Positions 1 to 64,000 of a stretch of DNA of 64,000 nt are shown piece after piece; positions within the stretch are counted from its first letter, which is position 1; the number at the start of each line of letters is the position of its first letter. The position numbers and the translations under genes are program-made. The notes under the pieces are model-generated. The model did not search any database and was not told the origin of the DNA. It saw nothing but the letters and a program-made list of their open reading frames with translations. Source of the stretch: Candidatus Methanoperedens sp. (GTDB taxonomy: Archaea > Halobacteriota > Methanosarcinia > Methanosarcinales > Methanoperedenaceae); assembly GCA_012026835.1 (NCBI GenBank), contig VEPN01000003.1, forward strand, positions 1-64,000. Direction: 5' to 3'.

Positions 1-202
1 CATAACTTTTAGTAACATAATTCATAAGCTTTTTAGCACCATACACCTTCTTTCCTGATCTGGCAAGAAGTGTAGCATCAGAAATATTCATAAAATTTTC
101 ATGATCCAAAAGAAAGCTATTTAATTTGATTTTCCCACAAATAAACAGATATCCTAACTTTTTAATCGATTTATAATGATATGAATTGGATAATTTAAGC
201 AT
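1..202 (-). CDS. possible partial small protein running off the left edge
   Basis: Reading leftward, an open frame begins with ATG at 202 and stays open to position 1 (67 codons seen). An AAAGGA stretch directly before the ATG could serve as a ribosome binding site. The visible protein is basic and has no motif I recognise; it contains a short hydrophobic patch (LGYLFICGK) and a lysine-rich end. Base composition is AT-rich, like the mobile-element debris beside it. It may be a fragment of an accessory gene or chance; I give no function. Confidence 0.2.
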   Translation of the reverse strand, partial: MLKLSNSYHYKSIKKLGYLFICGKIKLNSFLLDHENFMNISDATLLARSGKKVYGAKKLMNYVTKSY

Positions 203-341
203 TCCTTTCTTTTTGGCGTTATTTATTGTAAAAGAAGGTAGTATCAGTTTAGCTATCATCAATTCAGATAGGCTTTTATATAGGCAAGAATCACTATCTA
301 ATGGGCTTAGAAAGCTTAGTAATAAGATCAATAGGTCCAAG

Positions 342-383
342 GAAATCCATCTCCGATTATTCGCAGTAATAGAGATGGATTTC
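342..383. repeat. perfect 12-bp inverted repeat with 18-nt loop
   Basis: GAAATCCATCTC at 342-353 is the exact reverse complement of GAGATGGATTTC at 372-383. No T-tract follows on either strand, so a simple terminator is not obvious. The stretch 203-425 otherwise holds no gene I can support. The hairpin lies between a possible leftward partial gene and the ISAzo13-like remnant, so it could be a transposon relic or a structured transcript end. Confidence 0.5.
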
Positions 384-425
384 TAAAAATAAAAACCTGT
401 TACTTTTAGATCGATTGTGTGAACA

Positions 426-731
426 TCAGATTGGATCACCTTTGGTTGCAATGAGTGTATCTAAATCAAAAAGGAGGCTTTGATCGGTATCGGTAATCTT
501 TTTTCTGCCTCCACCCTGTGCTCGTATCCGCTCGCCTGGAACGTATACATCCCCGCTCTCAACTTCCCGTATGCCTCGCTTAATCGTATTTTTTGAAACC
601 TTTGCTCGCTTTGCAACTGCTGTGATATTCCCTTTTCGTTTTACCTCAAATGCAAGGTATTGTCTCCACTGTTTTTCATTCAATGATTGTTTCATCTGCT
701 GATATTGGCTCCGTAAACTGACTTTTAGCAT
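426..731 (-). pseudogene. ISAzo13-like transposase, N-terminal remnant
   Basis: A 101-residue frame resembles the N-terminal DNA-binding part of ISAzo13-family transposases: a helix-turn-helix region (GNITAVAKRAKVSKNTIKRG), an EVESG stretch, then the GGGRKK and GDP motifs that precede the catalytic domain in that family. It stops immediately after GDPI, where full transposases continue for roughly 300 more residues including the DDE domain. The catalytic part is absent from the window, so this is a dead fragment. It lies next to an IS256-type fragment, marking the region as a graveyard of mobile elements. Confidence 0.6.
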
Positions 732-785
732 ACTATATCAGCATGAACTATTTATTTATAGATGTCAACTTATTAACGGGAGTTG

Positions 786-894
786 CCTTAGCCAGGTTCT
801 TGCCTGTTCCCCTGTGAATAATTTTGCCATGTTGTTTCAACTCCTATAATATCTGCTCTACATTATAGAAGTTTCAACAAAATCGGTTACACTC
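786..894 (-). mobile_element. IS256-family element, left-end fragment (solo)
   Basis: On the minus strand these 109 bp match 62209-62317 of this window with about five differences by eye. They include the outer end GAGTGT, the leader hairpin, the ribosome binding site and the first codons of the transposase (MAKLFT...). Homology ends abruptly at GGCTAAGG; beyond it the sequence is unrelated. Only the left end of the element survives, so it cannot encode a transposase. Confidence 0.75.
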
Positions 895-914
895 CCCCTC
901 TTTTTTAAAATTAC

Positions 915-1574
915 CTATGTTTTTTCTCTTATAACCCTTTCAATCTCATCAAAAGCGGGTGGTCTTACCTGGAAAACATCAATACCTTCCGGGAACTCCA
1001 GAGGTCTTCCATCTGTTATGATAAGAACCCCGCTTCCGGTTTCACCGAGCGTTTCCCTGATGGCCGCTGAAGCAGATTTACTCATCTCATCCTGGGTTTC
1101 CTGTATTTTTTTGACAAGATAATTCCTCCATCCGTCAAAATCAATATTTTTGCCAAAGAAATCCTCGTGCAATTTTTTGATTTCAGGCAGGAAAGACTTG
1201 GAATATTCCTCAAAAAGCAATTTTGACATCTCAAGATAATTTTCCTTCTCTATCCCCTTCAGCTTTGCGCCCCTATCCAGAAGGCTCTTTATCAACCTGT
1301 AATGGTTGCTCTCTTTCCCGAATCTTTCAAAAAACTCTATGCCTGCTTTCTCATCGTCGTTCATCCCCTCGACATAGAGTACTTCAGTATTCCCGTATGT
1401 TGCTATGAAGTGATCTATTTTCTCCCTGACTTCTCCCCAGAAACGTTCGATTTTTGCCTTGTCGAGATTAAATCTTATGGCCAGTTCCTCAAACGGGAGT
1501 GTCGGCACGACATAGAGTTTGCGTTTTTCTTTGAAATCCTTTGCTTCAGGTCTCTCTATTTTTCCAAGTTCCAT
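915..1574 (-). CDS. conserved hypothetical protein next to ABC exporter
   Basis: I chose the ATG at 1574 because AAGGGA precedes it by about eight bases; an upstream frame to 1631 exists but has no such site. The 219-residue product is soluble, charged and mostly helical, with no signal peptide or membrane segment. A C-terminal stretch (GSGVLIITDGRPLEFPEG) looks like a small alpha/beta segment. It lies 91 bp downstream of the two ABC permease genes on the same strand and may share their transcript. I recognise no family and assign no function. Confidence 0.75.
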   Translation of the reverse strand: MELGKIERPEAKDFKEKRKLYVVPTLPFEELAIRFNLDKAKIERFWGEVREKIDHFIATYGNTEVLYVEGMNDDEKAGIEFFERFGKESNHYRLIKSLLDRGAKLKGIEKENYLEMSKLLFEEYSKSFLPEIKKLHEDFFGKNIDFDGWRNYLVKKIQETQDEMSKSASAAIRETLGETGSGVLIITDGRPLEFPEGIDVFQVRPPAFDEIERVIREKT

Positions 1575-1665
1575 GATTAATCCCTTGTTATCATTCGATA
1601 TAAAAATTTCCCTGATTGTGCTTGGTTTCAAAAATATATTTCTGGCCTTACAAACAGAATATATA

Positions 1666-2715
1666 CTATATGGCGCGGATTTTATTCAAGTACATATAAA
1701 AAGGAATTATCAGGGCAGCATATAAACCGAAGTATGTCAGGGATTCCATACCCATGGCACCTGAGGATAATCTTGTCGCAAGATTAAAAGGTGAATCTGC
1801 GAAGAGATAGCCCAGCAGGAACAGCAGTATTAAAATCAGGGAGTAAATGTACTGGGATATTATCCTTTTCTTATAACTGATGGCAATAATAGCTCCTATC
1901 ATCACAACAATCACAGCGATTATGCTTACAAGTAGCAGGATAAGTGTGATATTATAGATTGCAACGCGGTTCAGGCTCACAAGCGTAAGCCACAGGAAAG
2001 CCTGCAAAGGAACAATAATTATTGAAGTGAGCATCTTGCCATTTAATATTTCAGGGAAGGAAACAGGCGAGACACGCAATAAATCCATGGTCTTGCGTTC
2101 GTATTCTTCGGTGAGCATATCTATTATAAGTCCCCCTGAAATGAAAACAGGCGTAAAAACAAGCAGGGGTATGAGTACACCGTATATGAACTCAAAGTAA
2201 GTGGATGTTTTCCTCGGGATATCATCCACATACAGTTTCACTGGTTCAAAACCGATCCTTTTGCCTCTGATATCCCTGACATATCCTTCGAACTCTTCAA
2301 ATGGTTTTTTAAGCTGGACAGTGGCAATGGTGCCTTTTATATCAGATTTTGGCAGGTATAGCATGATCTCGATAATCTCGTTACCCGAAGGCCTGGCCTC
2401 TGGTATTACAATAATCGCATCTATCCTGTGCCTGTTAAAATCATCAAGGGCTAATGAAAGGCTCGGGTAATGATATTGTCTTATCCGGCTCTTCTCAAGG
2501 AAGTTGTTTAAGTCCCCTTCCCCGATGATGCCTATTTTTGACTGCCTCAGGTCGTATTTATCAAGGGCCTGGGGATCAAAGAAGGAAGCAAGCCCCATAA
2601 CAAGAAGGGATGACAGCGAAGCGATCATCAATTGGATAATAAGTGCAAGTACCAGTGTTTTCTCATTAAGAAGTGAACCTGCCTCTTTTTTTGAGATGAC
2701 AAGAGTTTTACCCAA
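1666..2715 (-). CDS. ABC-2 type transporter permease
   Basis: About 349 residues with the layout of ABC-2 exporter permeases: one N-terminal membrane helix, an extracytoplasmic domain of about 150 residues, then a block of five or six helices. The coupling-helix motif EEYERKTMDLLRVSPVSFPEIL lies between helices. I prefer the TTG at 2715, eight bases after a CAGGAG site; upstream TTG (2733) and GTG (2724) codons are alternatives. It overlaps the end of the fused permease/protease gene by a few bases, so the two are translationally coupled. The ATPase is encoded divergently at 4494. The exported substrate is unknown. Confidence 0.85.
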   Translation of the reverse strand: MGKTLVISKKEAGSLLNEKTLVLALIIQLMIASLSSLLVMGLASFFDPQALDKYDLRQSKIGIIGEGDLNNFLEKSRIRQYHYPSLSLALDDFNRHRIDAIIVIPEARPSGNEIIEIMLYLPKSDIKGTIATVQLKKPFEEFEGYVRDIRGKRIGFEPVKLYVDDIPRKTSTYFEFIYGVLIPLLVFTPVFISGGLIIDMLTEEYERKTMDLLRVSPVSFPEILNGKMLTSIIIVPLQAFLWLTLVSLNRVAIYNITLILLLVSIIAVIVVMIGAIIAISYKKRIISQYIYSLILILLFLLGYLFADSPFNLATRLSSGAMGMESLTYFGLYAALIIPFYMYLNKIRAI

Positions 2716-4450
2716 AAATAACACTCCTGACAAGATAAAGATTATATGCAGAATGAATGGTTGTTGCCAGAATTATAGAAAAAAGATAATTTCTGGACCG
2801 AAGGCTAAGTGATGCAGCGGTGGTACTTGTGATATGTAATAATAGCGGAAATACCAGCAGGCCGATACCCATAGCCGACCCGAAAACAGAACCTGCTATG
2901 CTTGAGACCACAATCAGCAGCAAGAGCTTTTCACCAACAAAAAATCCGGTGCCTGACAAAATCCCGAATTTCAAAGCATTCCGGATGCTGGCATCTGATA
3001 ATTTCCTTGAAAAAATCGTGTAGATTCCTGCGGATTTTACTACTTCTTCTATCAGCGCTGCAAAGATAATGAAAATCACAACTCCTGTCTTGATCTGAAG
3101 GTTGAACATAAGGACTATCAACATCAACTGGATTGAGAATGCAACTGGAAGCAAAGCCATGCTCAGAAAGAAAAGCGGGGCGGGAGTTCGCTTTATGAAT
3201 TCATGGACAGAGTCAACGAGTTTATTCCGGATAGTTTTCTGGGTGAACAGGTCTTCTTCCCGGTAAATGAAAATCCCGAAAATGAACCCAAGGGTCGAAA
3301 CAAGATAGAATGGCATTGTTGAGAACAGATAATCAGTGATTGAAACCTGTTCGCCCTCAAGGAGCATAACAATAAGGGTTACAGGGGAAATGATACTGAT
3401 GGCATGAATACTGACAAACATCGCAGGGAAAAATATATACCCCGAAAGAAGCACGGACATGAAGATAAGGACAAAACTGAGTTCCTTGTAGCTGCGGGCA
3501 ATGATTGCACCGAGGAAAGCGGTTGAAAGGAACATGAGGATAACAGGCAGCATGATAATAAGCATTAATGCGTTACCTTTGATATTGATAATTATTCCCG
3601 TCATCATTACAAGCGAGATCAAAAGATACGGGAGAAGCTTTCCAAGGACGATTTTATAAGAACCCAGGGGAGATACGAGTAAAAGCTCTCCTTTGCGCCT
3701 TATCCTTTCTTCCATTATGCTTGATGAAAAGAGCTGGGCAATAAAAAATATCGGGAAAATAAAAAGGAAACTCAATACAACTGATTTGAACGGGAAAGGC
3801 GGGTTAAAGTGCGAAGGAGTTGAAAGCACCTGATCTTCTACCGGGGAAAGTTTGTTTGTCCCGGTCATTTCTTTTATGGAAGAGTACGATGCTGTTTCTT
3901 TGCCAGGTTTTTCTGATATTGTGACCTCAAGGGGAATAGAATTGTCCGTATTATCCTGGCTTTTTTCAAACCCGGGCAGCTGCAAGGCCGGGGCCTGGAA
4001 TACTTGCTGCCTTTCAATGTTCTCTACAGTGATCCACACAGGAAAAGTATTATTCAGGTCGTTATAGGAAAGCAGTCTTGCCTCGTCGTATCTAATTATA
4101 GCTTTATCAAGGGCATCAAGGGCTGCAATGGACCTTTCAGAAGAATGGTAGCTGATATTATTCTCTGTTATCAGGATATCAAAATCCCGGTATTTAAAGA
4201 GTTCTATAGCCTCAGTATTTTTCGCGATATAAACATTGAATTTATCATCCGTCATCAGGACTTCTGCGATTGCAGGGTCGGTTACCACAATTTTATAGAT
4301 GTTATCATTGATATGAAGGCCGTTCTGGGATACGAAAAGCGATACAAGACCTATTAAGATCAGTATGAGTGCTGAAAGGATAAGTATTCTTTTCCCGAAA
4401 TACAATCCTGTTCTTCTTAATTCCCATTTTGAGATTATTAATAAGTTCAT
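2708..4450 (-). CDS. ABC-2 permease fused to PrsW-like membrane protease
   Basis: 580 residues. Residues 1-400 are an ABC-2 permease: first helix near 20-40, a large external domain to about 220, the coupling motif EERIRRKGELLLVSPLGSYK near 247-266, then several helices. Residues 425-580 form a second membrane domain with the spaced motifs of PrsW-type glutamic intramembrane proteases: E468-E469-x-x-K472, G506-E507, H539 and H566 in a terminal IHSAYN. Fusions of ABC-2 permeases with CPBP-type proteases are known; this one fits the EExxK (PrsW) pattern better. The product probably pairs with the permease downstream (overlap) and the ATPase at 4494. The protease role is inferred from motifs only. 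Confidence 0.8.
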   Translation of the reverse strand: MNLLIISKWELRRTGLYFGKRILILSALILILIGLVSLFVSQNGLHINDNIYKIVVTDPAIAEVLMTDDKFNVYIAKNTEAIELFKYRDFDILITENNISYHSSERSIAALDALDKAIIRYDEARLLSYNDLNNTFPVWITVENIERQQVFQAPALQLPGFEKSQDNTDNSIPLEVTISEKPGKETASYSSIKEMTGTNKLSPVEDQVLSTPSHFNPPFPFKSVVLSFLFIFPIFFIAQLFSSSIMEERIRRKGELLLVSPLGSYKIVLGKLLPYLLISLVMMTGIIINIKGNALMLIIMLPVILMFLSTAFLGAIIARSYKELSFVLIFMSVLLSGYIFFPAMFVSIHAISIISPVTLIVMLLEGEQVSITDYLFSTMPFYLVSTLGFIFGIFIYREEDLFTQKTIRNKLVDSVHEFIKRTPAPLFFLSMALLPVAFSIQLMLIVLMFNLQIKTGVVIFIIFAALIEEVVKSAGIYTIFSRKLSDASIRNALKFGILSGTGFFVGEKLLLLIVVSSIAGSVFGSAMGIGLLVFPLLLHITSTTAASLSLRSRNYLFSIILATTIHSAYNLYLVRSVIFG

Positions 4451-4493
4451 TATGATTATGTTTATAATACTCAGAAACTAAATAAGTATTCCT

Positions 4494-5375
4494 ATGGATG
4501 AAATAGAAGTAACAGATGTAAGGAAAGAATACGATGGCTTTGTGGCAGTCGAATCTCTGAATTTCAAAATCGAAAAAGGAGAGATTTTCGGCATCGTGGG
4601 GCCAAACGGCGCAGGCAAGACCACGACACTGAAAATGTTAAGCGGGCTTGTCGCTCCCACAAAAGGCACTATAAAAATACAGGGAATGAATATACAGAAT
4701 GATGCAGAAAAGATAAAACAGAAGCTTGGCTTTCTTCCTGAGGACAGTCCTTTATATGAAGGGATGAAAGCGAACGACTACCTGATGTTTTTTGCTGAAA
4801 TTTATGGCGTAAAAAAACAGGTTGCTTTGAAAAGGATTGAAGACATCCTCAATGCCCTGCGGCTTGATGCAGGGAACAAGAAAATAGGGGAGATGTCAAA
4901 AGGCATGCAGCGGAAAGTGGCTATAGCAAGGGCGCTTATTAACGATCCGGAATACCTTATCTTTGATGAGATGACATCAGGCCTTGACCCCCTGACTTCA
5001 AAATACCTTGTGGATTTTGTGGCCATGCTAAAAAATCAGAGCAAAACAATAGTTTTCAGTGCCCACAACCTCTACCAGGTCGAAAGCCTGTGCGACCGCA
5101 TACTGATTATGAACAATGGAAAGGAAGTAGAATGCGGCAGCATGGCACAGATAAGGAAAAAATGCGGTGCGGTTGAATACACTGTCGAATTCGAAGTCGA
5201 GAAGGCGCTTGCTTTTAAAGCATCAAGGAATAACGGGAATTATATAGCACATACTGACAACCTCGAAGAATTTAACATGATAACAGGCTGGGTGGCAAAG
5301 AACGAAGGAAAAATAATCGATATAAAGACATCTGAAACGTCGCTGGAAGAGATATTTCTCAAACTAATGAAATAA
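4494..5375 (+). CDS. ABC transporter ATP-binding protein
   Basis: 293 residues. Walker A GPNGAGKTT near residue 35, signature MSKGMQRKVAIARAL near 138, Walker B YLIFDEMTSGLDP near 154, and a switch histidine in SAHNLYQVE. A C-terminal extension of about 80 residues is typical of ATPases serving ABC-2 exporters (CcmA/NatA type). It is transcribed divergently from the two permease genes with only 43 bp between them. A TATA-like TTTATAATAC at 4461-4470 lies about 25 bases before the start, so the mRNA may be nearly leaderless. It would energise export by the neighbouring permeases. Confidence 0.93.
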   Translation: MDEIEVTDVRKEYDGFVAVESLNFKIEKGEIFGIVGPNGAGKTTTLKMLSGLVAPTKGTIKIQGMNIQNDAEKIKQKLGFLPEDSPLYEGMKANDYLMFFAEIYGVKKQVALKRIEDILNALRLDAGNKKIGEMSKGMQRKVAIARALINDPEYLIFDEMTSGLDPLTSKYLVDFVAMLKNQSKTIVFSAHNLYQVESLCDRILIMNNGKEVECGSMAQIRKKCGAVEYTVEFEVEKALAFKASRNNGNYIAHTDNLEEFNMITGWVAKNEGKIIDIKTSETSLEEIFLKLMK

Positions 5376-5453
5376 TCTTCAAGGTAGAGGGCAAAGTTTT
5401 TAATACACGGCATTATAAAATATTATTAATGAATAATCAGGGGGCCAAAAAAC

Positions 5454-7496
5454 ATGCCGCAGAAAATCCGCAAAAGGGACGGAAAGATAGTCGATTTTGA
5501 TAAGTCAAAGATAGCAAATGCCGTCTTTAAAGCTTTTATAGCCACAAAGACCAAAGATGGGAAAAGGGGAGAGGATATAGCGAACCAGGTAGTGGAAATT
5601 GTCGATAAGAGAATCACCGCAATTCCGGGAGTTGAAGATATCCAGGATATCGTTGAAGAAGTCCTGATAAAAAATGGGTACGCGGGTGTCGCAAAGGCAT
5701 ATATCCTGTACAGGGAAAAACGGGCACAGATACGGCAAGCCAAGGAATTCATCGGGGTCCGGGACGAATTGAAGTTAAGCGTTAATGCGGTACGCGTACT
5801 TGAGAGGCGCTATCTCCTGAAAGATGAGAAAGGAAACGTGATAGAGACCCCTTTACAGCTTTTCAGGCGTATCGCAAAAGCTGTCGCCCTTGATCCTGAG
5901 TCCGAAGAGGAGTTTCTGGGCATGCTGGTAAACCTTGAATTTCTTCCCAACACCCCGACTCTTATGAACGCAGGTACAGACCTGGGGCAGCTTTCTGCAT
6001 GTTTTGTGATTCCGGTAGAAGATTCACTTGTCAGCATTTTTGATGCTGTGAAAAGCATGGCCCTGATCCAGCAATCGGGCGGAGGTACAGGTTTTACCTT
6101 CACTCATCTGCGGCCCGCAAAGGATATCGTAAGGACCACACACGGGGTTGCATCAGGCCCTGTTTCCTTTATGAGGATATTTGATACAACCACAGACGTA
6201 ATAAAACAGGGGGGCAAACGGCGCGGCGCCAACATGGGAATACTGAGGGCCGACCACCCTGATATAGTTGATTTCATAACCGCGAAAACAAAAGAAGGAT
6301 TCCTGGCAAATTTCAATATTTCCGTGGCAGTGGATGATAAATTTATGAAAGCTGTAAAAGAGGACGGCGATTACGAATTAATAAACCCGCGGAACAGGGA
6401 AGTTGTAAAGAAGGTACGTGCGCGGGAAATATGGAATCTTATAATAACGATGGCGTGGAGGACAGGCGACCCGGGTGTTGTGTTTATCGATGAGATCAAC
6501 AGGCATAACCCGACGCCGCATATCGGGAAAATGGAAAGCACAAACCCATGTGCGGAGCAGCCTTTATTGCCCTATGAATCCTGCAACCTGGGTTCGATAA
6601 ACCTTGCAAAGATTGTCAAAGACGGTTCAATCGACTGGGAAAAACTTGAAAAAACAATAAATATTGCAGTAAAGTTCCTTGATAATGTGATAGATATTAA
6701 CAGGTACCCGCTATCACAGACAGAGGAAATCACAAGGGCGAACAGGAAAATAGGTCTTGGGGTAATGGGTTTTGCCGATATGCTTGTGCAGCTTGGCATC
6801 CCGTATGATTCTGAAAACGCACTTGCAACAGGAGACAGGATAATGGGTTTTATCCAGGAAAAGTCCCATGCTGCATCTGAAAGACTGGCCCGGGAGAGGG
6901 GAGCATTCCCGAATTTCCACGGAAGCATTTATAAAACACCCATACGCAACTCAACCGTCACCACAATTGCGCCTACGGGGACGATCAGTATTATCGCAGG
7001 TTGTTCAAGCGGTATCGAACCTTTGTTTGCGATTTCTTTTGTGAGGAATGTTATGGAAGGGACAAATCTTCTTGAGGTGAACCCGTTTTTTGAGGCAGTG
7101 GCAAGAGAGAGGGGTTTCTACAGCGAGGAACTCATAATGAAGATTGCCAGGACAGGAAGACTTGGGGGCATCGAAGAAGTGCCGGAAGATATCAGGCGCG
7201 TGTTTGTGACAGCTTTTGATATCAGTCCTGAATGGCATGTAAAGATGCAGGCCGTTTTCCAGAAGCATTGCGATAATGCAGTCTCAAAAACAATCAATTT
7301 CCCGAGTGATGTGGATATAATAGATGTTGAGAAGGCATTTATGCTTGCATATGAATTAAAATGTAAGGGAATTACGGTTTACAGGTACGGAAGCAAAACC
7401 CAGCAGGTTTTGTACCTTGGGAACATAACAGAAAAATATGTTTCTGCGGACGATGAATATGCAGGTGGTTGCCCTGCGCCGGTATGCCCTGTTTAA
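5454..7496 (+). CDS. nrdJ: adenosylcobalamin-dependent (class II) ribonucleotide reductase
   Basis: 680 residues. An ATP-cone regulatory domain begins the protein (KIRKRDGKIVDFDKSKIANA), followed by the large-subunit barrel. Motifs seen: SACFVIPVEDSL, the active-site loop NPCAEQPLLPYESCNLGSIN, and the substrate-binding APTGTISIIAGCSSGIEP. A C-terminal cysteine pair (GGCPAPVCPV) probably re-reduces the active site. It converts ribonucleotides to deoxyribonucleotides using a cobalamin radical, independent of oxygen. The G-rich site GGGGG lies before ATG 5454. It stands alone on its strand; the corrinoid-pathway-type gene at 27284 is far away. Confidence 0.93.
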   Translation: MPQKIRKRDGKIVDFDKSKIANAVFKAFIATKTKDGKRGEDIANQVVEIVDKRITAIPGVEDIQDIVEEVLIKNGYAGVAKAYILYREKRAQIRQAKEFIGVRDELKLSVNAVRVLERRYLLKDEKGNVIETPLQLFRRIAKAVALDPESEEEFLGMLVNLEFLPNTPTLMNAGTDLGQLSACFVIPVEDSLVSIFDAVKSMALIQQSGGGTGFTFTHLRPAKDIVRTTHGVASGPVSFMRIFDTTTDVIKQGGKRRGANMGILRADHPDIVDFITAKTKEGFLANFNISVAVDDKFMKAVKEDGDYELINPRNREVVKKVRAREIWNLIITMAWRTGDPGVVFIDEINRHNPTPHIGKMESTNPCAEQPLLPYESCNLGSINLAKIVKDGSIDWEKLEKTINIAVKFLDNVIDINRYPLSQTEEITRANRKIGLGVMGFADMLVQLGIPYDSENALATGDRIMGFIQEKSHAASERLARERGAFPNFHGSIYKTPIRNSTVTTIAPTGTISIIAGCSSGIEPLFAISFVRNVMEGTNLLEVNPFFEAVARERGFYSEELIMKIARTGRLGGIEEVPEDIRRVFVTAFDISPEWHVKMQAVFQKHCDNAVSKTINFPSDVDIIDVEKAFMLAYELKCKGITVYRYGSKTQQVLYLGNITEKYVSADDEYAGGCPAPVCPV

Positions 7497-7559
7497 CACT
7501 GAATTTAAACCTGAAATAGTAAAAAATTATAAGTAGTAGTGTCACCATATAGACATATT

Positions 7560-7841
7560 ATGAAAGTAGTCTTTAGAATTATCGGCTCTGAAGAGGACCT
7601 CAAAGATCTTGATCAAAACGAGGAAAACGTCCATTTCTGTTTCAGGCCGTCTGAAAAAGATGTTTTTTATGTTGTGCAAAAATGTCCTAAGCTGAAAAGA
7701 ATGCAATTGCCATCGTCTTATCACAAGACGATTTCAAACACTACAAAAATGTTTTTAAAAATAAGAAATATAAAGCTACTCGTCGGTGATATCTGGGGTC
7801 ACAGGACTGATATCGACAGGTTCGCAGAGATAGAGGTTTAA
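7560..7841 (+). CDS. DUF1699 family protein
   Basis: About 93 residues from the ATG at 7560 (a longer reading from 7539 is possible but adds an unlikely leader). The pattern of an N-terminal strand, the VHFCFRPS and CPKLKRMQLPSSYHKTIS segments and a closing GDIWGHRTDI matches what I recall of DUF1699, a small soluble family of methanogens of unknown function. A TATA-like AAATTATAA near 7525 fits a short leader. It overlaps the convergent methyltransferase gene by four bases. Confidence 0.7.
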   Translation: MKVVFRIIGSEEDLKDLDQNEENVHFCFRPSEKDVFYVVQKCPKLKRMQLPSSYHKTISNTTKMFLKIRNIKLLVGDIWGHRTDIDRFAEIEV

Positions 7842-8443
7842 CATCGGGGGTTCATCGGATAATCATTTTTAGCGGCAGCTATGACCTTGAGCTGTTCGAA
7901 CATAAATCTTTCCTGTTTTTTATCCTCTACATAATAACCCAGGGATTCCATTTTTGATTTTACTACTCCGATGCCTGTCAATGAAGATACCACCATCAAA
8001 ATAAGACCATTATCTGAAAGATTGTTGCCTGCCTGTTCAAGAAACCTGAAAATTATCCTTCTTCCATCATGTCCTCCGTCCAGCGCAGCATTGATCCAGC
8101 CTTCGTTTTTCTCTTCTTCACTGGTCGGAAGGTATGGAGGATTAAATAATATAATATCAAATTTTCCTTTAATACAATTCAGCAGATCGCCCCTTATTAC
8201 CTCCACGCCGTTTTTCTTCGCGCACCTGGCAGCATGAGGGTTTATATCTATACCGATAACTCTGGCTTTAGTATTGGAGTTAATGATTGCTGCTATTATC
8301 CCGCTTCCACATCCTATCTCTAAGATTGTTTCCGAGTTTTTTATCTCAGATAGTGCTGCCTCGGCAAGAAGGAATGAATCCTCTGAAGGCTCATATACAT
8401 CAGGTGAGAGCCCGATTGCAGTACCCTTATAGGTAATATTCAT
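7838..8443 (-). CDS. HemK2/Mtq2-like protein glutamine methyltransferase
   Basis: 201 residues with the class I methyltransferase fold. The SAM-binding loop is EIGCGSGIIA near residue 41, an acidic GIDINPHA follows, and the catalytic NPPY motif characteristic of glutamine N5-methyltransferases lies near 105. The short length without an extra N-terminal domain matches the archaeal/eukaryal HemK2 group, which modifies the GGQ motif of release factor aRF1. It starts 12 bp after the multiheme cytochrome gene at 8455-9552 and may be read from the same transcript, though no functional link is evident. Confidence 0.85.
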   Translation of the reverse strand: MNITYKGTAIGLSPDVYEPSEDSFLLAEAALSEIKNSETILEIGCGSGIIAAIINSNTKARVIGIDINPHAARCAKKNGVEVIRGDLLNCIKGKFDIILFNPPYLPTSEEEKNEGWINAALDGGHDGRRIIFRFLEQAGNNLSDNGLILMVVSSLTGIGVVKSKMESLGYYVEDKKQERFMFEQLKVIAAAKNDYPMNPRC

Positions 8444-8454
8444 CTGTTATGGCA

Positions 8455-9552
8455 TTATTTTACTTTCTTGCCGCTTGCTACACCTGTTGCATGGCAGTCT
8501 GAGCAAAATTTCGGCTGGTGACAATCGCTGCATACTTTCCCTATTAAAACCTGCGTCTTATGTGTTTTCAACCAGTCGGGCGGGTGTTCACCGGAATGGC
8601 AGGTAGCACAAAGTTTCTCTTTTATTTCAGGATCATGTTTGACCTCTGAATGGCAGTTGTAGCAGGCAATCTTATTATTTGTTACGTGGTTCTTGTGCAC
8701 GAAACTGAAATCATCATATTTCTCAACCCTTTCCCTGATGTTATGACATGAATAACATTTGTTCTTTTGAACAATATCATTTGCACCTACTGAAAAATTC
8801 ACATGGCATGTCTGGCAATCATAACCGCGGTTGATGTGGTTTGAATGATTAAAGTTCGTGTAATTATTATGTGTTTGTTTTGGCGGACCGTGGCATGAAG
8901 GGCAGCCTGATATCGAGGTATTCCCTGGCACGTCCCTGAAATGACAGGTGAAACAGGTTGAAGTTGTAACCACCATATGTCCGACATCTTCCTTGACTAT
9001 ATTCGGATGGCACTGGCTGCACGACGGGTCGGTAACGGACTGATGTTCTTTCATACCTATTACAAGCATGGAGTGGCAGCTTGTGCATGTCAGGCCGATT
9101 CCTCGTTTTGGTTGCAGCAAGTGGTCTTTATGGCTGAAATTGACACCGATATAGCCGATATCAGATGAAAAGATGCGCTTTTCGTGGCAAACAAGACAGT
9201 TTTTATCCATGACTTTTGCATATAATTTCCCGGAATATTCTTCGACTGTCGTCTCGTAGCTGTAGAACTGGGCAAGCCCGTTGATTTTACCTTTTACATG
9301 GCCGACCAGGCCAGGTTCATAGTGACATTCAACACAACGGATATCATTATGGGAGGATGTTGCCCAGGAATCATAATAAGGTCGCATGATATGACAATTC
9401 TTCCCGCAAAAAGCAGGATTTTCTGTTATCTCAAGCGCTTTTTCGGTAACAACTGCCGTCGCTGAAACCAGGACGACCAGCACGATCACAATAGGCAGTT
9501 TATGCCTTGAAATCCAGTTCTTAATAGCCGCTGTAAGTGATATCTTATCCAT
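8455..9552 (-). CDS. NapC/NirT-like 13-heme cytochrome c
   Basis: 365 residues. One N-terminal membrane anchor (about 17-40) leads into a NapC/NrfH-like region whose first site, CGKNCH, is CxxxCH and is followed by the spaced M and H ligands of quinol-oxidising NapC/NirT proteins. I count 12 further CxxCH sites to the C-terminus, giving 13 predicted hemes, far more than the four of canonical NapC. This suggests an electron conduit from membrane quinol to outside acceptors. It lies 12 bp after the hexaheme gene ending at 9565 and presumably works with it. Confidence 0.88.
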   Translation of the reverse strand: MDKISLTAAIKNWISRHKLPIVIVLVVLVSATAVVTEKALEITENPAFCGKNCHIMRPYYDSWATSSHNDIRCVECHYEPGLVGHVKGKINGLAQFYSYETTVEEYSGKLYAKVMDKNCLVCHEKRIFSSDIGYIGVNFSHKDHLLQPKRGIGLTCTSCHSMLVIGMKEHQSVTDPSCSQCHPNIVKEDVGHMVVTTSTCFTCHFRDVPGNTSISGCPSCHGPPKQTHNNYTNFNHSNHINRGYDCQTCHVNFSVGANDIVQKNKCYSCHNIRERVEKYDDFSFVHKNHVTNNKIACYNCHSEVKHDPEIKEKLCATCHSGEHPPDWLKTHKTQVLIGKVCSDCHQPKFCSDCHATGVASGKKVK

Positions 9553-9564
9553 TTATATTCCCTT

Positions 9565-10545
9565 TCATTGTTTTCTTAATAAGTATAATATTGCAAATAT
9601 TCCCAGGATCGAAGCTATCCCAACACCTGGAGTGGAAGGCACAGTGGTTTCAACTCCGGTTACCTTCTTTTCAGCTCTTTTAGCAGAATCAATCCCGTTC
9701 TGTACTTGTTCATCAAAATCTTTCAGATTGAACCCGTGCCATAAAGATGGTATATCATTCTGGACTGCTATGGCTTTATCCAGGTCCACCTGTGCTGAAG
9801 ACACATCTTTTCCCCGAGCTTTTGCCTCAGCAATGGCATCTTTGGCTTTCATTACTTCTGCCTGGAACTCATTAGCCTTCTCAAGGGCAGTTTTTGCATC
9901 TTTCGGAACGCTTGCTGTCGCTATCTGGTCTTTTGCATTATGGCAAACGCTGCACAGGGCAGTAAGCTCGGAAGCCTTGAGCACCTTGAAAGTATGCGGT
10001 TGATGGCATGTTATACAGGACGGCCCGCTGGATGTAGATCTCAATCTCTGGTAATGCATGGTATTCTTGAAATGATCGAGTTCCTCAGAATGGCAGTTTC
10101 CACATGTATCCGGTATATTCTTAAAATAAATGGAACTATTGGGATCAGTGATGTTTTTCATTGGCGCATGAGCTGCTGCTTCAGTTTTTGCAGCCGGGTC
10201 CCCTCCGTGGCAAGCATCGCACGTGACGAAATATTTTGAATGATCCGAATCAGACCACTGCTGGAAATTGTCAGTTGCCGTTTTCCTTATAATATCAGCA
10301 TGGCATTCAAGCTGGCAGGACACGTTGTTTTTTATATGATTCACTCTTATTTCGTTAAGTCGCGTCTGTTCATCTGTGAAAGGAGACAGGGCCTTATGAC
10401 ATTCAATACAGGAGTTATTATTCAGTGAGTCCAGATGCACAGCTCCGGCAGGTGCAATTAATAAAATAAATAAAATATAAGCACATAGATATGATATTTT
10501 CAAATCAGGGCCATGAAAATTCCGTTTTTTGTTTTCTGATATCAT
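9565..10545 (-). CDS. hexaheme cytochrome c with PGF-CTERM-like anchor
   Basis: 326 residues from ATG 10545, chosen because it gives a proper signal peptide (ISYLCAYILFILLIAPAGA); a frame extending to 10641 would bury it. Heme sites in order: CIECH, CQLECH (CxxxCH), CDACH, CGNCH, CITCH, CSVCH. A helical domain follows, with the conserved ending IPSLWHGFNL, then STPGVGIASILGIFAILYLL and a short basic tail, resembling PGF-CTERM archaeosortase signals. It shares this architecture with the products at 52495-53433 and 53494-54444. First gene of a two-cytochrome unit with the 13-heme protein. Confidence 0.85.
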   Translation of the reverse strand: MISENKKRNFHGPDLKISYLCAYILFILLIAPAGAVHLDSLNNNSCIECHKALSPFTDEQTRLNEIRVNHIKNNVSCQLECHADIIRKTATDNFQQWSDSDHSKYFVTCDACHGGDPAAKTEAAAHAPMKNITDPNSSIYFKNIPDTCGNCHSEELDHFKNTMHYQRLRSTSSGPSCITCHQPHTFKVLKASELTALCSVCHNAKDQIATASVPKDAKTALEKANEFQAEVMKAKDAIAEAKARGKDVSSAQVDLDKAIAVQNDIPSLWHGFNLKDFDEQVQNGIDSAKRAEKKVTGVETTVPSTPGVGIASILGIFAILYLLRKQ

Positions 10546-10646
10546 TTTTTCATCTACCGTGTTTTTATATCTGTTAATTTCAAATATGCAGTCATACATG
10601 ATAACTTTGAGTGTCTTTATTCGTTCATCGTAATATAACACTCTGA

Positions 10647-10674
10647 CCAGACCCTATCCCGTTTTTCAGTCTGG
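10647..10674. repeat. short inverted repeat upstream of cytochrome/MC1 genes
   Basis: CCAGAC (10647-10652) and GTCTGG (10669-10674) can pair around a 16-nt spacer. They lie in the 323-bp divergent region between the hexaheme cytochrome start and MC1. Possibly an operator or a transcript hairpin; nothing else is recognisable in that region apart from the MC1 promoter. Confidence 0.3.
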
Positions 10675-10806
10675 GAAATCGTATCGTCGTGATGATTTGA
10701 TGCAATAAATACCTTACGATTTGATTTTTTTAGTTTTTTAAAATTCCATGCCGGATTGTATCAAACAGATAAAGCAGTATGCTTAGCCGCTGATTTCACA
10801 ACAACA

Positions 10807-10815
10807 TTTATATAC
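10807..10815 (+). promoter_or_regulatory. TATA box for MC1 gene
   Basis: TTTATATAC fits the archaeal TATA consensus. A transcription start about 25 bases on would give a leader of roughly 30 nt before the MC1 ATG at 10869. Confidence 0.55.
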
Positions 10816-10868
10816 TTTGAAGAATCATTTTAAGATACGGCAATAAATCGTTGTCGGGGTATGAAAAT

Positions 10869-11159
10869 ATGGCGAAAATAAGAAATTTTGTCTTAAGGGA
10901 AAAGAATGGAAACGAGACTGGTGTATTTACCGGAAATCAACCGCGGCAGGCAGCATTGAAAGCAGCCAATCGCAGCAAGGGTACAAAATCCAAACCTGTT
11001 GAGATAAGATTGAGGGAGAGAGGAACAAAAAAGATACATATATATAAGGGATGGAAAGAATATGTCTCCGCCCCAAAGAACAAGCCAAAATGGATGCCTG
11101 CGATGATAAACAAACCTAATGTAGAAAAAGTGGGCATCGATAAACTTAACAAAATCTGA
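10869..11159 (+). CDS. chromosomal protein MC1
   Basis: 96 residues from the ATG at 10869. It is close to the well-known Methanosarcina MC1 throughout: the RNFVLREKNGNETGVFTG start, QPRQAALKAANRSKGT, IRLRERGTKKIHIYKGW and APKNKPKWMP. MC1 is a small basic DNA-bending protein that compacts the chromosome in place of histones in this order, binding as a monomer and favouring distorted DNA. The gene is monocistronic, with its own TATA box and a following T-tract, and directly precedes the ribosomal cluster. Confidence 0.95.
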   Translation: MAKIRNFVLREKNGNETGVFTGNQPRQAALKAANRSKGTKSKPVEIRLRERGTKKIHIYKGWKEYVSAPKNKPKWMPAMINKPNVEKVGIDKLNKI

Positions 11160-11180
11160 TTTATAATTTCTCTTTCTTAA

Positions 11181-11188
11181 TTTTTTTT
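11181..11188 (+). terminator. T-tract terminator after MC1
   Basis: Eight consecutive T residues about 22 bp past the MC1 stop codon, preceded by a pyrimidine-rich stretch. Oligo-T runs are the usual archaeal termination signal. It separates MC1 from the ribosomal operon promoter at 11213. Confidence 0.5.
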
Positions 11189-11212
11189 CTGTCCTGCATA
11201 AACCATCAAAGC

Positions 11213-11222
11213 ATTTATATAT
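11213..11222 (+). promoter_or_regulatory. TATA box for the ribosomal operon
   Basis: ATTTATATAT matches the archaeal TATA consensus and is the best candidate promoter in the 380-bp gap before rpl3. Initiation about 25 bases downstream would leave an unusually long leader of roughly 290 nt. Confidence 0.5.
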
Positions 11223-11245
11223 TCATTCTTCGTGTTAGGCACAAA

Positions 11246-11539
11246 GTACGATGCTTGGCGGCCCATCTATAAAATATGAAGTATGGGGTCATCAAAGCGT
11301 GTATTATAAGCAAGTTGAAGTCGATCAAAGTCGGATTTGATGAATAGCAAGGGCCAATGCGGTTATCGTATGCCCGGAAAGCAAGTAAGTCAAACTCTAT
11401 TTGCGAAGACATATGTGTAAACCTTAGGGTTTAATGCCCCCTTTAAATCTTTGGGGTCAGAATTTACAGCTTGTAAAATACGTCGTATTAGTGTTCAATC
11501 AGTCCCCTGAATTCAGGGGTCTTATCAAGGAGAAAGAAA
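11246..11539 (+). promoter_or_regulatory. long structured leader upstream of rpl3
   Basis: No supportable coding frame fills the span between the inferred start and rpl3. Hairpins by eye: TAAACC/GGTTTA around a four-base loop (11418-11433), a CCCC/GGGG pairing just after it, and the 16-bp palindrome CCCCTGAATTCAGGGG directly before the ribosome binding site AAGGAG (11527-11532). The arrangement suggests translational or transcriptional feedback on ribosomal protein synthesis, or a separate small RNA. It does not match SRP RNA, RNase P RNA or tRNA as I know them. Confidence 0.4.
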
Positions 11540-12550
11540 ATGTCGCATCCACACAGACCAAGGCGCGGGTCTATCGCGTACAGCCCGCGAGTAAGAGCAA
11601 AAAGCGAGATTCCCCGTGTGAGAGCATGGCCTCTTCAAAAACAGCCAAAGCTACTGGGATTTGCAGGCTATAAAGCGGGTATGACGCATGTAATCATGAC
11701 AGACGATGTCCCGAACAGCCTGACTTCAGGCATGGAAATCTCGATACCTGTAACTATCCTGGAAGCTCCACCGATGAAGGTTGCAGCTATACGTGTTTAT
11801 GGTAATACCACTTACGGGGCAAGTGCAATCGCCGAAGCATGGACTACAGAGCTTGACAAGGAACTTAACCGCGCAATGACGGTTCCGAAGAAACATGATT
11901 TGCCTGCCGCAATTGCAAAGATCGAGCAGCTTATAAAGGATGGTATTGCGAAGGATTTAAGGGTCGTTATGTATACCCTGCCGGAAAAAGTTACAGGTGT
12001 CCCGAAGAAAAAGCCAGAGATCATGGAAAATAATATTGGAGGTACTGACCTGAAAGCGCGCTTTGAGTACGCCAGGACCCTTCTTGGGAAATTCATTAAT
12101 ATAACCGATGTTTTCAACAGCGGGGATATTATCGATGTTCTTGCAATCACAACAGGCAAAGGCCTCCAGGGCCCTGTGAAGCGCTGGGGCATACAGCTCC
12201 AGAAATCCAAACATTCACGTGCCGGCAGTGTGAGAGAAATAGGTACACTCGGCGCGTGGCACCCGTCACATGTGAGCTGGAGAGTTCCCCAGCTCGGGCA
12301 GACAGGTTACCACCAGAGGACAGAATTCAACAAGAGAATTATGCAAATCGGAAAGGATGGTAAGACCGTGACGCCCGCAGGCGGGGTATTGAACTATGGG
12401 ATTATCAGGAATGATTATATTATTATCAGAGGAAGCGTACCTGGCCCCGCAAAAAGGCTTGTTCGCCTGCGGCCAGCTATCAGATCAAAAAAGCAAGCAT
12501 CTCCGGTGCCGGAAATAAAACATATAAGCCTTGAATCAAAGCAGGGGTGA
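11540..12550 (+). CDS. rpl3: ribosomal protein L3 (uL3)
   Basis: 336 residues, the longer archaeal/eukaryal form. The N-terminus ([19 protein letters not shown]) and the central W-rich loop ([20 protein letters not shown], then [20 protein letters not shown]) that reaches the peptidyl transferase centre are intact. A clear AAGGAG precedes the ATG. First gene of a 24-gene co-oriented cluster; the next gene begins at or just after its stop. Confidence 0.97.
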
Positions 12551-12555
12551 GCCAA

Positions 12556-13308
12556 ATGGAAGCAAATATTATCGATTTATCGGGAAATACTACTAAGAAA
12601 ATCTCCTCAAAACTCTTTGATGAGCCGTACCGACCCGACCTGATCAAGAAAGCGGTACTTGCCTCACAGGCAAACAGACAGCAGCCCTATGGGCCGCATA
12701 TGTATGCAGGCATGAGGACATCGGCTGAAGGGTGGGGGCCGGGCCGCGGCGTATCAAGAGTTGCAAGACTTAAAAACAGCAGTAAATCTGCCAGAATCCC
12801 CCAGGCCGTCAAAGGTAGGGAAGCGCATCCCCCAAAACCCGAGACCGACAGGACTGAAAAAATAAATGACAAAGAGCGCAACAAGGCCATTAAGTCCGCC
12901 ATTGCAGCCACAGCAGACCCGCAAATCGTGAAAAAAAGAGGTCACCAGTTCTCTGCACAATTACCTTTGATTGCGGTCGATGATCTTTCATCCCTTACAA
13001 AAACAAAAGATGTTAAATCATTCATGGAAGCAGTGCACGTATGGGATGATATCGAGAGGGCCAAAGTCAAGACAATCAGGGCAGGAAAAGGCAAACTCAG
13101 GGGACGGAAATACAAAAAATCAAAGAGTATATTGATAGTGACAGCCGAGGACAAGGGACTCATCAAAGCTGCGCGCAATCTTTCAGGTGTTGATGTCATA
13201 ACCCATGACCAGCTCAATGCCGAACTGCTGGCACCTGGAAGTTATGCAGGGCGCCTGACAATTTATACTGAATCAGCTATTTCAAAACTCGAGGAGGCCA
13301 TAAAATGA
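12556..13308 (+). CDS. rpl4: ribosomal protein L4 (uL4)
   Basis: 250 residues from ATG 12556, which has GGGGTGA eight bases upstream; a GTG at 12547 overlapping the L3 stop is possible. The family loop [17 protein letters not shown], which lines the exit tunnel, and [10 protein letters not shown] are present, with the C-terminal globular part typical of archaeal L4. Its stop overlaps the L23 start (ATGA). Confidence 0.96.
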
Positions 13309-13550
13309 TCCAGCACCCGTTCGTGACAGAAAAAGCCACACTTCAGGCAGAACAAAAAAATATCCTGCAATTCATCGTTGATGTAAATGATAATAAAGAA
13401 AAAGTGAAAAAAGAGATAGAGGCACTCTATAAAGTGAAGGTTTCAAGCGTAAACATGATGATGACGCCAAAAGGAAAAAAGAAAGCCATCGTAGCGTTCG
13501 CAGAACCGAATACAGCAACAGAACTTGCCTCAAGGCTGGGACTATTTTAA
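13305..13550 (+). CDS. rpl23: ribosomal protein L23 (uL23)
   Basis: 81 residues, normal for the compact archaeal form. It begins [11 protein letters not shown] and contains the [17 protein letters not shown] strand that binds 23S rRNA near the tunnel exit, where SRP and the translocon dock. Start overlaps the L4 stop. Confidence 0.95.
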
Positions 13551-13559
13551 GGTGATAAT

Positions 13560-14270
13560 ATGGGACATAGAATTATTGCTCAAAGCAGGGGAAAAGGCTC
13601 ACCCACTTATAAGGCTCCTTCTCATAAATTCAAGGCCAATCTTGAACATCTGAAGGTCGCCGAGGGAATTGTCACAGGAAAAATACTTGAGATCATCCAT
13701 GATACGGCGCGCTCGGCCCCGATTGCCCGCATATCTTTCAGCAATGGGGAAGAGCGTTTGATGCTGGTTCCCGAAGGAGTGGAAACCGACCAGTCAATCC
13801 AGTGTGGCATTTCCGCCCCGGTCGAACCGGGTAACACGTTGACTTTATCGGAAATCCCGGAAGGTATACCCATCTGCAACATAGAACTACAGCCCGGAGA
13901 CGGCGGAAAAGTTGCCAGGGCTTCAGGGATGTACGGGATTCTTATAGCGCATGATGTCGGAAAGACCGTCGTACAATTGCCAAGCGGCGAGATGAAATGG
14001 CTCAATCCGGCGTGCAGGGCCACAATAGGCGTTGTCGCGGGAGGCGGGCGCACAGAGAAACCTTTTGTCAAGGCAGGCAAGAAATTCCACAGGATGAAAG
14101 TAAGAGCAACCAAATGGCCAAAATCAAGAGGTGTAGCGATGAACGTTGTGGACCATCCTTTCGGAGGCGGCGGGCAGCAGCACCCTGGCAGACCCAAGAC
14201 CGTAGCAAGGGGTACGCCACCTGGCAGGAAAGTCGGTTCGATAGCGGCCCGAAGGACAGGAAGAAGGTGA
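13560..14270 (+). CDS. rpl2: ribosomal protein L2 (uL2)
   Basis: 236 residues. The glycine- and histidine-rich C-terminal loop [18 protein letters not shown], which approaches the peptidyl transferase centre, is intact. The [20 protein letters not shown] motif and a basic tail (RTGRR) complete the family pattern. A GGTGATAAT site precedes the ATG. Confidence 0.97.
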
Positions 14271-14274
14271 AAAT

Positions 14275-14688
14275 ATGGCAAAAAAGATATCATCAAAATT
14301 ACCCAAAAGGAAAGGCGAGTTCACATATCGCGGGAAGTCGATGGAGGATGTAAAGAAGCTGAATCTTGATGAATTCGCGCAGCTTGTACCCGCAAGGCAG
14401 AGACGCACTATACAGCGCGGATTCTCAGAGGAGCATAAGAAACTGATACATAAAGTCAAAATCAAGGACCCGAATATCAGGACACATCTGCGGGATATGG
14501 TAGTCCTGCCTGAAATGATCGGGATGAAAATCTCCATCCATAGCGGGAAGGAATTCACACCCGTAGAAATAATGCCTGAGATGCTGGGCCATTATCTGGG
14601 GGAGTTTGTAATGACACGAAAGAAAGTATCCCACGGTGCAGCAGGCGTCGGTGCGACAAGATCAAGTAAATTCATCCCATTGAAGTGA
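14275..14688 (+). CDS. rps19: ribosomal protein S19 (uS19)
   Basis: 137 residues, with the N-terminal extension usual in archaea (KFTYRGKS-like [17 protein letters not shown]). The conserved core runs from [18 protein letters not shown] through [18 protein letters not shown]. It sits in the head of the small subunit close to S13 and the A-site tRNA. Confidence 0.96.
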
Positions 14689-14693
14689 TTTGC

Positions 14694-15140
14694 ATGAAAT
14701 TAAATTATTCAATTGAACCCGATCCCGAAAAAACCTCAAGAGCGATCGGAAAAGAACTTCATATCTCAAAAAAACATGCTTTTGAGATATCATCAGCAAT
14801 AAAAGGTATGAAGCTGGGCACTGCAAGAGAATTTCTTGAAGATGTCGTAGAACTGAAGAGAGCTGTCCCTTATAAAAGATACACAAGGAACGTTCCTCAC
14901 AGGAAAGGGATGTGCACAGGAAGATACCCGCAGAAAGCAGCCAGGGAATTCCTCAGGATATTAAAAAACCTTGAGAGTAATGCAACATATAAAGGGCTTG
15001 ACCAGGAAAACATGAGGATCACACATATAGCTACAAAGAAAGGCCATACTTTCAGGGGATCTTTTCCCAGGGCACAGGGTAGGGCCACGCCAAAGAACCA
15101 TGAGACTGTCAGTGTTGAAATGATACTGGAGGCGAAGTAA
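14694..15140 (+). CDS. rpl22: ribosomal protein L22 (uL22)
   Basis: 148 residues from ATG 14694, matching the family start [18 protein letters not shown]; an in-frame codon at 14685 adds three residues without a better site. The C-terminal hairpin ([18 protein letters not shown]) lines the exit tunnel. Its stop overlaps the S3 start by one base. Confidence 0.96.
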
Positions 15141-16039
15141 TGGGAGTTGAAAGGAAATTTGTTAAAAGCGGCCTTGACAGGGCGCAAATGGCAGAATATT
15201 TCACAAAGCAGTTAGAGCGAGCAGGTTATGGCGGAATGAATATCAACAGGACACCGATGGGTACCCAGGTCACGATATTCGCAGAAAAACCCGGCATGAT
15301 AATAGGAAAAGGCGGAAAGACCATTCATAAACTTACCCGCGACCTTGAGACCGTTTTCCACGTGGATAATCCCCAGATTGATGTCCAGGAAGTAAAAATC
15401 CCGGAATTGAATGCACAGATGATGGCTTCAAGGCTTGCCGCGGCAATAGAACGCGGGCTTTATTTCAGGAAAGCGGGCCACAACATGTTAAGAAGAATAA
15501 TGGAATCAGGCGCCCTCGGCTGTGAGATAGATATTGCTGGAAAGCTTACAGGACCGAGAAAAAGGACAGAGAAATTCGTGGCGGGCAATATGCTACATGC
15601 AGGCAACCCGGCGATGGAACTTGTGGACAAAGGATTTGCAATAGCTATCAAGAAACTCGGGATAATCGGGTGCCGTGTGCGGATAGTTCCGCCAACAATC
15701 AAATTGCCGGGCAGGTTCAAGACCACCCAGGCCGCAGTTCCCGAAAGTGCCAAAGAAACCAAAAAAGCTGGTATTGAGGAGCTTGTGAGGGCACCAGTGC
15801 AGGCAAAGACCGATGTTGTCAAACAAACAAAAGTTGAAACCCCGGCAGTGCCTGTTGAAGTCAAACCAGAATTGCCAGTTCCTGAACAGCCTGAGATAAG
15901 AGCGACAGGTGAGCCTGAATCCGAAGGTCACACAGGCAATATTGAGGAACGAAAGCACGGTGATGTTGTGGAGCACAAACATGCAGGATATGATTACTGG
16001 CATCCTGCATCCCGTGTCCATAAGAAGGAGGAGAGCTGA
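15140..16039 (+). CDS. rps3: ribosomal protein S3 (uS3) with long C-terminal tail
   Basis: 299 residues. A type II KH domain carries the GxxG loop ([16 protein letters not shown]), followed by the S3 C-terminal domain to about residue 200. The last 100 residues are a low-complexity P/V/E/K tail ending in a His-rich segment ([20 protein letters not shown]), beyond the core needed for the mRNA entry channel. Such tails occur in related methanogens; the His content is notable. Overlaps L22 and L29 by one base each. Confidence 0.96.
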
Positions 16040-16239
16040 TGACTATACTGCGCGTGGATGAAATCAGGAACATGAACGTGAACGAACGGCACGAAGAGCT
16101 GGATAAGCTCAAACTGGAACTCATCAATGAGAGGGCCATATCATCGGCAGGAGGAGCCCCGGAAAATCCCGGCAGGATCAAAGAGATAAGAAAAACGATC
16201 GCAAGGATAAAAACAATCCAGAAGGAGTTAAAAGAATAA
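16039..16239 (+). CDS. rpl29: ribosomal protein L29 (uL29)
   Basis: 66 residues forming the expected two-helix hairpin. It begins [12 protein letters not shown] and includes [18 protein letters not shown] and the [17 protein letters not shown] second helix. It lies at the tunnel exit next to L23. Single-base overlaps with S3 and the RNase P gene indicate tight coupling. Confidence 0.95.
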
Positions 16240-16547
16240 TGAAGCTGACACCCAGGAATATCATACACCATGAAATCATAGGTCTTGATACAAAGGTAGT
16301 GGACAGCACAAATAAGTCCCTCATCGGAATAGAGGGAAGAATAGTCGATGAATCAAAAAACATAATAGTAGTAGATGATGGCCAGGAGAGAAAAATCCCA
16401 AAATCCTGCTCATCTTTCTCATTCACACTTTCATCAATTAATAGCAAACGTTACTTGCCATTAAAAATTAAAGTTGATGGAAGATTATTGCTCTCGCAAC
16501 CCGAAAACAGAATCCAGACAAAGTTCAAGAAGAAATTCAGGAAATAA
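16239..16547 (+). CDS. rnp1: ribonuclease P protein component 1 (Rpp29/Pop4)
   Basis: 102 residues with the Sm-like barrel of archaeal Rpp29: [20 protein letters not shown], then [16 protein letters not shown] and a basic C-terminus. It is the standard occupant of this position between L29 and S17 in archaea, tying tRNA 5-prime maturation to ribosome synthesis. Confidence 0.94.
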
Positions 16548-16561
16548 AAGAGGTATTAATA

Positions 16562-16885
16562 ATGTCACGTGATATCGGGCTGGATGTCCAGCCCCCCACA
16601 AAAGAATGCACTGATCCAAAATGCCCATTCCATGGAGTCCTGCCTGTCAGAGGACAGATCCTAAATGGGGTCGTGGTCAGCGACAAGATGGATAAAACAG
16701 TGGTAGTGCAGAGAACATTTGAGAAAAAGATTGCAAAATACGAGCGATACGAAAAAAGGAAAACCAAAATACATGCTCACAACCCTCCATGCATCAGCGC
16801 AAAAGAGGGCGATAACGTAACCGTTGCTGAGTGCAGGCCGCTTGGCAAGACAAAGTCGTATGTCGTAATAGAGGTGTCAAAATGA
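16562..16885 (+). CDS. rps17: ribosomal protein S17 (uS17)
   Basis: 107 residues. The archaeal N-terminal extension has [15 protein letters not shown], and the OB-fold core ([18 protein letters not shown], then [21 protein letters not shown]) is complete. The ATG follows GAGGTATTAAT. Its stop overlaps the L14 start as ATGA. Confidence 0.96.
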
Positions 16886-17280
16886 GAGGAATGAAGGCAA
16901 AAATACCGCGCTCTATAAATACGGCAGCCCGAATGGAATGCGCAGACAATACAGGTGCTCGTATTGTCGAGGTTATATCCGTCTTAAAATATCGCGGTGT
17001 CAAGAACAGGCATCCAAAAGGAGGCGTGGGAGACACCCTTATCGTGAGTGTCAAGAAAGGGACGCCTGAGATGAGAAAACAGGTATTCAAGGCTGTAATC
17101 ATACGCCAGAAAAAAGAATTCAGAAGACCTGATGGCATGAGGGTTTCATTTGAAGACAATGCCTGCGTGATAGTCGATGACGAAGGCGTGCCAAAAGGAA
17201 CGGAAGTAAAAGGACCTGTTGCCAGGGAAGCGGCTGAACGGTACTCAAAGATAGCGTCAGCAGCTTCGATCATAGTGTAG
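16882..17280 (+). CDS. rpl14: ribosomal protein L14 (uL14)
   Basis: 132 residues from ATG 16882, overlapping the S17 stop; a frame extending upstream to 16831 runs over S17 and is rejected. It has the [16 protein letters not shown] start of the beta barrel and the [20 protein letters not shown] and [15 protein letters not shown] segments. It contacts S12-side bridges in the assembled ribosome. Confidence 0.96.
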
Positions 17281-17289
17281 GTGAAAATC

Positions 17290-17631
17290 ATGGTATCTTT
17301 ACAACCAAGAAAACAGAGAAAATCAAGGTATCAGGCCCCTCTTCATATAAGGCATAAATTCATGGGTTCCATTTTAAGCGACGAGCTTAGAAAAGAACAT
17401 GGGATAAAAACTTTACCTGTCCGTCTCGGCGATACTGTTAAAGTAATGCGTGGAGACCACAGGAATAAAGAAGGGAAGGTTTCAGAAGTTGATCTTAAAA
17501 AAATGACAATTACTGTTGATGGTGTCATCGTGACAAAATCAGATGGTACTGAAGTGCCAAGACCGATCCATCCCTCAAAAGTTATGATAACCAAATTAGA
17601 ACTTAAAGATGAAAAGCGTCTGGGTGATTAA
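17290..17631 (+). CDS. rpl24: ribosomal protein L24 (uL24)
   Basis: 113 residues from ATG 17290, with GGTGA nine bases upstream; the GTG at 17281 is that same site and an unlikely start. It contains the KOW motif ([24 protein letters not shown]). The N-terminal basic extension ([21 protein letters not shown]) is the archaeal form. Confidence 0.95.
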
Positions 17632-18324
17632 ATGGGAAGACATCAAAAAAGAGTAGCATCTCCGACATCGTGGCCGATAACACGGAAAACCCATGCATGG
17701 GTGGTTGGTGCAAATGCCGGACCGCATTCAAAGGAAACCGGAATCCCGTTACTTGTAGTAGTAAGGGATATGCTGAAATTAGCAAATAACAGCAGGGAAG
17801 CCAAAAGGATAATCAACGAGGGTAACGTATTCATTGACGGGATTGCCAGAAAGGATTATAAATATATTACAGGGCTTTTTGATATAATATCCCTTCCTGC
17901 GCTTAACGAATATTACCGTGTCCTTTTTGATACCAACAACAGGTTCAAGCTGTATAAGGAAAGTCCGGGCGCAAGCAAGTTATGCAGGATAAACAATAAA
18001 ACCGTAGTCAGGAAGGGAGCCATTCAGCTCAACCTGCACGATGGGAATAATATTCTCGCATCCAATGATTACAAAACATTTGATACTGTCCTGCTGTCTT
18101 TACCTGACCGGAAGATCACAAAGCACATAGGGTATAAAATCGGAAATCTTGCCCTGGTGATTGGAGGAGAACATTCCGGGGAGATCGGAAAGATAAAACA
18201 GATCAGGAAGGTCAGGGGTTCAGGGACTAACATGGTAGTACTGGCCAATGAAAAGGATTTCGAGACCATCGAAGATTACGTATATGTTATAGGTGAAACA
18301 ACGCCTGAGATCAAGGTGATCTAA
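17632..18324 (+). CDS. rps4e: ribosomal protein S4e (eS4)
   Basis: 230 residues. An S4-like RNA-binding segment (LKLANNSREAKRIINEGNVF) is followed by the S4e central domain and a C-terminal KOW motif (IGEIGKIKQIRKVRGSG-like). The family is found only in archaea and eukaryotes. It starts directly after the L24 stop. Confidence 0.96.
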   Translation: MGRHQKRVASPTSWPITRKTHAWVVGANAGPHSKETGIPLLVVVRDMLKLANNSREAKRIINEGNVFIDGIARKDYKYITGLFDIISLPALNEYYRVLFDTNNRFKLYKESPGASKLCRINNKTVVRKGAIQLNLHDGNNILASNDYKTFDTVLLSLPDRKITKHIGYKIGNLALVIGGEHSGEIGKIKQIRKVRGSGTNMVVLANEKDFETIEDYVYVIGETTPEIKVI

Positions 18325-18831
18325 ATGAACCCGATGAGAACTCCTTCAGTTGATAAAATCACAGTTCATATCGGCACCGGAGAAAGCGGTGAACGACTGA
18401 CGAACGCAGAAAAACTGCTCGGGACGATAGTCAAGCAAAAAACCGTCCGTGCGATGGCAAAGAAGACGGTTCCGGCATTCTCAATAAAGAAAAAAGAGCC
18501 CATAGGATGCAAAGTAACCTTGAGGGGAGGCAAAGCTGAAGACTTCCTCAAGACTGCATTAAAGATCGCTGAGAATAAACTGAACGCCTCCCAGTTCGAT
18601 AACGATGGTAATTTTTCATTCGGGATCGAAGAACATACGGATTTCCCGGGAATGAAATACGACCCATCGATAGGAATCTACGGGATGGATGTCAGTGTGG
18701 CATTGAAAAGACCCGGATACAGGATTAACAAGCGGAAAACCGAGAAACATAAAATCCCGCACAGCCACAGGCTGACAAAGGAAGATGCAATATCTTTTGT
18801 AAAAAGTAAGTACGGCGCGGAGGTTATTTAG
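18325..18831 (+). CDS. rpl5: ribosomal protein L5 (uL5)
   Basis: 168 residues, starting immediately after S4e. It begins with the archaeal [20 protein letters not shown] and retains the P-loop-like [12 protein letters not shown] and the [21 protein letters not shown] segment. It binds 5S rRNA in the central protuberance together with L18. Confidence 0.96.
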
Positions 18832-18984
18832 ATGGAGAGAAGTAATAAGAAATTCGGAAGGGGCGCAAATGTCTGCAAGCGCTGCGGCAGGAAACAGGGA
18901 CTTGTCAGAAAGTACGGCATATACCTTTGCAGGCAGTGCTTCCGCGAAACGGCATATAACATGGGCTTTGAGAAATATACATAG
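18832..18984 (+). CDS. rps14: ribosomal protein S14, zinc-binding (uS14)
   Basis: 50 residues in the one-base-after-stop position behind L5. Two cysteine pairs, CKRC and CRQC, form the zinc site of the short archaeal S14, flanked by [14 protein letters not shown] and the terminal MGFEKYT. A GGAGGT site overlaps the L5 end. It supports the small-subunit head. Confidence 0.94.
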
Positions 18985-18993
18985 GTGATTTTA

Positions 18994-19383
18994 ATGTTAT
19001 TAGATCCACTTGCAGATGCATTATCTACAATAAAAAATGCAGAAAGTACAGGCAAACCTGATTGCACTATCAGCCCCGCTTCAAAACTTATAGGAAGTGT
19101 GCTTAAGGTCATGAAGGATGACGGATACATTGGAGATTTTGAATTTATCGACAATGGGAAATCCGGCCTGTTCAAGGTACAGCTTAAAGGAAAGATCAAC
19201 AAATGCGGAGTAATCCGGCCACGGCACGCCGTCAAGAACATTGAATTCGAAAAATGGGAAAAACGGTTCCTGCCGGCAAGGGGCTTCGGATCGATCATCA
19301 TAACAACGCCTGATGGCGTTATGACCCATTACGAAGCCAGAGAGAATGGTATTGGCGGGCAATTGCTTGCGTATGTTTATTAG
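18994..19383 (+). CDS. rps8: ribosomal protein S8 (uS8)
   Basis: 129 residues from ATG 18994 (GGTGA upstream). It starts [17 protein letters not shown] as in archaeal homologues and ends with the rRNA-binding [22 protein letters not shown]. In bacteria S8 also represses the spc operon; that is not established here. Confidence 0.96.
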
Positions 19384-19392
19384 GTGAATGTT

Positions 19393-19923
19393 ATGGAAAC
19401 CAAGAGAACAATAGAAATCCCAGAGGGCGTGAACATCTCGATCAATAATATAACAGTGTCAATATCGGGACCCCTCGGGCAGCTCCAGAGAGAGCTCTGG
19501 TATCCGGGAGTCACAATAAAGATATCAGATTCACAAGTTATTGTCGAGGCAAAAGAGCCAAGAAAAGAACAACTTGCAATGGTTGGTACTTTTGAATCCC
19601 ATTTGAAGAACATGATAACAGGTGTGGCCAGGGGATTCGAATACAAGATGAAAATAGTGTATTCGCATTTCCCGATACAATTAAAAACAGAAGGAAGCCA
19701 TGTAATGATCGGCAATTTTCTTGGTGAGAAGAAATCAAGAAAAGCCAGTATCCGCGGTAATACAAAGGTCGCAATAAAGGGCGACCAGGTGATTATTAAC
19801 GGAATAAACAAAGAGGATGTGGGACAGACAGTCGCTAACATCCAGCAGGCAACAAAAATCAGAAGATTCGATCCGAGAGTATTCCAGGATGGAGTTTATC
19901 TGGTGGAACGCTCAGGACGGTGA
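19393..19923 (+). CDS. rpl6: ribosomal protein L6 (uL6)
   Basis: 176 residues from ATG 19393, preceded by AGGTGA; the GTG at 19384 is part of that site. Two repeated L6 domains are visible, with IEIPEGVNISINNITVSISG first and RKASIRGNTKVAIKGDQV plus VGQTVANIQQATKI second. It lies near the sarcin-ricin loop. Confidence 0.96.
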   Translation: METKRTIEIPEGVNISINNITVSISGPLGQLQRELWYPGVTIKISDSQVIVEAKEPRKEQLAMVGTFESHLKNMITGVARGFEYKMKIVYSHFPIQLKTEGSHVMIGNFLGEKKSRKASIRGNTKVAIKGDQVIINGINKEDVGQTVANIQQATKIRRFDPRVFQDGVYLVERSGR

Positions 19924-19928
19924 GAAAC

Positions 19929-20411
19929 ATGAACAAGGAAGAAATTAAAAAAACCGACGAAGTTGTAAATGAAGAAGAAAATGTAGAAAAAATGGAAGTT
20001 CCGCCCATAACCATAACTCTCGATGATGAGACCAAGAGACTTCTTGATATCAGGAAGAAGCAAAAAAGTAAAAAGCCGGTTTTCAAGCAGACCGATTCAC
20101 ATAAGAAAAAGAAGCTTGCAGATTACTGGAGAAAACCTGATGGCATTCATAACAAAACACGGTATGCAGTGAAAGGGAAGTGTCCGCTGGTCGAGGCAGG
20201 ATATGGAAGTCCGGCGCTGGTAAAAGGACTTCATCCTTCAGGATTTGAAGAGGTCATTGTGAATAATCCAAAAGACCTTGAACCGCTAAAATCCGACAGG
20301 CAGGCCGCAAGGATCGCTCATACTGTGGGCATAAGAAAGCGTACCATGATCGAAAAAAAGGCGGCTGAATCAGGATTGAAGATATTAAACCCCACAAGGA
20401 GGGAAGAGTAA
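19929..20411 (+). CDS. rpl32e: ribosomal protein L32e (eL32) with acidic N-terminal extension
   Basis: 160 residues from ATG 19929 (GGTGA upstream). The first 60 residues are an acidic then lysine-rich extension ([18 protein letters not shown]). The conserved core starts around [18 protein letters not shown] and includes [20 protein letters not shown]32e is restricted to archaea and eukaryotes. Confidence 0.95.
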
Positions 20412-20412
20412 A

Positions 20413-20865
20413 ATGACTGACCTGGCAAACCAGAGACGACTGGCCGCAGAAATTATGGATATAGGAGTTAACAGGGTATGGCTTAACCCCGAAGCTTCCA
20501 AAGACATTGCATCTGCTTTAACGCGTGAAGATATCCGCAAACTGATGGAAGAAGGAAAAGTCGGAAAAAGAGCTATCAAAGGAGTCAGCCGGGGCCGGGC
20601 GCGGAAAGTTGACGAAACCCGTGCATACGGTCACAGGAAAGGACATGGTTCACGCAGCGGTGCAAAAGGTGCAAGAAGGCCCAAGAAAGAACAGTGGATG
20701 AAGAAGATCCGGGCGCTTCGAAGCAGGCTCAAGGAACTCAGGGATAATAATACAATTGATGCATCGACGTACAGGAAACTATATAGCAAGGCAAAAGGCG
20801 GAGAATACAGAAGCAGAGCGCACCTGAATGCTCATATAGAGCAGCAGAAAGGCAAGGAGGCATAA
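20413..20865 (+). CDS. rpl19e: ribosomal protein L19e (eL19)
   Basis: 150 residues. It begins with the [20 protein letters not shown] helix and continues through [20 protein letters not shown] and [19 protein letters not shown], ending in a long C-terminal helix. An archaeal/eukaryal protein that bridges the subunits. Starts one base after the L32e stop. Confidence 0.96.
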
Positions 20866-20867
20866 TC

Positions 20868-21389
20868 ATGGCGACAGACTCAAGATACAGGGTGAAGTTC
20901 CGGCGGGCTCGCATCGGTAAAACAGATTACAGGGCAAGAAAACAGATGCTCATATCAAGGAAACCCAGATTTGTGGTAAGGAAGAGTATAAATCATACAA
21001 ATATCCAGCTTGTCACGCCAGTAAAGGAAGGGGATACCACCCTTGTTTCAGCAAATACGGTTGAATTGAAAAAATACGGTTATACAGGCGGGACCGGGAA
21101 CCTCCCGGCAGCTTACCTGGCAGGATTGCTGCTCGGCTACCGTGCAAAGAAAAACGGCCAGACCGAAGCAATACTGGACATGGGACTGTACGAGGCCACA
21201 AAAGGCGGGCGTATATTCGCAGCCGTGAAAGGAGCACTGGATTCAGGTCTTGATATCCCTCATAATCCGGAGATATTCCCTGCGGATGAAAGAATTAAGG
21301 GCAAACATATAGACAAGTACAAAAAAACTAATATATCTGAACAATTTGAGGCAGTAAAGCAAAAGATTCAGAAAGATTTAGGTGACTAA
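20868..21389 (+). CDS. rpl18: ribosomal protein L18 (uL18)
   Basis: 173 residues, beginning [20 protein letters not shown]. The 5S rRNA-binding core includes [17 protein letters not shown] and the [18 protein letters not shown] helix. The archaeal C-terminal extension is present. Partner of L5 in the central protuberance. Confidence 0.96.
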
Positions 21390-21390
21390 T

Positions 21391-22014
21391 ATGAGAGATA
21401 GAGGATTTGAAGAAGAGCAGGTTGAATGGATTCCTGAGACCAGATTGGGTAAGCTTGTCAAGGAAGGACAGGTGACCAGTATGGGTGAAGCGATTGGATC
21501 AGGACTGCCGATAAGGGAATCCAAGATTGTGGATGCATTAATTCCTGAGATAAGGGATGAAGTCCTGGATATAAACATGGTACAGAGAATGACGGACTCG
21601 GGCAGAAGAGTGAAATTCAGGGCAACTGTAATAGTAGGGAACGGAGATGGTTTTATTGGCCTTGGAGAGGGTAAGGATGTCCAGGTTGGAATCGCAATAA
21701 AAAAAGCCATCGACAATGCCAAGATGAATATCATCGGTATCAAAAGAGGCTGTGGTTCATGGGAATGCGGCTGTGGTCTCGGGCATACCGTGCCTTTTGA
21801 AGTAAAAGGAAAAGCAGGAAGCGTGACGGTAAATCTTAAACCTGCCCCGAGAGGGCTTGGCCTGGCTTCAGGCGGAACTGCCAAAAAAGTTCTTGAAATA
21901 GCAGGTATAAAAGACGTATGGGCAAGAGCCGAGGGCGAAACAAGGACAACCCTTAATTTTGCAAAAGCGACTTTTAACGCTCTCATGAATACAACCACTG
22001 TGAAGGTGAAATAA
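21391..22014 (+). CDS. rps5: ribosomal protein S5 (uS5)
   Basis: 207 residues from ATG 21391, nine bases after GGTGA. The double-stranded RNA-binding part spans [20 protein letters not shown] and [18 protein letters not shown]. The archaeal insert [17 protein letters not shown] carries three closely spaced cysteines. It supports translational accuracy in the small subunit. Confidence 0.96.
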
Positions 22015-22476
22015 ATGTACGTAGCAGTCCGGCTCAGGGGAGGAGTCAAAACAAGACAGGATATCAAGGATACATTGAGCATGATGCAGCTTGACAGGAT
22101 AAACCACTGTGTGCTCATTCCTGAAACGCCAAATTATAAAGGCATGATCCAGAAAGCAAAGGATTACATTGCATGGGGTACTATAAGCCACGAAACCCTT
22201 GCAGAGATGTTAGAGAACAGGGGGAAACTGGAAGGCCAGAAATCACTGACCGAAGAATACCTCAGCAAGAACACGAAATTCAAATCATTTGATGAACTTG
22301 CTAAAGCAATATGTGAAGGAAATGCTTCGATAGATGATGTTCCAAAACTAAAGCCTGTTTTCAGGTTGCATCCTGCAAGAAAAGGTCTCAGGAGTACCAA
22401 AAGGACATTCCTTGAGGGAGGAGATCTCGGGTTTCATGGAAAAGAGATAAATGCATTGCTGAAAAAGATGAGGTAG
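22015..22476 (+). CDS. rpl30: ribosomal protein L30 (uL30)
   Basis: 153 residues, the long archaeal form; bacterial L30 corresponds to about the first 60. It opens [20 protein letters not shown] and ends with the archaeal [20 protein letters not shown] and [14 protein letters not shown] segments. Starts immediately after the S5 stop. Confidence 0.96.
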
Positions 22477-22480
22477 TATT

Positions 22481-22933
22481 ATGAGCAAACAAAAAACCAA
22501 GAAATTCAGAGGGTCAAGAACTTGCGGCGGCGGTACACATAAGAATAGGAGAGGTGGTGGAAGCCGCGGTGGTCGCGGGAATGCAGGAACATGCAAGCAT
22601 CATTTTGTAAGGTCCATGCAGCGCGGCCTCTATTTTGGAAAGCATGGGTTCAAGAGACCCCTTTCAGCGGTAAAAGATAAAGTTATCGTTAATATCGGGG
22701 AAATTGATGAAGCAATCGAACAATTGGCAGCCGAAGGCTTGGCTGAGAAGAAAGGGGATGCGTTTTATATAGACCTTGCAGGCATCGGTATTGAAAAGGT
22801 GCTTGGCAACGGGAAAGTTACAAAATCCCTCTTTATTACAGCAGGAGAGTTTTCCTCGACAGCAAAACAGAAAATCGAGGAAGCTTCTGGAAATGCAACA
22901 GTGCCGTCAGAAAAAACAAACGCCTCTGAGTAA
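22481..22933 (+). CDS. rpl15: ribosomal protein L15 (uL15)
   Basis: 150 residues. The Gly/Arg-rich N-terminus ([20 protein letters not shown]) threads into rRNA, and a globular C-terminal half ends in a serine/threonine-rich tail. A GGTAGTATT stretch precedes the ATG. Last ribosomal protein before secY. Confidence 0.95.
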
Positions 22934-22938
22934 AGAAC

Positions 22939-24423
22939 ATGGCTTTTGAAAGTCTTGCACCCCTGTTGAAACGTCTGCCTGCTGTATCGCGTCCTGAAGG
23001 CCATGTCCATTTCAAGAAAAAACTTGGATGGACATTAGGTATTCTTGTACTGTATTTCGCCCTGGCGAACATTCCTTTGTTCGGGCTCGATAAGAACTCT
23101 ATCGATCTTTTTGAACTATACAGGGCATTCTTCGCAGGTGCTTCAGGTTCGCTCATGGTACTGGGAATAGGACCAATTGTCACGGCATCCATAGTATTGC
23201 AGTTGCTTGTGGGTGCGGGTGTTATTAAAATGGATCTTAGCGATCCGCATCAGCAGGCGATATTCCAGGGCCTTCAGAAGCTTCTCGTATTTGTGATGGT
23301 AGTCCTTGAAGCCCTGCCGCAAATCCTTGGCGGCTATATGCGCCCTGATGCCGGGCTTGCTGCGCAGCTTGGCGTGGACGTAAGCATGATAACCTTATTG
23401 TTGTTCATCCAGATATGTATTGGAGGCATACTGATACTTTATATGGACGAGGTTGTCTCAAAGTGGGGCATAGGTTCAGGTGTAGGATTATTCATTATTG
23501 CAGGTGTATCCCAGCAGATAGTCACAGGTATCTTTAACTGGAAATCAGATGAGACCGGTTTCCCGATAGGGTTGATCCCGAAGTGGATTTACATCGCCAG
23601 TCCTTCATCAAGCATAGGGCTGGATTATATTCTCTCAGGCGATGGCATGCTCTTCCTGCTTGTGCAGGGCGGCATCCTGGCGCTTCTGAGCACCGTGATT
23701 ATCTATCTCATGGTAGTGTATGTTGAAAGCACACGCATAGAGATACCGCTTGCCCATGCTGCTGTAAGAGGCGCCCGCGGGAGGTTCCCTGTGAAACTCA
23801 TATATGCAAGCGTTCTTCCGATGATCCTTGTAAGAGCATTGCAGGCAAATATCCAGATGATCGGGCTTATCCTTTCAAGCCGGGGTATCACGATATTAGG
23901 AGAATATAAACAGGCTACGCCGGTAAACGGCCTCATGTATTATCTTTCCCCTATCAATAGTCCGAATGACTGGATCCCTTCTCTCGTTTCATCAAAATTC
24001 ACAAGCCTTGGAGTTGCAGCCCCACCTATCTGGCAGATCCTGCTTCATGTAACAACTGATGCCGTCATGCTCATATTCGGTGGAATCATATTCGCGCTTT
24101 TCTGGATTGAAACAACAGGTATGGGTGCAAAGAGCGTAGCCGAGAAGATTTACAGGTCAGGCATGCAGATACCTGGATACAGGCGAAGCAGCGGGACTCT
24201 TGAACGGGTGATGCAGCGCTATATTCCCAAGGTGACCGTAATCGGGGGTGCATTCATAGGTCTTCTCACATTCATTGCCAGCCTTCTTGGTACCCTGGGA
24301 GGTGCAGGCGGGACCGGATTGTTGCTGACTGTGAGTATCATGTACAGGTTGTATGAAGATATTGCCAGCCAGCAGATGATGGAAATGCATCCGATGATGA
24401 GAACCTTCTTTGGGAAGGATTGA
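22939..24423 (+). CDS. secY: preprotein translocase subunit SecY
   Basis: 494 residues with about ten membrane segments, the archaeal Sec61-alpha-like channel. Visible family features are the plug region after helix 1, VLGIGPIVTASIVLQLLVGAG, YVESTRIEIPLAHAAVRGARG in the cytosolic loop, and TGMGAKSVAEKIYRSGMQIPG before the last helices. It inserts and exports proteins, presumably including the signal-peptide cytochromes of this window. It closes the operon; a T-tract follows. Confidence 0.97.
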   Translation: MAFESLAPLLKRLPAVSRPEGHVHFKKKLGWTLGILVLYFALANIPLFGLDKNSIDLFELYRAFFAGASGSLMVLGIGPIVTASIVLQLLVGAGVIKMDLSDPHQQAIFQGLQKLLVFVMVVLEALPQILGGYMRPDAGLAAQLGVDVSMITLLLFIQICIGGILILYMDEVVSKWGIGSGVGLFIIAGVSQQIVTGIFNWKSDETGFPIGLIPKWIYIASPSSSIGLDYILSGDGMLFLLVQGGILALLSTVIIYLMVVYVESTRIEIPLAHAAVRGARGRFPVKLIYASVLPMILVRALQANIQMIGLILSSRGITILGEYKQATPVNGLMYYLSPINSPNDWIPSLVSSKFTSLGVAAPPIWQILLHVTTDAVMLIFGGIIFALFWIETTGMGAKSVAEKIYRSGMQIPGYRRSSGTLERVMQRYIPKVTVIGGAFIGLLTFIASLLGTLGGAGGTGLLLTVSIMYRLYEDIASQQMMEMHPMMRTFFGKD

Positions 24424-24446
24424 AAAATCCGAACTTGAAGGTTTAA

Positions 24447-24455
24447 TTTTTTTTT
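24447..24455 (+). terminator. T-tract terminator after secY
   Basis: Nine consecutive T residues about 25 bp past the secY stop, just inside the end of the convergent reductase gene. A plausible end for the long ribosomal transcript. Confidence 0.5.
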
Positions 24456-25635
24456 ATACGAATAATGTTTTGAGTTCCCACAGGATTTTAGGATTTTTCT
24501 TAAACAAAGCGAATAAGAGTGAGGGCAATTCCATCTTACTTGTATCTATCCCATCAAGTGAATGTGCAAGCTGGTTCAACTGTTCATCATTAAGTTTTAC
24601 AAGCAGGTTCTTGACCTGGAGGGACTTGCTGAGTTCTTTTCCTATGGTACTCCTCCACTTATCCTCATATTCCTTCAGGGTCTTGACCGAATAATCCCCT
24701 TTTTCATTTGCTTTTATACATACCTCGGCAGCCATCTTTCCAGCATCCATTGCATTGGTGATGCCTCCACCTGTAAGTGGGTCGGATTGCCTGGCTGCAT
24801 CTCCCACAAGAATAAGCCCATCTGCAACTGTCTGTTTTATAGGCCCGCTGACAGGGACTCCTCCTACCACCATTTCCACTATCTTGCCCTTGGGCATATA
24901 AGTCTCTAAAAATCTGTGGAGCCGTGAAATTGCCCTGACATTTCCGGATTTGCTTCCGAGTATTCCCAATCCTACATTTGCCATATGCTTTCCTTTCGGA
25001 AAAACCCACAGGTACCCGCCGGGTGCGTAATTATCCCCCAGATAGAACTGATTATAATCACCGGGTTCTATATTTGATACCAGAAACTGGGCTCCTGTCT
25101 CGATGTCGTTCGGCTTTAATGCTGTGTCAATACCTCCCCATCTTCCCACCTTTGACTCAATACCATCCGCCCCTATCACGATATCAGCATTGATGTTATG
25201 GGTTTCTCCCATATACATCGCTTTTATCCCTGTAACTTTTCCATTCGACCTCAATAATCCAGTTGCCCTTGTCTTCACCATTACTTCGGCTCCTGCCATG
25301 GCTGCTTCCTGGGCAAGCACCCGGTCAAAGACTTTCCGTTCAAGCACATATCCAACCTTCATACCAGATGACGCATCCTCGGACATTTTGATCTCAGTCC
25401 CATCAGGTGAAAAAATCTTTGAACCTTTTATTTCTGAAGCTATCCACTTATTATCAGGCTCTATATGTTTTTTTAATGCGTCTTTTCCCACTCCTTCGGC
25501 ACACCTGACCGGATCCCCTATCTCCTGCCTTTTTTCTATGAGCAATACATCAAGCCCCCCAGAGGCCGCAGTTTTTGCGGTTATCGAGCCGCCCGGTCCT
25601 GCCCCCACGATTATTACATCATATTTATTTTTCAT
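24454..25635 (-). CDS. geranylgeranyl reductase (archaeal lipid saturation)
   Basis: 393 residues, an FAD-dependent digeranylgeranylglycerophospholipid reductase. N-terminal dinucleotide motif VGAGPGGSITAKTAASGG, an EKRQEIGDPVRCAEG substrate/FAD loop, and the second FAD motif GLILVGDAARQSDPLTGGGI near residue 270. It saturates the isoprenoid chains of membrane lipids. Its start overlaps the end of the small ferredoxin gene by 11 bp; in Methanosarcina the homologous neighbour ferredoxin supplies the electrons. Confidence 0.92.
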   Translation of the reverse strand: MKNKYDVIIVGAGPGGSITAKTAASGGLDVLLIEKRQEIGDPVRCAEGVGKDALKKHIEPDNKWIASEIKGSKIFSPDGTEIKMSEDASSGMKVGYVLERKVFDRVLAQEAAMAGAEVMVKTRATGLLRSNGKVTGIKAMYMGETHNINADIVIGADGIESKVGRWGGIDTALKPNDIETGAQFLVSNIEPGDYNQFYLGDNYAPGGYLWVFPKGKHMANVGLGILGSKSGNVRAISRLHRFLETYMPKGKIVEMVVGGVPVSGPIKQTVADGLILVGDAARQSDPLTGGGITNAMDAGKMAAEVCIKANEKGDYSVKTLKEYEDKWRSTIGKELSKSLQVKNLLVKLNDEQLNQLAHSLDGIDTSKMELPSLLFALFKKNPKILWELKTLFV

Positions 25636-25801
25636 TTAGCTCTAACGCCCCCACTGGACAGATTTTTGCACAGACGCCGCAACCTGTGCATGTGGTATCC
25701 ACTTCGATCCATGTCTCAATCAATTCAAGCGCACCAGCAGGACAAACACCAACACATGCCCCGCAATATCCGCATTTAAAACGATTTACATTAACAATCA
25801 T
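25625..25801 (-). CDS. 2[4Fe-4S] ferredoxin coupled to geranylgeranyl reductase
   Basis: A 58-residue protein with two cluster motifs, CGYCGACVGVCPAGA and CTGCGVCAKICPVGA, the arrangement of clostridial-type ferredoxins. The gene overlaps the downstream reductase by 11 bp, so the two are translationally coupled. Known work on Methanosarcina acetivorans links such an adjacent ferredoxin to lipid chain reduction. Start ATG at 25801. Confidence 0.9.
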   Translation of the reverse strand: MIVNVNRFKCGYCGACVGVCPAGALELIETWIEVDTTCTGCGVCAKICPVGALELNEK

Positions 25802-25846
25802 AAGTCCGTTCTGCTAATGCAGTCGGAACATATAAATTTTGTTAAG

Positions 25847-26047
25847 CTACATGCAACAATATTCAGCAGATGCTTCACAACTTAGAGAGCTGTCGTGATT
25901 CTCCTCTGGATCTATCTCGACAAGCTCAAAAAGAACCGGAGTGTTTACAATCTTAAAACTATTCCCATTTAAATAGAGTTTCTCTATTGTTTTGACCGAA
26001 ATACCCGCTTTTAATAATCTTATTCTTTCCTGTGATGTTTCTAGCAT
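25847..26047 (-). CDS. small hypothetical protein
   Basis: 66 residues from ATG 26047 (the frame can be read from 26062). It is soluble, with a repetitive-looking N-terminal part (RIRLLKAGISVKTIEKLYLNG), an acidic stretch (EIDPEENHD) and three cysteines in the last 13 residues, ending CCM. It precedes the ferredoxin/reductase pair on the same strand by 45 bp and could be co-transcribed. Function unknown. Confidence 0.5.
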   Translation of the reverse strand: MLETSQERIRLLKAGISVKTIEKLYLNGNSFKIVNTPVLFELVEIDPEENHDSSLSCEASAEYCCM

Positions 26048-26243
26048 TGCCCCGTCCTCCATTCGTCAGTACACTGTTTGAGATTCACATTGTTCCCAAC
26101 CCGTTTTTCCCTAATTGTGTTATACTGTAATACTGTTAAATAAATGTTACTATAAAATATTGCTGCCAAGATGAGAACAACGCCATACTTATTAATCATT
26201 ACTTGTATTTTCTAGCGCAAGAAAGATAAATACATCGAATGTT

Positions 26244-26305
26244 TTTAAGTTTTTTAGCTTTTTTAAACTTCAGAACGATTTATTTAAGTTTTTTATGGTT
26301 CAGAA
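26244..26305. repeat. imperfect direct repeat in AT-rich intergenic region
   Basis: TTTAAGTTTTTTA occurs at 26244-26256 and again at 26283-26295, and each copy is followed by TTCAGAA (26269-26275, 26299-26305). The surrounding 289-bp gap between nadA and the small gene is otherwise without a recognisable gene. Could be a duplicated protein-binding site or slippage. Confidence 0.4.
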
Positions 26306-26335
26306 AGGCTTTTTTTTGAAATTTAGAGCATAAAA

Positions 26336-27244
26336 TCAATCACCGCGTCCGACCCCAAGCATTTTATCAAGTGCGATTTTTGCTTTAATCCTTACAGTCT
26401 CAGGGATTTTTATTATATGCTCATTTTTTTCAAGGGCGCGAATGATACTTGCAAGTGAATTCATTTTCATGTTGGGACATATCGCATATCTTGTTGCCGG
26501 GATAAAGGTCTTTGAAGGATTTTCTTTACCCAGCCTGTACAGGAGACCGATCTCAGTACCTATTATGAATTCCTTTGTATCTGATGCGGCTGCATACCTT
26601 AACATCCCTTCTGTGCTCAGTACCTTATCAGCAAGTGCTGTCACCTCAGGCTTGCACTCCGGATGTACCAGGACCTCTGCAAGCGGATGCTCCTCCTTTT
26701 CAAGCAATATATCACCCGGCAATATCAGGTGGTGGGTAGGACAGTATCCGTTCCATGGTATGATTTTCTTTTTTGTACGGGACGCAACATATAGCGCAAG
26801 GTTCCTGTCAGGGACAAAAATAATCTCCTTTTCCTCTAAAGATTCCACTACTTTAATTGCGTTTGAGGATGTGCAGCAGATATCGCTTTCTGCTTTGATC
26901 GCAGCAGGCGTGTTTACGTAGCAAACAACGGCAGCACCAGGATACTTTTCTTTCTCAAGTTTTAAAGACTCAGGGTTAATCATTGCTGCCATGGGGCACT
27001 GGGCGCTCAATTCAGGCATGAGCACTGTCTTTTCAGGGTTCAGGACAGCCGCACTTTCAGCCATGAAATCCACTCCGCAAAAAACGATTACCTCCGCGTC
27101 GCTTGAAGTTGCTATCTTGCTCAGGCCAAAGGAATCACCTACAAAATCCGCTGCATCCTGGACTTCGCTCCTCTGGTAGTTATGTGCAAGGATTATCGCA
27201 TTTCTCTTATTTTTCAATTCTTTTATTCTGTTAAGCTCGTCCAT
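26336..27244 (-). CDS. nadA: quinolinate synthase
   Basis: 302 residues. It has the [19 protein letters not shown] start, [12 protein letters not shown], and the three conserved cysteines that hold the 4Fe-4S cluster ([22 protein letters not shown]). It condenses iminoaspartate with dihydroxyacetone phosphate to quinolinate. The iminoaspartate would come from NadX (39515-40336) and the product goes to NadC (40399-41226), both about 12 kb away. Confidence 0.95.
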
Positions 27245-27283
27245 ATTTTTGTTTAAAACAGTATCTTATCGCTTATATTTATG

Positions 27284-28654
27284 CTAAACAGGCTTATCTT
27301 TTCTATATTTGCTGCAAAATCCCGAAAACCTGGCAAATGAAACTGATGCAGGATGGGTGTGCATGTAACCGGCCATTGTATTATGTTCTGCCAGACCATC
27401 CTTTCCATTTGTGATACCTTTTCCCCGGACAAGCTTATATACGAACCTGGCATCCCTATCACACTCTGTAATCGAATAGTGGAACTCATGGCCCCTGATA
27501 AGCCTGCCTTTCTCTGCAAGTGGCGAGTCGGAAACAACCAGCGCCTCGGTGTAACCAAGCGCCTGCAGCTTACCGGTCATCCTGGAACTTGCCGGCAGGA
27601 CACCGGCCATTCTGTATTCCCTATCTGTTTCAAGGCGCTCATTCAAATAAAGGAGAGCCCCGCATTCACCATATACTGGCATTCCGCTATCTGCTGCTGC
27701 TTTTATTTGGCCCAGTGTTTTGGATTTTGAGAGTTCATTTGCATACAGCTCTGGATATCCGCCCCCAAGGTAGATACCATCAACTGGTGGCAGGTTGTCT
27801 TTCATCGGACTAAAAAAAACAAGCTCTGCCCCGAGTTTCCTGAGTTCATCGAACGAGTCATTATAATAGAAACAGAACGCACTGTCCCAGGCGATACCGA
27901 TCCTGACATTGTACCTTTCTTCAGGTTCTTTCAATTCCACATCCTGTGGAGCAAAGCCGCCTGCAATATTTCCTACTGCATCCACGTCAACATGTTTTTC
28001 AATAAAGTCAGAAAGTATTGAAATATCCCTTGCACTTTCACCTGCCATATGAAGGCCGAGATGTCGCGATGGAATTGATATTTCGTTGGATGCTGGAAGC
28101 GCTCCTATGACCGGGATTTTGATGCCTGCGCTAACGAGTGAATCCCGGATCAGTCTTATATGCTTCTCACTTCCCGCATTGTTTAAGATAACCCCGCGGA
28201 TATCGACCCTGTCAAATTCAGCAAAACCCTTTACTGTAGCAGCGATACTGCGTGAAGCCCCGTGTGCGTTCACAACGAGTATAACAGGTACTTGCAGGAT
28301 CTTGGCAATATGCGCAGAACTTGCGGTCTCGGTTGCATCAAGACCATCAAACATGCCCATGACACCCTCTATTACGCAGATGTCTGCATCTTTTGAAGCC
28401 CGGGAAAATGTTTCAAGTACACCTGTTTCACCCATCATGAAGCTATCAAGGTTCCTGGAGGGCCTTCCACAGACATGTGTATGGTGGCCTGTATCTATGA
28501 AATCAGGCCCGACCTTAAACGGCTGGACTTTATGTTTTTTACACAGGGATGCCATGAGCCCCAGGGCCACTGTTGTCTTTCCTACACCACTGCCTGTGCC
28601 TGCTATCAGGACTGCTTTTGTTTTACGGATTTTTTCACTCCCTAAGCTCTTCAT
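27284..28654 (-). CDS. cobyrinate / Ni-sirohydrochlorin a,c-diamide synthase (CbiA/CfbB family)
   Basis: 456 residues. An N-terminal P-loop ATPase (AGTGSGVGKTTVALGLMASL) and a C-terminal class I glutamine amidotransferase with nucleophile motif YGECGALLYL near 335. The family amidates the acetate side chains of cobyrinate (cobalamin) or Ni-sirohydrochlorin (coenzyme F430). Methanogen relatives can carry both; no cfb or cbi neighbours are present here to decide. It precedes nadA on the same strand by 39 bp. Confidence 0.88.
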   Translation of the reverse strand: MKSLGSEKIRKTKAVLIAGTGSGVGKTTVALGLMASLCKKHKVQPFKVGPDFIDTGHHTHVCGRPSRNLDSFMMGETGVLETFSRASKDADICVIEGVMGMFDGLDATETASSAHIAKILQVPVILVVNAHGASRSIAATVKGFAEFDRVDIRGVILNNAGSEKHIRLIRDSLVSAGIKIPVIGALPASNEISIPSRHLGLHMAGESARDISILSDFIEKHVDVDAVGNIAGGFAPQDVELKEPEERYNVRIGIAWDSAFCFYYNDSFDELRKLGAELVFFSPMKDNLPPVDGIYLGGGYPELYANELSKSKTLGQIKAAADSGMPVYGECGALLYLNERLETDREYRMAGVLPASSRMTGKLQALGYTEALVVSDSPLAEKGRLIRGHEFHYSITECDRDARFVYKLVRGKGITNGKDGLAEHNTMAGYMHTHPASVSFARFSGFCSKYRKDKPV

Positions 28655-28706
28655 ATAAATTTATTAACATCTAAAACCTGCCTAATAAATCTTTGCCAGA
28701 TAATCC

Positions 28707-29108
28707 CTACTTCTTATCGGGATTCTTTTCCATCTCTTCTGCCTGTTCATAATTCCCCTCCAGACTCGTTAATCTGAACCATTTATAGGACGATAGGATA
28801 ATACACAAAATTATGCCAACTTCTACAAGTTCTGCTATGAGGTCTGCCACACTTTCTTCAATAAATAAACTGAACACCTGGTTCAGTTCCATTATGGCGT
28901 GGACGAGAAAAAGCAGACAGGCTAAAAGAAGCAGCGTCCACGTATCTTTCAGGAAAGATTCGCTAAGAAAGACACGGGCTTTTAATAATCTCTTGTCTAT
29001 TCTCTCACCTGTGACATAGACATTATAAGCTGCAAGATATGCCCCAAAGAGTGCTAATAAAGCGTATATAACAGAAATTAGCTGTAAAGCTACTGTTGGA
29101 ATTAACAT
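28707..29108 (-). CDS. hypothetical membrane protein
   Basis: 133 residues with about four predicted membrane helices: 7-28, 57-75, and two in the second half ending near 108. A basic/polar loop follows the first helix (YVTGERIDKRLLKARVF), and the charged C-terminal tail (EQAEEMEKNPDKK) is probably cytosolic. It lies upstream of the diamide synthase gene on the same strand (52 bp gap) but no link is evident. No family recognised. Confidence 0.65.
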   Translation of the reverse strand: MLIPTVALQLISVIYALLALFGAYLAAYNVYVTGERIDKRLLKARVFLSESFLKDTWTLLLLACLLFLVHAIMELNQVFSLFIEESVADLIAELVEVGIILCIILSSYKWFRLTSLEGNYEQAEEMEKNPDKK

Positions 29109-29178
29109 TTTTGATAGTTTATTTGTTGTGCAGACAATAAATTAAGTTGTGAAATATGTGCCACTCATTTATATTACC

Positions 29179-29310
29179 ATGTCCATAGAAACTACAGAAT
29201 TGTCCGTTTTAAGAATACCCCCTAATGGCAATCCGGAGGTGCACAAAATCATGGTCGCCAAAGTAAACCATTCCAAAAAGAAACCCAAAACCAAAAAATC
29301 AAAGAAGTAA
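29179..29310 (+). CDS. possible 43-residue basic peptide
   Basis: An ATG at 29179 opens 43 codons ending in a lysine-rich tail (HSKKKPKTKKSKK) and a TAA, followed within 20 bp by a T8 tract. A second in-frame ATG near 29251 has GGAGGT upstream and would give a 19-residue product. The tail resembles nucleic-acid-binding segments, but composition alone is weak evidence. A TATA-like TTTATATTA lies just upstream of the first ATG. Confidence 0.4.
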   Translation: MSIETTELSVLRIPPNGNPEVHKIMVAKVNHSKKKPKTKKSKK

Positions 29311-29327
29311 CCGTTTCTCCTTACCTC

Positions 29328-29335
29328 TTTTTTTT
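29328..29335 (+). terminator. T-tract terminator
   Basis: Eight T residues about 18 bp after the small basic ORF, before the thi4 promoter region. Confidence 0.4.
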
Positions 29336-29393
29336 ACACTCCCGGTTACTGGTCTTTTATTAAAAAATCAATTTCTTGATATCATGCAATTTT

Positions 29394-29444
29394 TTCGGCT
29401 CAGAAAAGTTTATGGTAAGCCGAAACCCTATTGGCATAGGGTGA
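29394..29444 (+). promoter_or_regulatory. two-hairpin leader that covers the thi4 ribosome binding site
   Basis: Two perfect seven-pair stems sit back to back. The first pairs TTCGGCT (29394-29400) with AGCCGAA (29418-29424). The second pairs ACCCTAT (29425-29431) with ATAGGGT (29436-29442) around a four-base loop. The ribosome binding site GGGTGA (29439-29444) is partly inside the second stem, five bases before the ATG. This would hold translation off unless the stem opens, as in a riboswitch or protein-controlled leader. It does not show the conserved core of the TPP riboswitch. Confidence 0.55.
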
Positions 29445-29448
29445 AATT

Positions 29449-30267
29449 ATGACGAACATCAGCGAGATACACGTCACAAAAACAATAGTTAATGAATTCC
29501 TGGACGATTTTATACAGAACATTCTTGACAGCGATGTTGTTGTTGTCGGGTCTGGACCGTGCGGAGTGGCTGCTGCAAAATATGCGGCAGAATTCGGGCA
29601 TAAGACAGTTATGATCGAGAGGAACCTGTATGCCGGAGGAGGAATGTGGCAGGGTGGCTACCTCATGCCCAAGAATACGGTAGGTTCGCCGGCGAATAAG
29701 ATTCTTGAAGAATGCGGCGTAAAACTTAAGGAAACAGAAGAAGGGCTTTATGTCTGTGATTCTTTTGATATGGTTTCAAAGATGCTGGCAAGTGCATGTG
29801 ATGCAGGAGTAAAACTGCTAAACTCAACGAACGTGGACGACCTGATACTTAAAGAAGATCATGTTGATGGTGTTGTTATCCAGTGGTTCCCTGCAAAGCA
29901 TATGCCTCCGTTCATGACCTGCATGGACCCGATCGCCATCAGGTCAAAAGTCGTGATAGATGCAACAGGGCATGATTCAGTTCTTGTCAGGCGCCTGAGT
30001 GAGCAGAGACAGGGTATCCCTGTCCCGAAAGGCTGCGGGTCGCTCTGGGTTGACGAAGCAGAAAAACAGACTGTCGAGCTTACCCATGAAATATACCCGG
30101 GCCTGATAGTTGCAGGCATGTCCGCAACGTCCACCTACGGCGCTCCGAGGATGGGGCCGATATTTGGCGGAATGCTGCTGGCAGGTAAGAAAGCGGCAGA
30201 GCTTGCGCATGAGAAGATAACAGGGATAAAAGCAGGAGCCTTAGGCAAAATTAGGGTTCCAGCTTAA
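29449..30267 (+). CDS. thi4: Thi4-type thiazole synthase, cysteine form
   Basis: 272 residues. NAD/FAD-type fold with VVGSGPCGVAAAKYAAEFG near 33, the YAGGGMWQGGYLMPK substrate loop, and MSATSTYGAPRMGPIFGGML near the C-terminus. Thi4 makes the thiazole half of thiamin from NAD and glycine. Cys158 in TCMDP aligns, by my recollection, with the sulfur-donating cysteine of yeast Thi4, where Methanococcus-type enzymes have histidine and use free sulfide. The leader hairpins suggest regulated translation. T-tracts at 30270-30290 probably terminate the transcript. Confidence 0.88.
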   Translation: MTNISEIHVTKTIVNEFLDDFIQNILDSDVVVVGSGPCGVAAAKYAAEFGHKTVMIERNLYAGGGMWQGGYLMPKNTVGSPANKILEECGVKLKETEEGLYVCDSFDMVSKMLASACDAGVKLLNSTNVDDLILKEDHVDGVVIQWFPAKHMPPFMTCMDPIAIRSKVVIDATGHDSVLVRRLSEQRQGIPVPKGCGSLWVDEAEKQTVELTHEIYPGLIVAGMSATSTYGAPRMGPIFGGMLLAGKKAAELAHEKITGIKAGALGKIRVPA

Positions 30268-30312
30268 TCTTTTTTTAAGAATTTTTTACCGTAGCAGGAT
30301 CAAGGTGTGAAA

Positions 30313-31170
30313 ATGGGACGGTTAGAGGACCGGATTAATGCTATCAAACAGATAACCAGGGAACGTCCCGAGCTTCGAAAGCCGTTGGAATTGCACACGA
30401 TGATCCTGGAGGCCCAGCGGCAGATCAGGGAAAGTCCCGGAAAAGGGACAAGCCTGGACTGGAACGACAAACCTCTCATCAGCAATTTGCAAAGTGATGC
30501 TATTAAGTCAAATAAGCCCATAGCAGGTTTGCTGGATGCATCTGTTTTTGATTCTATTCTCCTGCTCCAAACATGCGAGAAAGTGGCAGGCATTTTCTTT
30601 GAAAAAGGCGCAAAGGAAGAAGAGTTAAAAGAATTAATCCATGAAATGAAGAGCGGGAGGATAAATATACAGGATGCTGTCAGCGCGGTATTAAAAGGTG
30701 ATGCCGAACCCTTTGGGAGTTATGGAGAAAAGTTCGGGATTGACCCGGCTTTGATATTTTTCATAATAAGCTCATTGATCCAGCCCTGTATTGAAGAAAT
30801 AGCAGATAAAACAGATAGCTCTTTAAAAGAGAAATGGTGGCAGTCTCAATGCCCTGTATGCGGAAGGGTGCCGATGTGTGCAAGGTCGAAAAACAATAAG
30901 CGCTATCTTGTATGTACGTTTTGCGGCTCCCGGTATCTTGCAGACCAGTTCCTCTGCACAAATTGCGGGAATACCGACCCATCGACCTTGAAATTCCTAA
31001 CCCTGGAAGATAATCCGGAATTCAGGGTGGATTACTGTGAGAAGTGCAAACATTACCTGAAGGTCATAGATGAAGACAAATCAGGCAGACCCGTTCCTGA
31101 AAGCCTGGAAGATATCATTACGATAGACCTTGATATGATTGCAAAGGACGCAGGGCTGGTCAGGATCTAA
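30313..31170 (+). CDS. fdhE: FdhE-like formate dehydrogenase accessory protein
   Basis: About 285 residues from ATG 30313, with AAGGTG upstream (GTG 30307 is an alternative). The N-terminal half is helical. The C-terminal half carries rubredoxin-like cysteine pairs: CPVCGRVPMC, CTFCGSRYL, CTNCG and CEKC, the pattern of FdhE. FdhE proteins assist maturation of Tat-exported formate dehydrogenases, which fits the formate dehydrogenase-like operon reading toward it from 36324. It overlaps the last gene of that operon by four bases, tail to tail. Confidence 0.85.
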   Translation: MGRLEDRINAIKQITRERPELRKPLELHTMILEAQRQIRESPGKGTSLDWNDKPLISNLQSDAIKSNKPIAGLLDASVFDSILLLQTCEKVAGIFFEKGAKEEELKELIHEMKSGRINIQDAVSAVLKGDAEPFGSYGEKFGIDPALIFFIISSLIQPCIEEIADKTDSSLKEKWWQSQCPVCGRVPMCARSKNNKRYLVCTFCGSRYLADQFLCTNCGNTDPSTLKFLTLEDNPEFRVDYCEKCKHYLKVIDEDKSGRPVPESLEDIITIDLDMIAKDAGLVRI

Positions 31171-31694
31171 CCCCACGGCGGCTCTACAGGCAAAACGGGT
31201 TTACAATAGATATCCTGTACTTTTTCCCTTCCCTCCTCTACATCTACCATTACCTTCCCGTCCTCGTATCCTGATACCGAAGTGACAATATTATAGCCAT
31301 CTCCTGCCAGGTCGGTGAAAAAGTAGCGGCCTTCCTTATCCAGGTTTGAGTATTTATTTGTCACGGGTAGAACCAGAATTACTGTCCCTCCTGAAGCTAC
31401 AGGCTTCCCGGTTCCTGCATCGTAAACAATGCCGCAGATTTTTGATGTCCCTTTTGCCCGGGGCAGGTAAAAATCTATTATAGCCGTTTTGTCTTTTTCT
31501 ACAGTCACAGTGCTGGTCTGGCTCTTGAAACCTTTAAGGCTTGCAGTAACAGAATATGTTCCGGGCGCCAGGTTCCCAAGCTCGAACGCTCCGTCAAACA
31601 ACGTAACAGACCTGTTCCCGTTGCAGTTAATGCCGGCGCTTCCGAGTGCACTGCCAGATTCACTATATACATGCCCGCTAATCCCTTCGTTCAT
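31167..31694 (-). CDS. two-domain carboxypeptidase-regulatory-like protein
   Basis: 175 residues built from two beta-sandwich repeats of the CarboxypepD_reg type. The first is ISGHVYSESGSALGSAGINC with GAFELGNLAPGTYSVTASLKG; the second is ICGIVYDAGTGKPVASGGTV with GRYFFTDLAGDGYNIVTSVSG. No signal peptide or membrane segment is visible from ATG 31694, so it is either cytosolic or exported with a partner. It follows the cytochrome b gene by 12 bp in the formate dehydrogenase-like operon, an unusual extra member. Confidence 0.75.
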   Translation of the reverse strand: MNEGISGHVYSESGSALGSAGINCNGNRSVTLFDGAFELGNLAPGTYSVTASLKGFKSQTSTVTVEKDKTAIIDFYLPRAKGTSKICGIVYDAGTGKPVASGGTVILVLPVTNKYSNLDKEGRYFFTDLAGDGYNIVTSVSGYEDGKVMVDVEEGREKVQDIYCKPVLPVEPPWG

Positions 31695-31706
31695 ACTGGT
31701 GCTGTT

Positions 31707-32393
31707 CTACTCTTTTTCCTTCACTTCTTCATACCACAGGGGATGATGTTCCCTGACGAATTTGGATGAAATCAGCCCTGTAGTGAATATGCCTTCCAGG
31801 AGCGGCCTGTACTCCTTGTATAACACAGTCATGTAGAAATGCGCGATAAGCATGAAAATCATGAAAAAGAAGAATACATCATGAATCACCAGCGCAGACT
31901 CATGTACCCATGTCGGGAAATATGATGGTAACATAAGCACAAAACCTGAAACTGCCATGAATACCATGAACCATACTGTCAGAAGCCAGTACACAAGAAT
32001 CTTCTCTGTGGGGTTGTGGAAACCCAGTTTCGGCTTATCCCTGGTCAGGCCCAGATAATATTTCAGCAGCGATATAGTATCTGTGAGGTCCTTGAAAGTT
32101 ATCTTTATCCTCGTTTTCCGTACTGCTAATGTATGGTATGATATGTGGAAAATAGCCATGAAAACGAATAATCCTGCCGCAGCTTTGTGGATCAACCTGA
32201 ATAAATCTACAGCATCATGCGTTGTCACTATGGTATTAGGTGGTGTTATAATCCAGCTGAACCATTCGATTTTCAAGATAGGCAATCCTGTAATTATAAA
32301 GACAAATGTAAGTAATATCAGGGTATGATGCTCGAATCGTTCAACCAGCGGCCATCGAAGGATTTTCTTTTCTTCGCATGATATGTCGTTCAT
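31707..32393 (-). CDS. cytochrome b subunit of formate dehydrogenase-like complex
   Basis: 228 residues with four main membrane helices, related to the gamma subunit of formate dehydrogenase-N. Candidate heme ligands are H22/H23 in RFEHHTLILL, histidines in FRLIHKAAAGLF and HISYH, and those in VIHDVFFFF and LIAHFYMTVL. It would pass electrons from the iron-sulfur subunit to membrane quinone. Its start overlaps the end of the iron-sulfur gene by four bases. Confidence 0.85.
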   Translation of the reverse strand: MNDISCEEKKILRWPLVERFEHHTLILLTFVFIITGLPILKIEWFSWIITPPNTIVTTHDAVDLFRLIHKAAAGLFVFMAIFHISYHTLAVRKTRIKITFKDLTDTISLLKYYLGLTRDKPKLGFHNPTEKILVYWLLTVWFMVFMAVSGFVLMLPSYFPTWVHESALVIHDVFFFFMIFMLIAHFYMTVLYKEYRPLLEGIFTTGLISSKFVREHHPLWYEEVKEKE

Positions 32394-33196
32394 TCCTGTC
32401 CACCTCCTTCGGGTTCGGTATCTTTTTTCTCTTCAATAATTTCTTTCTCCCTTTGGTGTGATATGTACGAAAGGCCGGCCATTCCGCCAATTATGGCAAG
32501 GGCGGCCACGACGCCTGCAGGCTCTATAAAGTCTTTTATCCGCATTGAAGCCGGCTGCGTCTTTGCTACTTTATTATATCCCATTTGTTCTGGCGGGACA
32601 TCGGTAATAATGAATACAGACGTTCCCTCGTTCTCAGTATCACCATATACGTAGCCTTTTATCCTGTCCTTTCTCTCCAGAGCTTTGGCCAGCATTTCTT
32701 CCCTCTCTCCGAATTCCAGTGCATCCGTCGGGCAGGTTTCAACACAGGCTGGCGCCATACCTTCTCTTATACGGTCGGGGCACATCGGGCATTTATAGGT
32801 CTTGTTAGTCACAGAGTCATATCTTGGGATCTCAAACGGGCATACTGCAACACAGTACTTGCAGCCGATGCATAAATCTATGTTTGTCACGACAGGCCCG
32901 TCCTCATATTTTGTTATGGCCCCTACAGGGCATACGTTCCTGCATGAAGGATTCAGGCAATGCATGCACCTTTTCTGTGCAAACCTCCACCTGAAATCAT
33001 CACCTTTGCCTGTGCCCATGAATTTTACCAGCATCCAGGTTTTGGGTGTCAGGTCAGGCGGATTGGTCCATTCAGTCCCTTTTCCTGCACTTAACGTCGT
33101 TTTTTCGGCCTCAAGTTCCCACCAGCGTTTACAGGCCACCTGGCAGGCATGGCAGGCTATACATTTTGTAGAATCGAATTTTATGGCTTTTGGCAT
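32390..33196 (-). CDS. four-cluster iron-sulfur subunit of formate dehydrogenase-like complex
   Basis: 268 residues. Four [4Fe-4S] motifs: CIACHACQVACK, CMHCLNPSCRNVCP, CIGCKYCVAVCP and CPMCPDRIREGMAPACVETCP. A single C-terminal membrane helix (VVAALAIIGGMAGLSYI) and a charged tail match FdnH-type beta subunits. It bridges the catalytic subunit (12 bp upstream) and cytochrome b (overlapping downstream). It has no signal peptide and would be exported with the Tat-dependent partner. Confidence 0.93.
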   Translation of the reverse strand: MPKAIKFDSTKCIACHACQVACKRWWELEAEKTTLSAGKGTEWTNPPDLTPKTWMLVKFMGTGKGDDFRWRFAQKRCMHCLNPSCRNVCPVGAITKYEDGPVVTNIDLCIGCKYCVAVCPFEIPRYDSVTNKTYKCPMCPDRIREGMAPACVETCPTDALEFGEREEMLAKALERKDRIKGYVYGDTENEGTSVFIITDVPPEQMGYNKVAKTQPASMRIKDFIEPAGVVAALAIIGGMAGLSYISHQREKEIIEEKKDTEPEGGGQE

Positions 33197-33207
33197 TTCT
33201 TACCACC

Positions 33208-36200
33208 TCATGGCGCTTTTTCCACTTTGCATAAACATGCTTTGTATTCCGGGATATGGGCGCTCACATCCACGGCATCGATAGTCAGGACATTTGCACT
33301 GGGCCCTGTGGAAAGACCCCTGAACCCCCAATGCCAGGGCATTGCGACTTCATGAACGGTCTTTCCATTTACAACTAAAGGCTGTATTCTCTCTGTTACT
33401 ATACACTTCATGACCACGCCTTCCGGGCTCCTTGCGGTTTTTACCAATACATAGTCGCCGCTCCTTATGCCAATGACCGAAGCCAGTGCAGGACTTATCT
33501 CAACGAACATCTCAGGCTGGCATTCCACAAGCCACGGAAGATTCCTTGTCATGGCCCCGGCCTGCATATGCTCTGCAAGCCTGAAGGTGGTCAGTACATA
33601 CGGATATTCTTCAGAAGTGCCCGTAGCAATGGGTTCATAGTACGAGTAACTATTACCCCACATGGTTGGATACTCTTTTGCCAGTTCAGCATCCGGACTT
33701 TCCAGGGGCTCGTTATGCAACGGCATTCCCTGGCTGAGTGGATTTGCAGGCGGTTTTGTGGGATCAAATAGCGGCTCTGACCAGATGGCCGCTTTATCCA
33801 GTCCCGGCCACACATTCTCATTCATCGCAAACCAGCCAAAGAAGGTTTTTACTCCCGCGTTCCCCTCTTTTATATTATACAGCACCCTCTGGTTATCCAT
33901 CCAGCTCCACGCCCAGTTCTTAAAGTAACCGTATTTTGCGTCTTCATCATCTACGGGCCTGGCATCACGCCTTTTCGGCATTATCCCGTCAATATCAGGC
34001 CTTGATAAAGGATCGTATGAATTCCTGTAGAGAACGTTGGCCGCGCTCTGGAACAATGCATTATCACCAACTTTTATGTTCTTTGCCCCTATCTCTTTAT
34101 AGACTGATTCAGCATCCCTCCCGAACCTTGAAGGCCATGCAGCCTCCGGGTTTGTGGGAAGATCAACCCCGCCTATGTTCCTCCTGACGGTTTCACCCGT
34201 ATCATCAGCATATTTCTCGGATGGAAGCTTAATGGAGGAATTCTTTAAAGTGAATCTTATTTTTTCAAACAATTCGGTCAGATAGGTTAATTCCTCTTTA
34301 CACTCGCCAGGAGGATTGACAGCTTTCCAGCGCCACTGTATCCATCTTCCCGTATTTGTAATGCTGCCTGCCCTTTCCACCTGCATTGAACCGGGGAGCA
34401 GTATATCAGCATACCATGCGGTTTCAGTCTCAAAAAGCTCATTTACCACAAGGAACAGGCCTTCCTTTGCCAGCGCATTTCTCACAAGACCAGCGTTGGG
34501 CATGGAAACCGCCGGGTTTTCACCATTGCATATGAGGACTTTTAGCTCGTCGTTCAAGATCTTCCTGAACATTTTGACTATCGGGTTACCAAAACCTACT
34601 GGTAAATCACATATTATAGGTTCATTGTCAGGGTCGATACCGGGCCATGTTCCAACATAGACGCCCCAGTGATACTCAAGGGCGTTCCAGGTCGGGAAAT
34701 GCCTGTTATAGTATCTCTGCTCAAACTTATTGTAAGAAGAATCAGTGTCATTGGCCTTGATTGCCTTTTTATCATCCGAACCTCCGCGCTTTGCAGGTTC
34801 AAAGTTCTTCCACTTCTGGTATCTTCTGATTAACTGTTCGAATGAGTTTGTAACTGAGCCTGTCTGGGTCGGCGTGTACCACTTTACTGTTCTTGGGGGC
34901 TCACGATAGCCCATTATGACATGCATGAGTTCGTTCATATCCGTGGAGCCCTGGACATTGCTGATACCTCTCAGGGCATTTATCCCACCTCCTGGCACGC
35001 CAATATTGCCAAGGAGCAACTGGAGTATCGCCTGTGCCCTGATAGCCTGTACCGCATTTGTATGCTGCGTGGTTCCCATGGCATAGTAAATATTTCCCGG
35101 CCTGTTCACAGGGTCAGTGAAGGTATCAACTGCAAGCAGGAATTTATCTTTTGATATCCCGGAAATCCTTACGACTTCATCAGGCGTGTAATTAGCGACG
35201 AGCGCTTTCAGCTTGTTGAATATTGAATTTGGATCGTCCAGTCCCACAAGATTCCCGTTGAGATCATAGGGAGCATTTGTCCTGCTCTCGACGTATGGCC
35301 TGTCCATGCGTTCGGGTTTCTCATATAACAGGTAGCGGATCATGCCAAGAAATATCGCAGCCTCAGCGCCCGACCTGTACCTTCCGTGGATATGAGCTTT
35401 GGCAGTAGTCCTGTTGTATCTTGGATCCAGGTGTATCACTATTGCGTTATTATCTTCAACAGCTTTGGTTACCCACCTGAATTCCATGGAATGGGATTCC
35501 GCAGGATTGCTCATTATAAGGAAGCACTTAGAATTTTTTGCATCGACTATGTGGTTTGTCATTGCGCCAAAGCCGAAGGTATTTGCCAGGCCTACTACGG
35601 TCGAAGCATGGCATTTCCTGGCCTGGTGCTCAATATTATTGGAGCCCAGAAGAGCCATCATCTTCCTGCTCAGGTAGCATTCCTCGTTGTTCCAGTAAGA
35701 TGAGCCGAGCCAGGAGACTGGTGAATCTTTGCCTACATAGTAATAATCTTCTTTCCCGGTAACAGGATTTGTGCGCTTGTAGGGTAGTCCCGTCATGGTG
35801 TCTTTTATTTTCGAGGATATTGCCGAGTAAGCTTCATCCCATGAAATCCGCACCCAGCGGGGATCTTCATTTTCTCCTTTTTTCGGGTTTGTTCTCTTCA
35901 TCGGATACAGGACGCGGCGGTCACTGTTCACCATCTGGAGCAAAGCTGCCGGCTTGCTGCAAAGGGCACCTTCGTTAATCGGGTTATAAGCATCGCCTTC
36001 TATTTCTATCACTTTGCTTCTTGCTGAAAAATCCCTTCCCAGGTTCTTTGCATAGATATCTCCATCCCTCATATCAGATGAGCTTCCTTCCTGGGTCGTC
36101 ACTATCAGGCCGCAGCCTCCGGCGCAATAAGAACAGATGCTGGGAGTTTTCCTGCCCCGCTTATAGTTCAGCATTCTTCCTCTTTTGGGTAGCTCTGCGA

Positions 36201-36324
36201 TTGCAGCGTTTTTGGCCTCAGCTACCATGCCTAAAGCAAAAGAAGCTATTGTCGCGGTTCCACAGAGCTTTACAAAATTCCTCCTGCTAATGTTTACGTC
36301 AGATTTTAAAAACTCGTTTCTCAT
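33208..36324 (-). CDS. Tat-exported molybdopterin oxidoreductase, formate dehydrogenase-N-like, Cys form
   Basis: About 1038 residues from ATG 36324, chosen for its GAGGG site; a GTG at 36363 is less likely. The twin-arginine signal SRRNFVKLCG is at 13-22. An N-terminal [4Fe-4S] site is C64, C67, C71 and C122. The active-site segment ARKCHASTVVGLANTFG has Cys238-His239 where bacterial FdnG has selenocysteine-His, and GAMTNHIVD follows as in FdnG. It binds bis-MGD with Mo or W and probably oxidises formate on the outer face. First gene of the operon; a palindrome lies upstream. Confidence 0.9.
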   Translation of the reverse strand: MRNEFLKSDVNISRRNFVKLCGTATIASFALGMVAEAKNAAIAELPKRGRMLNYKRGRKTPSICSYCAGGCGLIVTTQEGSSSDMRDGDIYAKNLGRDFSARSKVIEIEGDAYNPINEGALCSKPAALLQMVNSDRRVLYPMKRTNPKKGENEDPRWVRISWDEAYSAISSKIKDTMTGLPYKRTNPVTGKEDYYYVGKDSPVSWLGSSYWNNEECYLSRKMMALLGSNNIEHQARKCHASTVVGLANTFGFGAMTNHIVDAKNSKCFLIMSNPAESHSMEFRWVTKAVEDNNAIVIHLDPRYNRTTAKAHIHGRYRSGAEAAIFLGMIRYLLYEKPERMDRPYVESRTNAPYDLNGNLVGLDDPNSIFNKLKALVANYTPDEVVRISGISKDKFLLAVDTFTDPVNRPGNIYYAMGTTQHTNAVQAIRAQAILQLLLGNIGVPGGGINALRGISNVQGSTDMNELMHVIMGYREPPRTVKWYTPTQTGSVTNSFEQLIRRYQKWKNFEPAKRGGSDDKKAIKANDTDSSYNKFEQRYYNRHFPTWNALEYHWGVYVGTWPGIDPDNEPIICDLPVGFGNPIVKMFRKILNDELKVLICNGENPAVSMPNAGLVRNALAKEGLFLVVNELFETETAWYADILLPGSMQVERAGSITNTGRWIQWRWKAVNPPGECKEELTYLTELFEKIRFTLKNSSIKLPSEKYADDTGETVRRNIGGVDLPTNPEAAWPSRFGRDAESVYKEIGAKNIKVGDNALFQSAANVLYRNSYDPLSRPDIDGIMPKRRDARPVDDEDAKYGYFKNWAWSWMDNQRVLYNIKEGNAGVKTFFGWFAMNENVWPGLDKAAIWSEPLFDPTKPPANPLSQGMPLHNEPLESPDAELAKEYPTMWGNSYSYYEPIATGTSEEYPYVLTTFRLAEHMQAGAMTRNLPWLVECQPEMFVEISPALASVIGIRSGDYVLVKTARSPEGVVMKCIVTERIQPLVVNGKTVHEVAMPWHWGFRGLSTGPSANVLTIDAVDVSAHIPEYKACLCKVEKAP

Positions 36325-36383
36325 ATTAGTGCCCTCAGCCTGATTCTTACTGTTTTCAATCACGGATTTTTATAAGTAAACTT

Positions 36384-36403
36384 ATGATTATTATAATAAT
36401 CAT
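36384..36403. promoter_or_regulatory. 20-bp perfect palindrome upstream of formate dehydrogenase-like operon
   Basis: The half-site ATGATTATTA is followed by its exact complement, giving a 20-bp palindrome 60 bp before the catalytic-subunit start. On the minus strand a TATA-like TTATAAACATA lies just upstream, so the palindrome would overlap the transcription start; a second TATA-like element (ACTTATAAAAATC) lies just downstream. It is a good operator candidate, though AT-rich palindromes also arise by chance. Confidence 0.45.
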
Positions 36404-36513
36404 ATATGTTTATAATCTTTCCGATGTGACAGTATATAAAATTTTAAAAGTCATTATATTATATATTAGTTAGAACCACCGAAATCACAGGAAAATTCAG
36501 GCAAATCATCAAA

Positions 36514-36825
36514 TCAATCATCTACTGACTCTTTTATCCACTTAAGATAGTCCTTTGAACCATGATCCATTCTGAACGATATTATGCATGGCACATCATA
36601 ACTGTGAAGCTCTTTCACTCTTTTTTCGACCTGCTCCACCCTGGCAGTTCTTGTCTTTACAATAACCCCGAATTCATTTCCTTCTTCAACCTTGTTGTCC
36701 CACCTGTAAATCGATGAGACCGGAAAAATATTAGCACACGCTGCAAGCCGCTCTTCAACAAGTTTTCTCCCGATTCTCTTTGCTTCCTCAATATCGCCAG
36801 CGGTTATATATATGATTGAAAACAT
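36514..36825 (-). CDS. cutA: CutA1-family divalent cation tolerance protein
   Basis: 103 residues from ATG 36825, which has GGTGA six bases upstream. Family motifs: an N-terminal IIYITAGDIEEAKRIGRKLV strand-helix, AACANIFPVSSIYRWDNKVEE and the C-terminal SYDVPCIISF. CutA1 is a small trimeric ferredoxin-like protein; its link to metal tolerance is loose and its true role is unsettled. Single gene, divergent from the site-2 protease. Confidence 0.93.
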   Translation of the reverse strand: MFSIIYITAGDIEEAKRIGRKLVEERLAACANIFPVSSIYRWDNKVEEGNEFGVIVKTRTARVEQVEKRVKELHSYDVPCIISFRMDHGSKDYLKWIKESVDD

Positions 36826-36892
36826 TATGTCACCCAAACCTTAATACGCATGACATATTTAATAATCTATTTAGAAATCCCAGGGAGACTAT

Positions 36893-38614
36893 TTGTTGAA
36901 TCTTACTGATATTATATCGTTCCTTACCAGTTACTGGTATCTGGTCGTAATTATTTTTGCTTATGTAATACTTGTCGCGTTCCTTGATGGCCGCGGGACA
37001 TTGAATAAATATAATATAACAGCCCATTATATCTTTGGTTTTCCAATATTGATGGTCCGTACCCAGAGGGGCCAGGCTTTTCTTGACAGGCTTGCGGTTT
37101 ATAAAAGATTCTGGAGGACTTTTGCCAATATCGGGCTTCCTGCAATGCTTCTGGGAATGGCCGCAATGTTCGCCCTGGTATTACTATTCGATATCTCCAT
37201 GATATCTGCCTTCCAGACAAATACGGTACCTGAGCCAAGCAAATTCAGCGAACCGCGCAATATTTTTCTTATACCGGGGATTAACGAGTACATACCTTTC
37301 TGGTACGGTATCATTGCGCTGATAGTAACTCTTGCAGTACATGAATTCGCACATGCCATCCTATGCAAAGTCGAAGGCATCAAGGTAAAATCAATGGGAA
37401 TATTACTTGCCGTGGTCCCGATCGGCGGATTTGCGGAACCGGATGAAGAACAACTTCTTGGAAAAAAGGAAGAGAAAGCCGGGGAGTCTTTTCCGCAGGA
37501 ATCTAAAAAGCCCGCAACACGTAGTGAGCGCGTAAGGGTCCTTGCAGCAGGTGTCATGGCCAATTTCGTCACAGCGCTTATTGCATTCGTCCTGTTCTTT
37601 TTACTTCTTTCGTATATTTCTCCGGTCGGCGAAGTTATGGTAACGAACGTACTTGCCGGGTCCCCCGCCGAAACCGCAGGAATAAAACCCGGCATGGTCC
37701 TTACCGGGATTAATAATACGCAAATCAATAGCGGGAATGATTTTTTAATATATTCAAGGACACTACAGCCCGGCAGTAATGTCACATTGGAGCTTATCAA
37801 TCACGGAGTGAGAGAAGAGAAAAGTCTTGTCGCGGCGGTAGGTAATGAGACAGGAACGGCAGTAAAGGTAGCCAGCGTAATAGAGGGTTCACCTGCAGAA
37901 GCCGCAGGGATAAAAAAGAATATGATCCTTGTCAGGATAGATGATACGGAAATAAAAGGGATCGGAGATTTCGTGGCTTTTATGAATTCCACCAGCCCCG
38001 GACAAAAACTGGATATTTATTTTATGAGCAACGATTCGTCGCCTGTGGAATTCAGGAGCGTTGAGCTGGCAAATCATCCTGAGGCCGGAGTACAGAAAGG
38101 ATTTCTGGGCATTACTTACTCAGCCGCAGATGGGGCCATAAGTTATTCTTTAGGTATAGGGATAGGCCAGTTTCCTGCAAAAAAGTACCTGTCCATGCTG
38201 GCGAGCATCCCGTCGTTATTAACTGAGCGCACCGGCTGGATATTGCTTTTGAGTCTGCCTATTTTTGCCCTGACAGGAGAAGGTTTTCCCGGATTTAGCG
38301 GTTTAATTACCAACTTCTATGAGCCAACAGGTCCGGCCGTCTATTTTGGGGCAGCCATATTCATGATATTAAATACTCTTATGTGGATCGGATGGATGAA
38401 CTTCTATGTCGGGCTTTTTAACTGTCTTCCTGCTGTCCCTCTTGACGGCGGCCACGTATTTCGCGATGTCATGACCTCGTCGCTTTCAAAGGTTATCAGG
38501 AACGGCGAGAGGGTTGAAAATTTATCCAACGCAATAGTAGTTATTTTTGCCATGCTGATTCTTTTTTCGCTTCTTTTTGTAACTTTTGCCCCGTATGCGG
38601 CGCATGGGATTTAG
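36893..38614 (+). CDS. site-2 metalloprotease with two PDZ domains
   Basis: 573 residues from a TTG start with AGGGAG upstream. Several membrane helices carry the zinc motif HEFAHAI near residue 152 and the second motif near 513 (NCLPAVPLDGGHVF). Between them are two PDZ-like repeats, VLAGSPAETAGIKPGMVL and VIEGSPAEAAGIKKNMIL. It cleaves membrane-spanning substrates within the bilayer; substrates here are unknown. Similar to archaeal RseP/S2P proteins; the tandem PDZ resembles bacterial RseP. Confidence 0.9.
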   Translation: MLNLTDIISFLTSYWYLVVIIFAYVILVAFLDGRGTLNKYNITAHYIFGFPILMVRTQRGQAFLDRLAVYKRFWRTFANIGLPAMLLGMAAMFALVLLFDISMISAFQTNTVPEPSKFSEPRNIFLIPGINEYIPFWYGIIALIVTLAVHEFAHAILCKVEGIKVKSMGILLAVVPIGGFAEPDEEQLLGKKEEKAGESFPQESKKPATRSERVRVLAAGVMANFVTALIAFVLFFLLLSYISPVGEVMVTNVLAGSPAETAGIKPGMVLTGINNTQINSGNDFLIYSRTLQPGSNVTLELINHGVREEKSLVAAVGNETGTAVKVASVIEGSPAEAAGIKKNMILVRIDDTEIKGIGDFVAFMNSTSPGQKLDIYFMSNDSSPVEFRSVELANHPEAGVQKGFLGITYSAADGAISYSLGIGIGQFPAKKYLSMLASIPSLLTERTGWILLLSLPIFALTGEGFPGFSGLITNFYEPTGPAVYFGAAIFMILNTLMWIGWMNFYVGLFNCLPAVPLDGGHVFRDVMTSSLSKVIRNGERVENLSNAIVVIFAMLILFSLLFVTFAPYAAHGI

Positions 38615-38625
38615 TTACTTAGCAA

Positions 38626-39513
38626 TTACTTTCCCATCATCTTCATCCCTAAGAGGCTTGCCTCATACAGAATGACAAAAGGCAGCATTACCATTATCTG
38701 GCTGAACATTGTGGGGTCGGGGGTAACCCATGCCGCAACTATCAACAGTATGATGTAAGCATGTTTCCTGTAATGGGCCAGTGTCTTTCTTGAAGTAATG
38801 CCAAAACGGACCAGTATGGTCATGACAAGCGGCAGTTCGAAAGAAAAACCTAAAATTACCATTGTCATAACAACAAAAGAGATAAACTCATAAAGTGAGT
38901 AATTGGGATTTGCTTCTAAATTTATTATTGTATCCTCAAGTGTATATTTCAGGAAGAACGGCAGCATATAAAAATAAGAATAAGCCGCACCCAGCAAAAA
39001 CAGTATTATGGAAATCAGCACTGCGATAATTATTAAAGACTTATTTACAGATACGGCAGACGGGAGTCTCCCTTTAAATCCGCGATAGGCATAGTAAATG
39101 ACGAGTAAAGATGCAACGATTGCCCCAAACATAAGAGACATCTTGAATTGGATCATCAATCCTTCAAGTGGCGTCAGGGTCACAATTTTTGGTCCCTGCG
39201 AATTCAAATTATGAGATATATTTAATAACTCGGATGATATTTTTGTCAGGTTCTGCGTGATTGCGGAACTGGCAACATCATTTGAAATCAACGACAGGTT
39301 ATGGGATATATCAACTAACTGCCTTGAAGCATTTGTGCCGGATGACAGGTTCAAATCGTTGATCTGGCTGTAATATAAATCATTTTCTATTTTTTTTATT
39401 ACTTCTCCCATATAGGGAAAAGACATTATTGATACTATTCCAAAGACAGCGGCAATATAAATTAGCTTTTTTCTTAACTCAGCAATTATCCGTGAAAAAT
39501 CTTCCAGGCCCAT
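38626..39513 (-). CDS. tatC: Tat translocase subunit TatC with enlarged first external loop
   Basis: 295 residues, about 40 to 50 longer than typical TatC. The six-helix pattern is visible, with TPLEGLMIQFKMSLMFG and FSFELPLVMTILVRFGITSRKTL as family motifs. The extra length lies at about residues 45-110 after helix 1, a serine/asparagine-rich loop with repeated heptad-like NLSLISNDV and ISSELLNISHNL segments. It would recognise twin-arginine signals such as those of the formate dehydrogenase-like and Rieske subunits. No tatA was found nearby. Confidence 0.88.
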   Translation of the reverse strand: MGLEDFSRIIAELRKKLIYIAAVFGIVSIMSFPYMGEVIKKIENDLYYSQINDLNLSSGTNASRQLVDISHNLSLISNDVASSAITQNLTKISSELLNISHNLNSQGPKIVTLTPLEGLMIQFKMSLMFGAIVASLLVIYYAYRGFKGRLPSAVSVNKSLIIIAVLISIILFLLGAAYSYFYMLPFFLKYTLEDTIINLEANPNYSLYEFISFVVMTMVILGFSFELPLVMTILVRFGITSRKTLAHYRKHAYIILLIVAAWVTPDPTMFSQIMVMLPFVILYEASLLGMKMMGK

Positions 39514-39514
39514 G

Positions 39515-40336
39515 TTAAGTTCCTATCTGGAGAGGCTCTGTGATATTTTTCAACGTAGCTATGGCTGACAGCGAGGCAAGGAAACTTGTCCTGGGATTAC
39601 CAGGTGAAGGTACGTTTTCAATGCGGCACGTGAATTTCCCGAAAGCTCCTTCAACAGCGATCTCATGAATGTTCCTTGAGATTGCGGGGTCAATAAAAAT
39701 CCTGACGCGGGTTTCTTTTACCCCGATACCTGCAAGGCTCAGTGATGCTGCAATATTGACGTTTTCAGGAAATCCCCTGATAGCTTCTTCTGCACTTCCT
39801 TCAAACAGGAGCGTCTTCTCAAGAAAAGAATCAAGCTGTATTTTATTTCTAATAATATACAGCGCCCCTTTTAATCCCTGCGGGTTTTTTGTAGTAGTAA
39901 GGGTTACTTTATCCAGGGCTGCCATAGATGATGATTTTAATCCATCAAGACCAGCAATTGCTCCTGAGGGAATATATATTTTACAGTGGTTATCCGAAGC
40001 TATCTTTTTGAACCGTCCCAGCAAACCCGGCTCAGTGAATGCGCCCACACTCATAACCATCAGGTCTTTTCCCGCTTCCAGAACCATATGCCCGAATTCA
40101 CGCACCGCTGCCTGCGATGCACTTTCAACAATAATATCTGCTTTTGAGATTAATTCGCTGGGTGGCAATATTTCAGGTTTGTTGTCAAGCTCTTCAAGCA
40201 ATCTCTCGCAATTCTCTGCTGTTTTATCATGCACTCCCACAAGTTGTGCATTTATGCGCTTTGAATCTATTGCCTTGCAGATTTCCTTACCTATTGTGCC
40301 GCAGCCGATTACTCCGATTTTAAGCATATTATCCAT
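39515..40336 (-). CDS. nadX: L-aspartate dehydrogenase
   Basis: 273 residues. N-terminal NAD(P)-binding motif GVIGCGTIGKEICKAI, a central VESASQAAVREF segment and the catalytic region YIPSGAIAGLDGLKSSS; the C-terminus ends NPRTSFLASLSAIATLKNIT as in the family. It makes iminoaspartate for NadA without oxygen, in place of NadB. It is divergent from nadC with 62 bp between them, likely a shared regulatory region. Confidence 0.92.
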   Translation of the reverse strand: MDNMLKIGVIGCGTIGKEICKAIDSKRINAQLVGVHDKTAENCERLLEELDNKPEILPPSELISKADIIVESASQAAVREFGHMVLEAGKDLMVMSVGAFTEPGLLGRFKKIASDNHCKIYIPSGAIAGLDGLKSSSMAALDKVTLTTTKNPQGLKGALYIIRNKIQLDSFLEKTLLFEGSAEEAIRGFPENVNIAASLSLAGIGVKETRVRIFIDPAISRNIHEIAVEGAFGKFTCRIENVPSPGNPRTSFLASLSAIATLKNITEPLQIGT

Positions 40337-40398
40337 GTTTCCTGATGTATTACAGCAGTATATAAGTCATTAAAACATATTAATCATAGGGATTGATT

Positions 40399-41226
40399 AT
40401 GTTATTAACAGAACTTGAACATTTCATTGAAGAGGACATCGGCTATAACGATGTTTCATGCAGTATAATCCCGGACTGTAAAGCACAGGCAGAAGTTGTC
40501 GTAAAAGAAAAGGGCATTATCGCTGGTCTTTCCGAGGCAACCCAGGTATTTGAATATTTTGATGTTCTTGCTGCCACTGACCTCACGGACGGTTCTGCCG
40601 TAAAACCCGGCGACGTAGTATTCACGCTTGATGGAGGTGCAAGGTCAATCCTGCGGGCAGAGAGGCTGTCCCTGAATTTTCTTGGAAGGATGAGCGGAAT
40701 AGCAACTTTAACGCGCACGTATGTGGAGAAGGCGGGAAGGGTCAGGATTGCATGCACGAGGAAGACCACACCCGGATTCAGGAAATTCGAGAAAAAAGCC
40801 GTGATTGCAGGTGGAGGCGATTCTCACAGGTTTAACCTATCGGATGCGGTTATGATAAAAGATAACCATATAGCAGCAACAGGGCTTGAGAAGGCAATAA
40901 AAGCTGCAAAAAGTGCAGCCAGCTTCACGCAGAAAGTAGAAGTCGAAGTCGAAGACATGGATTCAGCCCTTCGCGCGGCTGAACTGGGGGCTGATATCAT
41001 CATGTTCGATAACATGCAGGCAGATGATATCAGGGAAAGCATACGAGTATTGATCGAAAAAGGGCTAAGAGACAGGGTTATTCTTGAAGCATCGGGCGGC
41101 ATTACACTTGGCAACTTGGAAGATTATACCGCAACCGGGATTGATGTAATCTCTATCGGTGCTCTTACGCATTCATCAAACTGGCTTGATATAAGTTTAA
41201 GGCTGAATCCGGTTAAAACTGGCTAA
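40399..41226 (+). CDS. nadC: nicotinate-nucleotide pyrophosphorylase (carboxylating)
   Basis: 275 residues from ATG 40399. Family features: EEDIGYNDVSCSIIPD at the N-terminus, ARSILRAERLSLNFLGRMSGIAT, the catalytic TRKTTPGFRKFEKKAV, and the C-terminal ILEASGGITLGNLEDYTATG. It converts quinolinate and PRPP to nicotinate mononucleotide. Divergent from nadX. Confidence 0.95.
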   Translation: MLLTELEHFIEEDIGYNDVSCSIIPDCKAQAEVVVKEKGIIAGLSEATQVFEYFDVLAATDLTDGSAVKPGDVVFTLDGGARSILRAERLSLNFLGRMSGIATLTRTYVEKAGRVRIACTRKTTPGFRKFEKKAVIAGGGDSHRFNLSDAVMIKDNHIAATGLEKAIKAAKSAASFTQKVEVEVEDMDSALRAAELGADIIMFDNMQADDIRESIRVLIEKGLRDRVILEASGGITLGNLEDYTATGIDVISIGALTHSSNWLDISLRLNPVKTG

Positions 41227-41275
41227 TATAAGGAAAAGTATATATGAATTAACAGTTATAATTATAATTGTGGTA

Positions 41276-41434
41276 ATGATGAAAGCTTCAAAAAACAAAA
41301 AAATAGCCTTTGACTGGGATAATCTTGATAAACACTGGTCAAATGCATACGAAGCAGACTATGGTCATCTCTTTTCAAATACCCCGGAAGAACGGATAAA
41401 TTTCAGCTTTTCGATATCACACAAGTTGGTTTGA
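41276..41434 (+). CDS. possible 52-residue small protein
   Basis: Tandem ATG codons at 41276 and 41279 open a short frame to a TGA at 41434, between nadC and a ferredoxin gene. The product is acidic with several aromatic residues (FDWDNLDKHWSNAYEADYGH). A TATA-like TATATGAATT lies about 30 bp upstream. No family recognised, and a chance frame of this length is possible. Confidence 0.3.
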   Translation: MMKASKNKKIAFDWDNLDKHWSNAYEADYGHLFSNTPEERINFSFSISHKLV

Positions 41435-41485
41435 GATTCGATAATAATCGAAATGTTCATATTATCCTCTGCAGTATCTATCAGC

Positions 41486-41722
41486 ATGGCAAAAGATAAG
41501 AAAGTCGTACAATCAACGAATTGCAATGGATGCGGCATATGCGTCACGGTCTGCCCTACAAACACGAAATTGTCAAAAGCAGAGGATTTTGATATCGAAG
41601 CTGCAAAACTTGCGATCCATGTGACCAATGGTAACGCAGTTATAGATTATGATGCATGCATAGCCTGCGGGATATGTTCAAAGAACTGCCCCGTTGGTTC
41701 CCTATCAATGGTTCAAATTTAA
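41486..41722 (+). CDS. 2[4Fe-4S] ferredoxin-like protein
   Basis: About 78 residues from ATG 41486; an earlier in-frame start at 41453 adds 11 hydrophobic residues. Two cluster motifs, CNGCGICVTVCP and CIACGICSKNCP, are separated by 36 residues, longer than in simple clostridial ferredoxins. It is an electron carrier of unknown partner. It precedes the sua5 gene by 19 bp without evident functional connection. Confidence 0.85.
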   Translation: MAKDKKVVQSTNCNGCGICVTVCPTNTKLSKAEDFDIEAAKLAIHVTNGNAVIDYDACIACGICSKNCPVGSLSMVQI

Positions 41723-41741
41723 TTTTTATTTTTAATAAAAT

Positions 41742-42332
41742 TTGACGCAGCAAGGAGTTATCGGCCGGGATATCAAAAAGGCTGCTGATATCCTGAGAAC
41801 GGGGGGAGTTGTAGTATATCCCACTGAAACAGTGTACGGGATAGGGGCGAATATTTTTTCAGAGAATGCCCTGGAAAAGGTATTTTCAATTAAAGGGAGA
41901 AAAAAAGACAAGCCGATTTCAATCGCAGTATCCGGATTTGAGATGATGGATACCCTTGCATATATCAGCGACAAGGAAAGAGAATTTATTAGAAAATTCC
42001 TGCCCGGTCCTGTGACTGTTCTACTGAAGAAAAAAATTTCAGTTCCTGAGTCTCTATCATCCGGTGATCTGGTCGGGATACGTTACCCTGACCATGATGC
42101 TGCTGTCAGGCTCTTAGAACTTGCAGGTGTTCCGATAACTTCAACAAGCGCCAACCTGTCCGGGGAAGCGCCGCCGCACAGGGTAGATGATATAAAACTG
42201 AGCGCGGATTACATACTGGACGGTGGAGAGTGCAATGCGCAGCCTTCGACAGTTGTTGATCTCATTAACCGCAAAATCGTGCGAAAAGGCGCAAAATTTG
42301 AGGAAGTGGTTGCCGCGCTCGGGGAGTTATAG
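41742..42332 (+). CDS. threonylcarbamoyl-AMP synthase (YrdC/Sua5 family)
   Basis: 196 residues from a TTG start. Conserved features: GGVVVYPTETVYGIGAN, KGRKKDKPISIAVSG, FLPGPVTVLL, VGIRYPDH and TSTSANLSGEAPP. It makes threonylcarbamoyl-adenylate, the first step of t6A formation at position 37 of ANN-decoding tRNAs. This is the short YrdC-type without the extra Sua5 domain. The start is not well marked by a binding site. Confidence 0.92.
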   Translation: MTQQGVIGRDIKKAADILRTGGVVVYPTETVYGIGANIFSENALEKVFSIKGRKKDKPISIAVSGFEMMDTLAYISDKEREFIRKFLPGPVTVLLKKKISVPESLSSGDLVGIRYPDHDAAVRLLELAGVPITSTSANLSGEAPPHRVDDIKLSADYILDGGECNAQPSTVVDLINRKIVRKGAKFEEVVAALGEL

Positions 42333-42419
42333 GGATTGTTTCAATTTGCTATCAAATGTGTATTTCTAAAATTATACGCAATTTTCTTAAAAATGTATAT
42401 TCGTCACCGACCTCGGATT

Positions 42420-42457
42420 AAAATCCACAAGGCATCAGGGAGATGCTCATGGATTTT
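42420..42457. repeat. two-tier inverted repeat between sua5 and the JAMM gene
   Basis: The outer arms AAAATCCA (42420-42427) and TGGATTTT (42450-42457) enclose inner arms GCATC (42432-42436) and GATGC (42442-42446), a hairpin with a small internal loop. It lies 88 bp past the sua5 stop in a 255-bp gap with no gene. It could end the sua5 transcript, be a small RNA, or mark the border of the accessory patch. A TATA-like GATATATAG near 42517 precedes the JAMM gene. Confidence 0.5.
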
Positions 42458-42587
42458 GCATTTCTATTGGTTTATTGGAATTAAGTGTTTTCATTCAGGC
42501 GCAGAATTAAGATAAAGATATATAGTTAATATCACATTCGATAAAAGAAGATATTCATAGATAGAACTCAAGTACAAAGGAGATTTT

Positions 42588-43283
42588 ATGGGATTAGACA
42601 GATCATATTTTATTAGAATTTCTGAAGATGCGTTGATTCAATTAGTTCTTAATGGACTTGAAGCTTACAGTGTTTCCCATCCAGGAAAGAAAAAAGCAAA
42701 GACGCGTGTAGAAACTTATGGATTGCTTTGGGGACATGAGATAAATCTTCCTAAAAATACTGGGACTCTTTATTCCGTTGAATTAGTATCTATTGATACA
42801 TCAGCCGAGAGGGAGCGCCGCTCCTGCACTCCTAACGAAAAGGCATTGGAAATGAAGAGAGATATTATGACCTCATTTTGGCCACATTACGATTTTTTGG
42901 GTGATGTTCACACACATCCTCATGGAAATTATATGGATGTTGGCAATGAAGAAATTAACTTTAGTCTGGATGACATTAAGAGTCTGGAAGAGTACTGCAA
43001 TGATTGGAAAAAACATAACTACAGAGTCGGTTTGGTTTTAACAATTGCGTCGATGGAAAAAGCAGGTAGTAGGGATTCCAAATATGGGCCGAATAATCAG
43101 ATTGAATTTACACTAGGAAAGTATAGACTTTGGCTTAAAGCTTATGTTGCTTTATATGAAGATGGTGAAAAGAAAAGTGCATTAAAAGTTTCGAAACACA
43201 ATGAAAAAAATGTTTTTTTAGATTGTCCTGCTTTGGCAGGGATTATGACTGAATTTACACCATTTGAAAAAGGAGTTATTTAA
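42588..43283 (+). CDS. JAB/MPN (JAMM) metalloprotease-like protein
   Basis: 231 residues. The JAMM signature is readable: E42 in VETYGLLWGHE, H108 and H110 in GDVHTHPHG, then S126-x-x-D129 (SLDD). The spacing from the histidines to S/D is several residues longer than the usual HxHx10D. Such proteins cleave isopeptide bonds of ubiquitin-like tags or process partner proteins. Codon use is AT-rich compared with its neighbours, suggesting transfer. No ubiquitin-like, E1 or E2 gene is visible nearby. GGAG precedes the ATG. Confidence 0.7.
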   Translation: MGLDRSYFIRISEDALIQLVLNGLEAYSVSHPGKKKAKTRVETYGLLWGHEINLPKNTGTLYSVELVSIDTSAERERRSCTPNEKALEMKRDIMTSFWPHYDFLGDVHTHPHGNYMDVGNEEINFSLDDIKSLEEYCNDWKKHNYRVGLVLTIASMEKAGSRDSKYGPNNQIEFTLGKYRLWLKAYVALYEDGEKKSALKVSKHNEKNVFLDCPALAGIMTEFTPFEKGVI

Positions 43284-43384
43284 CAAAACTCTATTCGTGC
43301 CTAATTTTTGTATTGAAAAAGATTTATTCAGGGTACTATCGCCTTCAATCAAAGGAATATCGAATTATAGAAACCTTTATTACA

Positions 43385-43399
43385 GTTAACAGCGTTAAC
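43385..43399. promoter_or_regulatory. candidate operator before winged-helix gene
   Basis: Two GTTAAC hexamers (each itself palindromic) separated by AGC form a 15-bp dyad 19 bp before the regulator start at 43418, and just after a TATA-like CCTTTATTA. The position suits autoregulation by the encoded DNA-binding protein. Confidence 0.35.
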
Positions 43400-43417
43400 C
43401 CAACTGGTGACTACCAA

Positions 43418-43718
43418 ATGAGGGATCGTCTTTGCCACCGCTAAGAGTGGCTATATAAACACAGTATCGACCGGGAACCATATAGAGGCTTTACCGCCCT
43501 CAGCAAAACTTGTTTTCAAAATTCTTGAGCAAAACGGTTTGCTCACTCAAAAACAGATAACGAGGGAAAGCTATCTACCACCCAGAACAGTCAGGTACGC
43601 ATTGAACAGGCTGAAGAAAAAAGATCTCCTTGAAGAACGGTTTTATTTCAGGGATGCGCGCCAGAGCCTGTACGGGCTAAAAAACGCGGGTGAAATAAGG
43701 GGGGATGTGCAGCATTAA
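43418..43718 (+). pseudogene. winged helix-turn-helix regulator with apparent +1 frameshift
   Basis: ATG 43418 has an ideal GGTGA site seven bases upstream, yet its frame stops after eight codons. One base over, the frame from 43422 stays open to TAA 43718 and encodes a MarR/wHTH-like protein: a conserved-looking leader (ATAKSGYINTVSTGNHIEAL), PPSAKLVFKILEQNGLLTQK, the recognition region SYLPPRTVRYALNRLKKKDL and a wing (ERFYFRDARQSLYGL). That frame has no early start codon. Removing one G at 43421-43424 joins the two. Either a recent mutation, an assembly error or programmed shifting. Confidence 0.65.
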
Positions 43719-44170
43719 CTTTTTTTCCCTATATTCTTTAAAAATCCCAGCCATCTTTTTGCATCATCGATCTTTTGTCGTACTTCACTATCGGATTGCT
43801 TTAATTTGACCTTGCCAGCTTCGCATTCTCTTAAATCCAGGATGGTCCTGATAAGGGCTGCTGATTCATGATATAACTGTTTTGCCTCTTCGCGGGTAAG
43901 ATGAGATTTTAGAAGCATCTCTTCGTTATATTTTTCTTTTGCTTCCAGTATATTAACAAGCTCCATAAAACGTTTTTTTTCCTGGTCAGAAAACTCCTCA
44001 TTATGTATGCAGCGCCATATCAGTTCATTGAGTTTTATGGTTTCACCGCTAACTTCGACTTCCTCAGGTATTTTTTCTCCCACCCATACAAGGAACCGGT
44101 GCAATTCGGAAAGCAAGTGCTCTCTGTCTTCAAGGGATATGTAGTCATCCACCCTGGTTGTCTGCTGCAC
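43715..44170 (-). CDS. helical protein, probable DUF5788 family
   Basis: 151 residues, strongly helical and charged, with no membrane segment. The start SLEDREHLLSELHRFLVWVG, EEVEVSGETIKLNELIWRCI, and the later REEAKQLYHESAALIRTILD resemble archaeal DUF5788 proteins as I recall them. Function is unknown. Its end overlaps the stop of the convergent winged-helix gene by four bases. Confidence 0.6.
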   Translation of the reverse strand: MQQTTRVDDYISLEDREHLLSELHRFLVWVGEKIPEEVEVSGETIKLNELIWRCIHNEEFSDQEKKRFMELVNILEAKEKYNEEMLLKSHLTREEAKQLYHESAALIRTILDLRECEAGKVKLKQSDSEVRQKIDDAKRWLGFLKNIGKKS

Positions 44171-44247
44171 AATATTATAATTGAATATTCATCACAAAAA
44201 GTCTTTCATTGGTCATCGATGAAGGAATTTGACGGATTGTCACGGAT

Positions 44248-44901
44248 TTATTTTTTATCCATGACCATATTTATCAATCTCTCCGCCCACACGAGTTTTT
44301 TCTTCTTCACGGGCGATACATTCGGGTCATTAAAATCAAAACCTATCAGGGTTATTGTCCTTGCTCCCATCTCCTTTGCCAGGAAGACACATCTGTCTCC
44401 GTCTGAAAATCCTCCAAAGTTATAAATATTTTCCAGGGGTTTTGACTGGGTTGTCCCGATGACCCTTATCAGTCGCGGCACTTCCCTTTGCAGCGCATCC
44501 ATATTGTCCCCGTGGGCGTGTACCACCATAATTGCTCCCTGCCTGTTCGCACTGGTCTCATCATCCATATTGCCGTCCAGGTCTGTAACAATGATATCCG
44601 GTATAATGCCGTTGTTCATCAGGACGCTTGTCGCGCCGTCTGCCGCTATGATTACATATTTATTAAAATTCACGTGTTTGATATCATTTGAGAGCCCCGG
44701 CGCTTTCCCGCACACAATGACATCCTTTCCCAGAATCGCATTTTTAAGGACTTCTATTTTAATGGTTTCAGGTGGTTTTTTTTCGGATTTTGTTCCAAGC
44801 ATTTTGAAAAGCAATATTGCGGCACGCTCATCGCTTTCCTTATCAAAACCCATATCTTCAAGTATCTGCCTGTAAATCGGCTCCCATTCCTCAAACTTCA
44901 T
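44248..44901 (-). CDS. mptE: 6-hydroxymethyl-7,8-dihydropterin pyrophosphokinase
   Basis: 217 residues of the DUF115/MptE family. Motifs: DVIVCGKAPGLSNDI, AADGATSVLMNNGIIPDIIV followed by TDLDG, VVHAHGDN and ITLIGFDFNDPN. MptE pyrophosphorylates the pterin precursor in tetrahydromethanopterin/sarcinapterin synthesis, the C1 carrier of methane metabolism. It follows tfb and a small gene on the same strand with 9 bp spacing. Confidence 0.92.
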   Translation of the reverse strand: MKFEEWEPIYRQILEDMGFDKESDERAAILLFKMLGTKSEKKPPETIKIEVLKNAILGKDVIVCGKAPGLSNDIKHVNFNKYVIIAADGATSVLMNNGIIPDIIVTDLDGNMDDETSANRQGAIMVVHAHGDNMDALQREVPRLIRVIGTTQSKPLENIYNFGGFSDGDRCVFLAKEMGARTITLIGFDFNDPNVSPVKKKKLVWAERLINMVMDKK

Positions 44902-44910
44902 TTTAAAAAA

Positions 44911-45120
44911 TCAGTTTGAGAGGGGTTTCAAGTCCTCTCTCAATTTTTCCAATCTCTCCTCAAGCGTTGGTCTCTGGGAGCTTTCGCATGGCAAAAGGCT
45001 GAGTTCATATTCAACCTCTTCTATCATACCTTTCAGGCGCTCCTTCTCCAAATCCTGCTCGATCTGTTTTTCTATGAGAGAATCTTTGACGTACACGCGT
45101 GCCTCATAGGATAATTTCAA
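44911..45120 (-). CDS. small coiled-coil protein
   Basis: 69 residues, two charged helices ([20 protein letters not shown] and [20 protein letters not shown]) joined by a short loop with one cysteine. It overlaps the 3-prime end of tfb by 17 bp and precedes mptE by 9 bp, so it is embedded in an operon. No family recognised. Confidence 0.6.
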
Positions 45121-46117
45121 TATCCAGTTCCTCGGCCAGTTCCTTGTACCTGTTCCTGATGGTCACTTCAGTGATACCTGCCACTTCTGCGACCTCACGC
45201 TGCGTTCTCCTGTCGCCGCAAAGTATCGAAGCGATGTAAATCGCGGCTGCGGCCACACCTGTGGGACCTCTTCCACTTGTGAGTTCTTTCTCGGAAGCCT
45301 GCCTGAGTATTTCAACAGCCTTGGACTGCACTTCTCCTCTCAGGTTCAACCCTGAGCAGAAGCGGGGTACATAGTCGATGGGTGATGTTGGTATCAGTTT
45401 CAGGCCGAGTTCTCTTGAGATGAACCTGTATGTTCTCCCTATCTCTTTCCTGCTCACTCTTGAGACTTCACCTATCTCATCAAGCGTCCTTGGGACATTG
45501 CACTGCCTGCATGCTGCATATAACGCTGCTGCGGCGACACCTTCAATGCTTCTTCCCCTGATGAGGTTCTTCTCTACTGCTTTGCGGTAAACGACTGCTG
45601 CTGTCTCCCTTACGTTCCTGGACAGGCCGAGTGCCGAGGCCATCCTGTCAAGCTCGGAAAGGGCAAATGCAAGATTCCTTTCGGTCGCATTGCTTACACG
45701 GATACGCCGCTGCCATTTTCTCAGGCGGTAGAGCTGTGCCCTGCTCTTGGATGAGATTGACTTGCCATAGGAGTCCCTGTTTCTCCAGTCGATCATTGTG
45801 GATAAGCCTTTATCATGTATGGTATAGGTCATCGGGGCACCTACGCGTGAGCGCTTCATCCTCTGGTCATGGTCAAAGGCCCTCCACTCAGGCCCCTGGT
45901 CTATAAAGTCGGCATCGACAACAAGACCGCATTCGTTGCAGACCAGTTCGGCCCGCTCGTAGTCATGAACAAGTGTGTGGCTTCCGCATTCAGGGCATTC
46001 CACTGTGGCTTTTTCAAAAGCGCCAAGTTTTTGTTTTTCTTTCCTCTGCTTGATACTTTCCTTGATTTTCTCACGTTCTGACTTTTCAACTTCCTTTACT
46101 TTCTCAATTTCTTGCAT
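45104..46117 (-). CDS. tfb: transcription initiation factor TFB
   Basis: 337 residues. An N-terminal zinc ribbon ([20 protein letters not shown] then NECG), the B-finger region around [19 protein letters not shown], and two cyclin-like repeats of about 90 residues each follow. TFB joins TBP at the promoter and recruits RNA polymerase. A basic N-terminal extension of about 30 residues ([20 protein letters not shown]-like) is present. Probably co-transcribed with gar1, 18 bp upstream. Confidence 0.96.
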
Positions 46118-46135
46118 TTATTCACCTATCTAGAA

Positions 46136-46381
46136 TCACTGTAAATAGACTCTTTCGTTTTTCAATTTCTTAATTTCAGACTCCGGGATTCCTTTGAACA
46201 GCTTTATAGAAAAGCAGGGATTAGTTACAGGACCAAAGAGTTCTTTTACACTTCCTATCTTTTTCATTCTTTTTGTGATCACTGTTGGATTTTGAGGCAA
46301 AACACTATTTTCAAGAGTTTTGTCTGCACGTACTATCAACAGAGTATCTATAATATGGATAACAGTTCCCAATCTTTTCAA
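46136..46381 (-). CDS. gar1: H/ACA ribonucleoprotein subunit Gar1
   Basis: 81 residues from a TTG start with GAGGG upstream. The six-strand barrel is visible: LGTVIHIIDTLLIVRAD, the linker, KKIGSVKELFGPVTNPCFSI and KLKNERVYL. Gar1 supports guide-RNA-directed pseudouridylation with Cbf5, Nop10 and L7Ae. The pairing gar1-tfb is common in methanogens. Confidence 0.88.
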   Translation of the reverse strand: MKRLGTVIHIIDTLLIVRADKTLENSVLPQNPTVITKRMKKIGSVKELFGPVTNPCFSIKLFKGIPESEIKKLKNERVYLQ

Positions 46382-46419
46382 TCTTCGCCCTCAAGGAGAA
46401 GTCATATAAGTACCTACTC

Positions 46420-46430
46420 TATATATATAC
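46420..46430 (-). promoter_or_regulatory. TATA box for gar1-tfb operon
   Basis: On the minus strand GTATATATATA lies about 40 bp before the gar1 start, consistent with initiation near 46395 and a short leader. Confidence 0.5.
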
Positions 46431-46447
46431 TTTTCGCAAGGGATTTA

Positions 46448-47092
46448 TTAAAGGGTTTTTATTAGATTTAAAGGTTGCGAGATTGTTGCCCTTCTTGCCC
46501 CATTTTCATCAAGGCCCGCACCCATTGCTACTTTAAAAGCTATGTCATCTGTGATCAGGTCATGCGGTGAGTGGGTATCTGTATTCACGACCAGGCTTGC
46601 GCCGGTTTCAGTAGCCAACCTTGCCACATGCCCGTTTGTCCGGTTGTGCCCGTTACGTGAAGTGATCTCAAGGCAAATACCATTATCCTTTGCAAGCTGT
46701 ACATCCTCAATCGTTATAAGACCGGGATGTGCAAGGATATCGATATCTAAGGACACTGCGGTATGATTTGTTCCCTGGGGAACGGGTTCTACAGTGGTCT
46801 CGCCATGCACAACGATTATCTCTGCCCCAAGGTTCCTTGCCTTCTTAACAAGAAGCGGGATTTTCCCTGGAGGGACATGTGTTAATTCCACACCTATGAA
46901 AATTTTGATATTACAGTCTTCTTCAAGGGATTTTACATTCTTCATGCACGAGAGGATATGCTCTATATTTGTGAAATCAGCATGGTCTGTTATCGCGATA
47001 GCAGTGTAGCCCTGCACAAAAGCACGGCGTACAAGTTCGCTTGGGATAAGCTCGCCGTCACTGAATGTTGAATGCGTGTGAAGGTCGATCAT
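46448..47092 (-). CDS. PHP-domain phosphoesterase
   Basis: 214 residues of the polymerase/histidinol phosphatase metal-binding fold. Motifs in order: DLHTHSTFSDGELIP, TDHAD, EVHG-like VVHGET, ILAHPG, ISRNGHNR-like EITSRNGHN and NTDTHSPHD. Members hydrolyse small phosphate esters; archaeal copies of this length are often annotated as histidinol phosphatase, but the substrate is not proven. It overlaps srp19 by four bases. Confidence 0.85.
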   Translation of the reverse strand: MIDLHTHSTFSDGELIPSELVRRAFVQGYTAIAITDHADFTNIEHILSCMKNVKSLEEDCNIKIFIGVELTHVPPGKIPLLVKKARNLGAEIIVVHGETTVEPVPQGTNHTAVSLDIDILAHPGLITIEDVQLAKDNGICLEITSRNGHNRTNGHVARLATETGASLVVNTDTHSPHDLITDDIAFKVAMGAGLDENGARRATISQPLNLIKTL

Positions 47093-47382
47093 TTTTGTCC
47101 CCTGGTTTTATGTATCCTCTGCGCTATCTGCTTTGTCAGCACTGATTTCGGGCCTTTCTTATCAACAAGCACCCTTCCGCTTGTGACCCACCAGGATTTC
47201 GGGTATGCCTTGTCGGCTTCAACCACGGGGTTCATGTTCAATTCCGAGGCTGCCTTTTCGATCTCTTTAAGGACTGGCGATTTTATCGATTCTTTCAATG
47301 AGAGGATGCGGCCCTCAGCCCTTGATTTTGTGGCATCAAGATACACGGGCCAGATAATGAGCTTATCTTTGTCTTTTAGCAT
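47089..47382 (-). CDS. srp19: signal recognition particle protein SRP19
   Basis: 97 residues. Characteristic LIIWPVYLDATKSRAEGR start, KSWWVTSGRVLVDKKG and a basic C-terminus. SRP19 binds helices 6 and 8 of 7S RNA and promotes SRP54 binding; the complex feeds the SecY channel encoded in this window. Confidence 0.94.
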   Translation of the reverse strand: MLKDKDKLIIWPVYLDATKSRAEGRILSLKESIKSPVLKEIEKAASELNMNPVVEADKAYPKSWWVTSGRVLVDKKGPKSVLTKQIAQRIHKTRGQK

Positions 47383-47426
47383 TATGCACCTGTTGGCGGT
47401 TTAAACCCATAATACTTTTCCAGGAA

Positions 47427-48437
47427 TCATAATATTGTACTGATAATTAAATATGCAGAAAACGACATCACAGCGGATGCGGGTATTGTAAGTATCCAGG
47501 CCCCCACAATCTTACGGGCTATCCCCCACCTGACAGCAGAAAGTTTATCCGTGGCCCCGACCCCCATTATCGAGGAAGATATAACATGCGTTGTGCTCAC
47601 CGGTATCCCAAGGTATGCCATGCTTGCAAGCACCATGCCTCCTGATGTCTCGGCGCAAAAGCCCTGGTACGGTCTCAGCTTTGTAATCCTTTGTGCCATT
47701 GTTTTCACTATCCTCCACCCTCCGAAAAAAGTACCCAGAGATATGGAAATGTGGGCCGCAAGTATCACCCATATGGGAACATCAAATGTATCAAGAGAGC
47801 CATATGCCACAAGAAGTATCGTGATGATACCCATTGTTTTTTGTGCGTCATTAGTTCCGTGGGTCACAGAATAGAAAAATGCTGAAAACAACTGGAGATT
47901 CTTGAAATACCTGTTAATCCTTGAAGGTGAAACCCTGTAAAATGCCCTGATAACAAAAACCGTCAGGATGAACGCTGCGACCATCCCGATGATGGGTGAG
48001 ACTACCATGAACACTACTACTTTTTCAACCCCTATTGGATTGACAGATTCACTTCCTATTGAGGCAAGCCCGCCACCCACAAGCCCGCCTACAAGGGCAT
48101 GGCTGCTTGACGTCGGAAGTCCCACATACCAGGTTATCAGGTCCCAGATAATCGCCCCCACAAGAGCTGAGAAAACAAGCATTACAAGAATATCATCGTT
48201 TGGTACAAGTTCCATTTTTATTATACCTTTTCCGATGGTCGCAGCTATTGCCGTGGAAAAGAATAAAGGTCCTATGAGATTTCCCACAGCAGCCATGCCG
48301 ACAGCCCTTATGGGAGTTAATACTTTGGTCGCGACGACCGTGGAAATAGCGTTGGCTGAGTCATGAAACCCATTTATGAAATCAAAAAACAAAGCCAATA
48401 CTATAGTAAATATTATAAATTCCTTTAAAAATAGCAA
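47427..48437 (-). CDS. PiT-family inorganic phosphate transporter
   Basis: 336 residues and about ten membrane helices in two inverted halves. Each half has the PiT signature: FFDFINGFHDSANAISTVVA near the start and FFYSVTHGTNDAQKTMGII in the middle. It imports phosphate with a cation. The DUF47 gene 10 bp upstream on the same strand is the usual partner and probable regulator. Confidence 0.94.
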   Translation of the reverse strand: MLFLKEFIIFTIVLALFFDFINGFHDSANAISTVVATKVLTPIRAVGMAAVGNLIGPLFFSTAIAATIGKGIIKMELVPNDDILVMLVFSALVGAIIWDLITWYVGLPTSSSHALVGGLVGGGLASIGSESVNPIGVEKVVVFMVVSPIIGMVAAFILTVFVIRAFYRVSPSRINRYFKNLQLFSAFFYSVTHGTNDAQKTMGIITILLVAYGSLDTFDVPIWVILAAHISISLGTFFGGWRIVKTMAQRITKLRPYQGFCAETSGGMVLASMAYLGIPVSTTHVISSSIMGVGATDKLSAVRWGIARKIVGAWILTIPASAVMSFSAYLIISTIL

Positions 48438-48447
48438 AATACCACCT

Positions 48448-49077
48448 TTAGCTGTTTTTCACTACGATGTCGCTGATAACATTAGCTGCATCCTCGCATT
48501 TATCAGTTGCGAACTCAAGGCGTTCATATATCTCCTTAAGTTTCATAATCTCTATGGCATCCTTTTGCTTGAAAAGCTGGGCGACAGATGATTTGTACAG
48601 GTCGTCCGCGACATTTTCAAGCCTGTTGACCTCGATGCATCTTTTCTCGATCTCTTTTGGATTCTTCAGATTGCGAAGGCCGCAAAGTGCGGTATTCAGT
48701 TCATTTGCCTGCTTTACAAGAACCTCTGCCAGCTTTATCATGTTATCTTCCGGCTTTTTAATCTCATAAAGGACAAGGCGCGTCGCTGTGCCATCAATGT
48801 AATCCAGGACATCATCAAAAGCCGAGGCAAGGGAAGATATATCCTCGTGATCTATCGGAGTTATGAAAGTCTTGTTTAGCTCTTCGAAAATCTCATGGAC
48901 AAAGTCGTCTCCCTGGTGTTCGATGTCCTTGATTTTCTGCTGTTTCTCCTGTATGTTCTCATAATCTTTTAGCATGTCAAGGAACGCATTCGAGCCATCC
49001 AGTACGTTCTGTGACTCATTCTCAAGCATATTAAAAAAGTGTTTATCCTGGGGAATTATCCATTCTTTTAGTCCCAT
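48448..49077 (-). CDS. DUF47 family PhoU-like regulator of phosphate transport
   Basis: 209 residues, an all-helical PhoU-like bundle. Typical segments: FFNMLENESQNVLDGSNAFL, HQGDDFVHEIFEELNKTFIT and PIDHEDISSLASAFDDVLDY. Genes of this family nearly always precede a PiT transporter, as here, and are thought to modulate it. Confidence 0.9.
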   Translation of the reverse strand: MGLKEWIIPQDKHFFNMLENESQNVLDGSNAFLDMLKDYENIQEKQQKIKDIEHQGDDFVHEIFEELNKTFITPIDHEDISSLASAFDDVLDYIDGTATRLVLYEIKKPEDNMIKLAEVLVKQANELNTALCGLRNLKNPKEIEKRCIEVNRLENVADDLYKSSVAQLFKQKDAIEIMKLKEIYERLEFATDKCEDAANVISDIVVKNS

Positions 49078-49211
49078 TTTTCAATCTCCTTGGTTCTTTT
49101 CAATTAATAGCATTTCTATGTCTTTATGTTTTTCTGTTCTTCACGGGTTATGTATCTATTCCATTACACTCAGGGGTAAAGTTTAATATCGTTTAAGTAT
49201 TTCTCCCCCGG

Positions 49212-49808
49212 ATGAAATCATTCATAATCATCGGTCATAAAGCAGTTACATCCCCTTTTTCCCTGAATGATCTTCCAGGAGCTGCGGGACGTATGGACAT
49301 CCTTTGCAGGTGTATCAACTCCGCGCTCTTCCTATCACATGATATTAGAAGGGATGTCTTCGTTTATCTTATCCTGAAAGGAGAACCCGGCCCTGTAAAG
49401 CTCATCCGTTTTGACGGAAGCAAAGTCAGGTATTTAAGCCCTGATGAACGAAGTGCTGCCTCGCTTATAAAGAAAGCCCTTGAGAAGAATGCACAGGAAT
49501 TCTGGACTGAGTCCACAGCAGGAGTGAGCATCAGGAAGGGCAATCTTGATGACCTCCTTGCCGAACTGGGAAAGGAAATAATCTACCTGCGTGAAGACGG
49601 TGAAGATATCCGCGCAAAAAGGCCTGAAAAGCTTTTTAACGAACCCATATTCCTGCTTGGCGACCATATGGGGTTGAACTGTGATGAAGAAACGATAATA
49701 GAAGGATACGGCCAGGAGACAATAAGCGTGGGGCCGCTTTCTCTCCATGCTGACCATTGTATTATTCTATTGCATAACGAAATGGACAGGATAGAAAAGA
49801 ATCCATAG
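49212..49808 (+). CDS. trmY: tRNA (pseudouridine54-N1)-methyltransferase TrmY
   Basis: 198 residues, SPOUT-class fold. Features: HKAVTSPFSLNDLPGAAGRMD, LFLSHDIRRDVFVYLIL, and the SAM-binding knot region IFLLGDHMGLN with ISVGPLSLHADHCI. It methylates pseudouridine 54 in archaeal tRNAs. Single gene, divergent from the phosphate genes. Confidence 0.92.
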   Translation: MKSFIIIGHKAVTSPFSLNDLPGAAGRMDILCRCINSALFLSHDIRRDVFVYLILKGEPGPVKLIRFDGSKVRYLSPDERSAASLIKKALEKNAQEFWTESTAGVSIRKGNLDDLLAELGKEIIYLREDGEDIRAKRPEKLFNEPIFLLGDHMGLNCDEETIIEGYGQETISVGPLSLHADHCIILLHNEMDRIEKNP

Positions 49809-49946
49809 TTGAAAATCAACGATGGTAAAACAAGATTAATTCAATTTCATATATTGGGCAGGGGGAAAGTATTAATAATAATGATGATAATGATTGTTAA
49901 ATTACAATGGAATACGGAGCCTGCATAACCCAAATAAAGAAAAGTA

Positions 49947-49980
49947 GGGCAGTGCCAGGTCGCCAAACTCAACACTGCCC
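49947..49980. repeat. 8-bp inverted repeat in intergenic region
   Basis: GGGCAGTG (49947-49954) and CACTGCCC (49973-49980) pair perfectly around an 18-nt loop. It lies between trmY and the convergent quinol-oxidoreductase operon, about 140 bp past trmY, and C6 then T4 follow on the plus strand. Possible bidirectional terminator or small RNA. Confidence 0.45.
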
Positions 49981-50000
49981 ATGCCCCCCTTTTGAGAGAG

Positions 50001-50025
50001 CAGGTGAATTAATTATTCACACCTG
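50001..50025. terminator. hairpin past the end of the quinol-oxidoreductase operon
   Basis: CAGGTG (50001-50006) pairs with CACCTG (50020-50025); a shifted pairing GTGAAT/ATTCAC is also possible. It lies 35 bp after the stop of the last operon gene (read on the minus strand) and may mark the transcript end. Confidence 0.35.
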
Positions 50026-50059
50026 TATTAATTCTTTATGGTTCGAAAAGAATTTTTGA

Positions 50060-50242
50060 CTATAATTTATCAATCTCAATAAATAGAGGTAAGATACCTA
50101 TCATCCCCCCAAGGCCAAAAAGAGCAAGGGCAATAAAATAATTGCCCCTGGAAGCATTATCTATGCTCACAGCAAGCAGTATCAGACCTGCAAGCTTGGA
50201 TAGTGCATCTATTGTCCTGTATTTTGATTTTGACAGTTTCAT
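50060..50242 (-). CDS. small two-helix membrane protein of the Rieske/b operon
   Basis: 60 residues from ATG 50242, which overlaps the preceding stop as TGATG; a longer reading to 50386 runs over that gene and is rejected. A basic start (KLSKSKYRTIDALSKL) precedes two helices (AGLILLAVSI, and YFIALALFGLGGMIGILPLF). Such small proteins often act as accessory subunits of cytochrome b complexes. No family recognised. Confidence 0.7.
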   Translation of the reverse strand: MKLSKSKYRTIDALSKLAGLILLAVSIDNASRGNYFIALALFGLGGMIGILPLFIEIDKL

Positions 50243-50700
50243 CAATGGTATACGATACTGTAGTAGGTGAAGTACAATATGCCAAGCAGGGCAATTATCC
50301 CCAGCACAACAGCGATTTTTCTTTTCCTGATATCGGTTGACGGGTTCCTGTCGATGAACGGTACCAGTATCAAAAGACCATACCATAGTACCATAGGCAC
50401 TGTTACACCGATAATCTTAGCCTCTATAGGTCCGATGTTGTACGTCCAGAATTTCAGGAAACCGAAGACATAAAGGAAATACCATTCAGGGTATATCGGG
50501 GAGGGTGTATCGAACGGGTCTGCGGGTTTAAGAAGACCAGCCGGATATACAGAAGCCAGTAATATGAGGCTTCCTGCGACAAGGCACATCACAACGACTT
50601 CCCTTAGCAGGAAATGAGGGAAAAACGGAAGACCACGGATGCGTACAGGTTCATGTTCATGTTCTTCGGTTCCGTGCAGTTCTTTATTTGTCATTGCCAT
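50242..50700 (-). CDS. cytochrome b C-terminal subunit (subunit IV-like)
   Basis: 152 residues with about three membrane helices. The PSPIYPEWYFLYVFGFLKFW segment carries the PEWY motif of the quinol oxidation site. The pairing with a separate N-terminal cytochrome b (one base upstream) is the split arrangement of b6f-type and Firmicutes complexes. GGAGG precedes ATG 50700. Part of a quinol-oxidising complex with the Rieske protein. Confidence 0.9.
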   Translation of the reverse strand: MAMTNKELHGTEEHEHEPVRIRGLPFFPHFLLREVVVMCLVAGSLILLASVYPAGLLKPADPFDTPSPIYPEWYFLYVFGFLKFWTYNIGPIEAKIIGVTVPMVLWYGLLILVPFIDRNPSTDIRKRKIAVVLGIIALLGILYFTYYSIVYH

Positions 50701-50701
50701 A

Positions 50702-51364
50702 TTAAAGCCTCCCTGAAATCCCCTGTATCCTGACCATCAGGAAATGCAGCAGCAGCAATGTAATTATCGCTGCCGGAAGTATCAATACGTGGATAGCATA
50801 GAAACGCGTCAGGGTTTCGGCTCCAAGGTCGTTCCCCCCTATCAGTATAAGCGATATGTACTGCCCCATGACGGGTATCGAGCCCGCTATGCCTGTTCCT
50901 ATCTTTGTTGCCCAGTAAGCAAGCTGGTCCCACGGGAGAAGATAACCTGAGAAACCAAAGGTAGTGGTCGTCAAAAACAGAAACACGCCAACTACCCAGT
51001 TCAGTTCGCGGGGTCTCTTGTACGCACCCATGAAATAAACCCTTATCATATGGAGCATTACAGCCGCTATCATGGTATTTGCTGCCCAGTGATGCACGCT
51101 CCTTATAAGGCTTCCCATGGGAACTTCAAGCATTATGCGTTCGACGCTCTTATACGCTTCAGCCGGGGTTGGTTTGTAGTACATTGCCAGGAATATCCCT
51201 GTGGTGGCAAGGATTAAAAAACACAGGAATGCAGTTCCGCCAAGACAGTATAACGGATTTGAAACCGCGTATTCAGGCGCAGGATGCTTGACTATCGGGG
51301 GAAGCAGTTCCCTTAATTTGAACCTGTCATCAAGCCATTTATAGATTGTTTTGCTCAGGGTCAT
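50702..51364 (-). CDS. cytochrome b N-terminal subunit (b6-like)
   Basis: 220 residues from ATG 51364 (GAGG upstream); a start at 51388 lies inside the Rieske gene. Four helices with two heme b histidine pairs, in RSVHHWAANTMIAAVMLHMI and FYAIHVLILPAAIITLLLLH. GYLLPWDQLAYW matches the family. It carries electrons across the membrane in a Q-cycle. Confidence 0.94.
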   Translation of the reverse strand: MTLSKTIYKWLDDRFKLRELLPPIVKHPAPEYAVSNPLYCLGGTAFLCFLILATTGIFLAMYYKPTPAEAYKSVERIMLEVPMGSLIRSVHHWAANTMIAAVMLHMIRVYFMGAYKRPRELNWVVGVFLFLTTTTFGFSGYLLPWDQLAYWATKIGTGIAGSIPVMGQYISLILIGGNDLGAETLTRFYAIHVLILPAAIITLLLLHFLMVRIQGISGRL

Positions 51365-51371
51365 ATTAACC

Positions 51372-51875
51372 TCACGCCGCCCCTGCATAGAACGATATGG
51401 ATTTCACATAGTCCGGGTCCTTCCATTTGAGCGCATAAACATCCCCATCTTTGACGATGATATCAATTGCAGGCAAAGGCGATGGCGGAGGCCCTGAAAT
51501 TACAGCGCCTGTATTCGGATCGAATTTTCCAAGGTGACAGGGGCAGAACAGGATATTCTCATCCGGTTTCCAATAAGCCACACAGCCAAGATGCGTGCAT
51601 ACCGCCCCAAAGGCCCGGAAACCGGCAGGCGTCTTTAGAAGAACTGCCGCTTTCCCATTGAACATGAATTTCTTTGCATCCCCGGTCGCTACCTCATCTG
51701 CCGAAGCTATTTTTACTTCACTCGATGAGCTCTTATCTGCCGATGCAGGCCACAGGTATTTTAATATGGTCGCCAGCACCCCTCCTGCAAAAAAAACCGC
51801 CACAAGGCCTATCAGGACTTCAGTGAGCTTTCTTCTCGTGATTGTAAGAGTGATTTTATCATCCACGATCCTCAC
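51372..51875 (-). CDS. Rieske iron-sulfur protein
   Basis: 167 residues. The [2Fe-2S] ligands are in CTHLGCVAYWK and CPCHLGKFD, with the usual Cys pair for a disulfide. A twin-arginine-like start (TITRRKLTEVLIGLVAVFFAG) suggests Tat export and an N-terminal anchor. The start is GTG 51875, overlapping the previous stop; a GTG at 51866 is possible. It takes electrons from quinol bound to cytochrome b and hands them to a c-type cytochrome. Confidence 0.93.
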   Translation of the reverse strand: MRIVDDKITLTITRRKLTEVLIGLVAVFFAGGVLATILKYLWPASADKSSSSEVKIASADEVATGDAKKFMFNGKAAVLLKTPAGFRAFGAVCTHLGCVAYWKPDENILFCPCHLGKFDPNTGAVISGPPPSPLPAIDIIVKDGDVYALKWKDPDYVKSISFYAGAA

Positions 51876-52147
51876 CCCACCGTTGTAACATATTCATCCT
51901 TCAACAGTCCTTTCACATAGAGATATATTATTGCGGCCAGGTCAAACAGCAGAAATGCCAATAACTTCCCGATATCTTCTATGAACTGTCTTGAAGATGC
52001 CATAGAAGGTTCACTGGAAATGATTTTCAAGAAGATAATTCCGGTCATTCCGGCTGCTGCAAGTGATAACAGGATTATTAAAGCGAAGGAAACCTGGGCC
52101 CAGAAGCCTTCTTTTTCAGGCCCGTATTCAATTTTCTCAATATGCAT
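51872..52147 (-). CDS. small membrane protein of the Rieske/b operon
   Basis: 91 residues with two clear membrane helices (about 19-41 and 62-80) and a short charged start (HIEKIEYGPEKEGFW). It overlaps the Rieske start by four bases and follows the monoheme gene by 9 bp, so it is translationally coupled to the complex. No family recognised; a structural or assembly subunit is likely by position. Confidence 0.75.
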   Translation of the reverse strand: MHIEKIEYGPEKEGFWAQVSFALIILLSLAAAGMTGIIFLKIISSEPSMASSRQFIEDIGKLLAFLLFDLAAIIYLYVKGLLKDEYVTTVG

Positions 52148-52156
52148 AATTCCACC

Positions 52157-52495
52157 TCACAACCTGATTGCATAAATCACAACAAGCATAATCAAAATCG
52201 TGGCAAGTGCCCTGATGCCGACATCCCATGTGTTCATATGAACGCCTATCTCAATTTCTTTTGTCGGGACTGGCGTGGGCGTCACTTTGGGAGATGGGAC
52301 ATAACCTTCAAACGAATGATTATGGCTTCCATAATACACTCCTATCTCGTTAAGCTGCGGAGGCCCATCCCTAGTATGGCAATACGGGCAGTTGCGGCTT
52401 TCCCTGACTGCGTATTCAGGCCTTGCAGATGTTAAAATCGGTGTATATAACAGAAGTGTTATTACAAGAAGCAAAAAGACCATATTTTTACTCAT
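52157..52495 (-). CDS. membrane-anchored monoheme c-type cytochrome
   Basis: 112 residues: signal peptide (FLLLVITLLLYTPILTSA), one heme site CPYCH near 36-40, a proline-rich linker (SPKVTPTPVPTKE) and a C-terminal helix (LATILIMLVVIYAI). Conserved surroundings (RNCPYCHTRDGPPQLNEIG) resemble heme sites of quinone-linked small cytochromes. It overlaps the hexaheme gene by one base. Its position before Rieske suggests it is the first electron acceptor. Confidence 0.82.
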   Translation of the reverse strand: MSKNMVFLLLVITLLLYTPILTSARPEYAVRESRNCPYCHTRDGPPQLNEIGVYYGSHNHSFEGYVPSPKVTPTPVPTKEIEIGVHMNTWDVGIRALATILIMLVVIYAIRL

Positions 52496-53433
52496 TATTT
52501 AACACCTCTTTGCCTCAATAAGAGGAATATGGCGAAGATTCCCATGATTGCAAATATCGCACCGAATCCCGGAGTCGAAGGTTTTGCCACAGGCATGCCT
52601 GAATCTTCCTGCGCCTTCTTTGCCGCATTGATGCCATCGCTGGTTACTGTCTCAAATGACGGCAGATCAAAAGCATGCCATAGAACCGGAAGGCTATCTC
52701 TTATCGATATTGCTCTTTCAAGGTCTTTTTGCGCAACAGATACATCTCTCCCTTTATCTTTGGCCTGCCTGATGGCACTATCGGCCAGTTTTATCTCGTT
52801 CTTCAGTTTGTCGGCATTTTCAAGCGCTGAAATTGCCTTATCTGGTACATCAGGGGCGATTTTCATATCCAGATTATGGCACTGGCTGCACAGGTCATTG
52901 AACTCGCTGACATTTAAAACCTTGAATTCATGGGGCGTATGGCAGGTATCGCATGTGGGGGCCTGTTTGAGCGCTTTTAACATCTGGTAATGTTTGGAAT
53001 CCTTGAACTCGTTCAATTCTTTTGTATGGCATTTTCCACAGGTTTCAGGCACATTCCTGAAAAAAACAGTGCTGTTTGTTTCAGATTCCCTCGCGACCCC
53101 GATATGCGCTTTCTCTTTTATGTCCGCTGCCGGGTCGCCTCCATGACATTTTTCGCATGTGACATTGAACATGGAATGTTTGGACCTTGTCCACTGTTCA
53201 TAATTGCTCTTTGCGATCTTGTTGATTGTGCTTGCGTGGCATTCCAGAGAGCACGGCACATTAACGTTGCTTGAGAGATGTTTAAGCCTTATCTTGTTAA
53301 ACTCTTGCTCGGTTTCATTAAAAGCCGTAAGTTTTTCATGGCAATCCAGGCATGAATTTTCTGCCAGTGCTGCAGGTATAATGAAAATGGCTATCGATAA
53401 TATCATAAGAACAAATAGGAATCCTGGTCTCAT
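52495..53433 (-). CDS. hexaheme cytochrome c with PGF-CTERM-like anchor
   Basis: 312 residues from ATG 53433 (GGAGG upstream), giving a clean signal peptide (FVLMILSIAIFIIPAALA). Heme sites: CLDCH, CSLECH (CxxxCH), CEKCH, CGKCH, CDTCH and CSQCH. A helical domain follows to LPVLWHAFDL, then STPGFGAIFAIMGIFAIFLL and a basic end, the best match in the window to a PGF-CTERM archaeosortase signal. Paralogous to the products at 9565 and 53494. Confidence 0.88.
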   Translation of the reverse strand: MRPGFLFVLMILSIAIFIIPAALAENSCLDCHEKLTAFNETEQEFNKIRLKHLSSNVNVPCSLECHASTINKIAKSNYEQWTRSKHSMFNVTCEKCHGGDPAADIKEKAHIGVARESETNSTVFFRNVPETCGKCHTKELNEFKDSKHYQMLKALKQAPTCDTCHTPHEFKVLNVSEFNDLCSQCHNLDMKIAPDVPDKAISALENADKLKNEIKLADSAIRQAKDKGRDVSVAQKDLERAISIRDSLPVLWHAFDLPSFETVTSDGINAAKKAQEDSGMPVAKPSTPGFGAIFAIMGIFAIFLLLRQRGVK

Positions 53434-53493
53434 ACTTTCACTTCCTCCAGCAAATAGATTAATCCTGTATAGCATATAAGTTCCCTCTGTTTT

Positions 53494-54444
53494 TTAATGC
53501 CTTTTCAACAAATATGCTACAAACAGGCCCGATACAAGGAGTAACACTTCGAACCCTGAAGTTTTAGGCGGCGGCGCGGTTGCAGTTGCATTCTCCGTCG
53601 GTGTTATTTCGGCCTTCCTGGCATCTGCAATGCCTTGCTGGACTTCGGTTTCGAAATAACTCAAATTAAACCTGTGCCAGACAGAGGGAATATGTTTTAA
53701 TATCGCCCTTGAAGATTCCAGGCTCGCTTCAGCCTCAGTTACATCCTTTCCGGATGCTTTTGCAGAAATAACAGCGCTTCTTGCTTTTGAAATCTCAACC
53801 TGCAATTCACGTACTGAGGATAATGCAGCCTCTGCTCTTTTCGGGACTGAAGGATCGATGCCTGTTATGCGGTTATGGCAGTTACTGCAGAAATCCTCAA
53901 TTTCAGAAGCGGTCAATACCCGCACGCTGTGTGCCTGGTGGCATGTGATACATGCAGGCGCAGGTCCTTCTCCGCCAGCTTCCAGTTTTGTGAAATGCTT
54001 TGAGCTCTTGAATTCCTCAAGTTCTGGTTCATGGCATTGTCCACAGGACTCAGGCGTATTGGTCCGGGCTATGCTTTTATTTGAAAGACCCTTATGAGCC
54101 TCATTTTTCAAAGTTGCCATGGGGTCACCGCCATGACATTTTTCGCATGTCACGTTAAATAGGGCATGTGTTGAAACTGACCACATGGCATAAGTGCTGG
54201 CCGTGGTTTTGTTCAGTTTATCCTCATGACAGACAATAGAACAGGAAATACCGCTTTCAAGATGTTTGATGCGTATATCGACAAATTGCCTGGTCTCTGA
54301 TGTAAACAGCAACTTCCTGTGGCAGTCAGCACAAGAATTATTGAGTTGTTGGGTAGCAGGTGCAACTGCGGGTTGTACTAATAAAAATAATATAGATACA
54401 AAAGCTATTCCGAGAACTATTCCTGAAACGTTTTTGAAATGCAT
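53494..54444 (-). CDS. hexaheme cytochrome c, paralogue
   Basis: 316 residues with AGGAG before ATG 54444 and a signal peptide to about residue 30. Heme sites: CADCH, CSIVCH (CxxxCH), CEKCH, CGQCH, CITCH and CSNCH, at spacings like the two paralogues. The helical domain ends IPSVWHRFNL, and the tail is KTSGFEVLLLVSGLFVAYLL plus KRH, a degenerate PGF-CTERM-like end (SGF instead of PGF). First gene of the eight-gene Rieske/b operon. Confidence 0.87.
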   Translation of the reverse strand: MHFKNVSGIVLGIAFVSILFLLVQPAVAPATQQLNNSCADCHRKLLFTSETRQFVDIRIKHLESGISCSIVCHEDKLNKTTASTYAMWSVSTHALFNVTCEKCHGGDPMATLKNEAHKGLSNKSIARTNTPESCGQCHEPELEEFKSSKHFTKLEAGGEGPAPACITCHQAHSVRVLTASEIEDFCSNCHNRITGIDPSVPKRAEAALSSVRELQVEISKARSAVISAKASGKDVTEAEASLESSRAILKHIPSVWHRFNLSYFETEVQQGIADARKAEITPTENATATAPPPKTSGFEVLLLVSGLFVAYLLKRH

Positions 54445-54680
54445 GAAACTTCTCCTATCATTATTAATGATTTAAGATTCTTAATATTAACAAAATACTT
54501 AAACTTATCCTTAGTTTACCACTGGTTTTTATGGCTATTTTTATAATTGTGAGTATTTATCAAACAGATACAGATAATACTGAATGAAATAGAAGAGATA
54601 TATTTATCCTCTCTGGATACGGGATAATGGCTATAGATGAAGAAAAAAAGGAAAATTAGTTAAAATCCCTTTAACAGCAT

Positions 54681-56480
54681 ATGAAAAACCAGCCTATTTT
54701 TCTCCCCATGTCCATGCGTGAAGCAAAGGAAGCGGGGATCCGGGAATTTGATGTAATATTAGTGACCGGGGATGCCTATGTTGACCATCCGTCGTTCGGC
54801 ACAGCCGTAATCGGGCGGGTGCTGTGGGATGCAGGATATACAGTCGGCATAATAGCCCAGCCTGACTGGAAGGATGTTTCTGATTTTAAGAAAACCGGGA
54901 AGCCACGGTTGTTTTTCGGGGTAACTTCCGGAAATGTTGATTCCCTTGTTAATAATTATACAGCCAGCCTGAAAATCCGAAGCGACGATGTTTACTCACC
55001 CGGAGGAAAAGGCGGACTCAGGCCGAACAGGGCAGCAATAGTCTATTCAGATAAGCTTCATTCGGCCTTTCCTGAAACCCCCATTGTGCTTGGAGGCATC
55101 GAAGCAAGCCTGCGGCGGTTCGCCCACTATGATTACTGGTCAGACAGGGTGCGCCAGTCCATACTTGCCGATGCGCCTGCAGATATGCTTGTTTTCGGGA
55201 TGGGAGAAAGACAGGTGGTTGAGATAGCAAGACGCCTGTCAAATGGCGAGGGCATAAAAAACATCGCAGATATCCCAGGAACCGTCATTAAAATGGAAAT
55301 AGCCAGGTGGCGCTTGATGGATCATGACGGTTATGTCGAAATACCCGGATTTACTGAAGTTTCAAACGATAAGGCTCTTTACGCCAGGGCATTCAAGCTT
55401 CACTATCAGGAGCAGGACCCGGTCAGGGGAAAGCCCGTAGTTCAGCCTCATCCAAAAACAATAATCATCCAGAATAAGCCGGCCATGCCCTTAAGTACGC
55501 CGGAACTTGACCGTGTGTATGAACTGCCATACACAAGGAATCCCCATCCTTCTTATAAAAAACCGATACCTGCGCTTACTCCTGTCAGATTCTCGATAGT
55601 AAGCCACCGGGGATGTTTTGCATCATGCTCTTTTTGCGCCCTGGCACATCACCAGGGAAGGATAGTGCAGAGCCGAAGCATCGAATCCATCGTGCGGGAG
55701 GTAAAGAGGATTACAGGGATGCCAGACTTTAAAGGGATTATACAGGACGTAGGGGGGCCTACAGCCAATATGTATTCCATGAACTGTAAACACTGGGGAA
55801 CAAGAGGCGCATGCGCAGATAAGATATGCATGCATCCGCTATGTAAAAATCTTGAAACAAGCCATCTGCATCAGGTGGAACTCCTGCGCAGACTGAGCGG
55901 GATACCCGGAGTGAAAAAAGTGTTCATCGGTTCAGGGATACGTTACGATCTTGCGCTTGCGGATACATCGGATTATCTTTCAGAGCTTTGCGCCCACCAT
56001 GTCAGCGGGCATCTGAAGGTCGCGCCTGAACATATAGTAATAAGGGTAAACGATATCATGAACAAGCCATCAAAAGAGGTGTTCGAAGAATTCAGGAACC
56101 GGTTTAATGCTGAAAACAGGAAACTTGGGAAACAACAATATATTCTTCCCTACTTCATGTCCGGGCATCCTGGCTGCACTATCAGCGACATGGTTGAACT
56201 TGCAGAATACATACGCGACAATAACCTCTATACCGAACAGGTGCAGGATTTCACGCCCACGCCCATGACCGCTTCAACGTGCATGTATTACACGGGGATA
56301 AATCCTTTCACGATGAAGGAAGTTCATGTTGCAAAAGGCAGGGAAAAGCGGATACAGCGCGCCCTGTTGCAGTACAGGGACGGAAGGAATTACGGATTGA
56401 TCCTTGAAGGGCTAAGGATGGCAGGGAGGGAGGATTTAATCGGCAGTGGGATGAAGTGCCTGGTAAGGAGAAGGCAATGA
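54681..56480 (+). CDS. YgiQ family radical SAM protein
   Basis: 599 residues, close to the usual YgiQ length. The N-terminal domain (REFDVILVTGDAYVDHPSFG) resembles a cobalamin-binding fold. The radical SAM cluster motif is CFASCSFC near residue 312, with extra cysteines in GACADKICMHPLC. The reaction is unknown. Monocistronic, with a TATA-like GATATATTTATC about 75 bp upstream. Confidence 0.92.
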   Translation: MKNQPIFLPMSMREAKEAGIREFDVILVTGDAYVDHPSFGTAVIGRVLWDAGYTVGIIAQPDWKDVSDFKKTGKPRLFFGVTSGNVDSLVNNYTASLKIRSDDVYSPGGKGGLRPNRAAIVYSDKLHSAFPETPIVLGGIEASLRRFAHYDYWSDRVRQSILADAPADMLVFGMGERQVVEIARRLSNGEGIKNIADIPGTVIKMEIARWRLMDHDGYVEIPGFTEVSNDKALYARAFKLHYQEQDPVRGKPVVQPHPKTIIIQNKPAMPLSTPELDRVYELPYTRNPHPSYKKPIPALTPVRFSIVSHRGCFASCSFCALAHHQGRIVQSRSIESIVREVKRITGMPDFKGIIQDVGGPTANMYSMNCKHWGTRGACADKICMHPLCKNLETSHLHQVELLRRLSGIPGVKKVFIGSGIRYDLALADTSDYLSELCAHHVSGHLKVAPEHIVIRVNDIMNKPSKEVFEEFRNRFNAENRKLGKQQYILPYFMSGHPGCTISDMVELAEYIRDNNLYTEQVQDFTPTPMTASTCMYYTGINPFTMKEVHVAKGREKRIQRALLQYRDGRNYGLILEGLRMAGREDLIGSGMKCLVRRRQ

Positions 56481-56518
56481 GGATTTAGACATTTCCTTTC
56501 AGCCTTAACCCTGCCCTT

Positions 56519-56665
56519 TCACTCAGGTTCCAGTGCCTTTATCAATATCCCTTTATTACATAGAGTTTCTCCAATTTCCACGAAATCTTTAAGTTTGAAT
56601 TTTTCCATCAACTCTTTAGGAATTATTATTCTACCATCTGGTGTGATCGGGATTTTTTCAGCCAT
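56519..56665 (-). CDS. AbrB/SpoVT-like DNA-binding protein (orphan)
   Basis: 48 residues: AEKIPITPDGRIIIPKELME begins the swapped-hairpin AbrB fold, followed by FKLKDFVEIGETL. Proteins of this size often act as antitoxins or regulators. No toxin gene is adjacent on either side, so it may be a free-standing regulator or a leftover antitoxin. Small gene between ygiQ and the glycosylation operon. Confidence 0.65.
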   Translation of the reverse strand: MAEKIPITPDGRIIIPKELMEKFKLKDFVEIGETLCNKGILIKALEPE

Positions 56666-56752
56666 GAAGCCGATTTTTAAATCTAAAGGTAATTAAGTAT
56701 TTTGGTGAATTCCAGCATTAACTTTTATATGCTGTGATTACCAGTTAAGGAT

Positions 56753-58066
56753 GTGAAAACTGCAATACTGGGTGGCGGCCTGACGGGAATAACTCTTGCC
56801 CGCCTGCTTCATGAAAAAGGTAACGAGGTCACAATTCTTGAAAGCAATCCTGTCTATGGCGGATTATGCCGCACAATGTGCGATTGTGGCTTTACATTTG
56901 ACATCGGGGGCTCGCATATAATCTTCAGCCGCGATAAAGAAGTCCTTGCCTTCATTCTTGATATGCTGGGCGGGAACAGGCAGCAGAACAAACGGAATAC
57001 CAAGATTTTCTATAAGGGACGGTATGTCAAATATCCGTTTGAGAACGGTTTGTACCAGCTCCCGAAAGAGGATTTGTTTTTTTGCATCAATGAGTTCATA
57101 AAAACCCTTATTGCTGTGGAAAAGGGGCAGGTGCAGGCCCCCCGGAATTTTCGCGAATGGATAAACTATACATTTGGCAAAGGTATTGCGGACTTATATC
57201 TTGTTCCCTATAATGAGAAGATATGGAAATATTCCACAGAACAAATGTCGATGCACTGGGTGGACGGGCGCATTCCCCGCCCCCCTGTGGAGGATGTGAT
57301 AAAGTCTGCCATCGGTATTGAGACAGAAGGATATACCCACCAGGCGATTTTCAATTATCCGGCAAGAGGCGGTATCGAAGCTATGGTAAGGGCTATCGCA
57401 AGACCAATTGAGGATAAAATCCAGACCGGGTTCACTGTATCTTCGGTCGTGAAAGAGAACGGGGTATTCTGGATCGGAAACGGCAAAGAAGCGATCACTG
57501 CCGACCGCTGCATATCAACGATTCCTCTGCATGAGCTTTTTAAATGCCTGGATGATGTCCCCCGGGATGTCATGGGGTCATGCGCCGGCCTGAGGTATAA
57601 TTCGCTTGCCTGCGTATTTCTGGGCATAAGGGGTAAAGTCCCTGGTATTTCATGGTTATACGTCCCTGAAAAGGAGCTGGGGCTTTTCAACAGGATTTCT
57701 TTCCCCTCCAACTACAGCCCATATGTGGCGCCTCCTGGGCACTCTTCAATTCTTGCCGAGATTACGTATCATGAAGGCGACGAGGTATCGGCGATGGCTG
57801 ACGCGGATATAATCGCACATGTTATAGAAGCGCTTGAGAATATGAATATCATAAAGAATGCGAAAGATGTGGTATTCAGCGCTCTCAGGCGGCAAAAATA
57901 TGCATATGTCATCTATGATATCAACTATATGAAAAATATCGCAATAGTGAAAGACTTTTGCAGGAAAAAGGATATCGGGCTTGTGGGACGTTTTGCAGAG
58001 TTTGAATACCTCAATATGGATGGCTGCATCAGGAATGCGATGGACTTTGCGGGGAAACTCGAATGA
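56753..58066 (+). CDS. FAD-dependent UDP-galactopyranose mutase-like protein
   Basis: 437 residues from GTG 56753. The dinucleotide motif is AILGGGLTGITLARLLHEKG, then ESNPVYGGLCRT and FDIGGSHIIF, where UDP-galactopyranose mutases and protoporphyrinogen-oxidase-like amine oxidoreductases agree. VPYNEKIWKY and a central NYPARGGIEAMVRAIA fit this wider family. With two glycosyltransferases in overlapping frames downstream, sugar modification is the likely role; the substrate is unknown. Confidence 0.8.
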   Translation: MKTAILGGGLTGITLARLLHEKGNEVTILESNPVYGGLCRTMCDCGFTFDIGGSHIIFSRDKEVLAFILDMLGGNRQQNKRNTKIFYKGRYVKYPFENGLYQLPKEDLFFCINEFIKTLIAVEKGQVQAPRNFREWINYTFGKGIADLYLVPYNEKIWKYSTEQMSMHWVDGRIPRPPVEDVIKSAIGIETEGYTHQAIFNYPARGGIEAMVRAIARPIEDKIQTGFTVSSVVKENGVFWIGNGKEAITADRCISTIPLHELFKCLDDVPRDVMGSCAGLRYNSLACVFLGIRGKVPGISWLYVPEKELGLFNRISFPSNYSPYVAPPGHSSILAEITYHEGDEVSAMADADIIAHVIEALENMNIIKNAKDVVFSALRRQKYAYVIYDINYMKNIAIVKDFCRKKDIGLVGRFAEFEYLNMDGCIRNAMDFAGKLE

Positions 58067-59040
58067 AAGTAAATATTTTTGTAGAAGATATGCTGTTTTT
58101 TAAATACATTGGATGCGCGACTGCTGCAAAAACGCTTTACAGGCAGCTTTGCCAGAAACCCGGGATGGATGTGTCATGGAATTCAAAAAGCTCGGACTTT
58201 GATATTGTACATTACCACACCTTCGGGCCTTTATCTCTTCTTAACAGAAAATACTCCCGCGGGGTCAAGGTATTGACTGCACATTCCACACCCCGCATCA
58301 ATGTGGGCAACCTTGCATTTTCAAGGACAATCAACCGGTATTACCCCAATTTTTATCGAAATTTTGATCACATCATCAACATATCGGTACCATGCCAGCA
58401 GGAAGTTGAGCAGATAGTGCCCGATATGTCATCATCATTGATCCCCAATGGAATCGACCGGGATTATTTCGTGAGGAATGAAGATAAGCGCGAAAGTTTC
58501 AGGAACAGGTTCGATATCGGAGATGACGAGAAGCTGGTCCTTGCGGTGGCACAGCAGACCCCGCGAAAAGGCATTTACGATTTTATCGCATTATCGAAAA
58601 AATACCCTGGGATAAGGTGGATATGGGTAGGAGGCTTTCCTTATAGCGTGTTCTCAAAAGATTATTTCAAGATAGAGAAGGCAAAAAAACAATGCGGGAA
58701 AAACGCCATATTCACAGGATTCCTTCCTGATATAATAGAAGCATACAGCGGGGCGGATGTATTTCTCATGCCCTCTTATGCTGAGACTTTCGGGCTTGTA
58801 ATACTGGAAGCGCTGTCATGCGGCCTGCCTGTTGTGGCCCGCGGGATTCCGGAATTCAGGGAGATTTTTCCCGGTTCAGTCCAGTTCTTTAACAATATCG
58901 GTGAGGCAGGGGCGCATATTACGGATGATGAGGCTTTACATCGCTTTTCAGGCAAAGCCCGCGACTTTACTGCACAGTACGATATCAAGCAAATTGCTGA
59001 TATGCATTGTGAGCTTTACAGGGAGCTTGTGGAATCATGA
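58063..59040 (+). CDS. GT4-type glycosyltransferase
   Basis: 325 residues of the GT-B fold. The donor-binding half contains LVLAVAQQTPRKGIYDFIAL and the EX7E motif in MPSYAETFGLVILEALSCGL. It begins in the last codon of the FAD protein (ATGA overlap) and overlaps the next gene likewise, so three genes are coupled. Probably transfers a sugar to a lipid or glycan; acceptor unknown. Confidence 0.88.
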   Translation: MKVNIFVEDMLFFKYIGCATAAKTLYRQLCQKPGMDVSWNSKSSDFDIVHYHTFGPLSLLNRKYSRGVKVLTAHSTPRINVGNLAFSRTINRYYPNFYRNFDHIINISVPCQQEVEQIVPDMSSSLIPNGIDRDYFVRNEDKRESFRNRFDIGDDEKLVLAVAQQTPRKGIYDFIALSKKYPGIRWIWVGGFPYSVFSKDYFKIEKAKKQCGKNAIFTGFLPDIIEAYSGADVFLMPSYAETFGLVILEALSCGLPVVARGIPEFREIFPGSVQFFNNIGEAGAHITDDEALHRFSGKARDFTAQYDIKQIADMHCELYRELVES

Positions 59041-59735
59041 TATCCGTAATAGTCCCGACCTACAATGAAGAAGCTGGCATCAAAGCCTGTCTTGTGTCCC
59101 TGTGCCATCAGACACTGCCGAGAAATGAATATGAGATAATCGTGGTGGATGGGAATTCAAAGGACAGGACGCGCGAGATAGCAGAAGAATATGCAGATGA
59201 GGTTTTTATCCAGACAAGCAAGAAAGTAGGGGGCGCAAGGAACGATGGTGTGATGCGCGCAAAAGGGGAAATCGTTGCAACCACGGATGCAGATTGTATT
59301 ATACCACCCGAGTGGCTTGAGATAATAAGGAATAATTTCAAAAAAGGAAATATCGCCCAGCTTTATGGGACTGTCTATCCGATAGAGGAAGGAATAAAAC
59401 ACAAGCTTTCACTCCTGGGTGCGAATACTTTCTCAAGGATCGGCTACTACACGCATACATTGTATTACACTCTGGGATGCAATACCGCATTTGATAAAGA
59501 AATTTTCTTAAAGGCAGGCATGTACAGGTGCATAGATGCAGGTGACGACCTTGAGATAGCGCGCAGGATCAGGAAAATCGGGCGGGTGAAGTTCGATGGC
59601 CGCATGAAAGTAGGTTTCTCAATGCGCAGGTACCAGCAATTCGGCACTTTAAAATCACTTTACGAATGGTTCTATATAGTTGCGCGTGGAGGCGAAGCTT
59701 CAAAATACTCGTATTCAAAACGCAGCTATAAATGA
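59037..59735 (+). CDS. GT2-type glycosyltransferase
   Basis: 232 residues of the GT-A fold: SVIVPTYNEEAGIKACLVSL, VVDGNSKDRTREIA and the metal-binding TDADC. No strong membrane segment is seen, although such enzymes often dock on membranes. It is the last gene of the mutase-like/GT4/GT2 operon. Acceptor unknown. Confidence 0.88.
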   Translation: MISVIVPTYNEEAGIKACLVSLCHQTLPRNEYEIIVVDGNSKDRTREIAEEYADEVFIQTSKKVGGARNDGVMRAKGEIVATTDADCIIPPEWLEIIRNNFKKGNIAQLYGTVYPIEEGIKHKLSLLGANTFSRIGYYTHTLYYTLGCNTAFDKEIFLKAGMYRCIDAGDDLEIARRIRKIGRVKFDGRMKVGFSMRRYQQFGTLKSLYEWFYIVARGGEASKYSYSKRSYK

Positions 59736-59807
59736 CGGTTGAGTGCAGATTTAAATATGAATATTTACCTATCATATAAAAGGATTGAAGATTCAAGAGG
59801 TGATTAA

Positions 59808-60251
59808 ATGAAGGCAATAATAACAATCATTACTTTGGCGTCTATTATAATTACCCTGGGCTGTGTTTCCAATCAGATACGGGAAGAAGATTTAGGCTCC
59901 GATCTGTCTGTAGCCATTGGCCAGGCTGGCGGGGATCAGGCAGGTTTCCAAAAAATCTCATGGAAAGCAAACATCGGGAATTCCAGGAATAAAACTGCCG
60001 AAAATGTCAGCGTAAATGTCATCCTGCACCCGGAGGTTGTTTCAAGACTGGCCTCGGTGGAAGGAAATAACGTATTGCTTGGGGACCTGAAGTCTGGAAC
60101 CGGCGCTGGATTCAACGGAACTGCAACATTCAATTCAACCGGCCTCAGTAAGCAGGATATAGCTGCATGGGAGCCTCTCGTGAAGATAAAAGTGGCATGG
60201 ACAGAGGAAGGAAGAGTGATGGAGAAAATACTTCCGGAGGCGGAAAAATGA
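59808..60251 (+). CDS. predicted lipoprotein-like envelope protein
   Basis: 147 residues. An N-terminal hydrophobic segment ends in TLGC at residues 16-19, a lipobox-like site with Cys19. The rest is a beta-rich domain (WKANIGNSRNKTAENVSVNV, with LLGDLKSGTGAGFNGTATF) like small immunoglobulin-type or CARDB-like modules. AGAGGTGATTAA precedes the ATG. It is followed by a membrane protein gene after 17 bp. Function unknown. Confidence 0.7.
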   Translation: MKAIITIITLASIIITLGCVSNQIREEDLGSDLSVAIGQAGGDQAGFQKISWKANIGNSRNKTAENVSVNVILHPEVVSRLASVEGNNVLLGDLKSGTGAGFNGTATFNSTGLSKQDIAAWEPLVKIKVAWTEEGRVMEKILPEAEK

Positions 60252-60268
60252 ATTCAGGCGAATACTAA

Positions 60269-60940
60269 ATGAGTGGCAACAGGAAAATCTCACTGGTTCT
60301 TGCATGCCTCTCACTTGCGGTATCGTTGCTGGTTTCCTTATATATCACAAGCTTCCAGTACTCTCCTGTAATTGTTCTTTTCCCGTTTATTTCCCTGGCA
60401 GGAGCGATAGGGATACTTTTAAGGAACAAGCATTTGCTGATCGCATCGACTCTTGTATCCCTTGTGATTACAACTCTTGGGATAATGACCGTTGGCGGGC
60501 TGCTTGCCGCATCTTCCCTGCCTCTTATAATCTCGACTTTTGTATATCCTGGCGATTCCCGGAAGGCGGAAGTTGATGAGAAAGTAAAAAAGAAAATAAT
60601 AATAACACTGGCAGCATCCGTTCTCATAGCTTTGTTTGCAAGTTTGGCTGAAACATCATGGCTGTATGATAAATATATTTCTATGGGCTTGCTTCTCTCT
60701 GATTTTGAATTCATATTCCTGTTTTTGCTTCTTATAACCCTGCCTTTGATGGGGATTGCAGGAGTGATGGGCGGGAACAAAGATTTTTTGAACACCGCCG
60801 CAGCAATATCCATAGTTCCGGCCATATTTATGGGATTACTCACAGAAAGTTTTCTGTTTCCCGTCTCTTGCACGCTGCTTGTTATTTCCGCTTTTCTTTA
60901 CGAGAGTGAAATAGGCAAGGAGCTAAAAAATAAACAATAA
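60269..60940 (+). CDS. hypothetical polytopic membrane protein
   Basis: 223 residues with about seven predicted membrane helices. A loop of charged residues (PGDSRKAEVDEKVKKK) lies between helices 4 and 5 and a basic tail (ESEIGKELKNKQ) ends it. It follows the predicted lipoprotein gene by 17 bp. No family recognised. Confidence 0.65.
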   Translation: MSGNRKISLVLACLSLAVSLLVSLYITSFQYSPVIVLFPFISLAGAIGILLRNKHLLIASTLVSLVITTLGIMTVGGLLAASSLPLIISTFVYPGDSRKAEVDEKVKKKIIITLAASVLIALFASLAETSWLYDKYISMGLLLSDFEFIFLFLLLITLPLMGIAGVMGGNKDFLNTAAAISIVPAIFMGLLTESFLFPVSCTLLVISAFLYESEIGKELKNKQ

Positions 60941-60971
60941 AGCCATGTTTTAAGAGAACTGCGCGGATTCA

Positions 60972-62030
60972 TTAGATCGAATAGCACCATCCTGACGTAT
61001 CTGCCTTCTCTCCATATTGCAATGCTGTTATCTCATCATATAATCTCTGCGAGAGTGTTCCAATCTTCCCGCCGTTTATTGTAATTTTTTCGCTCTCATG
61101 CTGTATCCAGCCGACGGGTGAGATTACAGCGGCTGTGCCTGTTCCGAAAGCCTCCTTTAACCTGCCTTCGTTTGATGCCAGCAGCACCTCATCTATTGAA
61201 ATCCTGCGCTCAACTACATCCATGTCCCACTTCTTTGCCAGGTGGATTACCGTGTTGCGCGTCACTCCTTCCAGTATAGTGCCCCCCAGTGCTGGCGTTA
61301 TTAATTCATTGTCTATACGGAAAAAGACATTCATGGCTCCCGACTCTTCGATATATTTCCTTTCCAGCCCGTCAAGCCACAGTACCTGTGTAAATCCTTT
61401 CTTTTTTGCTTCCTGAGCAGGCAGGAGGCTTGATGCATAGTTGGCAGGCGTTTTTGCCGCCCCAAGACCTCCTTTTGCGGCACGTATATATTCGCCTGAT
61501 GTCACAAGTTTTACCGGGTTGATGCCTTCTTTATAATACGACCCGACAGGAGACGTTATTATCATGAAGCGGTAAGTGTCTGCGATCTTTACGCCGAGGA
61601 AATTGTCAGATGCAAAAACAAAGGGGCGGATGTAGAGGGAGTTGCCTTTCTTTTTCGGTATCCACTCCTTATCCAGCACGGTCAGTTCTTTTAATGCCGT
61701 GATAAATACATCATAACTTACTTCAGGGATGCACAGCCTCTGGCAGGATTTATTTAGTCTCTCATGATATTTCTCAGGGCGGAATACATTCACCCTGTTT
61801 CCTGCCCTGAATGCCTTGAGTCCTTCAAAGACGACCTGCCCGTAGTGCAGTGAACATAAAGACGGGTATATCTCGATTTTCCCGAACGGGATAATCTCAG
61901 GTGATACCCATTCCCCATTCCTGTACTCCATGCTGAACATATGGTCTGAGAAAACCTCGCCGAACCCCAGTTTCTCAAAGTCTGTTTCATTCATTCTGCT
62001 ATGATGGGTCTTCGTAATTTTAATTTTCAT
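60972..62030 (-). CDS. ilvE: branched-chain amino acid aminotransferase
   Basis: 352 residues, class IV PLP-dependent fold, group II length. It has LHYGQVVFEGLKAFR, the Lys-bearing GLGAAKTPANYASSLLPAQE, YIEESGAMNVFF and GTGTAAVISPVG. It makes Val, Leu and Ile from their keto acids. Convergent with the membrane protein gene. The start has GGAGGTATCATA upstream. Confidence 0.94.
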   Translation of the reverse strand: MKIKITKTHHSRMNETDFEKLGFGEVFSDHMFSMEYRNGEWVSPEIIPFGKIEIYPSLCSLHYGQVVFEGLKAFRAGNRVNVFRPEKYHERLNKSCQRLCIPEVSYDVFITALKELTVLDKEWIPKKKGNSLYIRPFVFASDNFLGVKIADTYRFMIITSPVGSYYKEGINPVKLVTSGEYIRAAKGGLGAAKTPANYASSLLPAQEAKKKGFTQVLWLDGLERKYIEESGAMNVFFRIDNELITPALGGTILEGVTRNTVIHLAKKWDMDVVERRISIDEVLLASNEGRLKEAFGTGTAAVISPVGWIQHESEKITINGGKIGTLSQRLYDEITALQYGEKADTSGWCYSI

Positions 62031-62208
62031 TATGATACCTCCTTTTACTTCCGGTTCTGGATTTTTTTGCCGGGCGGATTTTTTTATTTAAGGGCTATTT
62101 CCATAATGGTTTATAGATTATTTCCTTACCCTTGATACTTTCCCCCAGCGAGCGTAGTCAATAATTATCAGGATAACACGATTGACAGGATGAGATGTAA
62201 AAATTCTG

Positions 62209-62911
62209 GAGTGTGACCGATTTTGTTGAAACTTCTATAATGTAGAGCCTATATTATAGGAGTTGAAACAACATGGCAAAATTATTCACAAAGGAACAGG
62301 CAAGAACCTGGCTAAGGGAAAACAATCTGAAAGATGGGAATAGTATCGAGAATGCTTTCATCGCTGAGATCAAAGACGTTCTCCAGGAAGCATTAGAAGA
62401 GGAGATGAATACCACACTTGGCTATACCAAGTATGATTGGAAAAACAAGAACACAGAAAATTCGAGGAATGGCCATTCCAAAAAGACGGTAAAAAGTCAA
62501 CTTGGAAATATCGAACTTCAAATCCCAAGAGATACCAGCGGTGAATTTGAGCCGATAATCGTAAAGAAGCATGATAGAACAATATCAAGCGAGCTTGAAG
62601 GAATGATCACTTCTTTATTTGCCCAGGGAATGAGCAACAGGGACATAGAATCTCACATGAGGAAGATATACGGCCTTGAAATATCTGCCGAAATGGTAAC
62701 GAGAATAACCGACAAGATCCTGCCAATCGCAAGGGAATGGCAGAATCGGCAGTTGAGTGGAATGTATCCGATAATTTATCTGGATGGTATTGTTTTCAAC
62801 GTAAAAGAAGAAAGCCAAGTCGTAAAAAACCTGCCAGTGATACGGAAAATTGAAAAAATGCTTTTGAAGATATTCAAGTATACAACTGCGACCTTAAACG
62901 TAATTTATTAA
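62209..62911 (+). mobile_element. IS256-family element, truncated, with transposase fragment
   Basis: From the outer end GAGTGT at 62209 the element runs through a leader and ATG 62273. The transposase frame (212 residues) matches mutator-type transposases: the N-terminal EALEEEMNTTLGYTKYDWKN, NGHSKKTVKSQLGNIELQIP, GMSNRDIESHMRKIYGLEIS, and the first catalytic aspartate in YPIIYLDGIVFNVKEESQVV. Homology fades after that and the frame ends; full enzymes are about 400 residues. The second half and the right end are absent. Confidence 0.75.
62230..62264 (+). promoter_or_regulatory. leader hairpin covering the transposase ribosome binding site
   Basis: AACTTCTATAAT (62230-62241) pairs with ATTATAGGAGTT (62253-62264), fully paired in RNA with one G-U wobble. 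The right arm contains the AGGAG site for ATG 62273. The same arms occur in the copy at 786-894. This could block translation of read-through transcripts, as in other insertion sequences. Confidence 0.5.
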
Positions 62912-62945
62912 TATAATGTCAACGTTCTAAATATTTATAAAAAAG

Positions 62946-64000
62946 ATGGGTATGGTAGACGAAACACAGCAAGCTCAAGAACTTCGGCAGAAAATAATTC
63001 ACAAGCTTCTTAGTTTTGGGTATGTAAATCAATCAAATGGTGAACTTAAACCTCCAGATTCAATTGATAAAAGTTCAATCCGGGTATTTCATGAAGATCG
63101 TCATCGCCACATTCTCCAATCTAATAAGGAATGGATCATCAAACATGAAGGAAAAGTCATCAATTATTTTGCAAATGGAGATGATATAGAAATATCCTCC
63201 ATATCCCCGAAGCTTGTAAATGTTCAGGATAAACGAAAGTATCAAACCCTGTTTCGTTATGCAACATATCTGTGGAGTATTCCAGTTTCTCAAGGCTACG
63301 GCCGTAGAATGCGCTATCTAATAATGGATTCTTCTAACAACAAGCTTATAGGTATAATTGGGCTTACTGATCCAGTTATAGGGTTAAAAGCTCGTGATGA
63401 TTGGATTGGATGGACAAGAGATCAGAAGGAAGATCGTCTGTGGCACACTCTCGACGCCTATGTTCTTGGGGCTGTTCCACCTTATAATCAGTTATTGGGA
63501 GGTAAACTGGTTGCCTCATTAGTAACATGTAATGAAATACGTAAGGATTTCAAAAAAAAATACGAGAATAAGAAGGCTGTAATATCTGGGAAAACACGTA
63601 AAGGACATCTTGTACTTGTAACAACTAATACAGCATTGGGCAAATCATCTATGCTAAGTCGTCTCTACTATACACCTGATGGATACGATACGAAGACAGA
63701 TGTGAAAAATAGAAGAGAACTTTGGTACCACGTTGGCTGGACGAGCGGATATGGGCACTTCCACCTTAATAGTGGCCTTGCTGATGAAATGATAGATTAT
63801 CTTCATGATGTCGGCGATCCAATCATTGAAAGGCATCGTTTTGGACAGGGGCCTCAATGGAAGATGCGAGTAATTCGGAATTGTCTTCAGCGCATTAATC
63901 TTAATGGGAATAATTTGCTTTATCATGGAATAAAACGTGGTTTCTATGGAGCACCATTAACTCGTAATTTCAAGGAATATCTCTGCGGCATAACCAACGA
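62946..64000 (+). CDS. DruA-like (DUF4338) protein, 3-prime end beyond window
   Basis: An open frame from ATG 62946 continues past the right edge (351 codons seen). Segments RRMRYLIMDSSNNKLIGIIG, DDWIGWTRDQKEDRLWHTLD, PPYNQLLGGKLVASLVTCNE, VTTNTALGKSSMLSRLYY and GWTSGYGHFHL match my recollection of DUF4338, the DruA family of Druantia phage defence, also found alone near mobile elements. Codon use is AT-rich. It directly follows the IS256 fragment. Whether the other Druantia genes follow cannot be seen. Confidence 0.7.
   Translation, partial: MGMVDETQQAQELRQKIIHKLLSFGYVNQSNGELKPPDSIDKSSIRVFHEDRHRHILQSNKEWIIKHEGKVINYFANGDDIEISSISPKLVNVQDKRKYQTLFRYATYLWSIPVSQGYGRRMRYLIMDSSNNKLIGIIGLTDPVIGLKARDDWIGWTRDQKEDRLWHTLDAYVLGAVPPYNQLLGGKLVASLVTCNEIRKDFKKKYENKKAVISGKTRKGHLVLVTTNTALGKSSMLSRLYYTPDGYDTKTDVKNRRELWYHVGWTSGYGHFHLNSGLADEMIDYLHDVGDPIIERHRFGQGPQWKMRVIRNCLQRINLNGNNLLYHGIKRGFYGAPLTRNFKEYLCGITN

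Follow-up and report, generated by a model that had tools for sequence, protein, structure and literature searches.

A cluster of eight genes (MPEBLZ_00816-00823) was described in Methanoperedens by Arshad et al. 2015 (PMC4683180), where two of the products were listed as unnamed hypothetical proteins and all eight genes were found to be similarly expressed. The cluster was also described as conserved across the family and assigned as a noncanonical bc1/b6f MK:cytochrome c oxidoreductase, again with two unnamed hypotheticals (Leu et al. 2020, PMC7327174). Its large cytochromes were termed pentaheme in the former study (PMC4683180) and hexaheme in the latter (PMC7327174). A bc1-like complex is likewise known in Candidatus Polytropus marinifundus, of the Archaeoglobi (Boyd et al. 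2019, PMC6474303). The cluster itself has thus been known since 2015 and 2020, and all that was left open there was what the two small proteins do.

The locus analysed here lies in a 64,000-nucleotide stretch of DNA from Candidatus Methanoperedens sp. (contig VEPN01000003.1, positions 1 to 64,000), referred to as the window. Together with its relatives, including BLZ2, it matches the described Methanoperedens cluster in gene content and order; its eight proteins are 65-88% identical to those of the BLZ2 locus, which differs only in species. What is new is that both small proteins, here denoted p91 and p60, are conserved, and that one of them, p91, has distant relatives in halophilic archaea. 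The useful gain is this link of one of the two hypothetical proteins to a haloarchaeal family; the complex itself probably serves as the outlet through which menaquinol electrons leave when methane is oxidised with nitrate or metals.

Layout, conservation and distribution of the operon

An ORF check located eight co-directional genes at 50060-54444 on the minus strand (Table 1), with adjoining genes overlapping by 1-17 bp or lying 1-18 bp apart. All eight ORFs were found exactly where the preliminary description had placed them, and the tight spacing, overlaps and single-strand arrangement that it reported were confirmed. The 17-bp overlap between the Rieske and cytochrome b genes is probably a start-codon artefact, since most orthologues begin at Met9, corresponding to position 51364, which is the likely true start of cytochrome b.

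Table 1. Genes of the operon, with window coordinates and main features of the products
Gene product	Coordinates	Strand	Features
H1	53494..54444	-	316 aa; hexaheme c-type cytochrome (5 CXXCH + 1 CXXXCH); signal peptide; C-terminal anchor, PGF-CTERM-like
H2	52495..53475	-	326 aa; paralogous hexaheme c-type cytochrome; PGF-CTERM (archaeosortase) tail
Monoheme c-type cytochrome	52157..52495	-	112 aa; C-terminal TM
p91	51872..52147	-	91 aa; two-TM hairpin; 4 bp overlap with Rieske gene
Rieske [2Fe-2S] protein	51372..51875	-	167 aa; GTG start; one TM after invariant RR pair
Cytochrome b, b6 type	50702..51388	-	228 aa; heme ci cysteine (YCLGG)
Subunit IV, PetD type	50242..50700	-	152 aa; PEWY motif
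p60	50060..50242	-	60 aa; small membrane protein

The same gene order was observed in 27 relatives of the operon. As exceptions in content, the monoheme cytochrome is matched only partially in one relative (L047) and p60 is truncated in another (L039); contig L038 begins within H2, so that H1 is out of view there. Both small genes are present in all 27 related loci examined and are under purifying selection (dN/dS <0.4, close pairs). The retained gene order, in combination with these low ratios for both small genes, argues that the operon is not a product of chance.

Within the order, a cytochrome b of this kind was found in Methanoperedenaceae only (28 of 186 genomes, 2 of 27 genera), and the earlier view of a b6/subunit IV-type Rieske/cytochrome b operon that is rare among methane-cycling archaea is upheld at this level. 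Two Archaeoglobi MAGs, JdFR-42 and JdFR-37, both carry the unit, p91 and p60 included. The order in JdFR-42 is as in the window (hexaheme, c-type cytochrome, p91, Rieske, cytochrome b, subunit IV, p60), albeit with a single hexaheme in the operon instead of two, and TtrB- and NrfD-like genes follow downstream; in JdFR-37 the unit is split across two contigs, with the Rieske gene falling in the gap. The c-type cytochrome of the Archaeoglobi is a diheme protein with a CBB3-type domain, in contrast to the monoheme protein of the window. The published bc1-like cluster of Polytropus is presumably the Archaeoglobi locus examined here.

Redox subunits and the proposed electron path

Pfam matches were obtained for the Rieske protein (E 1e-11) and for both the N and C parts of cytochrome b. 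The Rieske ligand boxes CTHLGC and CPCH are invariant in 15 alignment rows, and the potential-raising Ser is replaced by Gly in all of them; in the window protein (CTHLGC...CPCHLGKF) the Tyr is in addition replaced by Phe. Both residues affect the cluster potential (PMC12954380), and a Rieske protein without the potential-raising Ser therefore fits menaquinone. The nearest PDB relative of cytochrome b is cytochrome b6 (E 3e-72), followed by bc1-type cytochrome b (E 8e-42). Its two bis-His b-heme sites (His99/113 and His200/215, with spacings of 14 and 15) are invariant, as are the heme ci Cys among the cytochrome b orthologues and PEWY among those of subunit IV. The operon thus shares with the cytochrome b6f complex (7r0w, 2zt9) the cytochrome b sequence, the heme ci cysteine, the His spacing and a separate subunit IV. 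However, it is without cytochrome f, in place of which stands the 112-aa monoheme protein. A literature search on heme ci in archaeal cytochrome b returned no useful paper.

The monoheme protein gave no Pfam match and nothing convincing in the PDB, i.e. no solved relative. It aligns with the larger Archaeoglobi diheme protein but is without the CBB3-type domain of the latter. It is a probable functional stand-in for cytochrome c1/f, and we would guess that its axial ligand is located in an invariant HM pair near the anchor.

Across 56 hexaheme sequences, six heme motifs and six further His are conserved. H1 and H2, with five CXXCH and one CXXXCH each and 43% identity to each other, are indeed hexaheme and paralogous, as had been proposed; the pentaheme cytochromes of Arshad et al. 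are likewise hexaheme, because the conserved CXXXCH counts too. The tails carry the C-terminal PGF, TM and basic stretch of PGF-CTERM proteins, with PGF itself in 51 of the 56 sequences and SGF (P to S) in the window H1, and the H2 tail matches PF18204 (E=7.4e-7); three archaeosortase A-type (ArtA) genes are found in the genome. Several further hexaheme paralogues occur in each genome, and those of the operon are consequently not necessarily reserved for this complex. A tree of the hexahemes gave no order for the duplication into H1 and H2 and the divergence from Archaeoglobi, and the structure model of H2 (pLDDT 66, heme domain poorly modelled) was too uncertain to use.

Taken as a whole, the gene set very likely encodes a b6f-type Q-cycle menaquinol:cytochrome c oxidoreductase that feeds lipid-anchored hexahemes. 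In such a complex cytochrome b, subunit IV and the Rieske protein would form the Q-cycle core, with menaquinol oxidised at the outer (PEWY) site and one electron passed to the low-potential Rieske cluster, while the second would travel through hemes b and the covalently attached heme ci to quinone at the inner site; protons would be translocated in the process. From the Rieske domain, electrons would continue to the short membrane-anchored monoheme protein and on to the two hexahemes, with their bis-histidine hemes. Archaeosortase, acting outside the membrane, probably swaps the PGF-CTERM tails of the hexahemes for a lipid anchor, and the hexahemes may deliver the electrons to nitrate reductase or other multiheme cytochromes. 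Two small integral subunits would complete the complex, the p91 hairpin beside the Rieske protein and cytochrome b, and p60 beside subunit IV. The genome also contains two MqnA-family genes, c-type cytochrome assembly proteins and two TatC. The complete path from menaquinol to surface cytochromes envisaged in the preliminary description was too strong, as the hexahemes are probably anchored on the outer membrane face and none of the operon products crosses the S-layer.

It is highly improbable that the complex works backwards or bifurcates electrons, with those from the hexahemes reducing the quinone pool. Unusual Rieske/cytochrome b complexes with altered energetics have been proposed in anammox bacteria (PMC12954380); the present operon, however, is without an NAD(P)H- or flavin-binding subunit, its Rieske features match ordinary menaquinol oxidation, and Methanoperedens needs an outlet for menaquinol electrons.

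The small membrane proteins p91 and p60

The earlier suggestion that the two small proteins are possible undescribed subunits held in that both are conserved in syntenic loci, p60 orthologues being found in Methanoperedenaceae and the two Archaeoglobi MAGs; as genes they are not new, having been listed as hypotheticals (PMC4683180, PMC7327174). Because both are conserved, p91 with distant haloarchaeal relatives, they are probably genuine components of the complex. A role as assembly or insertion factors for the Rieske protein or heme, and not as subunits of the mature complex, appears somewhat unlikely. Both proteins are tiny, without a cofactor motif and encoded at overlapping or tightly spaced junctions, as would suit such factors, and the haloarchaeal relative of p91 is likewise uncharacterised. 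Conversely, they occur near-universally 1:1 with the structural genes, and bc complexes generally keep small integral subunits; both points speak for subunits, neither decisively. A relation of p60 to haloarchaeal DUF7315, which occupies a similar place after petD, was ruled out, as no similarity was found.

Profile comparisons identify p91 as a distant relative of haloarchaeal DUF7318 (PF24002). The window protein itself scores 18.2 bits, under the Pfam gathering cut-off of 27, while matches were obtained in 21 of 23 p91 members at E<=10 (best 1.2e-5) and hhalign returned a probability of 91.5. The two share a cytochrome b setting: p91 adjoins the Rieske and cytochrome b genes, and in 30/30 haloarchaeal loci checked DUF7318 is encoded on the strand of petB and no more than 1.5 kb away from it, directly upstream in 17. 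A full-text literature search found DUF7318 named in no paper, leaving it as uncharacterised as p91. With p91 tied to this family, its role becomes testable in the genetically tractable Haloferax volcanii.

The predicted structure of p91 is confident (pLDDT 91), and its five best PDB matches among 350,542 chains are Rieske proteins of the QcrA type from actinobacterial bcc-aa3 supercomplexes. In QcrA, two TMs precede an RR, which is followed by TM3 and the Rieske domain (PMC5449189); in the window, the two-TM p91 overlaps a Rieske gene whose product opens on an invariant RR pair followed by a single TM. The model would thus be consistent with p91 being the detached TM1-TM2 of the three-TM QcrA, a Sec-inserted hairpin holding the single Tat-inserted Rieske helix. 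Still, the matches, at chain level, have Foldseek E values of only about 0.3-0.6 (TMq 0.66-0.71), the five are in effect one because all belong to one homologous family, and a hairpin of two helices readily finds chance matches. Moreover, actinobacterial QcrA is one protein, whereas p91 and the Rieske protein are encoded by separate genes and p91 has no detectable sequence similarity to QcrA; a sequence/profile search of PDB sequences with p91 gave nothing convincing and no QcrA. A detached QcrA-like Rieske anchor is consequently only a lead, and a doubtful one.

Equally tentative is the broader proposal that p91/DUF7318 is an ancient, hitherto unrecognised integral subunit common to the Rieske/cytochrome b complexes of Methanoperedens, haloarchaea and some Archaeoglobi, where it would anchor the Rieske protein in the membrane as a separate, split version of the QcrA hairpin. 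Haloarchaeal gene order was rejected as proof of binding between p91 and the Rieske protein, as a published list has petA (HVO_2620) away from petB (HVO_0842); the Rieske gene of Haloferax thus sits elsewhere, unlike that of the window operon. The haloarchaeal cytochrome b examined carries YSLGS, without the heme ci cysteine. Like the window operon, the haloarchaeal petB/petD cluster encodes a split, b6-like cytochrome b, with halocyanin in place of the c-type cytochromes (PMC8305020).

The operon and its redox centres

All eight open reading frames of the preliminary description were recovered in one minus-strand operon (table), transcribed in the order hexaheme cytochromes H1 (316 aa) and H2 (326 aa), a monoheme c-type cytochrome (112 aa), the small membrane protein p91 (91 aa), Rieske, cytochrome b, subunit IV (PetD type) and the second small membrane protein p60 (60 aa). 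Each gene either shares 1-17 bp with the next or lies 1-18 bp from it; as judged from its orthologues, most of which start there, cytochrome b probably begins at Met9, in which case the 17-bp overlap disappears. Pfam searches returned Rieske, Cytochrome_B and Cytochrom_B_C, as well as a weak DUF7318 match for p91, and no family for the monoheme protein or p60.

Coordinates of the operon and of features discussed in the text
Feature	Sequence	Coordinates	Strand
Eight-gene operon	window	50060-54444	-
Probable cytochrome b start (Met9)	window	51364	-
Further hexaheme paralogue, 46% identical to H2, and the NapC/NrfH-like cytochrome after it	window	8455-10641	-
TatC gene, one of the genome's two	window	38680-39489	-
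Second Rieske (80-81% identical), cytochrome b absent, and overlapping TtrB-like gene	L063 (own genome, contig 46)	5890-7207	
H1 of genome G013	L061	5789-6649	-
Partly matched monoheme gene of genome G018	L047	4956-5123	
Additional, different fused cytochrome b of genome G009	L062	4096-5139	
DUF7321	L088 (haloarchaeal)	2720-3202	-
DUF7315	L088	7111-7539	
DUF7313	L088	8779-9228	

The operon as such is already known, since earlier papers describe the cluster. Arshad et al. 2015 (PMC4683180) reported it as MPEBLZ_00816-00823, where Rieske/cytb is accompanied by a cytochrome c, two cytochromes labelled 'pentaheme' and two hypotheticals; two strains shared these genes, which had similar expression levels. 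Leu et al. 2020 (PMC7327174) counted it among five menaquinone:cytochrome c oxidoreductase clusters, as a noncanonical bc1/b6f complex whose neighbours are two hypotheticals and two 6-heme cytochromes. Boyd et al. 2019 (PMC6474303) reported a bc1-like complex from a deep-subseafloor Archaeoglobi genome. What the two small proteins are and do was left open in the earlier papers, and the present addition is a modest new link for p91.

The closest PDB relative of cytochrome b is cytochrome b6. The protein has His spacings of 14 and 15 and the Cys for heme c_i within YCLGG; at this position one haloarchaeal cytochrome b has Ser, and the fused protein of G009 (about 36-38% identical) has Ile. The Rieske ligand boxes are invariant, with the potential-raising Ser replaced by Gly and the Tyr mostly by Phe. 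In yeast, the potential drops by about 130 and 65 mV with changes at these residues (PMC12954380), and the replacements fit menaquinone; two MqnA-family genes are present in the genome. The second Rieske gene overlaps a TtrB-like 4Fe-4S gene.

The hexahemes combine six heme motifs with six additional conserved His, i.e. one per heme, and 51/56 hexaheme sequences end in a PGF-CTERM tail; three archaeosortase-type genes are present in the genome. In G013, a natural deletion removes the CXXXCH heme site together with its partner His from H1, leaving a pentaheme. The monoheme protein aligns with part of an Archaeoglobi diheme cytochrome, namely its first heme domain and its C-terminal anchor, and lacks the CBB3-type domain of the latter.

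Conservation of the gene order

Cytochrome b was found in 28/34 Methanoperedenaceae genomes, the window's own included, and within the order (186 genomes) in this family only (2/27 genera). Synteny of the small reading frames with Rieske, which the preliminary description proposed to test, was borne out in all of the other 27 genomes, where p91, Rieske, cytochrome b, subunit IV and p60 keep their order and the cytochrome genes are also there as far as each contig reaches. The exceptions are one truncated p60 and one monoheme matched in part; the latter, in G018, aligns over residues 5-53 only (frameshift, decay or assembly error). Relatives in the family are 58-82% (p91) and 49-76% (p60) identical to the window's proteins, and dN/dS over seven close pairs was 0.03-0.33 and 0.10-0.40, respectively. 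The distribution of p91 is that of cytochrome b plus one genome (G014), where H1, H2 and p91 share a contig and a search for cytochrome b found none.

Among 393 genomes of the phylum, the p91 profile had matches in two genomes of Archaeoglobi and in a single haloarchaeal genus. Similarly, a monoheme-family scan of named genomes returned only Methanoperedenaceae-type loci and the Archaeoglobi MAGs JdFR-42 and JdFR-37, which are also the only ones with this cytochrome b among 59 searched genomes of their class; one further genome, itself 9% contaminated, has a distinct type. JdFR-42 has the order hexaheme, diheme cytochrome, p91, Rieske, cytochrome b, subunit IV, p60, with TtrB- and NrfD-like genes downstream, and JdFR-37 has the same order with two hexahemes, spread over two contigs. 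The hhalign probabilities for the Archaeoglobi counterparts were 97 (p91) and 93 (p60).

Probable relatives of p91

The haloarchaeal matches of the p91 profile were DUF7318 (PF24002; E 7e-71), and hhalign of the profile against one DUF7318 protein gave a probability of 91.5. Conversely, DUF7318 was matched by 21/23 p91-family members (best E 1.2e-5), the window's p91 scoring under the Pfam cut-off. DUF7318 lies on the same strand within 1.5 kb of petB in 30/30 haloarchaeal loci checked, directly upstream in 17 and about one gene away in 13. In combination, these matches and this proximity indicate that p91 is probably related to a protein whose gene is a conserved neighbour of cytochrome b in archaea. 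Three more uncharacterised families lie near haloarchaeal petB/petD (table).

The confident p91 model (pLDDT 91) consists of two long helices and, at either end, short strands, and its five best PDB matches are QcrA-type three-TM Rieske chains from actinobacteria, all of one family (E about 0.3-0.6), the match being placed on no stated region of QcrA. QcrA runs TM1-TM2, RR, then TM3 and the Rieske domain (PMC5449189); the p91 gene overlaps that of Rieske, which has an invariant RR pair ahead of its single TM. A sequence search with p91 for QcrA or PDB relatives found nothing. That p91 and Rieske represent a split QcrA is a rather unlikely reading of the model, which we keep as a lead.

Proposed electron flow

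The operon most likely encodes a Q-cycle menaquinol:cytochrome c oxidoreductase, of which p91 and p60 would be small subunits. To the observed motifs, homology and synteny we would add, conditionally, an electron flow with proton translocation, in which menaquinol would be oxidised by the Rieske/cytochrome b complex and electrons would reach the probably lipid-anchored hexahemes via the monoheme protein. The 'complete path' to surface cytochromes first envisaged goes too far, because the operon holds no S-layer-crossing product and the genome has hexaheme paralogues at other loci. After the further paralogue in the window comes a NapC/NrfH-like cytochrome of 365 aa that has about 13 heme motifs, and this pair is possibly another quinol-to-cytochrome route.
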